In this document: one piece after another, positions 1 to 64,000 of the stretch
How the letters are laid out: each line of letters opens with the position of its first letter
How positions within the stretch are numbered: position 1 is the first letter of the stretch
Origin: Polytrichum commune
Lineage: Eukaryota; Streptophyta; Polytrichopsida; Polytrichales; Polytrichaceae
DNA length: 64,000 nucleotides
Assembly: GCA_950295325.1 (NCBI GenBank)
Contig: OX485808.1
Location: 11,348,501 to 11,412,500 of the forward strand
Direction: 5' to 3'
Position numbers and translations under genes: made by a program
The notes under the pieces: model-generated
The model's database searches: none
The model's input: only the letters and a program-made list of their open reading frames with translations
What the model was told of the DNA's origin: nothing

Positions 1-256
1 TAGATCTGCTTGAGCTTGCTAACGTTCTTTTGATCTGTTCTGATACCATGTTGAATCTCTCAAGTACAAACAAGGTTCGAGGAACCAAGACATAACTCAC
101 TGTCTGGAACATGCTGTTCAGAGAAATGAGCGTGAGCTCACAGTATATGTACAGGTGTTTGAGAAAGCTGCTAAACCTAATTACTGAAGCAAACCCTAAG
201 TAACTAAATAAGAAAACTACCTAAGGTAACAACCTTGTGGGCAGTATGTTTCAACA
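1..256 (-). mobile_element. Copia-like LTR retrotransposon, 5' LTR and primer-binding site, cut by window edge
   Basis: Read on the minus strand, 256 to 49 looks like a short LTR of about 208 bp that starts TGTTGAAAC and ends TTCAACA. It is followed at once by TGGTATCAGAACAG (48 to about 35), which matches the initiator tRNA-Met primer-binding site (TGGTATCAGAGC type) usual in plant Ty1/Copia elements. The internal region would lie to the left of base 1, outside the window, so no gag or pol is visible. The LTR/PBS junction is seen in the sequence; the family assignment comes from the PBS type. The outer LTR edge at 256 rests only on the inverted TGTTGA/TCAACA termini, because the second LTR and the target duplication cannot be checked here. 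Confidence 0.68.
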
Positions 257-1250
257 ATTGCAGCGCCGAATCTCAACAACATTCAATCCTGTAAACTCTT
301 CCAAAAAAAAGAAGGAAATACACTTCAATGCGGTGCACTGCTCATGACCTGGTGCAGTCCAAGGATGGATGTGACGAATGACTTAACCTTCTCTTGCAGC
401 AATAAACTGCAACAGATCGAATCGCTTTTTGAGAATTGCAGGAATTCCAATTAAATTGCTTCCACACCCAACAGCAGACGATCCTCCGTGGACTGGAAAC
501 CTAACCTTTTAGTGGTAACACCAATACCATCAAAAATTTGATCTTGCTCCAGAAGATTTTCACAACAAATGGCAGTGCATGTGACACGGCGCGCGATCAA
601 CAAGCATCAAAACCGAATCTCGCACGTAATATTCCAAATTAGATCAACAGATTCACTCCTGTAGATTCTGGAGTCGATAGGAATTATTCATGCACTTCAA
701 AATGACATCGATGTGAGTCGGGTGTGACAGACATGACGATGATCGCACTGCCAATGTCAAAGTCAGTGAGAATTCAAAAGTTGCACTCTGGGAACGCAAG
801 AGTAGAATCCCAGAGACGGAAAGCGGTTAACATGGTCACAATTTCCAAAGTTCCAAAATGGCTAAGCCATGGCATGTTGAACAGACGGTTCGGGGATGGG
901 TTGGGATATTGATTCATATGCACAGGGTATAATGAGTCAGAATGGCATGGGTCCAAACTAGTGATTTACATGTCATTTAAGTTAATTTAAAATGGTCGTC
1001 TAAATCTGTTGACCACTCACGGCCAGCTTATAATAAACCGATTTCTTAGTTTGTCATAACTTACTACGATCAGCGGGTCAAGTTCACTTTGCATCGGCCA
1101 TGTGAGGATTTAGGATGATAGGTTCCATAACCTTCAGCCTTTTCATGCAATGGAAGTCATCAAAGCCTAAAAATCTAGAAGCTTGATGTTGGAGGGAAAC
1201 ATCACACTTTGTGTCCAAAAATGATAGTGTTCCCCTCTCTGATGCAAAGC
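257..1250. other. Intergenic, nothing recognised
   Basis: Only short open frames without recognisable protein similarity. No RNA gene and no repeat shared with the rest of the window that I could see. Confidence 0.5.
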
Positions 1251-1470
1251 ACTACACTGCATACGATATTTAATGTCACTTACTATTGGAGTTACACAAG
1301 GCTATATCATGTCACTATTGATGTAAGCTTTTACCAAGTAAAGTTGTTATTGTTCTATACTATCCAAACAACCAATTTGACATTTGTTGGTAAAATATGA
1401 GATATAGTATATAGATATAGCATTGCGTAATTCCAAATAGTAAGTGGCACTAAATACAATATTTAGTGTA
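1251..1470 (+). mobile_element. R5 family small inverted-repeat element
   Basis: This copy of the R5 family begins near ACTACACTGCATACGATATT and ends with the self-complementary motif CACTAAATACAATATTTAGTG (split here as CACTAAATAC / AATATTTAGTG). Related copies lie at 3711-4012, 31552-31925 and 45052-45391, with a partial one at 18290-18402. It carries no coding frame. The 5'-CACTA...TAGTG-3' ends recall CACTA elements, but no target duplication could be fixed, so the superfamily is left open. Confidence 0.55.
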
Positions 1471-2214
1471 CTTGGTTAGCAAAAGTTATCTAACGAAGAA
1501 ACCCTAATCATTCATGCCAATCCTCGAAGACCGGAGTCATTCTTCTCTTGCCGAGCAAGATATACCCATGTGCCTCTCAGGTCCCCAAGTCAATTTTAAG
1601 ATATCTTAAATAAATCATAAAATCTTGTCATCTTGTCATCTACGATACAACACATGTGCTAAACAATTTACTATCTTTTATATGTAGAACATGAGCATGA
1701 TTTCATGTGAATCCAAGACTTAGATAGTGAAGGGAACTCGGTGAGTAAAGGGAAAGTGACCTCCACAACCATCTCTAAGTAGTGTATGGACTAGGTAACC
1801 CCCAAGGGCTAGGAGGGCATAGCGGGGATACTAAACATAATTGAACCATTTGGACATCCTCCTCTTTGGACCCTCCAATCGTGAAGATGGATGGGCTAGA
1901 TCAAGGATGTAGGAGGACGAAAGTTATTCTTTGGCGAAGTCACCCTCTTCCCCAATCCCATAAGGCCACATTCAAGGCCAATTGCTAAGAAACAACGCAA
2001 TATAGTACATATGAATGGTCTTCAATTCATATGGGTGAGAAGTGTCTCACAAGAGAATACATTGATGAGGTCATTGTCACAACACTTCTAATCCCACTTG
2101 GTTGGAATCCGATTTTGCGTTTCTATTACATGTGCATAATAGCACTTAGTTTTAGACCATGAAGTTTTCCCAAATCACATGGTGAGTAAATGGGGGGTTG
2201 TTTATATATGAAGA
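1471..2214. other. Intergenic, nothing recognised
   Basis: No supported gene; no clear match to the repeat families defined in this window. Confidence 0.45.
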
Positions 2215-2430
2215 TCCAACAACATACCAACGTCCGGGTAGATTTTAAGGCATAATTGGTCGAGATCCTTGTGTTTCCAAGACCAACTGGTTACATGTTG
2301 ACATCTTTTCGGGATTTTTTAATTATATTAAGGAATATTCTATGAATTACTCCAAATGGATCAGTAATTTTCCCAAAGTCTTGAACTTCAACATGTTATT
2401 TCTCAAGCTCAACCGGTTCATCTATAATCA
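2215..2430 (-). repeat. R8 family arm (ACCGGTTGAG repeat), single copy
   Basis: In reverse orientation this matches the R8 arm: an AACCGGTTGAG segment, a segment about finding CTTCAAGACTTTGGGAAAATT, and the ACATGTAACCAGTTGGTC end. Other arms are at 14845-15085, 43195-43420, 46425-47105, 47265-47512, 52925-53160 and 54590-54795. No partner arm is visible next to it, so it is a solo or degraded arm. Confidence 0.6.
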
Positions 2431-2644
2431 GCACTCAATTTACCCCATTCATTGCAAAATATGATGTCAATATCTAAGTCACATAATTTAAAATAGTCTC
2501 ACTCTATCTATACATAATTATGTGGAAGGGGTGCACTCTACGCGATTGGGTACGGTAGTCCACGCATAAGAGAAGAATAAGGTATTATGCCATCTAAATT
2601 CCTTCATTGACCACATTGATAAGTTTTCAAAGGGCCCAACTCAA

Positions 2645-2811
2645 CATAACATTATTAAGTAGTGTGCATTCATTCTATGAACCCTAAGAATATAATCATG
2701 GGATGTTGAAACCTTGTGCAAGGAGACCCAAATTAAGACTAGGCTCCTAGCATCCCATGATTATATTCTCAGGGCCCACAGAACGAACACACACCGTTTA
2801 GTAATGTTATG
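2645..2811. mobile_element. Small palindromic MITE-like inverted repeat (167 bp)
   Basis: The left half begins CATAACATTATTAAGTAGTG and runs to AATATAATCATGGGATG; the right half is its imperfect reverse complement ending CACCGTTTAGTAATGTTATG. The arms are about 60 bp with a central loop near 2706-2745. No protein frame. The CATAACATTATT end resembles that of the R10 elements, so they may be related. Confidence 0.6.
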
Positions 2812-3710
2812 AACTTGCGTAGGGTTTAAGGAAGACTTGTCTATGGGCCGAGTCAACCACACAAATCCATACTTGGATAGGCTAAAGCCATCATCCAATT
2901 GGCTTATATGGTAAATTTATGGAGTAGTATCATTTTGGTTTACGGCATTGAATCAAGTGTTATATTAGAAAGCAACATACCATGAAGCTCAAGCAAGTAA
3001 AGAAGAAATTTACATGCATGAGCTTTGTGGAAGAAATTGGTGCTAATGTCCTTCACATACCAAAAAGCTCAAGCATGTAAGGAAGACAAAAATGTTGCAA
3101 TTCAACAGTCGATGTCACGGTTTATTATATCCAAATTTAGTACCAATAAGGTTTGTGGCCCTTATGTGATCATTCTTCTTGATTAGACGCCTATATTTGA
3201 GCGGTGTAGTGCAAGGCTTGTAATTTTATCAAAAATATATGTATTACAGTATGATTGTAGTTTGCACTCATAATATCATAACACTATTCAATTGTTATCA
3301 AATCTTTCATTTTAATAATATGACAGTGTTTCACCTGAGTTTATCAGGTTGAACCTACTTAGACAAGCATACATACAGTGTAAGTTTAGCACCTTACATG
3401 GCATATTCCTGACCCCACTCAACCTAGTCATTGAGCTTAATAATGCTAACCATCTACTAAACTTAGTAGTTAACATAGTTGGGAAGGCCTATATGAAGTC
3501 ACTCAAGGAGGGAGAGAATCTTCACTTTTAACTCGTAAACTTTTGCATCTCAACTCCATTTTACAACATGAAATAACAATCTTTTCTTCTTCTTCTTTTG
3601 TGACTTGCAAGACAACTCCCAATCCCATGGCCAAAATTATCTACAAAGTATAGGGCCACGTTTCGTAAGAGTTATTATTAAACTATTGAGGTAGCCTTAG
3701 ACAACCACTA
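2812..3710. other. Intergenic with repeat fragments
   Basis: No gene. Around 3185-3215 is a short fragment of the R1 MITE (GCCTATATTTGAG type). Around 3520-3660 is a segment also found diverged near 41530-41690 (TTTTGCATCTCAACTC and following). Confidence 0.4.
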
Positions 3711-4012
3711 CACTAAATATTGTATTTAGTGTCACCAATTCTATTTGTCTTGCTCAATACTAATTATAAACCGCCCGTGTAGTGTCACCAATACTAAATG
3801 TAAACTTAACATTATTTGTCATTCCTTGGAAAAAAAAATTATGGGTAGTATAGGTTTACAATGTTGCAATTGATGTCACTTACTGAGTGATTTTTCATCC
3901 AAGCTTCAATCATCCATGACAACACTGGTAAACTTGTTCATAAGAAATGTCATGAGAAAAGTTACCACATGGACATAACATACGATAGGACATCAATTGC
4001 AAGATGTAGTGT
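3711..4012 (+). mobile_element. R5 family small inverted-repeat element
   Basis: Starts CACTAAATATTGTATTTAGTG and continues TCACCAATTC, closely matching the start of the copies at 31552 and 45052. The right end is degraded. It abuts an R6 element on its right. Confidence 0.58.
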
Positions 4013-4013
4013 G

Positions 4014-4468
4014 CTGCATCATTTGTGATATTTAATGTCACATGTGTAATAGTGTCCTTTGTGTATTGATGTCACTTACCCTATTTTGAGGTGTATGCCA
4101 CATTGATGATTAGCAACTTCACCACAAGTGTCACCCCATGACAATTGGCACAAGTATGTTCAATAGAGCTATGAGTTGCATGCCTATGTTACACAATGAT
4201 CTACAAAGTTGACTAAATTGCATACAAATGACACTTGCCATTAGTATGCTCAAGAATATCTTCCTATTGCATTCTTAAACACAAGACTATCATCTATATA
4301 TCCCAATGTGCTACTCTAAGTGTCATAAATTACATTATTTTCCACCTAAAGAGGTTATGTTGATGAATGGAATCATACTGGCAATTAGAGGGTGACACTT
4401 TTGAGACCTCTAGGCATCCAGTTTAAGCCCTTCACAAATAGTGCACGTGACACTAAATACCATGAACA
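4014..4468 (+). mobile_element. R6 family element, degraded copy
   Basis: Collinear with 44880-45686 (without the nested R5 copy there) and with the reverse of 61997-62366. Ends carry ATATTTAATGTCACATGTG on the left and GTGACACTAAATACCATG on the right. No coding frame. Confidence 0.55.
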
Positions 4469-4868
4469 AACTGTGTACTTATAACTCTACATTGTTGATA
4501 TAGTCAACCAATGGTGGCTCCAACATCGTTAGATGGTGAAATCCTTCACACAAGGCCCATGAGCAACTCAAGTTCCTCTACCATTCATCATACTGCATGT
4601 GGAGACTCCACTTTGTAAGATAGAAGTAGAGATAGAAGAACCAACACAATGACACTAATATGTATGATGGTTTTAAGAACTAAGTATCTGCACAAGCTCA
4701 ATACAAGATTACAACCAGAATATAATCTAAATGGTGTCAATGGGTGCAGTGCCATGCTGGCTTATAAGCCGCTGAAGAATAAGTTAATTTTGCTACCATA
4801 AGGGTCCAATGCCAGTCAGCATAAACAAAACGATTCCACTCAAAAGTAGTCTACATACTACACATGAC
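4469..4868 (-). other. Probable 3' UTR and downstream flank of the seryl-tRNA synthetase gene
   Basis: Sequence directly downstream of the stop codon at 4869-4871 on the minus strand. No other gene and no recognised repeat. The end of the transcript cannot be placed from sequence alone. Confidence 0.4.
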
Positions 4869-7800
4869 CTAAAGTTTTAAATGGTGAATAGCAGGTGTAG
4901 TATCTATGCCATCTTTCTTCGCTTCAGCCACTGGTTCTGTAACAGCACTGGGTGCAGATTCTTTGATCACTTCGGCAACTGGTTCTGCAACCTGCTTAGT
5001 AAATAATAAAACACATGTTATTCTGGGAGCAGAAAAGTGGATTTGAGGTATAGCAGCACCTTTTACAAACCAGGTCAATAAATTACATATATTCGCTTGC
5101 ACACTTCTTCATTGGTCCAATGGTATAAAGGAGTCGATATCAATCATACCTTGGGCTGAGGCTTCTTTGCCTTTGTATCCTTCTTAGGAACTACAACAAA
5201 AGGGATGAAGTCTGTGCCCAACATGAATGGTTTCAAGGCATCCGGGACCCTAACACCTGTTGGTGTTTGATAATTCTCAAGAATGCAGCATAGTGTCCTC
5301 TCAGTTGCAGTGAGAGTGGAGTTCAGAAGGTGAACATAATGCTTGACTTGGTCGTTCATCTGCATTGCAAAGAGAAGAAAGAATTAGGCATTAGCTTAAA
5401 TGTGAAAAGGACCAATCAGACAAACCACAGGACACTATCAATCTTTCAAGAGTGACATCTTCCTCCAGCTAGACTGAAGCAGATCCTGCTTTTCAAGGAT
5501 GACAGATACACCACTCAAATGTAATCAACCAAAACTGCTGGGAAAAACATATTCAACAAACACAACAAGTCTAAATACAGTTTTCCTGCTAAACTCTTCA
5601 TCAAGAGAGCCCTTCGAATGCTAGCAGATGCCAGAGACTGCAATAGAAGCTTTTTCATGAGAGGTGCTGTGCAACAGATTGATGTTGTAGAACACAGTCC
5701 TGAACAAGGCTGTCGAAATTCCACTGACCACCAACCCCTTTAATAAGAGAAACTGTATACAACATCCGAGGTCTTCCAAGTGTTCATCTGGGGAAATCTG
5801 AAGACATGAAGCTTACCTTGCAGAGACAAATGGTCCATCTCTTGAAGTCAGGCCATAAAGGAATGAGGGAATTCAAGTGCTACATTCCAGGTTCATGCAA
5901 CTTGCAGAAAAGAATTGACTACATTAAATAGGTAGACAGAATTCAAACCTTTTTTTGGCCGTAACGAATCTCAAGATTTCTTGACTGGTAGTCTGTGCAG
6001 TTCGAGCATGACACAAGCTCCCGAAACTTCTGTGATGCTGGAAACCATGCCTCTAGATCATATTTCTTAGCAGCACTGTCATTCAGTGCTCCCGAAACAA
6101 TGGACACCACTCGATATGGGATGCCCAACTACAAAATAGAGCCCAGATAATACTCAGTTGGCAACTAACCCCAAATCTTTGAATTTCAGAACAAGGAGAA
6201 CTGAAGAAAGGTCTGGTGTCAGTGCTCATATAGCGTACAAATCCACCACTACTATTTGTGAAGGCAACCACATGTGAATTGCATTGTCCAAGTCAATATG
6301 AACACCTTGAAGACAGATGACAGAGACAGCATAAAATACCTGTTGATAGAAATCTTCAGAGTTTTTCAACATTTCCTCATGCATCTCCCAAGAATCATTG
6401 TTATTAGGGCTAGTCACACAGAACTGCTCCACTTTCTCAAACTGATGCACTCGGAAAATTCCAAGCGTGTCCCTTCCATGCGAACCAGCTTCCTTTCTGA
6501 AGCATGTTGAGTAACCAGCATATCTAAATCACCAAAAAAACAAATGTACGTAGCAACAAGTAAGCAACAAGGGAAGAGACTTAGAGTAACACCAAAAGGG
6601 CTTGTGCAGAATACAATTGCTCTTCTGCTACTAGAGCTCTGTATCCCTGTTCGAAATTGTACAAAACTGGGGCCAAGGTGTAGAAATTAAAGTTGTTCAA
6701 AGTGGTAACCTGAAACTCTATGAAGAACTACTCTACATTGTGCTCAAAACAAATATTAAATGAAATGTGCATGTTAGATTTGTACTTGACAGGTAAGGTC
6801 TTTGTATCCATCCAATTGTTCCGGTGTAGAGCGCACAGAGGTTGTTCAGCTGTAGCAATTAGGTACTTGTCATCACCTTCCCCTGTGACCTGCACCAAAG
6901 TAAAATCACACTCTGTATAAATAACCTAACACCTTTTAACTGCTCTTCTGGAAGTGAATAATGACATACACCACATTGCACATGGACACTTGCGTCCAGA
7001 ATGGTGCAGACAATACAAGCAACGAATTGAAAGGAACCAAAATTGCACAAGGGTACCATATTAAACAGATTTTAAATGACCCTCTTATTCTAGAGACTGA
7101 CATAAGATAAGACTAGTTTTTCTCAATCCCAAAACCCTACTCCTGTTTGAAGTTCATTTTAGAGTCAAAACCACCCTACTTTGTAAAGTTCCTCATCAAA
7201 CTGTGCCAGTTGGGCACACTGGGCCATAACATCCTGTCGCATGAAAAATGGGGTCTGCAACAACGTGTAACCTCGCTGGGCTAAGAAGGCTAAGCCGAAA
7301 TTAATCAGAGCCTGGTTCAGCAAAACTCCAAAATGCTTTAGAAAGTAGCCCCTTCCCCCAGCAATATCTGTCCCTGCATTATTGCAGCAAGCAGAAGCCC
7401 AAATTCAGGGCAAGGTCTTGATTTCATTTCAAGGTAGACACAACTAGACATAATCAATGCTCCACACTCCAAGCCAAACCTAGTTATCAACTCTCAAAGC
7501 ACAATGACCTCACAGCGAGTGTTGTATCTAATTTTTACCTCCAGCCAACAATTTAAAACACTCTAATCCTGAATTACAGACACTAACAGTCCCAAGAGTA
7601 ATTCCAAAGATACGTGAGTTACACACATTGTACCTGCTTCAAGTTCAACAATCCCCAAGTCACTGACAAGGTCTACATGGCTCCGTAGTCCTGCTTCTTC
7701 TCTGGGAGTTCCCCATGTCCGGACAACCAAGTTATTATCCTGCCCACAAAATCCCCAAATCATCAGATTCTATCCACAAATTCTTCAACATTCGATACTC

Positions 7801-8810
7801 AATAGACTTATCCTTTGTATCAACATGACTTTTGATCATAAGTTGGCTGGTTTTCATACAACACCGTGGAGGTTTGAGCAAAAAATGTGTTATATTGGTT
7901 CAATAAGGGTCAAACTCATTTTACCATGCCAAGAGGTGTTAAAATGAGTTCAGTCTAAACGAATCAAGATAAGTTGCTCTTCATTTACATTCAACCACTA
8001 CCTCCACGCATGCACCACAAGTAGATAGAAATTTAGTGACTTTGTATTCAAAAACAACCAATGGGATATCATAGGGAACCAACTGACTACGTAAACACCC
8101 ATTATTGAAGGATACCTCTAATATCCTCCAAAAAAAAACACATAAACCCTAGAACCCTGGATGCACCAATTCTTTGAGCAGAACGTACCTCGTTATTGTC
8201 AACAGGCACTGAATCATGCACCAAGTTACCCACTTCCCGCAACCGAACCTCCACAGCTGCCCAAGCCTCCGTAACTTCTTTCTCCTTCGCAATTTTCTCT
8301 TCCTCCAGCTTGCTCTTCTGAGCCATCAGCTCGGGAGCCTCTTCTTTTGCCTGCAAGAGGAAATTCCACACCACAATTATCATTAACGTATCCACATCAT
8401 AACCCCGTAAACCATCCACATCCTCAAAATCCACTGGAGTGAAGAACCAATTGGAGGAGACATAAAATCAAAAATAAGAACTCACCATCCTCTTTTGCTT
8501 GATGGCATTGTTCACCTTGTTCACCTCCTTCCGAATATTGTCCACATCGTACTGGCCTACACACCATTATCAAAAATCGCACCTTAACCTTCCGTCTCAC
8601 CATCGGCTACCATAGAATCAAACACAGCGAAATTCAATTGCAAAAGTGATATCCAAAGCCAGGTATTATGCACTTACGTGTGCGCCATTCCTTGTCAAGG
8701 GCGATGATTTGATCCACCAGCTCAACATCCGCAAAACGGCGACGCTGAGACTCGCGAATAATTTCGGGGTTGTGGCCCTTCTCCTCGCGGAACAGATTGA
8801 TGTCCAACAT
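4869..8810 (-). CDS. SerRS: Cytosolic seryl-tRNA synthetase (serine--tRNA ligase), ten exons
   Basis: Charges tRNA-Ser with serine using ATP; class II synthetase of the cytosol. Coding exons on the minus strand: 8810-8678, 8556-8486, 8350-8189, 7739-7634, 7373-7180, 6889-6786, 6523-6340, 6128-5949, 5359-5150, 4991-4869; all introns are GT-AG and phases join, giving 488 residues. The start [12 protein letters not shown] matches the conserved plant cytosolic N-terminus. Residues about 25-105 form the tRNA-binding helical arm. Motif 1 lies near 167-208, the serine-site TAEQPL at 235-240, motif 2 FRKEAG at 265-270 with [14 protein letters not shown] after it, and motif 3 [12 protein letters not shown] at 390-401. 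Catalytic motifs all look intact. The last exon adds a tail of about 40 residues with the repeat EPVAE, making the protein longer than the roughly 450 residues I recall for the Arabidopsis enzyme. An in-frame upstream ATG is described separately. Confidence 0.97.
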
Positions 8811-8942
8811 GGTGCGAACTCCAAACCTCAACAGCCACGGGTTTAGTTTGTTCGCAACGGATCTAGCGAGCATGCGATAAGTTTCTGCAACGAAGCAGAG
8901 GAAGTTGAGGACTTTGAAGTTTAGGCAAAGCAGCCCAGCCAA
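8811..8942 (-). other. In-frame upstream extension of SerRS (5' leader or alternative N-terminus)
   Basis: The SerRS frame stays open upstream of the annotated start. Two further in-frame ATGs begin at 8942 and 8873. The 21 residues from the 8873 ATG (MLARSVANKLNPWLLRFGVR followed by T) have five basic and no acidic residues, as in a mitochondrial presequence. Whether transcripts include it is unknown. I keep the conserved MLDINL start for the main product. Confidence 0.4.
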
Positions 8943-8950
8943 GAGAGCCA

Positions 8951-8970
8951 GGGTTAGGGTTTAGGGTTTA
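8951..8970 (-). promoter_or_regulatory. Telo-box (AAACCCTAA repeats) upstream of SerRS
   Basis: On the minus strand this reads TAAACCCTAAACCCTAACCC, about 140 bp upstream of the SerRS start. Telo-boxes of the AAACCCTAA type are established promoter elements of plant ribosomal-protein and translation-factor genes, so the position next to a tRNA synthetase fits co-regulation of the translation apparatus. Confidence 0.65.
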
Positions 8971-9229
8971 GTCGATAGAGGAGGGAGTGGGGAGCACGCA
9001 GGTTGTCCCAATGGCATCCACTGGGTCCAACCTTATGTTTTGTGGGCCTTGTTCCATGAATTTGGGGAGTTCCATAAATATTTAGAATTAGAATAGCACA
9101 CCCGCACCAAGAGAACCGTCGACTGGTCCACAACACTGGGAGAGTTTCCATCTCAATAGGAATTTATGTCTTGTATGCAAGTCATGAGTGAACAAGCGAA
9201 ACCATACTACATTACAGTCACTGAGGTTG

Positions 9230-9335
9230 CATAACATTATTCATATCCATAACTGAACGTGGGAACTATCCAAAAATATTTTGTGGAATATTGTCAGTCC
9301 CACAGAACATTGTTATGGATCTGAATAATGTTATG
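9230..9335. mobile_element. R10 miniature palindromic element (106 bp)
   Basis: Starts CATAACATTATTCATATCC and ends in the near-exact reverse complement (GGATCTGAATAATGTTATG). A second copy of 105 bp lies at 14628-14732 inside an R9 element. Too small to code for anything; nearly a full palindrome. Confidence 0.7.
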
Positions 9336-9480
9336 TACTATGAGTAGGATGAGAAACCCGTACTGATCACAATAAATTTCAGGAAGAGATGGACTTCCTT
9401 ATGCCAAGGAGCAACGACTACCCCGATTATGAGTGTGGCATTAGAGAAAGAGGCAATGAGGGGTACTACAAGTAGTAGGC

Positions 9481-9852
9481 TAAGGTAGATGGGTTTTGAG
9501 TGTTTACTATTTCCCAATTGGCCCACTTCCCCTATAGTATGAAATATTATGTGTTCACAAATCCAAATTGAGGCCATAGCCACTTTCCTTATTATTTTCA
9601 TAGATCACATGAATATCATATATACTATCAAAACGAAGATTCTTGTGCACATCGAATGGTCAGATAGGTCCCCCCCCCCAATTATGTAGACTATTGAACC
9701 TATAATGGTTATTATAATTTGAGCATGTAGTCCATTATCTTTTAAACACATGTTGTTTTGGTGTTCATTCTTGGAGCCACCAAACTTCCACATACCACTC
9801 AAATATATAGGTGTCCTAATATGAAAAGTAATTGAATAAGAGTCGTATACAT
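9481..9852 (+). mobile_element. R1 MITE family, nearly full-length copy
   Basis: Begins TAAGGTAGATGGGTTTTGAG, contains the family landmarks AAATCCAAATTGAGGCC, GTGGCTCCAAG-type segment and ACCACTCAAATATATAGG, and ends near GTCGTATACATG. About 370 bp, with an internal poly-C run at 9669-9680. Eleven other copies or fragments lie in this window; none shows an obvious target duplication. Confidence 0.75.
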
Positions 9853-10326
9853 GAGGAATAAGGCCAAAAGAATTTTGGGAGGGGCTTGTAGGTGGTCACG
9901 TGTAACTTAATCCCTAAACTCTTTTGGAATATGATTTGGGCCTCTTTCTAGGATATTTTGAAATTTTATAATATGAATAAAGATTATGATGTGGCTTTTG
10001 GTACATGATGATAGTTTGTTGTCTTGCAAGGTATTTTTTTTCTTGACACCCACACAAAGTGATTTGAAAATAATTTGATAAAGGTTTTATATCATCCAAT
10101 ATAAAGAGAGAATGCACACTCAATATGAACATGCCAAAAAAATTTAGGGGTCATGTAAGACTTGTAGGTCATGAGTAACTCAAGGTGAGGTATGTGGGCC
10201 TTAATTGAACACTTGTGCAATCGCATGTATTTGAGTGGTATATGGCAAGATTTGTAGTTGAGAATGAACACTAAGAAGATACCCAAATGAATATTCTTTT
10301 TCTCTTGAAGCAATCACATAGACCTT

Positions 10327-10470
10327 TTCCAAGTCGTGTTAACTATTGAACCTAAGACGGTGTCCTTATTTTGAGCACATTGTCCAATCTCGTCATAACA
10401 CATGTTTTTGGGGTTTTGTTCATAGCTTCAAAACCTTATTGTACGCCATTCAAATACAAATATTTGCTTA
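10327..10470 (+). mobile_element. R1 MITE family, 3' fragment
   Basis: Matches the second half of R1 (AACTATTGAACCTAAGA, then TTTTGAGCACATTGTCCAATCTC, then GCCATTCAAATAC, each under the family pattern). Truncated at the left. A reversed R1 scrap also lies near 10235-10290. Confidence 0.5.
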
Positions 10471-10704
10471 AGGTTAGTGTTTGATGAAGGCCTGCAAACA
10501 TTACATGCAATTGGACAATCACTAGGAGAAAACTTGTCCATTGCAAATTAAACCCTACGTCCTATGAATTGGATTTGTGAGAATTGGCAACCCAAAAACC
10601 TCCGGTTAGCAACCAAAACGATTTCTCTATGTATTTTCTCCTTGTTAATTGCAATGCACAAGTCGCAACTAGTGGTTGGATTTGACAATTATATCCTACT
10701 GAAT

Positions 10705-12100
10705 CATGACCCATTAAAATTGAATTGGAGGATGCATTGGGTTACAAAAGTTAAATTTGTTTGTTTTGTTAGACCATGGTGAGTGCACCTATTATGGACG
10801 TAATCTAGATATCAACATATGTGGAGGTTTGATTATACATTTAAAAAAATACATCAATACATTAGCAAATCCAAACGAGAGTTGACATTGATATTTATGG
10901 AGTCAACGTGAACTAATTCTTGAAGTCAAAGTCCTAGGATGACCTATAATGGTTTTCTTTCACGTATACACACACCAGACTTGGATGTACATGACCACTA
11001 GAATCCAATATAGGTCATGACTCATGATAGGTGCAATCACCTTCTATGTAATCAATTTTCCAATGATGCGTGTATGCCAAGACACTTTTCATTCTCCAAC
11101 TACTTATGAGATATTGTTGAAAGGGGTGGGGGGGGGGGAGGTATTGGAAGTTGTGGTGAGCTATGTGGGCCTTGTTCCATTTGGGTTCATTAGTTTGGGG
11201 AATCCCACTTGGTTCTAGAACTTAAAAGGCAACAGCCAATGAGAGCAAGGGGCAATGAGGGGCATGGAAAATAGGGATAAGGCCAAAAATAATTGGGGTT
11301 GGGATCAGGCAGGGACCTAGAGGTCTTGTGCACATGGACCAGACGATCGTGACCATTGAAAACTAATTAAAAGGTTTGATGCATTGGGCAATGAGAGTAT
11401 AATTTTTTTGTTATATTATATGTAGTCGTCTTCCCAACAACATGGGCACATCCAAACAAATCTTATTCTCCAAATATAGGTACTTGGGAAATTGTTAAGG
11501 AGGTTTCGGTCATTATTGGAAGCTATGGTGAATATGCAGGCATTGTTCCATTTGGGGTCATGAAGGTGGGGAGTCCAATCAACATTTAGAAGTTACATAG
11601 CAACAATTGATGAAATCAAGGGGCAATAAGGGTTATGGAAGCATACGATAAGCCCATAAAAATTGGAGTGGGGACCTATAAGTCATGTGCACATGTACTG
11701 GACAATCATGACCATTGAAATTGAATTGAAGGATGCATTTGGCAATGAAGGCAAAATTTACTTGTTTTTGTTGGACTATGTGTAGTCGTATTTTCGGTAA
11801 TGTAGGCACCTATAGGAACATTTCATCCTTCACATATTTATGGGATATTGTTAAGAGGACTTCGTTGATAGAAGCCATGGTGATTACATGTACCTTCTTC
11901 CATCGGGGGTCCTTAGTTTGAGGATTCCCACAAAGATATTAGAAATTGAAACACTCAATAAGAGCAAAGGCCCGCGCAAAGGACAACGAAGGTAATAAAG
12001 CTACGGATCAAGCCAACTTGGGGCAAGGAGTCGGGACCTAGGAGATCATATGCGCATGCATTGGACAATTGTGAGCCAAGGAAACTAAATTGAAGGAACC
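10705..12100. repeat. Diverged tandem array, unit about 360 bp
   Basis: The landmark GGGACCTA(G/T)A recurs at 11313, 11671 and 12033, a spacing of about 360 bp, and the landmarks ATTGAATTG(G/A)AGGATGCAT, GATATTGTT(G/A)A and GGGGCAATGAGGG recur in the same order. At least three and a half units. The first unit is interrupted by the R7 element at 10778-11041. Units are well diverged, so the array is not recent. A relative of the unit may also lie near 9046-9095. Confidence 0.65.
10778..11041. mobile_element. R7 family element (264 bp)
   Basis: Terminal inverted repeats GGTGAGTGCACCTATTATG and the reverse complement of GGTGATTGCACCTATCATG. It splits a unit of the 360 bp array. The related copy at 44385-44651 has the same ends. 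Confidence 0.65.
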
Positions 12101-14497
12101 ATCTAACATCATATCTCATTTGATGCATGAGACTAAAACTATATGAAATACAAAATTTAACCTATTTGTAATAATGACAAAGATTTAGTATACAAGATAT
12201 GAATTCAATTCTAGGTTCTATCTTTGAATATACTTGTACGTATGTGTTGATTGAAGAAATGTTGTGTATAGATGAATGAATATTTTAGATGGGTCACTAT
12301 TGACAATTTCAACTATATATAATGGTAACTCACCTTAAACATCTCATGGGATGTCTTGGGGCCCAAAATGGGCATCTTTAACATGTCTCCAACATGGAAG
12401 GGTTAACAATACCTGTCAACTTCGGCTTGAAAGATACATTAGGAGAAACAAAGGGGTTTTAAGTTCATATGACATATTGACTTGTTGATGAGCGGACAAT
12501 GTGCCCACAAACCTTGTGATCACCGAGTCCCATATCGATTTCAAACGCTAAACAACTCCAAAATATATGCAAGAAGCAACGCTAGGAAACAACAACCTCC
12601 TTGAAGGAAAGCACTCACCAACTTACTCATAGGAAAACACTAAGGGTAAGCACATAAATTTAAGAGACGTGAACCCTTTATCTCACTTAGCATAGAAGTA
12701 GATACATGGGGAAGATAAGTTAGGAAAACATTGCTCAAGAATAGTGTAGTGATTATCACATTGTCACATGACCTTAACTAGGTAGACATAATTTATGTAT
12801 AGATCTCATTTGAGTGTGTTGTTTGCCCACTTTCATAATATTATTGCAATATTATAGCTATTATTAAAGCAACGCAATTCACTAGAATGTGCACAATATC
12901 AATATAATAACCAATTATAAAGATAAGAAGAAATAGTATTGATGTTCGTGAATTAGTGTGAATAGGAATCCATTGTCCTTACGTTGATGAGGGAAATCCC
13001 ACGATGCATAGTGAGGTACAATGGACCGTTCAAAATCACCAACATCAAACCAAAATGGTAAAGGGAAGTTGGTTAAGGTTTGACAACCATAAAGACGTGA
13101 ATGGGAAAGACGTGAATGGGAGTCCACTCTCCCTATGTTGATAAGGTGGACTCCAAAAAAATGAACCAATATGGGACCGAAATGACCCTTGACATCTTAG
13201 AATTTTGCATGTACATTCTTAAAATCTTAGTAAATCCATAAGGAGTTGAATGTGGTTAGATTCATAAAGTTTTGACTTTGTGAACTCTAGACATGAGAAA
13301 TGAAAGTAATAGAGTCTTTGATAGCTAAAGTGGTTACAAATCTCCCCTTCCACTCTTGTATTGAAAGTGTTGGGCAATAATTTGTTTCTTTCTTCACAAA
13401 TGAGCTACAATTTGTTAACCTTAGAACAAATATCATTAGTATCCATTATGAACAAATATGTAACTCTCCACTTTGAACTAGAATTGGGATTGACCACTTC
13501 CACCTTAGCCTCTAAATGCTCGATCCCATGTTGGTTGATTTTGGGGTTTCCTTGACTAATGCTAAACTTTGTTTCATTTATACCAAATCTAAAGTTAACT
13601 TGAAAACTTCAACCATACCGATTGATTCTATGTTAGTTTAAGGTTCATAGTCAATGTTACATCCTCATGCAACACAAAATGTTGACTATGACTTTATAAG
13701 TGAGACCTACTTACAAAGAATAGGAAGGAAAGAAAATGCTTGGGAGAACCCCCTTTTAGTTTAGAATGGCACATGAGCTACACATTTGCTCACCAAAAAT
13801 CCACTCGGTTGGAGTTAATCACAAGGCGGGCTTGATTCTTGCAAAAGAGAAAACTTTTAGTATAATTTTTTTTACCTAATAAATCATAAATCTCAATCAT
13901 GGATGTGATCCTTGTGCATATAAATATTATATATTATCGTTTACAAAAATTAGAGTCAATTGGAATAAACAAACTTTGGATATGTAATCACAACAAATAT
14001 ACATCTCAAGATAGTTTATCACTAACCAAGTCACATGTTGCACACCTTTTCGATAAAAATCCAAAGCCATAGATTTGTGATTTTACCAATGATTCCACCT
14101 CCCCATAAAGGTCTCGATCACATGGAGCTTCCGAATCAAGGTCAAAGCCAATTCACCATCAAGGACCCACCATGAAGATTAGGTGGCAACCCACTTCGGT
14201 TCCCAAGAACATTTAGGAGCTAGACACCACATAACTTCAACCCTTGTTGAAGAGAGGGATTTATTGCAAACAAGCGTACCTCGCAATCATCTAAAATGAA
14301 ACCCATGAAATAGTGTGTAGCTTGGAGATTAAACATTTGGTTGATTTGACACTGGAATCAATTTTGAAGACCCCTAGTTAATCTAGTCAAAGCCATCTGA
14401 GATGAATCAACCACAAACATACAGGGAGCCATGTTGTTTTTATGTAGAGAGGTACGCTTGTGTCACAATCCCCTCTCTGCATGTCCTCGTGGATGAC
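12101..14497. other. Intergenic, nothing recognised
   Basis: AT-rich, with only short frames lacking protein similarity. No gene, RNA gene or shared repeat family seen. Confidence 0.45.
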
Positions 14498-14825
14498 GGG
14501 GAGAGGCAATTACGGAGGATGGGCATATCTCTCGTTCATCCAATATCAAAAACCTTGAAAAAAATATGCAACATGGAGATTTAAAAACCAAGTTGACTTA
14601 ACACCAAAATTCATCTACTCGAAGTCACATAGCATTATTCATATCCATAACAATGTTATGTGGGACTAACAATTCAGATCGAATGTGAGGAATATTCTGC
14701 AAAACATTGTCATGGATGTGAATAATGTTATGAATTTGAGATGAATTGGCAACAAGTTTTTTTTAATGGTGGATGAATGAGAGGTAGGCTCGTATATGAT
14801 GATCGATTCCCTCTCTCCGTGGATG
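14498..14825. mobile_element. R9 family inverted-repeat element with nested R10
   Basis: The left arm has GGGCATATCTCTCGTTCATCC and the right arm its reverse-type partner GGATGAATGAGAGG followed by GCTCGTATATGATGATCG and CCCTCTCTCC. Other copies: 48425-48700, 53165-53405, 53680-53937. A 105 bp R10 element (14628-14732) sits in the middle, so the R10 insertion is younger. Confidence 0.6.
14628..14732. mobile_element. R10 miniature palindromic element, nested in R9
   Basis: Begins CATAGCATTATTCATATCC and ends GGATGTGAATAATGTTATG. Near-identical ends to 9230-9335. Interrupts the R9 element at 14498-14825. Confidence 0.68.
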
Positions 14826-14844
14826 GAGAGGTGTCGGGGAGCTC

Positions 14845-15085
14845 TCAATCAATGATCGGGGAGAACCGGCAGTTAGTTACAAATGAACCGGTTGAGTTTG
14901 AAAAATAACCGGTTGAAGTTCAAGACTGCAGGAAAATTACCGATCATTTTAGAGGAATTTATAGAATATACCCCAATTTTATAAAGGAAAACCGGAGGAT
15001 GTGAACATGTAACCGGTTGGACTTGCAAACACTAAGGATCTCAACCGATTATGCCCAAAAATCTCCCCAATCATTGCTCTCAATG
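14845..15085 (+). repeat. R8 family arm (ACCGGTTGAG repeat)
   Basis: Carries GATCGGGGAGAACCGGCAG, AATGAACCGGTTGAGTTTG, ATAACCGGTTGAAGTTCAAG and ACATGTAACCGGTTGGAC in the family order. This uninterrupted copy shows the empty site for the R4 insertion at 46472. Confidence 0.65.
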
Positions 15086-15595
15086 CCGAGCAAGGGCAAA
15101 CAATAAAAAATGTTAAAATTTTCCGTTTCAAAAGTTGAGGAACTCAAAGTGTGTCAGTGCCCTGTAGATATCACAGCCAAGTCAAGGTCATGTGTCTTTG
15201 GGGCTCATACTACTAATAAACTTTCCTTGGAGGGCCCATGAAGCCGCTCTTGTAAAAATTGTTCAATAAGACTTCTCACTCGGGGGCCACGTGCCAATGG
15301 TGGCTTGCAAGACTAAAACAAACGTGCAAAATTTGAAGAGACTCGGTGATGAACTCATCATCACACAAATAAGTACACTAAATACACCAATTAGCGAGGG
15401 TGGTACTAATTCAAGTCACACGTATAATCTAGCCATATCTTAAAAGTTACCGAGGGTTAAAGTTGCTATTAAGTGACAAATGAATTTTATGTTCATTAAA
15501 ATGAGTGTGTACTTGTGATTAGTGTGTGCCACATACTTGTCAGTGTATAGTGATGAGTGTTGAGATGAACAATGCTTTCTAGTCTTAGATCTAAG
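15086..15595. other. Intergenic, nothing recognised
   Basis: No gene or shared repeat. Ends in the CTAAG target site (15591-15595) of the next element. Confidence 0.45.
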
Positions 15596-16075
15596 GGCCA
15601 CTTCACACATGAGCCAAGAGTCGTGACCATGAAATTGTGAAAGCCCAAAAGAAAGTGTTCAAAGGTTGTCCCGAGATACCTCCAAGATCACGTGGTGTGG
15701 TCACGGACCCTCAAGTGGAGTGTGAAGTCATAAGTGATTGGGCCCTCGACCAAATGCTATTTCAATGAATTTCTATTCATGCAGGTCCTATGATAAAAAT
15801 AGAATAAATCGATGGTTGTGAGTATTTGGAGTTTTGTGTTAGGCCTACCTCCAAGAGGTGGTTTTTGAAATAGTCCAAGTGACCATGAAACACGATCCAT
15901 TCGATGCCATGTAGGAATCCATGCAAGCTTTACATCCACTCTCGTATTCACATACTCCGTTGGTCCCTCAAGCGTTGTGTTAAGCGAACTTGGACCGGCT
16001 CTGCCTTTTGCACCAATGAGAGTGCTTGAAGCGTATTGTTCAGAGGCTCTCAGTCTTCTTGCGTGTGAAATGGAC
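15596..16075 (+). mobile_element. R4 family DNA transposon, non-autonomous, 5 bp target duplication
   Basis: Terminal inverted repeats GGCCACTTCACACATGAG and the reverse complement of GTCCATTTCACACGC. The flanks are CTAAG at 15591-15595 and CTAAG at 16076-16080, a 5 bp duplication. Two more full copies are at 40309-40807 and 46472-46934. About 480 bp, no transposase. The 5 bp duplication does not decide the superfamily. Confidence 0.8.
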
Positions 16076-16449
16076 CTAAGATCTTTTGGTGGCACTAATT
16101 CATAGCGTAAAGGAATGTAGTATCACCTTCACCAATTTCCCACACTCACTAGTTGGTATATTTAGTGTAGTGTGTTACATTTGCTATCAATGAGACAATA
16201 CGTGCCTTGTTTTCAAACCGTCTTAGTCATCACATACTGTTAGTCGGGTGAGTCGCAGATCCTAGGAGTATAATCACGAGATCTTATAAATTTCTACACT
16301 CCACGCTACAATGTCAACCTCATGATGTAGGAAGTTCCTTACTATGTTGAGTAATGCTATGGTCTTCATTCAATAAAGGTATGCGGGCCTTTTGTAGGAG
16401 TCACCATTCTCAATTGGGTACCTCGTGCATTTGAGTGGCATATAAGATA

Positions 16450-16738
16450 CATGGGTCTTAAATGGTCACCTTTTTCGACTTAGCCCGCCTCTCGTAGGAT
16501 ATGAAACGCATGATTAGTACAACGTTGGTTAGCAAATCCAAATCGAGGCCGTAGCCACCTTCTTCATGATTATCGGAGCTCCCCTAAATATCTTATTCAT
16601 CGTCAAAGTAAAGATTATTGTGCTCATTAAATGATCATATACGCCCCTCCAATTATGCAACCATTGGGCCTAGAATGGATGTCATATTTTGAGTACATGG
16701 TCCAATCATCTCTAAACAAATGTCTTTTTTGGTATGGT
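16450..16738 (+). mobile_element. R1 MITE family, 3'-truncated copy
   Basis: Starts in the GGGTCTTAAATGG segment, has AAATCCAAATCGAGGCC and GTGCTCATTAAATGATCATA, and stops at the CTTTTTTGG segment. The right terminus is missing. Confidence 0.68.
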
Positions 16739-18207
16739 CGAGGCATCTATAACCGATAAAATAAGAAAGTTTGGATATGTTTAGGAGCAGTAATAGCAGG
16801 GAATGATGTTTCTTGCAAAGAGAAACAAATCCCAAGGAGAATGCAATTATTTTTATAAAAAAAATCATGAATATGGAAAATTGTTACGAATTTTGAAGCA
16901 TAATTTTGAGGGTTAGACATAGTCAATGCAGAGGTTTACCCATAACCGTTCATCTTAATGATGCTCCTTGGCTACGACAACTGTCAAAGCTCTCGTGAAG
17001 ATAATCAATCACAAGCCACCAACACATTGTTTGTCTAAAAGACATGGATCTCATTTATGTCAGCATTACATGACCCCAATGAGCAGTTAAATGGACGTGG
17101 TCAACTATGAATGCCTTGACCTTATATGTTGTTGGAGCCACACCAAACCCACATACCAGTCAAAGATAAGTATACAAAGAAGAGAAGAAGAAACTGAACT
17201 AGGCACGTATGCATTAGGAAGTCTTGTAGTTGAGAATAGACCCCCAAAAACATGTGTTGATATAACAAGATTGGATTGTGGGCACAAAATATATGAACTA
17301 GGTATTCTTAACTTAGTGACTGGCATTGGGATGGCTTTTGTGATTACTCTAAGAGAATAATGATCTTCAAATTGACGTCTTATAGCTCATGCATCTCACC
17401 TTCAATTCAGAACTTTTCAAAGAACAATCTAACAATTGTGATCGGCAATTGCTAAACAATCTCGAAAATTTCTTATATGATTCACCCGTCAAATTTTGTG
17501 TGGAATAAGGAGTGCCCACAATCAGACTATGTAAGTAACCTTGACCATAGGGGCTATTTAGGTACAAATACGATCAAGTATATGAAGGAATCCAACATAC
17601 AAATCTATGCAAGATCTAGTATTCTTCGCCTCCATGTCTACACATGATTGTATTTTTACTATAAGTAGTTAGAGAGATAGATATACCATAATGTGATTCA
17701 TTTGCGAATGTTTGCATTCAAAATATTCTCCTTGAACTTATGGCATGTCAAGATATGAAAATGATTTTAGAGTTGTATAAATGCAATATTTGGGTGATTT
17801 GTGACAATTATTCTTTTAGTGTAAAGCCATGCTCAATACACATATTCCATGTTCACAAACGAGCTCACGGTTGTGATCAAGGTGAAGTATCCCTCGTTCA
17901 AGCCAACACCAAAGGTCAACATCATCCCTCCTTTGGTATAATCTACACTTGAGCATTAAGAGTCTCTCATAGTAAGTCATCCCCATTTAACACGATTTGA
18001 CCAAAACGAGGGGTTTTTTTTTTCTCTCTCTAAGAAATAACCTAGAATGGAGTCATCAACAACATACCCAACAACAACACCTTTATTGTCTCCAAACCCA
18101 TGGTGCTTCGACGCTCAATGGTAAAGATGAAGTCTTTCAAAAAATGAAGAGGGAATTGTAGTTGGATGGGTATCAAAAACATTTGATACCATCCAAGTGT
18201 GTGTATG

Positions 18208-18252
<45 letters not shown>

Positions 18253-18289
18253 CAATAGGGTGTGGCTTAAAGGATCTTCTTCTTCTTCA
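16739..18289. other. Intergenic, no gene recognised
   Basis: Several short frames, none recognisable. 17360-17530 weakly resembles segments near 3520-3660 and 41530-41690. A (TA)n microsatellite is at 18212-18245. Confidence 0.4.
18212..18245. repeat. (TA)n microsatellite
   Basis: About 17 TA units flanked by GTATGT and ACACACAC, an imperfect alternating purine-pyrimidine stretch. Confidence 0.95.
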
Positions 18290-18402
18290 TTTCAGTCATC
18301 CATGACGATATTTGTAAACTTTTTCATAAGAAGTGTCATTAGAAAAGTTACCACAATGACATAAAATGCCATATGCCAAAATTACAATATTTAATGTAGT
18401 GA
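18290..18402 (+). mobile_element. R5 family, 3' fragment
   Basis: TTTTTCATAAGAAGTGTCAT, GAAAAGTTACCACAATGACA and ATTACAATATTTAATGTAG match the right half of R5 at 3711-4012 and 45052-45391. Confidence 0.5.
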
Positions 18403-19983
18403 CCCAAATAATAACTTAGGTAAACAAAGGATTTTTTCATCATGTGATACCCACCAAATATTAACATCGGATTGGCATTTCAATTTCAACACCGGCTGGG
18501 TAGGTTGTTTGATGCCATTATATTGATATTGTGTGTGTTGGTACCATCCACGTGGCTTGCTTTATGTAGCATCTAAGTAATGTCATCCATCGTGAATGAA
18601 GAAACTTTGGTAAAAAGAAACAAACTATAAGTTGAGGGCCGATTCATTCCAACTGAACTTTTCCAAACTAATTTGAGGTCTTTGATGCCACTTTTCGAGT
18701 CAAATCAACTAAAACTAATAATTTTCAAGCTTGTTGTATTTCCACCTTCCTACTGGATGACTTTATGTAGAACCCATGGAGCTTTCTAGTCCATGTATTC
18801 ACCAATGTACCAATCCAACATTAAGAATTTACAAAGACTTACTTCACCCCAAGGACTTTCATATTTGTAAATAAGCACATGCCAATAAAAAATTGTGCAC
18901 CAATCATGAGACATGACCTATAACGGATTCTAACGTATAGATACATATTGAAGTCCAAAATGTATGTGTACAAAAGAAAACCATTATAGGTCTTCTATGA
19001 CATTTGCTTCAATAATCTAGTGGGTATTTATCTTGAATCCAAAATTGGCAAGATGAACTCCCATGTTCCTCATTTTGCTATCAAACCGTTGTATACTTTG
19101 AAGTGCTAAAACTGTTTGTTTAAAATGCCTTCACCCTTACTATACATACAATAGTTGCTTTATGTACTCCAACATTCTTTCATACTATCTCCTATGTGCA
19201 CAATCTCATGGTTTAAAATGACTCATTAATATATTTTAACATCATAGGTACACATCCCAAACTAAAATGTATATATACAAAAGAAATCATTACAAGTCAC
19301 CTAGTATGGCTGTCATTTCAAGAATTCAATGGATATCCACCTTGAATCTAAATACAACATGCTCAATTCTCATGTTCCTCACTTGGATCCGCAAACATGC
19401 TTATGTAATCTTGAATTTATTGGCTCTGTCTGTAGGACAGAGACTACGCATCAACTTCTTCGTTTCAAGAGCAAATTTCCTAACCACTTTGTGTTCACAC
19501 TTGGACGTTACTTGTTCTTGTTATTTTGGTCCACTTTATGTAATGTGGATGTTAACTATAGTTTATATATATATATATATACAAGTGCTCCCTAAAATGC
19601 ATTGAAAGAAATCTAGTTAACTATAGTTAATTTGGCAGTTCTTGATTATTTATTTTAAAAATTTCGGGTGATAAATGAGTAGCTTCAATCCTTGACCTGT
19701 ATTTGAGAAGAAGGTGCACATAATCTGAGAAAGGTTTGGTATAGTGAATAGCCATGGATTGGCGTGAGCAAAGTAATCAGCTACAATTGTAGTCTTTCAT
19801 AGCAAAGGACAGAGCCTCACGGTTCTACCGTTTTCTTGTTATATAAACCTCTACATATGTCAAAATGCTAAAGGTGTCACCTGTCATAAAAGGTGCATTT
19901 CACCTTACACAGACAGTTTGGAAATTGCTTTGGAATATGTACTTCGGCATACTCGTAGACTAGCTTATGTGCACAAATCTGAG
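18403..19983. other. Intergenic with R7-like repeats
   Basis: 18893-19150 and 19255-19980 share blocks with 21490-21850 and 44385-44651 (TCATGTTCCTCA, GAAGTGCTAAAACTG, CTTCGGCATACT). The block ending at 19983 continues at 21469 after the inserted Mutator-like element. A short (TA)n lies near 19565-19582. No gene. Confidence 0.5.
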
Positions 19984-21468
19984 GGCCGGGGATTCGTGGC
20001 ACTCAAGTAAAGTCATCCGGTAACAAAAATCAGATGAGTCCATCAAGAAGCTCGGATGGAGCTTACTTTAGTGAAACGCCTTTGAGTTGGCATGTAGATC
20101 AGTAACACCTATTTTTTTCCCTCATAGCTATTGTGAACTACTAGCTATAATTTTGTAAATATCAATTAGTTGGCAAGGGGCAATGATGTGCCTTGGATGC
20201 TCTAAGCCTGATTTCTAACCTTCCATGAGTTGTTTCCAAGGCCATGATGTGGATTTGACTTCCACATGGTTATTTTGATAAATATTGCAAGATATCAACG
20301 TGTGCAACATATAATTATGATGTGTTGTCATAGACATTTCTTTGTTCATAATTCATTTATTTTGCACCGGTGTGATTGCTCAAACATTTATAATATGTCA
20401 AAATAATATATATCAACTTATGGTAAATCGGTGAACTCAAGAATAAATTTATTAAATTTAAATTTATTATTATTATTATTAACATATAATACAATTTATT
20501 TGAAAATAAATAATATACACTATGTGATTTTAAAGATAATACAATATGTGATGAGGATAAAATATTACAATATTTCAAATAGGCTATAGCAAGAAACTTA
20601 TGATTTTCTGAGTATACCCCATCCATAATGTTGTCCCACAAGTTTAATTCCAAATAACATATTATTTATTTATACATCATATTAGATTACCTAATATATA
20701 TATATATATGTTTTGTATGTTTTGTATGTTTTATATTCTATGTTCATTGTTTCATTTTGGTCATCTTATTAACATTTGCATTAACCTATCATTAGGATGA
20801 CAAAGATAATTTAAATGGTAAGTCACAAAATTATAACCTCAATATTAATGAGGATTTTGTAATGTTTTTGACCTCCAAGTTAATTACGTGCTTCATTGAT
20901 GGTTTCACTTCCGGAAGGAAATCCCAATCAATTGCTTATTTACTAATTGGAAGTGCATATATATATATATATATTGGATTTTAGACCTTGAAGGTGAAGT
21001 GCACTCAATATGGGATTTGTAGTCAAGTGGCCTTCAAAATGCAAGGGCAATGTTTTTTTTTGAAGTTGGGCGGAATGGGCAACAATTTTCGATCGGGTTC
21101 AAAAATTTCTTTAGATGGTTTCCCTAGCCCAAATTTGAGACCCCCGAAAGTTCGTGAGGGGCAATTTAATGTCCGCCCATATTAATTTCTTAAAAAAATA
21201 ACCGGACTAGTAATGATAGGTTGGCAATGCATGATGCACCCACTTGTTTATATATGAGGCATTTTTATTTTATCTAACCCCCTTTGTATTATTGCCTTAA
21301 GTATTAGATTAGACTAGGATTATTTAGAACTACTAAAACTTGGTATTTTTGAAACCCTTGAGACAAGGAGCCAATGACGTGAGGTAGTGTCTAAAGTGGT
21401 TCATCTCATCCGCAAAGATGAATGAACTCTCACTAATGAGAATACATGAGTGCCACGAATCCCCGGCC
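19984..21468. mobile_element. Mutator-like (MULE) non-autonomous element, 1485 bp, 9 bp target duplication
   Basis: Perfect 22 bp terminal inverted repeats: 19984-20005 starts GGCCGGGGATTCGTGGCACT and 21447-21468 is its exact complement. Both ends are flanked by AAATCTGAG (19975-19983 and 21469-21477). A 9 bp duplication with GG-starting inverted repeats is the usual signature of Mutator-like elements. A paralogous repeat at 21826-21846 (GTGCACATCTCAGGGTTTC) shows the unoccupied site. The interior is AT-rich with (ATT)n and (TA)n runs. The longest frames, at 20357-20653 (minus) and 20988-21185 (plus), resemble no transposase, so it would need a transposase supplied from elsewhere. Confidence 0.88.
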
Positions 21469-22359
21469 AAATCTGAGGGTTTCAATACGATTCATTACCT
21501 TATTCTAATGTATAGATATCTCAAATGTACAAATACGAAAGATCATAACCAAATATTAAGTCACCTATGCCTTCCACCTCAAGAATTCAGAGGACATTCA
21601 TCTTAAATTTGAAATGGAAACAACAAATATGTATCAACAATTTCATGTTCCTTGGTAACAATTTGGACTTGCAAATGTGTACTTTTGATTCGTATATCAA
21701 ACCTCTCTTTACAGAACATATGTTTGAAATGCTAAAACTGTCACCTTTTATAGAAGGTGCATCTTAACCTTACAGACAAGTTCCGAAGTTGCTTCGGAGC
21801 ACTTCCCTACTTCGGCATACTTTCAGAGTAGATGTGCACATCTCAGGGTTTCTGACACATTACCGACATAACTTAGTAAAACTGTAGCTTTTGGGAGCCT
21901 TTGGAAGCCTTTGGCAGCCTAACATAGTAGACTGCTTACTTAGCTCCTAAGCAATTTCTCTTTCTCTTTCTCATCCTCTCTCACTCACTCTCACTCTCCT
22001 CTCTTTCTTCATCATTTTTTTTTGTTTTGGAAGTTGAGGTACCTTTCAACCTGTCCTTCTCAGCTGCTTCTAGTCTAACTTGGTCTACCTTAGTAGCTGT
22101 TGTTCTTGTTCTTGTTCTTCTGCTCTTAGGAGCTCCTGGTTTTGACCCTTTTCCCGGGGCTACATAAGTGGGTTTTGAGATTTTGGGTTTTGAACTTTGA
22201 GCTCCACATGACCTTGTCTCCCCACCGCCACTTGAAAGGCTAGCTTACTTACTCCGAGAGCTTCAAGCTGACTCGGTCGCCGTCCATTCCATTCCAATCC
22301 ATTTTGAAGTGTGAGTAAGTTAGTAGATCCGTATTTTGAAGAGGGTCTTTGGTAGCAAG

Positions 22360-22361
<2 letters not shown>
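21469..22361. other. Upstream flank of the MAP kinase kinase gene
   Basis: 21490-21850 is an R7-like repeat. From about 21950 the sequence becomes CT-rich (TTTCTCTTTCTC, CACTCTCACTCTC), typical of a plant promoter or 5' leader. No TATA box could be placed with confidence. Confidence 0.45.

Positions 22362-22425
<64 letters not shown>
22362..22425 (+). promoter_or_regulatory. (GA)32 tract upstream of MKK start
   Basis: An uninterrupted 64 bp GA dinucleotide run ending 126 bp before the ATG, followed by poly-T. Long GA tracts near plant start sites are known binding sites of BBR/BPC GAGA-binding factors; a role here is inference. Repeat length will vary between alleles. Confidence 0.8.
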
Positions 22426-22432
<7 letters not shown>

Positions 22433-22476
22433 GTTTTTTTTTTTTGTTTTTTTTCGGGTTTGTCGGGGAGAAGAAA

Positions 22477-22497
22477 ATGGTGGTGGTGGGAATTTAG
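22477..22497 (+). promoter_or_regulatory. Short upstream ORF in the MKK leader
   Basis: ATG GTG GTG GTG GGA ATT TAG encodes MVVVGI and stops 54 bp before the main ATG. It matters only if transcription starts upstream of it, which is likely if the GA tract is leader or core promoter. Confidence 0.4.
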
Positions 22498-22551
22498 GCT
22501 CGAGGCAGTGAGGAGGGTGAACGGAGGTTGAAGTGAGTGAGGAAGGGCGGA

Positions 22552-25500
22552 ATGGGGCGGCAAGCGGGGAAGTTTAAGGGGAAGGGCTTGATTGTGCCCA
22601 AGCAGGAAACTCCCATTTCGGACTACCTGTAAGAAATCTAAACTATTTATTTATTTATTTTGTTTTGTTTTTGTCTTGCTGGTTTTTATTTATTTATTTT
22701 TTTGGTCACTTTTTGAATTCGAAGCTCTGCCATCATTTTGTGTCCCGGATGTTGTTGGGTTGGTATCGAATTTGGGTCGGAGTTGCAAAGATATGTTGGT
22801 TGTGTATGTCATTCAAACTTGACCTAAAAAGGAATTCAACTTCACTCCTTGGTCGTGTCATGTTGGAACTAACTACTGTTGGTTTTCCTTCTGTGCAAGT
22901 GATGATGTGGGTTTGCTATTTTTCTGACTTTTAGATTCCAAGCTCTGCCATCATTTTGTTATGGCGGATGTTGTTGTTGGGTTGGTACCGAATTTGGAGA
23001 TATTTGCAAGATGTGGTGGTCGGAGTTACAACAACAATCTGGGTTATGTATGTATCTTTGTCTACCAAAGTTGACCTAAAAGGAACTTAACTTACTGTCT
23101 GGTCATGTCATGTTGAAACTACTGTTTTTTTTCCCTTGTGCTTTCGGATTTCAAATCTGCATCATTTTGTGTGCTGGATGTTGTTTGGGTCGGTACCGAA
23201 TTTGGGATTTTAATAAGGTAGATGCGGTGGTCGGAGTTGCAGTTTAATCTAGGATATGCATGCCACCTAAACTTGACCTAAAAGGAACACGAACTTGACT
23301 CTCTGGTCATGTCCTTGTACGTAAGTGGCCGATGTGGGTTTTGGGTGTGTGTGGGGTTGCTATTTTCCTTACTTATCGGAGTTCAAGCTCTGCCATCAAA
23401 TATTGTGCTGGATGTGGTTAGGTCGGTACCAAATTTTGAGATTTACTCAAGGGGTAAGTAGATGCAGTGGTCGGAGTTGCAATGTGTCTGGGTTATGTAT
23501 GTCACCTAAACTGTTATATCCTTTTGTGCAAATACTGATGTGGGTTTTTGCAGGACGGCAAGTGGTACATTCCAGGATGGTGATATCATGCTCAACAAAG
23601 AAGGGATCCGTGTCGTGTCCCAGACTCAGAGTTCAACTGTAAGTATTTAAACCTTCTCTGTGTGTCTCTAAGGTACTTCAAAAAAATCCCCTCTTTGATA
23701 AGCTCCTCCTTGGTTTGTTAGAAAATCCAATAGTAGTTATCGTCAACATTGCTGTGCTACAGACATCATCGATCCAGTCTTTGGCTAAAAACCCACCTCT
23801 AAACCAGTTAGCTCCAAATCAGGTGTAATTTAGGGTTACCCCAACTGGTGCAGCATTTCTTATCTCTCCTTGGAGCTTCTCCTGGGTGGTGATGATTTCT
23901 GTCTACATCCTTCAAGAAATGCCCTCTTCTTGTCTTGTTGGAAAACTGAACAGTATCCATCATCATTATCATCATCGATCTGGTTTTGGATACGAACCTG
24001 GTGCTACAGGCATCATCGATTTAGTTTTTAGCTCAAAATCCACCTCTAAACCATTTGGTCTGGTCTGGTCCTCAGTTGTCATGATGGAGTTTGTGTGTCT
24101 GTACAGACGAATCATGGCATTCATTGTAGACAGGTTATCAAACGATGCTTATGTGTCCATTGATTGAAAGTGAGGATAGTTGAGTCAGCTGGAATTCTTA
24201 GTACAGTTCTGGACATCTTGTGCCAGCATGACCAGGGGGTTCATGTTGTGGTTATGTAATTGCATGTGAATCTGTTTGCAACCAGTGTGGCAGTGACATT
24301 GAAATAGGCAACATTAGGTCAACGTTGTTTGTTAGACTGTCAGTTTGTCATTGGAAGGGGATCATTAATGCGTACTCCATTGGCACAAGAAGTGTTGTAT
24401 ATGTACCTGAGAGCGTTTGTACTCGAAGCATGTGGGCTACATTGTGATTATTTGCTTGGATTTGAAAGGTACATGTTTAAAATTCCAAACATTTTGTGAA
24501 ACATTGTTGTGCCTGCTTTCCTTTACTTGTTTTCCTTGTTATCTGTATTATTGTTTCTGCGGAGAGGTTGTTGAATGTTGGAAGTTTGGGTGGAATTTTG
24601 GGTGCAGCCAGCTGCCGATGGGAACATTTCACTCTCAGACCTGGAGACTGTGAAAGTGCTTGGCAAGGGAAGTGGTGGTGTCGTTCAGCTCGTCCGACAT
24701 AAATGGACCAATGAGACTTATGCCTTGAAGGTGAAGCTATACATAATAAATAACCTTTAACACTTATTTTAGAATTGGGTTAAGGTAGATGGGCCGTATT
24801 TGGTTACTTTTTGTTGTTTGCTGCCTTATACTACTTGGATCCGCGAGGTTGAAATTTATGTGCATCTGCAAATGTATATTAAGATAAGAAGCCACGATCA
24901 ATTCCATAAAGTTCTGGAGCTAATCTCAATTCTTTATGAATTATCAAAGTCCATCAACCGTGAGCCATAAGTTGGCCACAAATGTGCCCCCATTTATGTT
25001 GGCTAGTGAGCCTAGAATGGCTAACAACTTTTGAGCATGGAGTCCAAAGTCTTCCAAATACATGTTCTTATTGGTGTCCATTCTTAGAAGTTTACCTAAC
25101 CACTCACCAATCAAATATAGGCGACCAAATTAGGGCCGCTATCTTATCATGGTAGAGGAGACATGTTTGGCCAATCATACAATGTATAGAGTCACAGGCT
25201 CAGTTCTTACTTGTGCAACCATAATGTTAAAATATCTATAGTTTTTTGATGCAATTGAGGTGGTGACTTTGCATGTACCATCGAGAACGTTAGGAGATTG
25301 AGACATAAGTGGCAATGTGCATGTGCAGGTGATCCACATGAATATTGAAGAGATTACCCGGAAACAAATTGTTCAAGAGCTCAAAATCAACCATGCTTCT
25401 CAATGTCCATATGTGGTAGTTTGTTACCATGCATTTTATAACAATGGTTTCATATCCATTGTTCTTGAGTATATGGATGGGGGATCCCTTGCTGATATTA

Positions 25501-27618
25501 TGAAGGAACTGAAGCAGATCCCGGAGCCCAACTTGGCTGTTGTGAGCAAGCAAGTAAGTTCTACATCACAAACGTCCGGAGGCAAAAGTATCATGTAGAT
25601 CCAATAAAATGTTGAAATAACATCACAATTCCATGAATATTGTGGTTAAATAATTCCATCATTTTCTAATTTTCGTCTAATATGTGCTACATCATGCTAC
25701 CACGAAGCAAAGAGTTACATAAGTATAATGCATCAATGTAAGATAATTTAAACCAACAACTATGTAATGAACCACCCTTTGGAAGTTTGTGATCCACACA
25801 TCTAGATATTGGAGTAATCTGGCCAGATATTTCATGCCATATTTTGAAACAATGAAAGCTTGAAATATTTGTTTGATATGGTTTTGAGCAATGGTGGTGG
25901 GCTTGTTGGTGTTATTGAGCAGGTACTCCAGGGGCTAATGTATCTCCACCAAACTCGGCATATTATTCATAGGGATATTAAGCCCTCTAACCTTCTTATC
26001 AACCACAAGGGTGAAGTGAAAATTTCAGATTTTGGTGTTAGTGCTGTATTGGCAAACTCAATGGCTGTGCGTGACACTTTCGTTGGTACCTGCACATATA
26101 TGTCGGTGGGTTCTGAATAACTCTCCTTTGACACGCGTTTTACTCTGTGACTGACTAGCTTAAAATGTTATGTTTATGACCTGGAATGATTATGATTGCT
26201 CTTAGAGTACTGACTTATATTCGGAATCTCGATTTGCAGCCGGAGCGTGTTCTGGGCAGCACATATGGATTTGACAGTGATATTTGGAGTTTAGGGTTGA
26301 CGCTTTTGGAGTGTGCGTTAGGAAGATACCCTTACCAGCCCCCTGGAAGTGAGGAAGGCTGGATGAATTTCTATGAGCTTCTTCAAACCATTGTCGATCA
26401 GCCTCCTCCTGTTGCACCCTCTGACCGATTTTCTCCAGAATTTTGCTCTTTCATTTCAGCATGGTAATCCTTTTGCATCCATTATATTGCACCTGTGCCA
26501 TGACTTACATTAACACTTGGAAAATTCCATGCAGTTGTGTATGTTCATCTTAGCATATCCTTTTAAATTGAGTTCTCAGTGTGTATTCATATTTAACATT
26601 TTAACTGAACTGGATGGAGTGGGAGACCGTCAATTTTAAACCTGAAGGGCTGGCATGTGACAGTTTGCAGAGAGACCCCAAGGCTCGACCATCTGCAGCC
26701 GAACTTTTGGTAAGAGTCTGTGGACCATTGAATGACTCGTAACAACCCTCTCACGTGTTAATATTTAAACAACAATTGTACCAACTATGTTTCTGTTTTT
26801 GAGGTGATCAGGTATGTCCTAGTGTCATTCAAAATCTGCTTTTCCTATGCGTGCTTAGCCCCAAACCGAAGGACAAGGTCTTACTTTTGGAATTCATACA
26901 TGGGTAGACTATGCGTAATCATAAGACTACGGGTAGACCATGTGAATTATATTACTATTGGTAGACTAAAAGTATTATATTTTGTAGAGGTTTCAACTTA
27001 TTGAAAAGTGACATGTGACACTCTTTTCAAAATTTGAATTAACTTCTGTCGAAAGTAGATGGGTATTAAGCGGTTACTTTATCTGACTTGCCCACTTCTC
27101 CTAGGATATGAAAGCACAAGATGGTTAGCAAATCCAAATCGAGGCTGTAGCCACTTTCCAAATAACTTTTGGAGCTCATATGAATTTGTTATTCATTACC
27201 ATAGTGAAGAGTCTCGTGCTCATTAAATGATCATAAACATTCCCCCAATCATGTTGATTATTGAGCCTATAATGGTTATCAAATTTTTGATCACGAAGTC
27301 CAATTTCTTCTAAACACATGTCTTTTTGGGTATCTGTTCTTGGAGCCACACCAAACCACATACCACTCAAATATAGGTGTCCCAATAAGAAATGTAATCG
27401 AATAAGGGTTGTCTACTCTACGGTATTACAGGTGTTGCTATTATATCATGGTACCTGATTATTCAGTTATTGACACCTTTGAGCAAAATCAACGGAGAGC
27501 GTTCTTCTAAATTTGTGAGTATGTGATATTATTGCAGAACCATCCATTTGTGCAGAAGTACAATGAGCAGGAGTATGGACTGGCCACCTTGTTACCCCCT
27601 CTACTACCTCTTGCGTAG
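22552..27618 (+). CDS. MKK6: Group-A MAP kinase kinase, MKK6-like, eight exons
   Basis: Dual-specificity kinase that phosphorylates a MAPK; MKK6 orthologs act in cytokinesis and stress signalling. Exons 22552-22628, 23554-23638, 24608-24730, 25329-25553, 25923-26105, 26240-26463, 26664-26709, 27538-27618, all GT-AG with phases that join, giving 347 residues. The start is followed by a basic docking-like stretch ending L13-I-V15, then FLTASGTF-like [13 protein letters not shown]. The kinase has glycine loop GKGSGG (73-78), ATP lysine K95 in [12 protein letters not shown] at 186-193, DFG at 206-208, the plant S/T-x5-S/T activation site S216-x5-T222, and SPER at 231-234. Odd points: the loop reads GTCTYMSPER where GTYNYMSPER is usual, and the C-terminus ends shortly after HPFVQKY. 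Introns 3 and 7 hold R1 MITE copies; introns 1 and 2 are tandemly repetitive. MKK1/2-like is the alternative. Confidence 0.96.
22722..23553 (+). repeat. Four tandem units of about 220 bp filling MKK intron 1
   Basis: AAGCTCTGCCATCATTTTG or a variant starts at 22722, 22940, 23153 and 23385; each unit continues with GGTCGGTACCGAATTTGGG-type sequence, GGTCGGAGTTGCA, CTTGACCTAAAAGGAA and GATGTGGGTTT. The last unit's GATGTGGGTTTTTGCAG is the splice acceptor of exon 2, so acceptor-like ends are repeated through the intron. Confidence 0.8.
23709..24060 (+). repeat. Two tandem diverged units in MKK intron 2
   Basis: A block from TTGGTTTGTTAGAAAATCC through GTGCTACAGACATCATCGAT to CCACCTCTAAACCAGTT (23709-23820) recurs as TTGTCTTGTTGGAAAACTG through GTGCTACAGGCATCATCGAT to CCACCTCTAAACCATTT (23932-24055). 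Confidence 0.7.
24781..25148 (+). mobile_element. R1 MITE family copy in MKK intron 3
   Basis: Begins TAAGGTAGATGGGCCGTATT just 50 bp after the exon 3 donor and ends near GGGCCGCTATCTTA. Same orientation as the host gene. Family landmarks GAGCATGGAGTCCAAAGTC and ACCACTCACCAATCAAATAT (diverged) are present. Confidence 0.7.
27052..27420 (+). mobile_element. R1 MITE family copy in MKK intron 7
   Basis: Begins AAGTAGATGGGTATTAAGCG, carries AAATCCAAATCGAGGC, GTGCTCATTAAATGATCATA and CATACCACTCAAATATAGG, and ends GGGTTGTCTACTCTA. Same orientation as the gene and as the copy in intron 3. Confidence 0.75.
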
Positions 27619-29689
27619 TAGGAGCGCCCTCACCCTGAGTTCTATTATTTGTCAGTCTCAGAAGGGTTTTTTCTTTGTGACAAGTTGTCAAGCAACATGA
27701 GCTTTTTGTTTCAGACTTTGTAAACTAGTACTGGCCCTTCATATGTAAAGAAACATGAAGAGCTTCTAGTAGGTATTAATTATTATGGCAGCAGCTTGAG
27801 GTATGTTTACACTGGTTCTCCTTTGCTGTTTGTTAGCAGTAGTGGTGGTGGTGGTGGTGGTGGTGGTGCCTTTGCTTCTTCCGCCACATCATTACTGCAA
27901 GCACAAAGGAATTATGGCTTGAGAATTCCGCCACATCATTGACACGTACTTCTCATAATGCAATGCTGGCCTCGGAGATTGCTAATTCATCCCGTAATGC
28001 AGAGCTGGCTGGCTTAGTTTTTTCTGGTTGTATCTAGCAGTTCCAGGGATTTTTTCTTTCAAGTTTGCATTCTCGTGTACTTACGAACACCTAGAATCAA
28101 TCTGACTCACTTCTGAACTGCTTCCAAAAGTTATAGATGGATTTTGTTGTGCATTTCTTTCTTTCTCTTGTAGACATAGCATTCTTGAAATTTCAACCAC
28201 CTAGGGCTTAATAGTTTTAGAAGCTGAAGCTTATGTCATGCAAGCAGGTAGGTTATCTTGTTGTAAAATTATGTTGAGACACTTTCTCTTGAGTGATGGT
28301 TAAGCTTTTATGGTATTGGATCACGAGCCAGTACCTACCAATATATGTTACAGAGCATGAAACAGGGTATTACTGCAATATATGTATCCTTCCTTTCCTC
28401 ATGAATATGAAAGAATGAGCTTCGATCAAAGACTGATGAACTGTGTTACCCTACTCACGACCTTGACAATGCATTCTCCAAACTCTTAAATTTGCATACT
28501 TTTTTTGAGTATTGATCTCCATCTTCACTGCTGCTGGAGCTTTCAAATTAATTAAGTTCAATAATGCCCCTTACCTGGTAATCTTTTTCCCCTTTCTCTG
28601 AACTTGTTTACACTTCCATCTTCAACTTTGCAATTTATGCCTGGCTGAAATGAAACAAATTTCTTGACGAGCAGTAAGGTGTGTGCGGTCACTCTCCTTG
28701 ATTGGATGCTTCTCAGAATATAAACCTGTTCAAAGGAAAAAAAGAAAAAAAGACTTTCACTCTGGCCTCTTTCAAAGATCAAAGAAGGTCTGAATTTCAA
28801 TCCAATTTTGGCTGATGTTTCGTAGTAAACTTGCCAATGCAACACATGTTTTGTTGTGTAAATCTACTCCATAAAGGTTGGAGAACTTGAAGAATGAACT
28901 GAACAACACCACCCACATGCCGTATACAAAACTCATGGGGTATACGAAAGTGCCCACAAACTCATGGACCCTTTAAGTCACCTTAGATAGAAACTTACAC
29001 CAACCCCACCCCACATCTCTTTATGGAAACTATGAGAAGTTCATAACAATTTTTCTTTTATACCACCGAGGTGTGGGTGGGGTTACGGGTACACGGCATA
29101 AATAGTGGAAAGGAACGAAGGACTATTATGCACATGGGACAAAGAAAATAATGGCTTGAATGTGGGGGCTGCTCTGTGGTACCTGGTATTATGATAGCTC
29201 AAGGTGAGTTTACCGGGGACTTTTTTTTTCTCTTTTTCTTTTCATTTTTCATAAAGAGTGCCGCATGCGACCTACTCAAGAGAGGAGCAGCTATTGTACA
29301 TTCATAATATTGGATGGAGGAATGAAAATAAGGAATGAAATACATTTGTTCATCCCAAAAAGATTCTTTCCAAAAGAGGGAACGGTTATTTCCCTCAAAA
29401 ACATGTATAGCATTTTGGGTGATAAATGACCAAGAAAAATTTAGTGGTGTTTACACAAAACTACTGTTTCGGTGGTTGATGGTTGTATTTTACTTCCTTT
29501 AGTCCTTGCTCTGAGCGATATTTAAGGAGGGGAAAGGTGTATTGTTGGCTACCGAAACCACGATCACTCTTACTTGCCCAACTATGATACAAGGTGTAGT
29601 CGGGGAGGACTCACGATGGTTGTCATTCATTTTCTCTGGCTTTGTTTTGTTTGTAGTTACTATGTGGCACTCGAAGAGAACCGTAGGAG
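27619..29689. other. MKK 3' flank and intergenic DNA
   Basis: The MKK 3' UTR must begin at 27619; its end is not evident. A (GGT)n run is at 27843-27868. 28790-28900 is a repeat segment also seen, diverged, at 39405-39520 and 40970-41060 (TGATGTTTC, TGCAACACA, TTGGAGAA landmarks). No further gene recognised. Confidence 0.4.
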
Positions 29690-30610
29690 GTAATTGTTCT
29701 TACACCATGCCCACACTAGGGGCCAATCGTCGCTCCTCGGGAGCAGCGGGGGGGTCCTTCTCAAAGGGGGGGAAGAAAGGGGGGGGGGGGGGGAGTTCAT
29801 CTCTTTCCGAAACTTACTACCACCAGTAAGGATTTTCCGTCCCGCTCACAACATCCTCCCTAGATGCAATGCACTACAATTTCGCCCGTTCACTTCACTG
29901 CACATACACAAGACAAGAAACTCCTATCAAGATGGAAACCCTCCCACCGCCATCCCTACCGTGGGGCATGGTCACAGACAACCTTCGCATCAGAGTCCAC
30001 CAAAACCCGCTCGCCTCCACTCCACGCGCAGATTGCACCCGCAGACGACGAATCCGCTCCTCAAACAATCACACCCGTCGTGTGTAAACGACGCATGTGT
30101 GTTGCTATTACTTCATTCAACGCAATTGTGAGCGAAAGTGGGCCCGAACCACAACTCAAAGATCGCGGTGGTTGTGGGTGTACATAAACGCACCTTCGAA
30201 TTCAGGGGTGGCCATTTTGTAAAGGGTTTTTTTCTCAGGTCGACCAGGTTTGCATGTGCATCAATGCGGTCTGGTCAGGCTCCCTTTTCCTTTCATTCAA
30301 CTGCCTGTCTGTGGGCCAACCTCCATCATCCCAAAGCAAGATTCAGGTGCCTGCCAGCCTTGTTTTGTTGCGGAATTATCTTATGTATGTGAGGACACAG
30401 CACGTTGCCTGCCGACGTTGTTGTAGTAGTAGTAGTAGTAGTAGTAGTTGTAGTCGCCGTTGTCGTAGTAGTAGTAGTAGTAGTAGTGGCCCAAGGCTCC
30501 TTTTTGTAATTTATTCGGAGAATTCAAGGACCCAACTAACGGTTCAGGCGAATCCACCCATACCCTCGTTCCTTGTTGGATGCCTAGGCCCTTGCCTCCA
30601 ATGAACCACT
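29690..30610. other. GC-richer segment without a recognised gene
   Basis: More GC-rich than its surroundings, with a frame of 145 codons at 29694-30131 whose product (P, H, R and S rich, low complexity) matches nothing I recognise. A G18 run sits near 29778-29795. Could be an old exon, a non-coding RNA start region or simply low-complexity DNA. Confidence 0.3.
30421..30487. repeat. (GTA)n compound microsatellite
   Basis: Two runs of GTA units separated by GTTGTAGTCGCCGTTGTC. An (ACA)n run follows at 30808-30834. Confidence 0.9.
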
Positions 30611-31551
30611 GTACGGGTTGTTTCGCCCCAGCCCTAACTAATTGTGGGTACGAGGCTAATAGATGTGGCTCGCCTTAGGCTTCGTGGCGTCTAAGGTATG
30701 TGTATGTATGTGGGGTGTAATTGGGTTACTGTTTCAAGTTCTCCAACTCCTACCGACTAAAGATACAAAAAACCAGACTCGTGTTGCATCAACACGTTTG
30801 CGATGAAGCAACAACAACAACAACAACAACAACAAACAAACATTGGATTGAGAATCAGACCTCCGTTGATTTAGTTACGGTTGTTGGAAGTGTGTGTTGG
30901 GTTGGTTTTGCAACTCTATACACACGTCCTCCTAGTTTGTGTTGGAGTGTTGAGTGAGGAGGAGGGGTGAGTAAAGTCGAAGGCTTTTAAAACCGATCTT
31001 TTAAGAATAGGTCACTGCGTTTTCACCTTCTTAACCCTTAAAGGACAATGCTGCCCCACGGGTTTGGTATTATTTTGGGAGAATCTTGTTCAAAACTTCT
31101 GCTCCATTGCACCAAATGGGGTTTTTAGAATGCCAAATCGAGCACCTTAGCAAGATCTATACTTCTTTAGAATAGAGCCTATGTAAATTAATTGGTTAAT
31201 CATGCTTAAAATGAATTTTAAAAGATATTTTGGGTGTGGTATCGGGAAAGCATATGTCCTTTAAGGGTTAACGGGTGCGTTTACATAGACACCTTCAAAT
31301 CGTTGGGCCTATGAATCACAAGTGTAAACCTATAAAGTTGGTTCACCTTGGTTCTATGGAGCTTTTTTTAAAGTCCGGCCATGTGAAGGCGTCCATTTGA
31401 AACGGGAAAAAACTATTTTGAAACATGGTGTGAGATAACATTAGTTAACCGTTGCCGGGCGTTTCCATGGGCCAATGAACATATCGAATCTTGTGCTTGG
31501 ATAATTCCCTCTTGATGCAGCACTAAGAAGTTGGAGATTCGGTGTGAACTA
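30611..31551. other. Intergenic, nothing recognised
   Basis: Short frames only; no shared repeat apart from the (ACA)n run at 30808-30834. Confidence 0.45.
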
Positions 31552-31925
31552 CACTAATTATGATATTTAGTGCCACCGATTCTAATCGCCTTGCTCAATA
31601 GGAATTGTAAACCGCGGTGTAGTGTCACCAACACTAAATGTTAGCCCCGCTTTATTTGTCGTTCCTTGTAAAGTTTTTGAGGGTTTATAGATTTACAGTG
31701 TCGCAATTACTGTCACTTACGAAGTGATCTTTCAACCAAATTTGAATCGTCTATGACAATCTTTCATCACTACTTGTTGACAAGAGAAGGTAGGGTTTTG
31801 GGCCGATGGATGAACTCATCCATCACCCATGACACTACTTGTTCATTTATTCATAACAAGTCTCTTCCGGATAGTTACCATGGTGACATTAAATACCATA
31901 TGGCACTAAACATCATATTTAGTGT
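31552..31925 (+). mobile_element. R5 family element, full-length copy
   Basis: Begins CACTAATTATGATATTTAGTG and ends CACTAAACATCATATTTAGTG, with TTTACAGTGTCGCAATTACT inside, collinear with 45052-45391. No coding frame. Followed at 31945-32010 by a reversed R1 scrap. Confidence 0.65.
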
Positions 31926-32632
31926 AGTTGTGTGCAGAAGCTTATATGCGAGCTATATATGGCATAGCTTGTGGTTAAGAACAAACACCAAAATGAAATG
32001 TGTTGCGATGAGATTGACCTATACATGTACTCATAAAACAAGAATTGAATGAGGCAATTTACAATCCCATCCAACAGCCCATGATGTATGACAAACCTAC
32101 TTTAAAGCTAAAAGAAAGTCAGAATGTAAAACATAGAAGTGAAAATAAAAATAAAAATAATTCTTCATTATTTATTTATTTTATGACCGAAATTGCTAGA
32201 AATGACATTCCAAAACATCATACAAATTCGAACGAATGTGTCAATATTTGAATGATTGTCGACAATTTGACTTTCTCGAAAAATTCGAAGACGGAAAAAG
32301 CATGGGTGTATTTATGTGGGGCTGGAGGTAGTGACGGTTATAGGGCCGCCTACCTGAGCCCCGGCCCGGCCCCTTTATTCGCAAAGCAAATTGAGGAGCT
32401 TTGGGGGAATAAATTAAAAGGTCATAACTTAGTTCTTCCGGTCTTCCTTCTAGTTAGTTACTTACGTGTGTCTTAAAGCGGACTTTTAATTTCTTCTGTG
32501 GCTGCAGGGCCTGTGACAAAACAAAAAAAAATGATTCACAAGGGGGAGACAAAACATGTAGTCGCAATTGATGAGCAAGTGCCAAAGTCTCACTTGGGAG
32601 GTGTATATGATGGGCCTTACATGTGGGTCACT
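31926..32632. other. Intergenic flank of the nested hAT-like elements
   Basis: No gene. Ends in the target site GGGTCACT (32625-32632) of the outer element. Confidence 0.45.
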
Positions 32633-34629
32633 CGAGGGGAGTTCACTGCGATAATATTAGAAAACAACGTGCGGGAAAATATAGGGTAATTTATATTCAC
32701 AAAAGGAAAAACTTAGAATTTTCTTAGAAGTAATATAGGTGAGTATGTATGATTATTTTTTTATTATAAATAATATAGGCTTGATACAAATAATGCATAT
32801 TCTTAAAATATTTGTAAAAATATACTGTAGGATTTAAGGATCCTAGGTTTTTTTTGAAATAGGGTGTCCTTTGTGTTCAGAGGCGGGAAGATTTTGGATG
32901 AAAAACTACGTCGATTCAGTTGAAAAAATGGGATGAAAGATTGATGAGGGCGGATGACGGATTCCTGGGTTTAGGATTAAAGGCATGCATTATTTGTTGA
33001 TTATATACTAGTGTTCTCTCGGGGAGTTCACTAGACATGTATATATGTATACACGTGCGTGACAAGCGTATTTATTCAAGGGGTATTTAATTATCCATCC
33101 TTAATTTTTTGTACCGTATTATTATATAATTTCTAATTTTTTTTTTAAATGACCCTATAATTACTTTAAAATTTGATGAAGCTCTAATTTTAAGCTAGGT
33201 ATGTTCATTATAATTCTTTTATTTTGCTCCAAAGGGTTTAAGAGCATTCGAAGTACTAAGTCACCAAAATCCAAGGCACAACAAGGTTTTACATTAAGAG
33301 TGTTCATAAACAATTTCAAACAACAAAATCAACCCATGTTCCTCAATCAAGTTACACGCACAATTAAACACAACGGTACTGAGTGTAAAAAAAACAATTA
33401 AAACACCAACAACAAAGCAAGAAAAAATAGGGTCCATGCAATAATGTAGAAGGGTATAGAGTTAATACTACAGCATCCTGCTTGAAGCAGACAGACACAA
33501 GACCAACCAAAACTCCTCTAATTTATCTTGAGAAATTGTTTCTAGCATTTAAAAATACTAGCAAAACTGTTCATAGCAAATGAAAGATGTCATGTTCATC
33601 TTGCAAAACAATTCCTAGCTTTTAAGAACACTAGTATATAATCAACAAATAATGCATGCCTTTAAACCTAAACCCAGGAATCCGTCATCCGCCCTCATCA
33701 ATCTTTCATCCCATTTTTTCAACTGAATCGACATAGTTTTTCATCCAAAATCTTCCCGCCTTTGAACACAAAGGACACCCTATTTCAAAAAAAACCTAGG
33801 ATCCTTAAATCCTACGGTATATTTTTACAAATATTTTAAAAATATGCGTTATTTGTATCAAGCCTATATTATTTATAATACAAATTTTATCATACATACT
33901 CACCTATATTACTTCTAAGAAAATTCTAAGTTTTTCCTTTTGTGAATATAAATTACCCTATATTTTCCCGCACGTTGTTTTCTAATATTATCGCAGTGAA
34001 CTCCCCGAGAGTGTTCTTAAAAGCTAGGAATTGTTTTGCAAGATGAACATGACATCTTTCATTTGCTATGAACAGTTCTGCTAGTATTTTTAAATGCTAG
34101 AAACAATTTCTCAAGATAAATTAGAGGAGTTTTGGTTGGTCTTGTGTCTGTCTGCTTCAAGCAGGATGTTGTAGTATTAACTCTATACCCTTCTACATTA
34201 TTGCATGGACCCTAGTTTTGCTTGCTTTGTTGTTGGTGTTTTAATTGTTTTTTTTACACTCAGTACCGTTGTGTTTAATTGTGCATGTAACTTGATTGAG
34301 GAACATTGGCTGATTTTGTTGTTTGAAACTGTTTATGAACACTCTTAATGTAAAACCTTGCTGTGCCTTGGATTTTGGTGACTTAGTACTTTGAATGCTC
34401 TTAAACCCTTTGGAGCAAAATCAAATAATTATAATGAACATACCTAGCTTAAAATTAGAGCTTCATCAAATTTAAAAGTAATTATAGGGTCATTTAAAAA
34501 ACAAAAAAATTAGCAAATTATATAATAATACGGTACAAAAAATTAAGGATGGATAATTAAATACCCCTTGAATAAATACCCTTGTCACGCACGTATATAC
34601 ATATATACATGTCTAGTGAACTCCCCGAG
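32633..34629 (+). mobile_element. R2 outer hAT-like non-autonomous element, interrupted by its own relative
   Basis: Terminal inverted repeats CGAGGGGAGTTCACT at 32633-32647 (two changes from CTCGGGGAGTTCACT) and AGTGAACTCCCCGAG ending at 34629. Flanked by perfect 8 bp duplications GGGTCACT (32625-32632 and 34630-34637). Removing the inner element and one 8 bp duplicate leaves 997 bp. AT-rich, no transposase frame. The 8 bp duplication is the hAT hallmark. Confidence 0.88.
33018..34009 (-). mobile_element. R2 inner hAT-like element nested in the outer copy, opposite orientation
   Basis: Perfect 15 bp terminal inverted repeats CTCGGGGAGTTCACT / AGTGAACTCCCCGAG, flanked by AGTGTTCT at 33010-33017 and 34010-34017 (8 bp). 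Its 992 bp are the reverse complement of the outer element with only scattered differences, so the two copies are close relatives and the inner one is younger. Together they form interleaved inverted repeats, X-Y-X'-Y'. Confidence 0.9.
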
Positions 34630-34637
34630 GGGTCACT

Positions 34638-37600
34638 CTTCTTAATTGGCATTTATTTATATTTGAGTGGTAAATGACAAGGTTTGTAGTTAAGAATCGG
34701 AACACCGGAGTGACATGTGTTACGATAAGATTGGGTTAAGGTAGGTGGTGTTAAAACTATCACATCTTTAAGCTTTAGGAGCATAGATATTGTTACTGGA
34801 GTTTGAAAGTTCCATAATGCTTCCTCACTGAGCAATTGACGTGGGATCAAAACTCACCAAATTATGGTTTTCTTTGGACACTGTATGAAAAAAGTTGTAA
34901 GGGTTCAAAGGGGGTTCAATGTTTTATTGGTAGATGATCCAAAAGCAACACGGGAGCATGGTGTTGAGGTGGTGGTGGACGCTCTCAAAATTCAGTTTGT
35001 GAATGACGTTGTTTGTGTGCTTTGTTGATTTTCTAACTAGGTGAGACAATGCCATATTTGATACATGCATAGGCTGAGGTTATTTGTGGAGTTAGAAGTG
35101 TCCACGAGAAGGCCACGTGCCTTATATTGAGTTTGGACTTCACATACATGTGGCCCAAATTTTCAATTCAAGAATTTGGAGCACAAATTGTCAAACCTAA
35201 ATGTTGGTACTGCCATTGTGCATGGTACTCATTGCACAAACTTAAAGTAGAAGGCTAGAGGTTTGCGGTGTTTGGGTAAACTCATTCATTGAGAAGGTTT
35301 CATAGGTTGAGCACTAATTTATTCCAATGTACGACACCACTAAACCAATTTAGGCTATTTGACGTTGATTCTAAAGTCAAACCATTTGAATATGAGTTAA
35401 AATGATCATTAATGTATTTATTTGGTATGTAAAGTATATTATGGTGCCAAACCAATATAAAAGCATGAAATGTGTTGGCAAATGGATAGCGATGGATAGT
35501 GATGAGGGTGTTGAACAATGTTATGTGGGAATGATTTGACATGATAATGTTAGTCCTTGTTGCAATAAGTTGTTGTGCAGGTTTGAATGTGCCGAGAAAA
35601 CAAACAAACAAAGATGAAAGTACTCCTCATAGGCTTTCATACCTTAATGACCATTAAATGCGAACGTATTGACACACATTCCATGCCCAACATTGCACAA
35701 CCTACTATCATGGCTCCCTTTCTGAACAGGGGAGGAGGTTAGATGTAGCTTGATTCACGACCACTTCTTCACAGACCCCCACAAGCTATACTTGACGCTA
35801 ACCTACCGGACAAGTGCGTCACCACACGTGGACCCCCAACATCGGCCTATTTTCCGTATTCACATTTCTCCGGCATTGTACCCGAAGAGTGGGAAGTAAG
35901 CAAGCTTGTATTCAATATACTAGCTACCGGTCCACCCTTGCAAAATGAACAATACTCAAGCTGAACATAATGGAGGTCGTGAAAGGTGGCCTAACATAAA
36001 AGGGGCATTGTGCCCGCAAAATTCCCGACCCCACAACACAACACCCTACTATTGACTGATGCTACATGACCGAGACGAACAAATTGTTGTAACTTTTTAC
36101 TGGCAGCAAAATGTTGAGGTCGATCGACAACCCTTTCAAAATCCAACCCCCTCTTTTTTCTTTCTTTTTCTTTCTCTCTTCTTCCTTTCCTATGTGAATC
36201 AAAAAGGCCAAAAAGCCAACACCAAAATGCCCATGCAATTCATGTGCTAACTTGACAATTATTAGCAAACTTGGGCCCTAGTCCACCACAATCTCCAAGG
36301 AAACGGTCTCCAATCTAACAGTCAACCAGCTAGCAACCCCCGCCCTCCAAGTGTGCTCTTCTTCTTCTTCTTCTTCTTCTTCGAGTCCAGCTTTAAATTC
36401 GCAATTATTTGGAGCTTGCTTGCACTGCAAGGGTGGGTCTACACGAAGTTTACAGCTGTTTATTTTAACAAAGACTATTGGGCGTCAATTATGTATACAG
36501 CAAGTCTTAAGATACTGTATGCAACGTACACTGATGATCCCATTTAGTGCGTGTGGTACTAATTCTTGAAACATGCACTAGTTTGCCAAATCTCGAAATT
36601 AGCGAGGGCTGAATCATTAGTCCCCTGCGTGCATGATGCCAAGTGTATGAGAACATGTTCGATTACCATACATTTTAAGAGAATTAGTGCGTGCTTCTCG
36701 GGGGGTGGACTCTTCGTACCCTGTGTAGATGAACGTGAGTGTAAGAAGGGGTATGGTTTGAGGCATTACTGTACATGATATACATAAGGGAGAGGTTTTG
36801 TTTTTCCTCTACTGTAGTGTGTACATCTAAAAGGGCTATTTAATCCTACGAAGTAAAGGTAAGATGTACAAAAGGGGGTCCTAAGGTTAAGAGAGAATTT
36901 GATTTTAGATGTGTTAGTTTCATCCACTCACGTTCTCATCCATTGTTCGCATATGGTCATAGTCCTCAACAGCTACCATGTGTCTTCTTGTTAGGGTTTG
37001 CATCTAGGGTTCTAGGTTTCTACAAACTAGAGGCTCTTGGAGCTCTCATGGAATTCTTTTATTTTTGCTCTCTAGATTGTGACTAAGTTATCTTTGATTG
37101 TTTGGTACAATCTTTGAGTTACACGCTATGCATGCAAAACAGTCAATGACTTTCTCTTTGGAAAGTGAAAGTAGACTTTATATGTAAAGAGATTATTGAA
37201 TTCATGAGTATAGTTTGTATATGTAGTGGAGGCATTTATCACACTCAATTGAAAAGCTTAGTATAAATACATGAGTCCATTTTTTACATAACACTATTAA
37301 GATCCATAACAATGTTCCCAATGAAGAGTCCATTCCCGGGGCATGGTCTAAGATGTTTGTAAAGTGCATAATTTGTTTTGGTGAGCTTGAAGAGGCTTCT
37401 TCTTCTTCTTCTTCTTCTCAGTCGGCACCATTCACTCTTGAAGGCATCTCCTCACAATGAGAATTCGAAGAGAGCTTGCAATGAGAGTTTATAGCACTTT
37501 GACACGTTGAGCTCCTAAAACCCTAGATCTTTTGAGGGCACTAATTTTATAGCGTAAAGAATTTAGTATCACCTTCACTAATTTTCCACACGCATTATTA

Positions 37601-37649
37601 ACCCACCCTCATTAAATAGGATAAGTGTAATGTGCTATTCATATATTTT
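34638..37649. other. Intergenic, mostly unrecognised
   Basis: A reversed R1 fragment lies at about 34650-34745. (TTC)n runs at 36357-36381 and 37395-37417. 37280-37320 has an R10-like half (ACATAACACTATTAAGATCC). No gene recognised. Confidence 0.4.
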
Positions 37650-38002
37650 CTCTCTCCGTACCCATTTCTCATAGGATTTGAAACATGCAAATTGGTGCAA
37701 GATGATTAGCAATTCCAAATCGTGCATGTAGCCATTTGCCTCATAATTTTGGAGCTCATATAAATTTCTTATCCATTATCAAAGTGACGATTCTCGTGCT
37801 CATTAAGTGGTCATATAGGTTCCCCCAATCATGTTGAGTATTGCGTCTAGAATGGTTAGCATGTTTTGGGCATGCAATCCAATCTCCTTGTAACATAGGT
37901 TGCCTTTTTGGTGTTCGTTCTTGTATCCTCACCCAACCACACACCACTCAAATATAGGTGTTCAAATTGTTACTATGTTGGATTTGGGTACGTCTACCTT
38001 AT
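37650..38002 (+). mobile_element. R1 MITE family, 5'-truncated copy
   Basis: Starts inside the family at the CCCATTTCTCATAGGAT segment and runs to the intact right end CGTCTACCTTA. Confidence 0.72.
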
Positions 38003-38050
38003 GCATGTTCCATCGAATCCTTATTGAATCAAAAGAGTTCAAGGCATCTA

Positions 38051-38913
38051 AAGGTAACTAGACCATTAATGGACATTTATACCTCAATACCCACTTCTTG
38101 TCGGATTTGAAATTAGTACAAGATGATTAGCAAAATGTATTGTGCCCATAGCCTCATATTGTTGGGAACCCATATGACTACCTTATCACGGGTAGATCAC
38201 TCTAAGGCATTTTTGTGCACCACGTGCGGCTGGGGTTTTTTTGTTTTGGGGCTATTTACCTTCAAGGGCTGAATTAAAGCCTCCCTATAATTACTTAAAT
38301 TTCAAAAATGGCCCATTTGTTTGCACCCTTCCATTACTTATATTGTCCAAGTCACTATAATTTTTTGTACTCTATATTCATTTTAATCCATTTTTGGACA
38401 GACGGAAATCCCAATTATCATCCATCCCCGTGAGTCCTAAACCCATTTACATACCATACTAAACATACCTTCTAGGATCCTTATCTTCAACCCCTATATT
38501 AATTTTACAAAAAAATAATGGCCCACGTTTTATGTCCATCTAAGTTACTTATAATGGGATTGTCTACATTTAATGGCCCCTTCATTATTTGGAATTCCTT
38601 TATAATTTTTAATTCAAATGATTTTAATCCTCTCTATATTATGCCGCACGTCATTTTTAAAATGTACTAAGTGATCTACCCGTGTACCTTATTCATAATC
38701 AAACTGAGGATTCATTTTCTTATCAAATGATCATATAGATGTTCCCAATTATATTCCAATTGAAAGGAGATTTCTTAACAAATTTTGAGCATGCAGTTCG
38801 ATTTCTTTTACACACATGTTGTAGTTGTTGTTACCCAACCACATACCACTCAAATATCGATATCCATTTAAAATGCGTAATTGGTTTAGAATCACTTATC
38901 TTACATTGTTGGT
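38051..38913 (+). mobile_element. R1 MITE family copy, split by a hAT-like element
   Basis: The left part (to 38186) has CCCACTTCTTGTCGGAT and GATGATTAGCAAA; the right part (from 38685) resumes with TTATTCATAATCAAACTGAGG and ends near ATCACTTATCTTAC. The interruption at 38187-38684 is the R3 element. Confidence 0.7.
38187..38684. mobile_element. R3 hAT-like non-autonomous element, 498 bp, 8 bp target duplication
   Basis: Perfect 15 bp terminal inverted repeats CACGGGTAGATCACT at 38187 and its complement ending at 38684, extended imperfectly to about 45 bp. Flanks are TACCTTAT at 38179-38186 and 38685-38692, an exact 8 bp duplication. No coding frame. The terminus resembles that of R2 (C-x-CGGG-x-AG-x-TCACT). 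It sits inside an R1 copy and so is younger than that copy. Confidence 0.88.
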
Positions 38914-39173
38914 GAGGTTAAATTCAAGTGGTTGTGACATCATTTTTTTTTAATAAACTCTAGGCATTAAGTTATTTGACACACAAATCTTAATGCACTC
39001 TAGGACAATGGATTTTTATCATGGTTGACTTTTCTAATATATGTATCCACAAATCCAATACGGAATCTAGAACCATTTATCGTCATACACTTGAGGGGCT
39101 TCATATGTGCGACACTAGTACATAGTTTTGAATGTTAGGTCATGTTTTGGGTATGCCTTAACTTAAGGTACAC

Positions 39174-39345
39174 AGGCCTTATTCGTTTATGTATTTTAAA
39201 TGAACACCTATATTTAAATGGTTTGTGGTTAGGTTAGTTTCAAGAACGGGAATTCAACAAGACACATGTTTAAAATAGATTGGACTACGTGTTCAACATT
39301 GATCAACCATTCTAGACTCAATAGTCAATACAATTGAGGGTAACC
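39174..39345 (-). mobile_element. R1 MITE family fragment, reversed
   Basis: TAAGGTACACAGGCC, then ACACCTATATTTAAATGG and CATTCTAGACTCAATAG, matching the reverse complement of the R1 right half. Confidence 0.5.
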
Positions 39346-40308
39346 TAGACATTCATATCAAAAAATTATCGATTGTGCATTTTCAATAGTCATGTACAAA
39401 TCGAAGGAAGTCTGATTCTCAATCCGATTTTTGTTGATGCTTCATAATAGATCTATTAAGCTTAATGCAACACAAGTTTGTTTCATAAACTTGATTAGTA
39501 CAAGTTGGAGAATATGAAAAACCAACCAAATAATACACATGTGCTTTATATAAGGCTAGACAACCTACAGGTCGGGCTCCCTTTTCTAAAAAAAAGAGAA
39601 GAAGAAGCCCTAGCACATGGCTAGCTGTAATCCTGACACACGGGACTAGGGTGTTTTATGACATGTCCAACTGTTTGCAGGCCCACATGGCATACATGCA
39701 GGCATATCGATTAGCAAAGAATCTCAAGAGTGTTTAACTTTTTGATCTACATCTGGTAGTAGGACCCCGAACATTCCCTACATGTTTGTTCACCTTTGCA
39801 AAGTGAATAGTTTCCAAGCTGCATAATGTTCATTTTGCAAAGGATGACCCAACATAAACTGGAAACGATTCTTCCAAAATTCTTCGCTCTAGGGGTGCAC
39901 CTTCCTAGTGTTGAGAGTTAGGTTATGTATGGCTTGGCCCCATGCTAATGATCCATAGTGCCGTAGACATCGGACCACTTCAAGGACCATGATCATCTCC
40001 ACTAGACTACTTCATGGGACATGATGGTGTGGAGATATTTGTTTCCGATGAAAATTGTTGAAAAAACCATACACCGATTTTCTTTTCATTTTTCGTCATA
40101 AATACACAAGAATCATGTGCGGCCCTTTATTCAAGTCACACACTATCCTCACACCAGCCTACCTGCCTATGTAAGCACACTCATTATGTGCACCGCATTA
40201 CGAGAGCCTTCAAAGCACCCTAAGTAGCTCATAAGCTATGCGGCGTTACTTTTCTTAATCGGACGCCTATATTTGAATGAATGATGCGTGGTTACATGTG
40301 GATCTAAG
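39346..40308. other. Intergenic with minor repeats
   Basis: 39405-39520 matches 28790-28900. 40255-40303 is a reversed R1 scrap interrupted by the next R4 element. No gene. Confidence 0.4.
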
Positions 40309-40807
40309 GGTCATTCACACACGAGCCAAGAGCCGTGACCATGAAATTGTGAGAGCCCAAAAGAAAGTGTCCAAAGGCCGTCCCAACACACCTCCAAAAT
40401 CATGTACTGTGGTCACGGACCCTCAAGTGTAGTGTGAAGTCATGTGTGACAGGGCCCTTGACCAAATGCTATTTCAATGAATTTTTATTCACGCGGGTCC
40501 TCCCACATGATAAAATAGAATAAATCAACGGTTGTGAGCATTCGGAGTGCCATGGTCTCCCGGTTTTGTTGTGTTAAACCTACCTTCAAGAGGTGGTTTT
40601 TGAGAATAGTCCAAGTGACCATGAAACATTATCTATTTGATGCTATGTAGGAATCCATGTAGACTTTGCATTCATCTTGCATTCACTTACTCTGTTGGTC
40701 CCTCAAGTGTAGTGTGAAGCGAACTTGGACCGGCTCCACCTTTTCCACCAATGAGAGTGCTTGAAGTGCAATAGACATGGGCTCTCAGTCTCGTGTGTGA
40801 AGTGGCC
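40309..40807 (+). mobile_element. R4 family DNA transposon, 5 bp target duplication
   Basis: Ends GGTCATTCACACACGAG and the complement of GGCCACTTCACACACGAG; flanked by CTAAG at 40304-40308 and 40808-40812. Inserted in an R1 scrap, whose sequence resumes with AACAAACATC at 40813. About 499 bp, no transposase. Confidence 0.82.
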
Positions 40808-42096
40808 CTAAGAACAAACATCAATAGAGGTGCTTGTTTGAATAGACTGGACTATGTCCTTAGCTTTTATCAACTACTTTACTCTCAACGATAAACACAA
40901 TGTGAGGGGGGGCTTGCATAAAATCAGCACTAGCATTTCTAATAACCGTAACTAAATTAATGGAGGTTCAAGTTTTGTTGATGTTTCATTATATGTTCGC
41001 TGATGCAACATAAAGTTCAACCTATAAACATGATCAATATAAGATGGAGAACATGAAAAAAAAAAACAAATGAATTGCACCTGCATATCTTACATATTCA
41101 CATACGTGTGTTGCCCATGAGAAGTTCACATGGTATGCTGGTCACTCTTCCTAATCAAATGCACATGTTGGAGTGGTATAATTGCTAACACAATTGGAAG
41201 GGCCAGTGTGACCATTTAGAGACTAAGAGAATTTTCAATATGGCTCCATATGATTTCTACATCTCAACTATGATTCCGAGACGTGAATTGATTATCTCAC
41301 ACATCTTAACTGCAAGATATCTCACATGATATCATCCAACAACCTAATTGTACGTGAAGTTGGAAGTGTCCACATAAAGGTCACGAGGCATGTTGTTAAC
41401 AATGAAGACCAAAACAAATGTGTTACAAAGATTCGAACTACTTGCTGACAAAGTGTGAAAACATTCTAGGGTTCAAATAGTTCACATATTGGGGAGAACA
41501 CGTGTGACTGGTCACATAAAAAAAGAGTCTTCACTTTGATACCTTATAACTTTTGCATCTCAACTCTGATTATGAAACTCAACACAATAGTCTTCTTGAC
41601 CGACAATTGCTAACCAAATGAGACAACTTCCGATACGATCCATGGCTAAAATTGTCGATGGAGCCGAGAGTGCTCGCAAACGAGGCCACATGGGCCCTAC
41701 TATAAAATGCCCGAATTCATGACTTAATTTACTACGTCCTTCTCAAACATTTCAGAGCTCCTTCTGCTCTCTCTCTATATATATATATATTGGATTCTTC
41801 ATCAATGAATTCAAGTTATTAGTACCTACGTGCCCACATAACCACTAGACCACACAATGCAAATGTACTTGAATTTTTTTAATTCATTCAAAACTTCATT
41901 TTCATTCTATTTTAATACATGAGCCATGATCCTCGAGTGGGAGGCTCAAGGAAGTTCAAAGTTCTTCGTGTAAGTTAGACTTCGAAGGTCAACGGAGACT
42001 TTTAATTTGAGGAGTTGATCATGGGAAACCGGATGGTCACACTATATGGAGTTTGGCAAGTACAATAGTATAGATATAGAATCATGAGTACATATG
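40808..42096. other. Intergenic, no gene recognised
   Basis: 40970-41060 and 41530-41690 share weak blocks with other places in the window. (TA)n at 41775-41790. Confidence 0.4.
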
Positions 42097-42451
42097 TAAG
42101 GTAAGGGGGCTTAATTCGGTTACTTATTTTAGTGGAAACCTAAGTTTGAGTGGTGTTTGATTAGGTGTGGATATTATTATTATTATATGGAGACCAAATA
42201 TATATGTGTTTTGAAGAGATTTGGAGTACATGCTTAAAATTTCTTAATTATTTGAGGTTCAAGTAGTCAACATAATCTTGGGGGGGATCTATATAATCAT
42301 ATGAATACGATATCAAACAAGCTTCAAAACTACTAGTTATGGCTTCAATCTAGGTGTGTTGGTCATCTCTTTTCAATCAATGTATGTTTTATGTCTTAGG
42401 AGAAGTGGGTCAATCAAAATACAAAAAATGATTTAACAATGGTCTACCTTA
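42097..42451 (-). mobile_element. R1 MITE family, full-length reversed copy
   Basis: TAAGGTAAGGGGGCTTAATTC at the left and CCCACTTCTCC-type segment then GGTCTACCTTA at the right, both in reverse orientation. Contains a (TTA)n run at 42172-42184. Confidence 0.7.
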
Positions 42452-43194
42452 CGACAAGGTGGACTAGGTTGGGTGGGCATTTCATAAGGCCCAACGAATC
42501 ACATGCTTCAGTGCACCTTCTCTTGTACCAAGGGGAAACTCTTGTAATCTAGGATTTTGATGGGCTCCTATTCATGTCGGTTTGTTGGTGTTGTCTATTC
42601 CGTTATTCTTTTCTTTTCTTTTTTGTAATTTGTTACATAGCCCAACCCCAACCAAGAAGACTTTATCAAGGTTGTTTGTTGCCGCATTGAAACACGAGTT
42701 TGAATATGCACATTTGGAGACTTGGCTTGGTTGCATATGCTAAAAGACTTGAAACCGCATAAGGTGAACACACCTATTGTGGGTGCTTTGTGAATTTGGA
42801 TGCTTAGAGTGGTCCAATATAGATGCCAATTATCTCGTTGGGCAGGAAACCAATTTAGATGCAACTCTAGATATTTGAGATTTATCTCAATTTCTTATGG
42901 AATTTCAAAAGAAAAGATTTCATGACCCATTGTGGTCACTTAGGTTCATTTGTACCATTCATCTCGGTCATGCCCACTCTTCTACATAGGATAATGTGCT
43001 CCTTGAATAACCTATTATGAGCAAGCACCTCATGATTGTGAGAATGTGGGACCACAAGTTGCATAGTATGCTTGCTTCCAATGCCTTATATAAAATTCAT
43101 TAAAGTGTAGAATTGGCAAAATTGCGACCTTGCCTATGTTGGAGCCTCCACTCACTTCTTTATGTTATAGTGTGTTGCATGGTGGACAAGTTGT
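42452..43194. other. Intergenic, nothing recognised
   Basis: No gene or shared repeat seen. Confidence 0.4.
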
Positions 43195-43420
43195 TTGTGG
43201 ACCACTGTCCGGGGAGATTTTGGGCAAAATCTAGCCCGGATCCAAGTGTTTCCAAAAACCAATTCATGTTGACATGTTGACAGCTTTCAGTCTTCTTTAT
43301 TGATTTGAGATATATTCTATACTATATCCCTATAAATAGATCACAATTTTGTCTAAAATTCTAAACTTGAACTAACTATGTTCGAACTCAACCAATTTAT
43401 CTAAGGTAGAGGGTGCTTAA
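43195..43420 (-). repeat. R8 family arm, reversed, degraded
   Basis: TCCGGGGAGATTTTGGGC at the left, TGTTGACATGTTGACAGC replacing the family ACATGT segment, and AACTCAACCAATTTATC at the right. Degraded relative to 47265-47512. Confidence 0.5.
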
Positions 43421-44384
43421 ACCAACACATTAAGCTATTGCACATGCATATGGCTATGTGGTTGATATAAAAAATATATACATTCATATTAGCCTTTGGG
43501 CCAAACATAGGTATCAAGAAAGAAAGAAAAAATTTAGTCTCAATTAAATATTTGATGAATATTCAAAATCAAAACTCCTAGCTTCCTTGAACCAATCCAT
43601 AGGCCCTGTGTATGGCAACTTCGCATATGATGAGGACCCCCACCTTCATTGCCTAGAACCAACACAACATAGTTGGGTACTAGACCCAAACTACATCAAA
43701 ACCCAGGTGGTAATGATACGCAAAGCCACAGGGCTACCTCCATGATCCCACCCGGTTTGCTTGCAAAACCATCACCTTGTATCCTGGGAACCAACCCCCT
43801 TGCATCCCAGGACATGACCCTTTTGTGCTTTGTGGGCCTATCTCCTTGGCGTTTAGAATAAAATGGCTAGAATAGATATTGACAAGCCACCCTAATCCCA
43901 CCGTGAACCAACATGAGATAGAGTGGAGCATGTGACCCACCCTACATGCAGGTAGTGGAGGTTGCTATGAGGTGGCACCACTAATGGCACTCAAAACCGT
44001 CACTTTGTGGGCCCAGACACTCCTACACCGCCGGGTACGGTTCAAGGTCGTAGAGTGTTGGCAATTGGGAGGCATTTATAAGTGTTGGTTTTGGATGGGG
44101 TGTTGGTTTTAGCACCCTCTACCTTGTAACTAGCATTTGGACCTCCCCATTCATAGGTGTGCACATAAATCATTCTATGCCACCACTTGATTTTTTATTT
44201 GGACCATTTTATATGTGTTTTGTATCCATTATACCCTTAGATTAAGGTGTCCATAATACTAGGTCACAAACTGAAATAGATGTACCTACCTTACACTTGC
44301 TTATACCTTCATATTTCCTTTTCTTGATTCATGCTCTCAATGTTAATAATAATGTTTGCTCTTGAAACAAATCACCCCCCATGT
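43421..44384. other. Intergenic, nothing recognised
   Basis: No supported gene. 43670-44060 is moderately GC-richer with short frames only. Confidence 0.4.
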
Positions 44385-44651
44385 AAGGTGAGTGCACCTA
44401 TCATGAACTATTATCTATAATGGATTCTAACTTGTGGGTATACACCCAAACCTGAAAAGTGCACATCCAAAAACACAAAAATCATTATAAATCATCTATG
44501 ACTTTCAAAAAATTTGAAAATATTCACCTTGACTCCATAGATAGAAAGATCAATCCTCATGTTCCTCATTTGGATTTGCTAATGTGCTCATGGAGTAGTT
44601 TAGCATCGAACCTTTACATGTTGTGTGTCCATAATAGGTGCACCTTGCCTT
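44385..44651 (+). mobile_element. R7 family element
   Basis: Ends AAGGTGAGTGCACCTATCAT and the complement of AAGGCAAGGTGCACCTATTA. Both sides are flanked by ATGT (44381-44384 and 44652-44655), a possible but short target duplication. Confidence 0.65.
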
Positions 44652-44879
44652 ATGTACCTTACTTACCACGATAAACACATGTAGTAGAGTCAAACATGCC
44701 TACAAAATACAGCCCCACTTTGGTTATTTTTGGAACTTAAGGACCAACTTGGAGTCCCCAAATACGTACCAAAAATTCGCCAATGACACTCCGAAATCCC
44801 GAGAGTAAGTTAGTGTTAGTTGTAGATAAATAAATGTACCGTGATCCACCGCTTAAAAATACTCAAAGTAGCAGTCCTA

Positions 44880-45686
44880 CTACACCCTTTATGGTATTTA
44901 GGGTCGCATGCGTAATAGTGTCACTTACCCTACTATTTTGAGGCACATGTTGGGTTACGCTAATGATCAACAACTTCATCATACAATGTCACCGCATGCC
45001 ACTTGATGTTCAGGTGTGCTTACTAATATTTTGGCATGAGTATGATTAGTACACTAAATACCGTATTTAGTGTCACCAACACTAAATGTTGACCTAACAA
45101 TATTTGTCATTCTCTTGTAGATTTTTTCAGGGATTGTAGACTTACAGTGTTGCAATTATTGTCACTTACTAAGTGATTTTTCATCCAAATTTCAATCACA
45201 TGTGACAACAATTCATCATAGATTTGTTGGGATGCAAAGTATAACAAACGTTGTTTCAATAATTGGCATTTGGATGAATGGAAAGTAAGTTGGGATGACA
45301 AAACTTGCAAAGTTTATACATCAATAGCGTCACTAGAAAAGTTACCACAATGGCATAAAATATCATATAACACTAAATACAATATTTAGTGCACTGTAAT
45401 GAATCGTATGTCTATGTTCCACAATGGTCTACAAGTTGATTAAAGTGTACACAAATGACACTTGGCATTAGTATGCTCAAGAATACATTCCTCTTGCATA
45501 CCAAAACGCAAAACTATCCCGATGTGCTACACCAAATATAAATACTTTTTCACTTAAAAAGTCACTTGTGATGATGAATAGTATCATATCGGCAATTAGT
45601 GGGCGTGACACTTTGAGACCTCTAGGCATCTAGTTCAGGCCCTTCATAAATAGTGTACATGACACTAAATACCATAAATGGTGTAG
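44880..45686 (+). mobile_element. R6 family element with a nested R5 element
   Basis: Terminal inverted repeats CTACACCCTTTATGGTATTT and the complement of CTACACCATTTATGGTATTT. Collinear with 4014-4468 and the reverse of 61997-62366 once the R5 insertion is removed. No coding frame. Confidence 0.72.
45052..45391 (+). mobile_element. R5 family element nested in R6
   Basis: Begins CACTAAATACCGTATTTAGTG and ends CACTAAATAC / AATATTTAGTG. Interrupts the R6 copy, whose other two copies lack it at this point. Confidence 0.7.
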
Positions 45687-45878
45687 GTAGAGGCAGAAGT
45701 GGGAGGAGGTTTAAGGTAACAAACCATTCATTCTCGTAGTAAGCCTTCTAGCTTCTTGGAGTTTTAGATTGACTTCACATAATTTTAATTTCTAAATCAT
45801 CTATCATCGTGATCACGACCTCATAATCATCTTTGAATGAGGAACATGTCTTCCTCGCAAAGGAATTGGCTTGGGTTG

Positions 45879-45965
45879 TAAGGTAGATGAGTCTTAAATG
45901 GTTTTCTTTTCTTTTCTTTTCTTACTAGCCCATTTCTCCTAGGATATGAAACATGCAGTTTGTTA
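45879..45965 (+). mobile_element. R1 MITE family, left-end fragment
   Basis: TAAGGTAGATGAGTCTTAAA, a (TTTTC)n pyrimidine tract, then AGCCCATTTCTCCTAGGATA. The rest of the element is missing; 45966-46424 holds no recognised feature. Confidence 0.65.
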
Positions 45966-46424
45966 ACAACTAGAGGACATCATTGGGACAAAAATTCCAC
46001 TTTTAAACAACATTTTGCTACCACTTTCACATGTTTGATGCCCAAAACTATGGTTTTGGTATATTGGAGCACTTTTTGGGTCCACTTCATCATTCTTGCA
46101 CCCCGCACTAAAGCACATGTGTTTAGTGAAGTGAGATTCTCCAATCTTCAAAATACAAACCGCCAAGTCTTCTAGACCACACCGTAGTTTTATTTCAATA
46201 CACATACCATGGGAATGCGGTAAGAACTTTGAGCACTGATGAATACAAAGTTGTCATATGGGCATCGGATTGGGGGTGGATCGAATAGACACTTAATTCA
46301 CGTCGGTCTCCTCCGGAGACCGAAGTTTTTCTTTTTTTTTCTCTCTCTCTACAAAGTTGCCCCCATGAAGTTTTCATGACAAGGGCACTTTTATGGTGGG
46401 TACTTGGTCCACAACTTCCGTCCA

Positions 46425-47512
46425 ATGAACGGGGGAGAACCGACCGCTTATTACAAGATGAACCAGTTGAGGGCTGCTTCACACACGAGACTTAGAGCCC
46501 ATGACCAATTACACTTCAAGCACTCTCATTGGTGGAAAAGGCGGAGCCGGTCCAAGTTCACTTCAAACTACGCTTGAGGGACCAACGGAGTGTGTGAATG
46601 CAACATGGATGTAAAGTCTACACGGATTCCTACATGACATCAAATGGATCGTGTTTCATGGTCATTTGGATAACTTTCAAAAACCACCTCTTGGATGTAG
46701 GTCCAACACAAAACCGTCAGACTATAGCACTCCAAACGTTCACAACCGTTGATTTATTCTATTTTATCATGTGTGAGGGCCCACATGAAAACGAATTCAT
46801 TGACATAGCGTTCGGTTGAGGGCCCGTGACCACACTACATGATTTTGGAGGTCTGTTGGGACGACCTTTGGACACTTTCTTTTGGGCTCTCACAATTTCA
46901 TGGTCACAGCTCTTGGCTCGTGTGTGAAGTGGCCTTGAGTTTGAGAACTAACCGGTCGAAGTTCAAGACTTCCGGAAAAATTACCCATCGTTCTAGAGGA
47001 ATCTATGGAATATACCTCAACCCAATAAAGGAACACCGAAAGACCGCAACATGTAACCAACCGAACCGGTTGGGCTTGGAGACACTAGGATTTTGACCAA
47101 TCCGGACACTACTTCCGGCCCACCCATTTTGGGTGCCGGCTTAAGCCTTAACCAAGCAATTTGTCTCTAAGTTTGTATGCACTATTTACATGTGTATTTC
47201 CAAAGAGCCTGCAATAAATCTAGCTCTCTTTTTATGGGCTATGTCCACTATAGCGAAGCCGGGCCTGTGTTTAGGGATGTTTCCGGGCATGATCGGTCAT
47301 AACCCTAGAGTTTCCAAGTTCCACCGGTTGGTTACATGTTGTGGTCTTTATGGGTTTCCTTTATTAATTCGAAGGTATATTCCCATAGATTCCTCTAGAA
47401 TGATGGGTGATTTTCTGGAGGTCTTGAACTTATTTATAAGTTCGGTTAATTATTTTCTCGCACTCGACCGGTTCCTCATCCGTAACTAGTGGGTCGGTTC
47501 TCCCCGTTCATT
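46425..47512. mobile_element. R8 fold-back element (long inverted arms) interrupted by R4
   Basis: The left arm 46425-47105 (minus the R4 insert) and right arm 47265-47512 are inverted relatives of about 220-250 bp; both have CCAATGAACGGGG at the outer edge and an ACATGTAACC segment and GGTTGGGCTTGGAGA-type segment inward. The loop of about 160 bp is unique. Long arms with little between recall fold-back or Mutator-type elements, but no outer target duplication was found, so two independent arms in opposite directions remain possible. Confidence 0.6.
46472..46934 (-). mobile_element. R4 family DNA transposon nested in R8
   Basis: Ends GGCTGCTTCACACACGAG and the complement of GGCCACTTCACACACGAG. 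Flanks TTGAG at 46467-46471 and 46935-46939. The uninterrupted R8 arm at 14845-15085 reads CCGGTTGAGTTTG across this point, which is the empty site. Reversed relative to the other two R4 copies. Confidence 0.85.
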
Positions 47513-47577
47513 GGCTGGGCTACAAAAAGTATGTTGTTTTATGTAATTGGTGTGGGTGGGCAATCCATGTGGGGTGG

Positions 47578-47769
47578 AATTAGTGTGGCCCACATTCTTG
47601 TGTATGCCTTGGTTTAACGTTAGTAAATTTATAGTATTTGCCTTGCCTTGAATTTCCATCCAAACATGCTGATGAAAAAGCTCACACTAATATTTCACAG
47701 TGGACCACTTCAAGCTATAATTTTAAAAATGCTGTGGGTAATTGGGAAATAGTGTGGTCCACACTAATT
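47578..47769. repeat. Small inverted-repeat element (192 bp)
   Basis: AATTAGTGTGGCCCACA at the left and TGTGGTCCACACTAATT at the right are complementary with one mismatch. Single copy in the window; no clear target duplication. Confidence 0.45.
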
Positions 47770-47904
47770 AGACAAACGAGTGTACCAAATATGGTGTTGG
47801 GGCCACAAGCATCTTCACCAGAGCAAATTGCCTGTGCGTCAACTTATATGTTGCTGTAGTTCCATTGCCCCGCCCCCCCCTGGGAACGCTCTAATAACCA
47901 ACCT

Positions 47905-48286
47905 TAAGGTAGATGTGTGTTATTTGGATACTTTTCTCTCCACATCCACTTCTTGTAGGATATGGAAACACCGCACTTAGTGCGAGATGATCAACAAATC
48001 CACATTGTGGCCGTAGCCATTTGCCTTATAACGTTCGGAGTTCATACGAATATCTTGTGCATTATCAAAGTGGATGGGACCCCCGTGTTCATTAAGTGGT
48101 CATACAAGTTCCCTAATCATGTTACAGTTGAGCGTAGAATGGTGAGCACCGTTTTGAGCACGTAGTCCAATCTCTTCTAAGCATGTGACTTTTTGGCACA
48201 CGTTCTTAGATCCACACCTAACCACATACCACTCAAATTTAGGTGTCAAATAGTCTGTTGTGTTGGAATTAGGCGCGTCTACCTTA
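47905..48286 (+). mobile_element. R1 MITE family, full-length copy with both termini
   Basis: Best copy for defining the family: begins TAAGGTAGATGTG and ends CGTCTACCTTA, so the termini are inverted repeats of about 10 bp. 382 bp, non-coding. The flanks ACCAACCT and TCTCATGG do not match. Confidence 0.78.
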
Positions 48287-48424
48287 TCTCATGGAGTTTT
48301 TTTGTTGGTTGAATGAGCAATACATTCATATGCAATAACACCCCCCCCCCACTTAAAGAGTTCCCCTACATTTTCACCCTGCACTTAGGTTGACTTACAC
48401 GGGTGCCACAAACCCCCTTGGCCG

Positions 48425-48700
48425 GCGGAGAGAGGGGAATCATTGTATATATAGGAGCACACCTCTCATCCATCCAACATAAAAACTTGACCCCTTGTAG
48501 GTTTATTGCCGATCCATCTCAACCGTCCCCGACTACAGTAATTCGGGGTGATTAAAACTAACTACAGTGTCAAGGCAACTTAAAAAAGCCCCCCCCCTAC
48601 CACCGCGCCCATGGTTTCATGCAATTTTAGGCCTTTTCATGTCGGATGAACGAGAGGCACGCTCGTATACGATGATTCCTCTTCTCTCTCCTTGGCCGCT
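48425..48700. mobile_element. R9 family inverted-repeat element
   Basis: Left arm GGGGAATCATTGTATATAT then CACACCTCTCATCCATCCAA; right arm the complement of GAGGAATCATCGTATACGAG then CGTGCCTCTCGTTCATCC. Arms of about 55 bp, total about 275 bp. A poly-C run precedes it at 48341-48351. Confidence 0.68.
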
Positions 48701-48740
48701 TGCCACCAACTTCATACACCCTCCAAACATAGCTCGGGAA

Positions 48741-48764
48741 CCCTAAACCCTAAACCCTAAACTC
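48741..48764 (+). repeat. Telomere-like AACCCTA repeats
   Basis: Three consecutive AACCCTA units plus AAACT. Too short to be a relic telomere; could be a stray telo-box, but no gene follows. Confidence 0.7.
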
Positions 48765-49003
48765 ATCCGTTGGAGTGAAGGGGCTCTAGTTAAAAACAAA
48801 CCCCCTACAAGGCTGACAACCGGTTCATTCAAACTAGACTCCACCACACTAATTTGAAACCTGCGGTGCTATTCCCAAAGTGAAATCGCCTCAAAATGGC
48901 CGTTGATGGGCTAGACTATAATACAAACCACTACATTTTCACCTCCCCCATGGATGAGTTTGGTTAGCCCCTCCAAACATGGCAGGTCGTCTATTTACTC
49001 ACC

Positions 49004-49041
<38 letters not shown>
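49004..49041. repeat. (CAA)n microsatellite
   Basis: About 12 units. It opens a poly-Asn or poly-Gln reading frame that is not a gene. Confidence 0.95.
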
Positions 49042-49042
<1 letters not shown>

Positions 49043-49272
49043 TGATGGGGAGAGCAAGGGGGCATGACTGGAGGAGTACTAGTGCGATCCGAGGCCATGG
49101 ACTCCTTAAGAAACTAATAAGTGACATGGCTTGTGTCAGAGGGATTCGCGGGGATCCAGGCCGAATGTTATATGCTTCACAGTAGAGCCACCAACTTACA
49201 ACCACTCCGGGCCTGACTCCATCACCATTATGGCTTCACATTCCACTCAACTTGTTCCCATGTCGGAGGCAT

Positions 49273-49926
49273 TGTTCGGGAAGTTTTTGAAGCCTTAGTT
49301 GCTAATTGCCGGTAGTTGCTACGAAGGGTCGGATTTTTCCCAATTTACATCGGCAACAGCTGGTCTTTTGTAAAATCAACCGGCCAATTGCCTATATTTT
49401 CATATTTTCATTGGCCAATATCCGATTAAATGGAATTCATATCGGCACTAATTGTTTAAAAAATGTATGAAAAGTTATTAGAAATCATTTCTTAGTACAA
49501 AATCTTGAATAAGTGAAAAGAAAGGCATGTTCAAAACTTTAAATTTGAAGAGTTAATATCCTTGGCAGGAATTGAACCTAGCAATGCCTTCACCGTTTGA
49601 AGGCCAAGGGTCCCCCAATTCTTCATAGAAGCAATTGGATTTGGTCATGGAAAGGTTGCATAATTCAAAAAGTTTAAGGTTTAGGGTACTTCCTCAAGTG
49701 CATCATCATATGCCCAAGACAAATAGCGCTCTGGATGCTTCCGGCTGAAATCCAGTAACTCACAAGAAGAATCGGCTACATTTCCGGGACATTTTCTGGT
49801 CCATCGGCTAATTGCCGGAGGATTGAAATTACAGTCGGATTGCCATCCGATGGTTGGAAATTTGGACCGGCCATGAGGGGAAATCCATCGGCTGATAATG
49901 TACTAGCCATCGGTTTTCCCCGAACA
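49273..49926. mobile_element. Possible inverted-repeat element with TGTTCGGG ends
   Basis: TGTTCGGGAA at the left and TTCCCCGAACA at the right. The interior repeats CATCGGCTAATTGCCGG-type and GGCCAATTGCC-type segments. A tRNA-like promoter box lies inside at 49555-49610 (see findings). No matching target duplication, so only moderately supported. Confidence 0.4.
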
Positions 49927-49959
49927 TAGGTGAATGTTTACATGTCAATGGGTTTTTTG

Positions 49960-50400
49960 ATTTTCATAAGCATTGTCCTCTAAATCGGGGTCCCCAACCT
50001 TGGTTTAGTCTAATGGAACTTGGTTGGAATGAAAGAACAACAAATTTGGGAGGGGTGACTTTTTTCCACACTCTTTATGGGTGTTGTTATAGGCAAAATT
50101 TTGATTATTTATGCAACTTACAACAACATCCTTGATGTGTGTCATACATGATAGAACTTCACATTCCAATCAAACGTATGGGTCAAAATTTTACATGTAA
50201 ATGGGTGAAAACGACAAGATTTCTTTTTGTAAAGTCTGAGAGTGAAAAAATAAACTATCATGAACATTGTCCTCCATATTGGGTTTTTTGACCTTGATTT
50301 GATCTTATGGAACTTGGTTGGAACGGATTAACTACAAAATTGGGAATGGTGAGTTTTTGCCACACTCCTCATGGGTGTAGTTATAGACAAAATCTCTAAA
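49960..50400. repeat. Two-unit tandem duplication, period about 295 bp
   Basis: CATTGTCCTC, TTATGGAACTTGGTTGGAA, ACAAATTTGGGA, CCACACTC and TATAGGCAAAAT occur at 49967-50100 and again, diverged, at 50262-50395. Confidence 0.65.
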
Positions 50401-52134
50401 TGTTCCTTTGCTAACCGCATCCATTTATGTCAGTTTGTGAAGCTATGGAAGTTGAGATGATTGCCTCATGTAAATAGAGACTAAACTTTTGTGAGTGGGT
50501 TATGTGGAAATATTGTGAGTACATGTACTAGAGGGTGTCATAAAAGAACGTTAAATGTCTCTCATGTGCATCCAATCATTTTGTCCATTTTTGAGAGTTG
50601 AGAAAGGGTATCAACATCTATGTTTGCCAACACTAGCACTTAGTAGTGTCCACTTCAATCAAAAACATGTGGAAATTCAACTACTAATAAAGGCAAGAGG
50701 TACAAAGTATCAATAAAAGATGAACTTTTTCCAATGGCCATAACCAATGTGACTTCATCTCCCAATGTTCTTCCTCTACTAGGCTCACCAAGCACCTTGT
50801 CACCCATGAATGTTTTTTGATAACGAGTAGGCGTGGTGGCACCTACAATGATTGCATGGACCATGTTGGGTAACACTAGCACAACATGGTGGAGAATGGA
50901 ACCCATACCCCTTGCAAGGTGGGTAGAAGTCCCAATCACTCCAACTATTGGCTTGATGTTCAATAGTTGACATGAGATTTTAAGGTAAACAAGCTTACAT
51001 AATGATCACTTCCACCTTTTTGGCATGTGTAGGGATCCTAGAACAAAGTGAATATTAGCACAAGCACGTTAAAATTCAAATAAGGAACACAAGCTTTTAA
51101 TCTAACTATGTTTGGAGCCAAAATAAACATTTTGTAAATTCTTGGAGTGCTACTTGTAGATTTTGTTATAAACCTCTAAACTAAAACATCTCTTACTATT
51201 TGCATTCTAGATTTGAATATGTATGTATACATGCGTTAGGAACGACTTAAAGACTATATTGTATATTTGTATTTTAGTATGACCCACACTATTCACTGTT
51301 AGCCTCACGTAAATGACCTTGCAATCATTGGGTGACAACTAGAGAAATCGACACAAGATGATGCTTCCTAATGCAGGACAAGTCATGAAGACCGCCCTAC
51401 TCACTAACGTGGCACATCAATTTTTATACCACACTCAATCGGGCTCTATAGTGCAGTAGTTAGATAAGGCTTGTCTACTTTCGATCTTAAAAGGCCCTCA
51501 GAGGACCTTTTGGAGATTGCGAGTGGGTTCATTGTGGAATATGTTGGCGAGTACATGTACTACTACTAAAGTACTTTGCACATACAAACAATTACTTGAA
51601 CACAGGATCTAGGGCAAGCCAACTGTCAGTTGTTGTTGTGCAATACAAGGTATGTAAATTTAAGTTAGGAGACCTCTGAGTGGGCGTTTTTGAAGTTGAT
51701 TGTCTTTGAGGGTGACAACCTTGAGTCATGAGGGGGATCAAACACATTCAAAACTCTATGTGGGGTCCACCAAACTCCATTTTGAACCAAGGTAAAAGAA
51801 TTTTGGCCTTGACCTATGTCTAATCTTGGGTAGCTTAGATTCAAGGTTGGCCCCTTTTCTGGGGGGGGGGGATAGAATTGTTCATTTTCAACTCCGACTT
51901 GAAACCTAGGTTTTGCAAGGCTATGTAATGTCCAACCATTAGATAGATAGAAACTCTGGTCCCTTTTTAGCAAGGGGCCGGCGTGAATTAAGTGTCCGTT
52001 TGTAATGTCAATGACCCGATGCCCACCGGACAAGGGGACTTCCAACCATTACCTATTATGAAACTCTAGGTTCATTAAGTTGGTTGCCAATATATGGGTC
52101 ACTAATTTGAGCATGTGGAATTGGTGGAATGCAC
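50401..52134. other. Intergenic, nothing recognised
   Basis: Frames of about 100-126 codons at 50655-50963 and 51665-52045 (both minus) match no family I know and have no gene-like context. G-run near 51860-51869. Confidence 0.4.
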
Positions 52135-52478
52135 TAAGGTAGATGTGCCTAATTCAATTCCTTATCTCAATCAAACACCTATATTTGAGTGGTACATGAC
52201 AAGGTGTGGTTGCAAAAACAAACATCCAAAATACATGTGTTTAAAGAAGACCGGATTGCGTGTTCAATATTCGACACAATTGAAAAGGACACGGAGGGGG
52301 GGGGGAGTTCCTATACAACCATTTAACAAGCATGGAACTCTTGACTTTGATGATGATAAGATATTCATACAAGCTCCAAAAACTACGAGGAAAGTGGCTA
52401 CAACCTCAATGCGTTGGATTTGCTAACCGTGTCATCCTCCTAATCGCGTGTTTCATATCCTAGGAGAAGTGGGCTAGT

Positions 52479-52510
<32 letters not shown>

Positions 52511-52532
52511 ACCCATTGAAGACCCATGTATG
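52135..52532 (-). mobile_element. R1 MITE family reversed copy containing a G29 run
   Basis: Starts TAAGGTAGATGTGCCTAATT and ends near CATTGAAGACCCATGTATG. Its pyrimidine tract (reverse sense) has become 29 consecutive G at 52479-52507. Confidence 0.7.
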
Positions 52533-52864
52533 TCCCATAGATTCGGTCTAAAAAAGCATGCGAATAGCCCATTATTTAGTCCTTGGTTCATGGCTTTTGA
52601 TGTCTCGGGGCGACCTCCGTTGGCCCCGGACCGAACAATGGTATGAGTTGGGAATCCATGAGTGGCCCGTTTTGCTCGCTTGGGTTTTACCGTGGGCCAA
52701 TGGAGACCCAGGCTTAGCTTAGGCCTTGGTCCATGATTGGCTCGGCCACTGCTTGTGGGTGGACGCCAACTGGCACAGCCTCACTTATTTTTCGTCACTT
52801 GGGGAGCCCGGTTGCGGCCAAGTCCCAGTGGCCCAACAAGTACTCCAAATTATTGAGTCAAAAG

Positions 52865-52894
<30 letters not shown>
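52865..52894. repeat. C30 homopolymer
   Basis: Thirty consecutive C followed by GAACCCAGGGCCCAGCCC. Lies 357 bp beyond the G29 run and is complementary to it. Confidence 0.95.
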
Positions 52895-52895
<1 letters not shown>

Positions 52896-52924
52896 AACCC
52901 AGGGCCCAGCCCAGCCCAGCCCAA

Positions 52925-53160
52925 GCAATGAACGGGCAGAACCAACCAACCGCCCGCCCGCTTACTTAGACATGAACCTGTTGAAGAACAACGCCCAAGA
53001 CTTCAGGAAAGTTACCGATCATTTCTAGGGCATACATTTCTACTTAATAAAGAGAGAAACCAAACAAAAAAAAACTGAAAGATCACAACATCATATAACC
53101 AACACAGTTGGGCTTGGAAACACTACGATTTTGCCCGATTGTGCTCAAGAATCTCCCCCG
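52925..53160 (+). repeat. R8 family arm
   Basis: CAATGAACGGGCAGAACC at the left, ACTTCAGGAAAGTTACCGATC in the middle (diverged), CACAGTTGGGCTTGGAAAC at the right. A reversed arm at 54590-54795 may be its partner with two R9 elements between. Confidence 0.6.
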
Positions 53161-53164
53161 GACT

Positions 53165-53405
53165 GAAGAGAAAGAATTATCGTATACGATCATACCTCTC
53201 ATCCATCCAACATAAAAACTTGACAGCCTCCCCTCCCTCCGTTTTATGAGTTTGTTGCCGATTCATCTAGACTAATTCAGGGTCTTTAAAACTAATTTGG
53301 ATGTCAAATCTACTTGAAAAGCGACCTCCTGCCGGATGCACACTATTTCAAGAAGTTTTAATGTTGGATGGATGATAGGGGCGCTTGTATACAGTATTTC
53401 CGTCA
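53165..53405. mobile_element. R9 family inverted-repeat element
   Basis: ATTATCGTATACGATCATAC and CTCTCATCCATCCAACAT at the left, TTGGATGGATGATAGGG then GCTTGTATACAG at the right. Directly follows an R8 arm. Confidence 0.65.
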
Positions 53406-53679
53406 CTCGGCAAGCAAGCAAGGTAATTCGGGCACGGGTAGGTAAGGGGAAAAAAATTCCTTGCAATGCAATTCAATTCAATTCAAAGCTGGTCGGCCTG
53501 CAGGCGAGTCGGTTAACTTATTGATTATTGGGTCAGGGCCACGCTCAAGAGGCCTGGCAGATAAAGGGTGGGCTACACATGGACGACCACTGCCAGCATG
53601 GCACATGTGGTTTTTCGGCAGCCAGCCGCTATTAGTTTTGGATGAAACAGTGGTTGCCACTTCCAGGCAGATGTACGGG

Positions 53680-53937
53680 AAAGAGAGGGATGTATAAATC
53701 ATTCATCCAACATCAAAAAAGAAGCAACTCTGAAAATAGCATGCTGCCCGGAGAAAATGTTACTATTTATAGTTCATTGGACACCGAAATCAGTTTTAAG
53801 GCCACAGAATAGTAGTCCAAGGCCAAGGCCAAGGCAGCTGAGATGAAACGGCCGCATTGAACCTATAATTAAGGAGGTCAAGTTTTTATGTTGGATGGGC
53901 GAGAGGTATATGTTCATATGCGATAGTTCTCCTCTCG
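53680..53937. mobile_element. R9 family inverted-repeat element, diverged
   Basis: AAATCATTCATCCAACATC at the left, GTTGGATGGGCGAGAGG and CATATGCGATAG at the right. Confidence 0.55.
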
Positions 53938-54589
53938 TTCTAATGCATGGAATGTATATTGTTATTCATAAGCACGTGCTCATTACCCTAAACATCTGGT
54001 GTAGTGTGGCTGTAATTCATTGTCAACCCATGTTGGTTGTCGCCATGATTTTGTGTGCTGCACCGGTACCACCTATTAGTGTGGAGTATCATTTGGAGTT
54101 ACGATTTGTTATAACTTCATGCTTTTCAGAATAAAATAATGTTTTGTGCATTTGGATATTCTCAATACAAAAAAAATGTTTTAAAAAACTGCAACTGGTG
54201 GTAACCCACGCTAAAAGGTGACACCGGTTTACATGATGAGTCACGAAGGCCGCTCATTATCAACATGGCACAACTAAAGCAGATGTTTAACATTCTAGTT
54301 CCAGTAACCCACCAACGAGAATAGATAAATAGGTAAATAAATGAATGAATGGAAAATTTAGATGTGCCGGTGAAGAAACCTGTAGTTGGTATATGGTCAA
54401 CCCCGTAAAGACTGCCGATTCATATGAGCGAGCGAGTCAAAGCACAGAGTGAGAGAATCATAGTGGACAAACGCAACTGGAAATTAAACCAAACAGTGTC
54501 GCAACAGAAGGGCATGTTGGTAACTGTGTCGCGGAAATCCAAGCAAAACACCCAACTCTCTCGATTCCCGTGAATCACCCCAACACAGT

Positions 54590-54795
54590 GACTGGGGAGA
54601 TTTTTGGGCATAAATCGGTCAAAATTCTATTGTTTCACAAGTTCAACCGGCAACATGTTGAGGTATATTGCCGAAGTTCCTCTAAAGTGATGGGTAATTT
54701 TCCTGAAGTCTCGAGCTTCAACCGATTGTTCCTCAAACTCCACCAGTTCATCTGTAACTAGCGGTCGGTTCTCCCTGTTCATTGCCTGCACATGA
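54590..54795 (-). repeat. R8 family arm, reversed
   Basis: CTGGGGAGATTTTTGGGC, TGATGGGTAATTTTCCTG, GTCGGTTCTCCCTGTTCATTG in family order. Outer edge points right, as expected for the right arm of a fold-back pair with 52925-53160. Confidence 0.6.
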
Positions 54796-56351
54796 TGAGG
54801 ACATGCAGGAATCGCACCCATATTCCCACACGAGATTCTGAGTGAAGCATGTGGGACAGATACTTTTAATGACATATACCAACTATGTCATTAACCGATT
54901 TGCTGCTGTAGTTTCAAGAATGGCCAACAACAACGATCGAGAGGGAATTTGGGGTGTGATTCGCTTGAGAAAGTTGAAGTCCAAGTGGGGGAGAAATGAT
55001 GCAACTGGAAAACTAGGTAAACAGCGGGAGGAGGGACGTGTTGGGATCTGTGTCGGGGTCACGAGATCGACCCCGACTTGGGATGATTCCCACATGCATA
55101 CTGTCCAGAAACACGAGAACATCGTAACAGGAACACCCATCCCACACAAGATTACTTAATAAACGAGTCGCCAAAAGGTTCGCGAGAGCTAGTCTTGTAC
55201 TCTGGGCCCACAACAAATTAAGAACTCATCAGCAGCCGAGCATAAGTTGCACGCAGTGAATGATTAAAATAAGCATCACGATTCTCTCTCGAGTTCCAAT
55301 GTGCAAATTCAAATAAGCACCTCGATGCTCAAGTTCTAACCTCACCTTGTGGACGGTGTTGATGACTGATGACTAACACAAGACCAAATGTACTCAAAAT
55401 AACTTCCTGTTCCCAGACTGATCAACTGGTGAACTGGAGAAGCAGGCTGGGACTCTCACAAAGCTATGAATGAGAAGATCTCATAGCGTCTCAAGTTCCA
55501 ATGTGCAAACTCAAATAAACATCATGATTGTCAAGTTCCAACCTAGGATTCGGACGATGACAATGACGATGACTAACACAAGACCAACAAATAAGCATCA
55601 CAATGCTCTCAAGTTCCAGTGTGCATCAAATAAGCATCACAATTCTCAAATTTCGAACCTCGCATTCAGACAGCAATCACGAGTCCAATGTACTCAAAAG
55701 ACTTACATTCCCAGTCTGATCAACCGGTGATACAGACTGGGACTCCCACAAAGCTATGGAGAAGAAGATGTTGATCATAAGCATGATGGAGAATTGAGCA
55801 AAGTGTATGTATGATGGAGAAGGGAAAAAAATGTGAGACCCAAAATCAGGAATTTGAATTGATGTTGGAGTCTGCGGTGAAGTGGCGGTGATCAGAGCAA
55901 CTACTGTACCATAAATCTACAAATTTGAGCAGCGTAATTTTCACTACAAATGAGTCGTGCTGATCAAGACCACCCACATTGCTATTGCTGCTGCTGCTTG
56001 CTAAACCTAAGGAGGCAAAATGCATCTCAACAAGAGGAATTAAAAAGGGGTTTGGAAATTGGAATGAGTTGTTGATATTGGAAATTTGCAAGCGGGCATG
56101 CATCATCGTCGGATGCCTAATTTAAATGCTCCTCGATTTGAATGGTGTCTTCCCTCGAATGAGTGACAATTTCGTCATTGTCGCTGTGTCTCTTTTACTC
56201 TCTACTACTGTTGTCGTCTCCCATGTACAAGTCTGTCTGTGTGCAAAAGGGGTGCCCCCCAAAAAATGCCGTCGATGATGTTCTCGAGATCACAATATGA
56301 AGGATCGTCATAATCCTCGACTCCACCACCTGTCTGTCTGTCTGCTGTTCA
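54796..56351. other. 3' flank of the GATA gene with local duplications
   Basis: CAAGTTCCAATGTGCAAA recurs near 55292, 55491 and (variant) 55601; GACTAACACAAGACCAA near 55371 and 55573; TGATCAAC(T/C)GGTGA near 55420 and 55716. So 55288-55760 is a shuffled tandem duplication. The GATA 3' UTR should start at 56351 and go left. No other gene. Confidence 0.5.
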
Positions 56352-57665
56352 TCACGGGTTTACAAGTCCCCTGTCCCTGTTGATACTATGTTCCTCTTCT
56401 ACACCAAAGCAATTTTGGGCAAACTCCACACCAGCGAAATTCGGCAGCAGATCAGTGGGCTTCGAGAAGCAATTTTGCAAGTCGAGGCTTGGAAATTCCA
56501 CCACCGCATTACTAACACCCCCACATTGGTGTTGATGATGATGTTGTTGCTGCTGCTGGGGGGTTATGTGAGTTTGATGAGTTTGCATGTTGTGAGATGA
56601 TGGTGGTGATGGTGATGGTGATGGTGATGGTGATGGAGATGGAGATGGAGATGGTTGTTGACGCATCATTTCTCTATCCCTTCGCATCTCCAGCACTTTC
56701 TTATGTGAATGCGAATGCTTAGCTGCAACATAGGTCGGTGACCCCGCAGGTCGATACTCAGGAAGCAACCTCCCAGACTTGAACCTCACACCACAAGCAT
56801 TACAAAGGGTTTTAGGACCCATGGGTCCGGTTCGCCATTGAGGAGTCCTCTGAGTCTGACAATGCATGCAACGCCATGGCTGGGTTATGTCTTGGTTCTT
56901 CTTCTTCGACTTGCTGCTGCTGTTACTCACATTCTGATGATGGCTGTTCTGATGGTTGCTGCTTTGGTGGTTGTTATGTGTGGTTTTGCACCGTTTTGAG
57001 CTTTGAGAGTTTTCCTCGCCATCTTGGTCCTCTAATCCGCTATTGCTGTCACCAGAGGCACCTGGCGATGGTGAGAAGGACATGGAAGCATATGAAGATT
57101 CGGGTCCCATCATAGACTCGAAGCTGGTAACTGAAGAGCTTGTAGACAGAATGCGAGATGTCCAAGTGCGTGCACCGGTGCGTGACCTTTTGCTTCTTGC
57201 CCTTCCAGGTACAATGGAGTATCCGCAGTCATGGCTGGTTGTGAGCTCCGATGATGTTGCACTATTCTCCAGGACAGACACGGGGCTGGACTTGTGGTAT
57301 AAGTCATCCTCCTCTTCTTCTTCTTTGTCTCCCTTGCCTCCGCCAAAGGCTTTGGTCATCGAGTTGGCCATGTCGATGATGCAAGAGGTTGTTGTTGTTT
57401 CTGCTGCTGTAACTGCGAAGCATGTCTCTTCGCATGGGTAGAGCGTCTGAGTGTCGCCCATTGTGAAAGAGTCCTCCACGAAACTGGAGAGCCATTCCAG
57501 GTCCGCAAGGTCGTCACACTGTGAATAAGAAACACATGGAAATGGCAGTCAGCTTCCTCTTCTTCTTCTTCGTCTTCTTCCCCACTCCTCAATAAGCTCC
57601 GAAACACGAACTCGTTATAGCTAATTGTCCACCAAGCGACATTACCAAATTATTTGGCGAGGCTC

Positions 57666-57717
<52 letters not shown>

Positions 57718-58667
57718 AAATTCGCTCGCAACACTGCCATTGCGGGACATCATCGCTGAGTGATAAGAACTCAAAGACGAGTGCTTCACCGAGTGAGTGT
57801 CACAACATCTGAGTAATTGAAAACAAGAAAATGGCAAGTGAAGTGCTGACGACCTTCTTTCTCTTAATGACAAGAGAGCGTGAAGCTCTTTTGTGGCGAA
57901 CACAGGGAAACTAATATGTGATTAAGACTGGTTTTTTTTCTCATAATTTGATGACTGCCAAGGCAGCTCGTCCTCGAAATTCAAAAACACCTCAAGTTCT
58001 TGTTCTAAACTTTTGGAGGCAATGAGGCAGGCAGGCAGGCAGCCGAGTGTGCAAAATTTCTTTGTTGCCGAAAATTTGAATGTCGCTGCGACAGTCATGT
58101 TCAAAGAAGTTCTTAAGACAAATGTGGGGCCGAGGTAGAGTTTCTCTCATCCTGCCTGCTTTCAAATTTTCTTAAGACGATAATAGACAGCAAGCAAACA
58201 CTCCACAGGAGTGCTCACGAATTTTGACATCCAACTTCGACAACGCAAGTCGTATTCACTCGCTCTCCCTCTATGTCAAAGACTAGGCACTCAAGAATTC
58301 TCGAGAAAGAGAGTTAGGAGCGGGATGAGTCGAATGACCAATGTAGGGACCAGCACGCGGTGTCCGAAACAGTAGCAGCTCAGAAGCTGAAACAAAATTT
58401 GGAAACCACAATGAAGTATGTAATGTGAGAGTTGCGAGAGACTGCGGCATGGGAGCGGACACTTACGGGCACACACAGGTCCTGTTTATGGTCGACCTCT
58501 TCTTCCAGAGACGAGGAGCAGCAAATGCTAGGCTCCGAGCTCTCCACTGTTAATCCTGACAGCTGCTGCTGCGGCTGCGAGGATGGCATGGGACCTCCTA
58601 CAATGGGTCCAGCTATGTCCTCATTGCTGAAGTCCAGAAGATCATCGATGTGGAACACGTCCGCCAT
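56352..58667 (-). CDS. GATA-type zinc-finger transcription factor, subfamily I (GATA5/9/12-like), two exons
   Basis: Nuclear DNA-binding regulator that recognises WGATAR sites. Exon 1 is 58667-58467 and exon 2 is 57518-56352; the 948 bp intron is GT-AG in phase 0, giving 455 residues. Exon 1 has the conserved [14 protein letters not shown] (5-18) and ends QDLCVP, which continues in exon 2 as [18 protein letters not shown], the classic subfamily-I junction. A basic RARSKRSR (173-180) is a likely nuclear signal. The class-IV plant zinc finger is C-x2-C-x18-C-x2-C with cysteines 284, 287, 306 and 309, followed by [14 protein letters not shown] and [10 protein letters not shown]. After it come an (SP)n run, Q/H-rich sequence and a C-terminal tail, making the protein longer than typical members of about 260-340 residues. 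The exact Arabidopsis counterpart is unresolved. Confidence 0.95.
57670..57715. repeat. (GA)n microsatellite in GATA intron 1
   Basis: About 23 GA units (CT on the gene strand) about 150 bp downstream of... the exon 2 side of the intron, i.e. within the last 200 bp before the acceptor at 57519-57520. Confidence 0.9.
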
Positions 58668-59654
58668 ACCTTCTTCCTCTTCCTCTTCCTCTTCCTTTGC
58701 CTCGCTCGCTCGTTCACTCCAAAACAATCTTCCTCTTAACACAAAAACTATAACGCAAAATCTCCCCTACTCTAAGCAAACTGCACAACCTTCTTCCTCT
58801 TCTTCACCACCTTCCCAACGCACATTCCGCCATCCTTTTCTTCCTTCAATGCCTCTACTGTACCGGGTTAACCTTAGCTCCCCACGCTACACCCGCTCTA
58901 CAAATAAAACTTCGTCTCCTTCCTTCCTTTGTTTATCTACCCCAGGTGTGCACCCTGGCAATGCGAAGGAGTAGCATACGAAACACCATAGCCACTCTTA
59001 TGAGCGTTTTCTCCCTCTCTCTTGTTCTCTATCTCTATATCTCTAATAACATTATGTATGTGAGGCTTTTATACACAAATTACAAAAACACACGAGGTTG
59101 CTAACCTCCGAAGGAAACAACTACAACTATGGTACAAGAAACAGGAGCACTAAACTCGGTTCCGGCAGCTGTTTCCTGTTTGCCTCCTTTGCAAGAGATT
59201 TGTGACTTCAAGTGTGTGTGTGTGTGTGTGTGTCCAAGGGAAAAGAAAGTGTGTGATGTCCGGGATACGTGTGAGATGTGCGGCTGATGATTCCAATTGA
59301 ACACAACTCAGGTACTCCAATTACACTACAACAAACAATCAATCAGAGAGTGGTCGTAGTGTTGTTGTTGTTGTTGTATGTAACTTAGAGGAGATGGAGT
59401 GAGAGCAAACTGTGGTGCATGCAGGAAGCAAAATGAGACTGGAGAGGAGTTGTTGTAAGTACTAAACTACGTGGGGAAGACTAGAGGAGAATAGCACTCC
59501 CGCACTCGGCTATGGTGCCCCCTCCTCCTTCCCTCACGACGCTATGGTTGCAGTTGTCCTCACAACTTTTTACTCAAGTCACTCGGGACTCTCCTGCCAA
59601 TTTCCTTCGCCTTTTCCCCTACCTATGCTCGCTTATGCACCTTCTTCTCCGACC
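58668..59654 (-). promoter_or_regulatory. Leader and promoter region of the GATA gene
   Basis: Upstream of the GATA start the sequence is rich in CTT/CCT runs (GAA/GAG on the gene strand) at 58670-58698. The frame stays open to another ATG at 58742 that would add a Glu-rich stretch. (TG)n at 59214-59232 and (GTT)n near 59361-59376. No TATA box placed with confidence. Confidence 0.4.
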
Positions 59655-60545
59655 TTCAAGCTCTCTCCCTCGAATCAGATCACTCCTGGACCTCATGTCC
59701 TAATTGATGCAAAACTTCAAAACATCCATCACCACCATGAGTCATCATCATCCTGCAAAGGCACGCCAACCCATAGTAAGTTAAAAACCAATTGAACCTG
59801 CCAACGACTTACTCGTCCAGGCAAGTAATTCCTTTTCTTTTCTCCTACCTAAGTTTATAATATTAAGCCCGGTTTCTCCCACCTCCGACCTTCAAGCTCC
59901 CTGATCTCTCTTTCTCTTTCTCTCTCTCCCAGGCTCCTCATCATGAGATCACTTCTGGTCATGCCCTTGATGCAAAACCCATTCAAACCATGCATCATCA
60001 TCACCACCATCACCAGCATGCAACCCATAATAAGTTTAAAATAAACTAATTCAACCTGAGTGAGTCCAGGCAAGTAAATTCTTGGGGAAAAGGTTGAACC
60101 CGGCCGAGTCGAGTGATCTCTGCAGCCTCCCTCCTACTAACAGCCGAACTGATTTCGGGGCCCACCGGCCATTTGTCTCCTTCTCAGTGTAGCCGACACC
60201 ACCACCCCCACCGAGTTGATGAGTAAATTATGCTGCACAAACATCAACAATTCTGACCCCCCGCCCGGCCAGGCCGCTTTCTTCCCCACAGATTATAATT
60301 ACCTTCCTGCCACTCTAAGTTACTCAAGAAAACTGAGTCACTCATCAGACACTGCTTCAACTATGATGACCGGTTCTTTTTCCAGAAACACACTCAAAAC
60401 ATAACCAAAATCAAAAATCAAACCACAAACATCAACAATTCAGCCACCCCGCCGGCTTCTTCCACACAGATTATAAAAAAAAATCTTACTGCTACTAAGG
60501 AAACTGGGTCATCACCCATTATTCCCGCTTCAACCATTATAATTC
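59655..60545. repeat. Two successive tandem duplications upstream of GATA
   Basis: First pair: 59655-59830 and 59888-60080 share CTTCAAGCTC, GATCACT, TGATGCAAAAC, CACCACCAT, CAACCCATA and GTCCAGGCAAGTAA. Second pair: 60232-60390 and 60427-60545 share AAACATCAACAATTC, CACAGATTATAA, AAGGAAACTGGGTCA-type and GCTTCAAC. Periods about 235 and 200 bp. Confidence 0.65.
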
Positions 60546-61839
60546 TTCTCCCCAAAAAAAATCAAAAAATCAAAAAAAATAAAACAAAAGATCAAATCCC
60601 TCAGGCTCCAGTGTATGAGGTACTAAGTTACCATTTGCCAAGCCCTGCCATGCATCACTAACAGTACCTATACGGCCAGTTGATGAGTTCCAGAAACACT
60701 GACTTGCTTGTATGTAACTTAGCTCCCCTGACACCTCATGAGGATGATTCGGGCGATTCTTTCAGTTTCTTTAAATTTTCCTTCGAATTGCAACATCACC
60801 ACAGGCAGCCGAGGCTCACTTTCTTTACCAAGTAGGGGTAACTTATCAAGTCGTCCTCGTCATCATCATTCAACACATCAGCACGAGACACGGTGGTGAC
60901 TCAGCTGATTGGGGTCGGGTTTAAGGTTCTAGGTAACCAATTCAATAATCGAGCTAAAAGAAAGCAAAAAAAAAGGAAAGATGAAGGAGGGGGAAAAAAT
61001 GGCCTCATCATCATCAGCATGTGGTCCCAATTTATCCTCTGGCGGGTTTATGAATCTACCGCCCACAGGAGTCTGTAGTCTTTCATCAGGAAGAGATATG
61101 GAATGTTCTTTGACCGCAACATCATTTGGTGACCACCATGATGCTGATGATGCTGATGATGAGTTTAATGAACGAAATATTTCGGGGGGCGGGAGGGGGA
61201 AGGTGATAGGATTAGGGTTAGGCTCCCCAAAAATGCTGCAGCCCCCTTCCTTTGATCAAGTTTTGACGACGCTAATTTCTGCTCCTAGATTATTCACTAT
61301 TTACACGTCACGGAGGACCTTGAACCAGGGAATCAGGAGGACGTTCATCACTTCTTTATTGCCAGTGTGGACTCGGTGATGAGCTTGGTTGAATGTCTGA
61401 TGGGAAAACTTTGGAGGGAAATTAGCTAGGGCAAGAAATTAAGGAGCGACACACGGTTGCTTGCATGCCTTGCCCACACGGTTGGGGGCGCCGGGGGAGG
61501 AATTTGGGGCCAAATTTTGCACCCAATTAAGCTCACCCTGACTTTCGGTGGAGTCTAGCTTCTGACGCTTTAACTCACCGCCCGGCCCCCACAGTGAGTG
61601 CGTGAGGGCCCCGGGCCGGCCGGTTGAAAGAATTGCAGGGAACTTCACTTTTGGGCCTCCTTATTCCCTTAACCCACCCTCTTAGGCTTTTCTAGGTGAC
61701 TTACTAACTGACTAAGTGCCTGCCTGCCTGGTAACTTAACATTAACTTTCCCAAGTCCCCTCTTCTAGGCCGCCTTCCATGGGGTGGAAATTAAAGCACA
61801 CTTTGCAAACCTCCAAATTCTCCACAACATGCAACTTAG
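60546..61839. other. Intergenic, no gene recognised
   Basis: A frame at 60981-61379 (plus) of 132 codons has no recognisable domain. 61439-61650 is GC-rich without a supported gene. Confidence 0.35.
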
Positions 61840-63135
61840 GTCGTGACTCATGAGACTTGTGGGCTTTTGAATGGGTCCGGGGTTTCAAGGAAGGTCATGG
61901 GTCGTCTTTATGTGCAAACTTCACACTTTTGTTGAACAAGCACTTGGGCATAGGGTAGAGAGGGGTTGGTGGTGTCTAGGTGAACTCGTCTAGACCACTG
62001 ATACTATTTGTCAGCATAAGTAACTTTTTCATGAAGTGAAAATGTAATTTGCATTGTGACATTTGGTGTAGCACGTTGGGGTAGTTGAGGTGACCGTTTT
62101 GCGATTATACATATTGAGCATACGCATGCGATGTGTCATCTGTGTACCGCTTTGGTCAACTTGTAGACCCATTGTGTAACATGGGCATACACCTCGTAAC
62201 CCTATTGAACATACTCGTGCCAAGATATTAGTAAGTGTGCTTGAACATCAAGTGTCATGAGGTGACGCTGATGATGAAGTTGTTGATCATCACCGTAACC
62301 TAGCATACGCCTCAAAGTAGGATAAGTGACATTGTTATGCACATGACACTAACTATTACAAACAGTGTAGTTGTTGGGGAAGGTGAAAACGTAGAAGGCT
62401 ATTCTATTCTAAAACATGAAAACTCTATGTTTTTAGCTTAGTTGCCTTTTTAAATGACTCCAAAAATCTCAAGTTCGTCTATCGGGATCCAATTAGAATG
62501 AATTGGCCCTCAACATATGCAATTTTTTTTTTTTAATTTTCTTCCATAGCTTTTTGCCCTTTCAATTCCACCATGAATGAGTTTCACCTAGGCACCATGA
62601 AGACCGAGCCCTCTCGTGGCATACCGGCATGAGACTTGCGAGGGCTTTGAATTCCGGAATTTCAAGGAAAGTGACGGGATGGGTCTTGTGATACGCATAC
62701 AAACAAAACCTCACACTTTTGTTGAACGAGCACTTGGCATAGGGCGGAGGGTTGGTGGTGCCTATATAGTAAACCCATCCATTTGGGAAGGTGAATTTGT
62801 AGAAGGCTATAATGTAGCTTTGAAAATCTACATGTTGGGGTCAATTGACTTCATAAATAACTCCAAAAACCTCAAATTCGGTCCAGTAGGGGGTCGAATT
62901 GAAATGATACAACCCTCAACTCCTAGGCATTTTTGTCGTCTTCTTGTTCATTTGTTTTTTTTAATACCCTTTCATACACGAGCAAATGAGTTCACCTAGG
63001 CGCCATGCAGCCCGAGCTAGCCCTCCTTCGGACCGTCATGAGACTTGTGACGTTTCAAATCCCGGAACTTCAAGGAAAGTGATGATGAGATGGGTCCGAG
63101 CCTCATAAGGATGCCAACAAAACCCTCACGCTTTT
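61840..63135. repeat. Tandem array, unit about 410 bp, about two and a half copies
   Basis: ATGAGACTTG(T/C)G followed by TTTCAAGGAA(A)GT, CACACTTTTGTTGAAC, GCACTTGGCATAGGG, GGGAAGGTGAA, GTAGAAGGCTAT and CACCTAGGC(A/G)CCATG recurs starting near 61850, 62630 and 63040. The first unit is longer because of the R6 element at 61997-62366; without it the period is about 410 bp. Confidence 0.72.
61997..62366 (-). mobile_element. R6 family element, reversed, nested in the 410 bp array
   Basis: Reverse-collinear with 44880-45686: ATTTGGTGTAGCAC, GTCAACTTGTAGACC, CATACTCGTGCCAAGATATT, TGATGAAGTTGTTGATCA. Ends CACTGATACTATTTGTC and the complement of CACTGTTTGTAATAGTTAGT. It interrupts the first 410 bp unit. 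Confidence 0.68.
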
Positions 63136-64000
63136 CATTGACAAAATTACACTTGGCATACAACTCGGTACTAACTTTATTCCATGCACAAATACATAGA
63201 CAATTGGCTTGCCAAAGTAGAAGAAGTTTCTTCCCATACTGACAGGGACTACTTATATGTTGGGTGTCATGTGTGACAATGTCGGTGGCTCCATGTCGGA
63301 GGCTCGAGGAAGCAAACGGTTGCAGTAAACTTATTGTTCAGGCCATGTGGCAATTTTCCGGCTCCCAATTGTGGGCCAACCAATTAAGTTGCTTACTGAT
63401 CGATCTCGACATTACACTTGCTACCAACATATGAGTCCTTGTCAGTATCATGTTAACACTAACGTTATGTATGTTAATACTAACATTAGCATATGTATCA
63501 TGTTAACACTAACATTAAAGTATCACGTATGTTAATGTTAGATTTGCATATTTTTTCCAATGGCATGGATTAGTTTACCCATGTCTCATATGCTCGTAGT
63601 CTTACCTCAACAACACCGTATGGATCAAATATGCAATGTATCGAATATCTTTTGGAAGACAAAGGTTTTGATACCACTTCATACATAAAAGTGTTCAATT
63701 AACTTTTCCCTCGCATGTTGCCGTTGTAAATGTGATATTCTTAATTGTCAAAAGATTTTTTTTTACGATCGGTTGAATGAAGGCCTTCAATTAGCCACTA
63801 AGGTAGAAGCACCTATGGCGAACGCTTTGAGGACTAGTTATCACCCTCAGAAGTGTTGAAATTTTTGAGGAGACTCAAGCATCTGAGGTTCATGACTTGA
63901 TAACACTACACGATTTAGAAACGATCTCCAAAAAATAAGGTCTCTATCCACTCTGAGGTGGTGACATAAACCTTTCCCCATTAAGCATATAGCTTTGAGC
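63136..64000. other. Intergenic with a short minisatellite
   Basis: 63445-63540 repeats ATGTTAACACTAACRTTA-type units of about 30 bp. No gene up to the window edge. Confidence 0.5.

Follow-up and report, generated by a model that had tools for sequence, protein, structure and literature searches.

Reversed self-insertion of two short members of a recently active, putatively DDE-type transposon family, probably not hAT, in Polytrichum commune

How a transposon of about 1 kb comes to hold a reversed member of its own family, and which lineage of transposase may have moved both, is the question raised by a nested locus in Polytrichum commune. The locus lies in the window, the whole stretch of 64,000 nucleotides of contig OX485808.1 that was analysed, and the initial annotation had described it as a hAT-like element with a reversed copy of itself inside. 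The reading favoured here, with a probability of roughly 0.8, is a reversed self-insertion involving two protein-less members of a recently active DDE-type family, which would be derivatives of a large-transposase lineage and not of a recognised hAT lineage.

Sequence reading, a repeat finder and alignment place a ~1-kb element at 32625-34637 with a member of the same family reversed inside it (Table 1). The inner and outer coordinates, the opposite orientation and the two perfect 8-bp duplications of the initial annotation were all borne out, and so was the alignment that it had called for: between the inner element and the reverse complement of the outer element (32633-33017 plus 34018-34629, 997 bp in total), 961 of the 992 aligned positions are identical (96.9%), with 31 substitutions and 5 gap columns. 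None of the five gap columns falls at the point where the inner element is taken out, so the outer element runs on through the insertion site; removal of the inner element and one AGTGTTCT leaves it unbroken, with a join free of gaps. The unoccupied target AGAACACT is still present within the inner element, and 35 of the 42 copies that were aligned, a set that includes both window elements, have the 24 bases around the insertion target exactly unbroken. Perfect termini were confirmed for the inner element, which ends on both sides in the 15-bp CTCGGGGAGTTCACT, but not for the outer one, whose left tip reads CGAGGGGAGTTCACT, with CGAG where the family reads CTCG; this two-base change was found in no other copy among the 42 aligned. 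Inside the window elements the longest stop-to-stop frame has 73 codons. Continuity, two distinct duplications and exact inner tips thus speak for insertion and not for inverted duplication, and the nest is a well-preserved event of a kind already known.

Table 1. Positions in the window of the parts of the nested locus and of its two alternative duplexes.
Feature	Position	Strand	Remarks
Outer 8-bp target site duplication GGGTCACT, left copy	32625..32632	.	Sequence reading and alignment
Outer element, left part	32633..33017	-	385 bp; matches the inner element's right part, reversed; tip CGAGGGGAGTTCACT
Inner 8-bp target site duplication AGTGTTCT, left copy	33010..33017	.	Outer-element sequence
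Inner non-autonomous element	33018..34009	+	992 bp; CTCGGGGAGTTCACT tip at each end
Inner 8-bp target site duplication AGTGTTCT, right copy	34010..34017	.	
Outer element, right part	34018..34629	-	612 bp; matches the inner element's left part, reversed
Outer 8-bp target site duplication GGGTCACT, right copy	34630..34637	.	
Shorter duplex	32629..34013	.	Arms 32629-33017 and 33625-34013, 389 nt, 97% complementary
Longer duplex	33018..34629	.	Arms about 33018-33632 and 34010-34629; 594 pairs, favoured in the predicted fold

In the window, neither Rfam nor tRNA scanning gave a match. Among the 11 window frames scanned, the convincing matches were kinase pieces at 24.5-26.5 kb and a GATA zinc-finger frame at 56.4-57.5 kb, all at least 6 kb from the nest; these matches are in keeping with a plant. 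The outer target GGGTCACT was also considered as the tip of another element and rejected, the joined flanks having no partner end within the window.

The family was followed through a genome of 407.8 Mb in 64 contigs, 7 of them large. With the inner element as query, 42 matches were scored from 211 candidates, namely 40 full or near-full copies at 95-100% identity, the inner element counted, plus both halves of the outer one, giving a genome count of at least 40 near-full copies. The genome contains 301 exact instances of the 16-base tip CTCGGGGAGTTCACTR but 0 of its backward reading, and the tips are therefore not a chance pattern. Copies were fetched from the inner-element search (39) and from tip pairs (20, drawn from 100 listed places of the 301 tips), 59 altogether, and a recognisable left tip was absent in one of them. 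The initial annotation had tied its reading to 8-bp duplications at genome copies, and among the 58 copies with both tips these were perfect in 53, matched in 7/8 bases in 4 and were lacking in 1, a favourable proportion because the 20 tip pairs were picked for possessing both tips. Position 2 of the left tip is T in 58/58 copies and G in the outer left tip of the window. Mean distance to the consensus was 2.0% across 42 near-full copies, mostly chosen for closeness to the window element, so that the sample may be biased towards young copies. The closest pairs of copies differ at 2/993, 3/999 and 4/997 positions and stand in unrelated flanks, which demonstrates recent movement of the family, as had been suggested. 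Length classes range from 573 to 1403 bp, with both ends common to all and a sequence collinear with one parent; these are internal-deletion derivatives. The family has the properties of a MITE (short, without coding capacity, with conserved ends, at least 40 near-full copies and 301 tips) and the terminal inverted repeats and fixed-length target duplication of DDE cut-and-paste elements.

Self-nesting was not seen elsewhere, no family match being present in the 100-200-bp flanks of the 58 other copies (0/58); wider 1.5-kb flank pairs gave weak short matches in 2 of 7 (38 bp at 82%, 46 bp at 78%). Nesting between sister families does occur: at one place (L087) a window-family member lies inside a 1,987-bp element of the CACGGGTAGATCACT type, and at another (L082) a 496-bp element lies inside a window-family member.

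Two family tips on C1 stand 16,243 bp apart and bound an element (C1:45381017-45397259; L080 and L079) that matches family members over 652 bp at its left end (96.8%) and 823 bp at its right end (90.1%), with the duplication CTCTATAT/CTCTATGT alike in 7/8 bases. Ten frames from between these tips matched no Pfam transposase family, hAT included, their weak matches (E 0.037 and above) being to unrelated families and under the cut-offs; five frames of the element searched against NCBIfam likewise gave just weak unrelated matches. A genome search with one of its frames, in which 121 of 1,142 candidates were scored, yielded 122 matches, at least 10 of them within open frames no shorter than 1,490 codons. 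The best-matching relative (L092) is open over 1,549 codons from stop to stop, and its putative transposase matched the 16-kb element over residues 30-1549 in six blocks, 34-63% identical, that all lie on the minus strand and inside the tips; five of them contain stops. One more block, the seventh, lies on the plus strand and is another C-terminal fragment, and exact forms of three of the four transposase motifs are present in this broken copy. The 16-kb element is accordingly a decayed full-length relative of the short family, with other insertions too. Among the 100 listed of the 301 tip places it is the sole long element with exactly the window-family ends, and no intact transposase was found there between CTCGGGGAGTTCACT ends. 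A 5,060-bp copy (C1:63608573-63613632, L049) considered as an autonomous element was rejected, being really a ~1.3-kb member with a ~3.7-kb insertion that has TG...CA ends and the 5-bp duplication ATGTA; two frames of L049 had no transposase match.

L092 contains the variant tip CTCGGGGGGGTCACT, a pattern found 26 times in the genome and once when read backwards. Variant tips at C3:22755306 and C3:22761107 flank the open 1,549-codon frame and delimit a sister element of 5,802 bp (C3:22755306-22761107) with 26 perfect inverted end bases and the duplication AATCTAGA in 8/8 bases. Its tips agree with those of the window family in 13 of 15 bases, with a weak subterminal likeness (72% over 76 bp, E 2e-4; 68% over 109 bp, E 0.008), and the link between the window family and this intact element consists of the similar ends and of the protein blocks, 34-63% identical, shared with the 16-kb copy. 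A second place, C2:3112797-3113999, encodes a 401-residue stretch of L092 at 100% identity, and 100 bp at its gene-start end agree fully with the sister element too; this C2 copy has a TAG within the C-terminal match, and a search of the stretch fetched did not reveal its opposite end. A genome search with the 401 residues yielded 110 matches, 32% to 100% identical; 12 fall within open frames of at least 1,490 codons, and in 9 of these 12 the match contains no stop.

Counted from the first methionine, the protein has 1,493 residues in L092 and 1,509 in L093. L092 contains the motifs AEDETK (D756), SDGDSRRR (D875), DQDFIHNGKK (D922xxH925) and SCEIFF (E1117), in the numbering of L092:403-5049, and AEDETK, SDGDSRRR, DxxH and CE(I/D)FF are shared by L092, L093 and a 39%-identical member, of which three short pieces were read (AEDETK, SDGDSRRR, QDPLHVGKK, CCEDFF). 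These motifs point to a DDE enzyme in which the D, D and E would be catalytic. No Pfam match was obtained for the L092 protein (1,548 aa) at E up to 5, nor for the L093 protein (1,509 aa) and the 401-residue L092 stretch at E up to 10, in searches where the HMMER filters drop most matches above E about 0.1. Against PDB sequences the large protein gave just unrelated matches (E 0.48 and above), L092 had no match in PHROGs, and no homologues of the large protein were found in IMG/VR, GTDB prokaryote contigs or plasmids. In the open-licence literature searched, no description of such a large-transposase lineage was found.

The interleaved repeat had been expected to fold in two mutually exclusive ways and to be a strong source of double-stranded RNA. 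Ungapped inverted arms of 496, 389 and 135 nt were found by the repeat finder, with complementarities of 97, 97 and 93%, and 954 of 1990 24-mers have their reverse complement within the locus. The predicted minimum free energy of the 2,013-nt stretch was -1117 kcal/mol on the plus strand and -1122 kcal/mol on the minus strand, against -423 +/- 12 kcal/mol for 12 shuffled controls. In the best predicted plus-strand fold all 594 arm pairs belong to the longer arm and 0 to the shorter. The predicted energy was -729 kcal/mol when the right strand of the longer arm was kept unpaired and -1035 kcal/mol when the left strand of the shorter arm was, so that in single-molecule nested folds the conformer with the ~610-bp arm is predicted to be favoured over that with the ~385-bp arm by about 306 kcal/mol. 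The expectation stood as to the strong duplex and as to the full duplexes being mutually exclusive in one nested fold, but the two carry unequal weight, the longer arm being favoured. The double-strand potential of the locus is strong by these predictions.

Such a structure could belong to a silencing locus like Mu killer of maize, in which a transcribed hairpin would give rise to siRNAs against the ends of the whole family. This further reading is unlikely. The predicted energy and the abundance of self-complementary 24-mers are consistent with it, as are arms that correspond to the two ends of the 16-kb relative, between which its transposase gene lies; Mu killer, described in PMC3440606 as an inverted duplication of transposon ends with hairpin potential, provides the precedent. 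Here, however, the matched frames among the 11 scanned in the window are 6 kb or more away, the arms hold no detected transposase coding sequence, unlike those of Mu killer, and the locus arose by insertion.

The label 'hAT-like' of the initial annotation found no support: the ~1,500-residue protein of elements that share or resemble these ends matches no Pfam model, and the tips are unlike those of Ac/Ds. A true hAT MITE, mobilised by one of the genome's many hAT transposases and with the large transposase of the 16-kb element as a passenger, is improbable. It would fit the 8-bp target site duplications, perfect in 53/58 copies and in both window elements, and the short inverted ends, both in agreement with the account of hAT elements (Ac, Tip, Buster) in parts of PMC3942097. 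The 63 duplications compared have no fixed position and no fixed target sequence, and a weak excess of T at positions 2 and 3 (24/63 and 28/63) and of A at positions 6 and 7 (27/63 and 23/63) pairs positions 2/7 and 3/6 in a T/A bias that also favours hAT. In a control search, the Pfam hAT dimerisation model PF05699 gave at least 150 matches over the cut-off in the genome (150 of 1,060 candidates scored), but the tips of the 16-kb, 5.1-kb and 5.8-kb elements enclose none of the 150 hAT places listed. Pfam hAT domains were not found in elements with such ends, the ten frames from between the 16-kb tips included, and the passenger idea hardly explains the large open frame between the perfect matching tips of the 5.8-kb sister. 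Tips of hAT elements are generally of the C/TA-R-N-G type, and those of the present family are not. The Ac/Ds tip is given as C/TAGGGATGAAA in an excerpt of PMC3260210.

The 8-bp duplication is not decisive for hAT, because P elements as well as hAT elements make duplications of about 8 bp, according to a passage of PMC3706591, and the Zisupton duplication is stated as 8 bp in part of PMC12730594. The published hAT elements also differ in size, 2.5-5 kb in the section of PMC3942097 concerned against 5.8 kb here. For the transposase, partial accounts give 643 residues for BuT2 and 807 for Ac against ~1,500 here. The family is thus probably not hAT, despite its hAT look, because the large transposase of its likely parents is unrecognised by the protein-family library tested.

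Other lineages with comparable features were compared. Pfam includes models of P and of KDZ, and P transposases have a DxxExFF pattern at the last acidic residue. According to PMC3706591, transposases of hAT, Kolobok, P and MuDR carry DxxH or CxxH, and those of Dada carry DxxH. With the P superfamily the window family shares duplications of about 8 bp and, in its relatives, the DxxH motif (PMC3706591); a possible difference from P is that the large protein has no Pfam match. From the motifs, P-like would be the nearest guess for the lineage. Dada resembles it in a very large transposase with DDE and DxxH, in elements of 4.7-11 kb, but Dada-U6 and Dada-U1 are without terminal inverted repeats in that account (PMC3706591), unlike the inverted ends here. 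Dada duplications, so far as partly described, are of 6-7 bp inside small RNA genes; the present ones were found to be of 8 bp at varied targets. Zisupton/KDZ elements have 8-bp duplications in common with the family (PMC12730594, in part) and differ in that the large protein matches no Pfam model. It may tentatively be proposed, with the balance somewhat against it, that the element represents an undescribed plant cut-and-paste superfamily with CWCGGGKNGNTCACT ends, 8-bp duplications and a single DDE transposase of ~1,500 residues with DxxH, recently mobile, with at least 110 matches to the catalytic stretch and several short families in the P. commune genome alone.

That the X-Y-X'-Y' repeat came from inverted duplication, aberrant repair or misassembly and not from insertion is highly improbable, for although it is long and 97% matched, and such structures can mislead assemblers, it has two different perfect 8-bp duplications, exact inner tips and a continuous outer element, and the 31 substitutions that separate the copies, with the different duplications of each, make an assembly artefact unlikely.

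In the favoured reading of a reversed self-insertion, a ~1-kb element entered GGGTCACT and duplicated its target, and a second copy of the family entered the first at AGTGTTCT in the opposite direction, again duplicating the target; both steps can be followed in the letters of the locus. A transposase from full-length relatives may have moved both elements in trans. Such relatives have CTCGGGG...TCACT-type ends, produce 8-bp duplications and code for a protein of ~1,500 residues in which a D, D, DxxH, E pattern is conserved, which would make the family internal-deletion derivatives of that lineage and not of a recognised hAT. The nest may act like double Ds of maize, with four ends of alternating orientation, and because they alternate the transposase could also pair wrong ends. 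Read-through from a promoter would yield an extended hairpin transcript of the sort suggested for Mu killer, and the composite as a whole may excise less readily because its outer tip is altered.

Classic double Ds has the reversed orientation. The likeness to it is one of anatomy and lies in a short non-autonomous copy inside another, in the 8-bp duplications of both, and in two copies with four ends alternating in orientation. The tips differ, CTCGGGGAGTTCACT here against C/TAGGGATGAAA, and the protein of the relatives is unrecognised as hAT. Nested Ds elements are rarer, probably since chromosome-breaking properties are acquired, as a passage of PMC3260210 puts it.

As a clean natural counterpart of double Ds, the nest could help to show whether chromosome breakage or silencing can start from reversed self-insertions, and its added value is that the window family appears to be part of a large-transposase lineage unrecognised by standard models. 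Plant MITEs are mostly placed in five superfamilies, hAT included, by their tips and duplications, according to part of PMC12550479, and short derivatives of such a superfamily would therefore probably be filed as hAT elsewhere. The long open frames make this idea of mislabelling testable. If 8-bp families like that of the window have another transposase lineage, some "hAT" MITEs would be mislabelled and the real mobilising enzyme overlooked.

A second element with the same end type as the nested family, the non-autonomous elements of about 1 kb of which one lies reversed inside another, was found in the window. Both of its ends are tipped by CACGGGTAGATCACT and TACCTTAT is duplicated (8/8 bases), and relatives of it lie in four other stretches of the same genome (L077, L084, L087 and L094). 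Past the tips, the similarity to the nested family is weak, a relative in L094 showing 76% over 50 bp. Nests of this end type between sister families were found in L087 and in another stretch, L082, each element there having its own duplication with 7/8 or 8/8 bases.

Features located in the window and elsewhere in the genome
Feature	Position	Strand	Basis
Element of 498 bp, same end type as nested family	window 38179-38692		tips and duplication read
Sister-family nest, this end type	L087 3833-5819		
Sister-family nest, this end type	L082 3750-5138		
Insertion of ~3.7 kb	L049 (C1:63608373-63613832) about 780-4500		TG...CA ends and 5-bp duplication
C-terminal-only transposase match, example	C1:46747438-46748088		own-genome protein search
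Protein kinase gene pieces	window 24575-26467	+	kinase matches
398-aa frame with GATA zinc finger	window 56352-57548	-	

The insertion in L049, a stretch around a family member of about 1.3 kb, has ATGTA as its duplication and contains a 552-aa frame whose Pfam matches were weak and all under the cut-offs. Long internal repeats were absent from this insertion, which may be a solo LTR that carries a coding frame. By eye, a 694-aa frame in the 16-kb element with nested-family ends (L080:4497-6578) looks similar to the 552-aa frame.

Among the gene pieces in the window, two of the four kinase matches exceed the Pfam cut-off, and the pieces resemble plant MAP kinase kinases, a label given by eye.

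At some tens of places in the genome, at least, the match to the large transposase, the protein of about 1,500 residues in relatives with similar ends, is confined to its final ~215 residues. Among the matches listed, these fall in short open frames, mostly of 224-268 codons, with approximately 43-46% identity, as though this C-terminal portion had spread independently, as an element of its own. In the right flank of L037, a nested-family member adjoins a relic of the large transposase's C-terminal region (29 residues, 52% identical).
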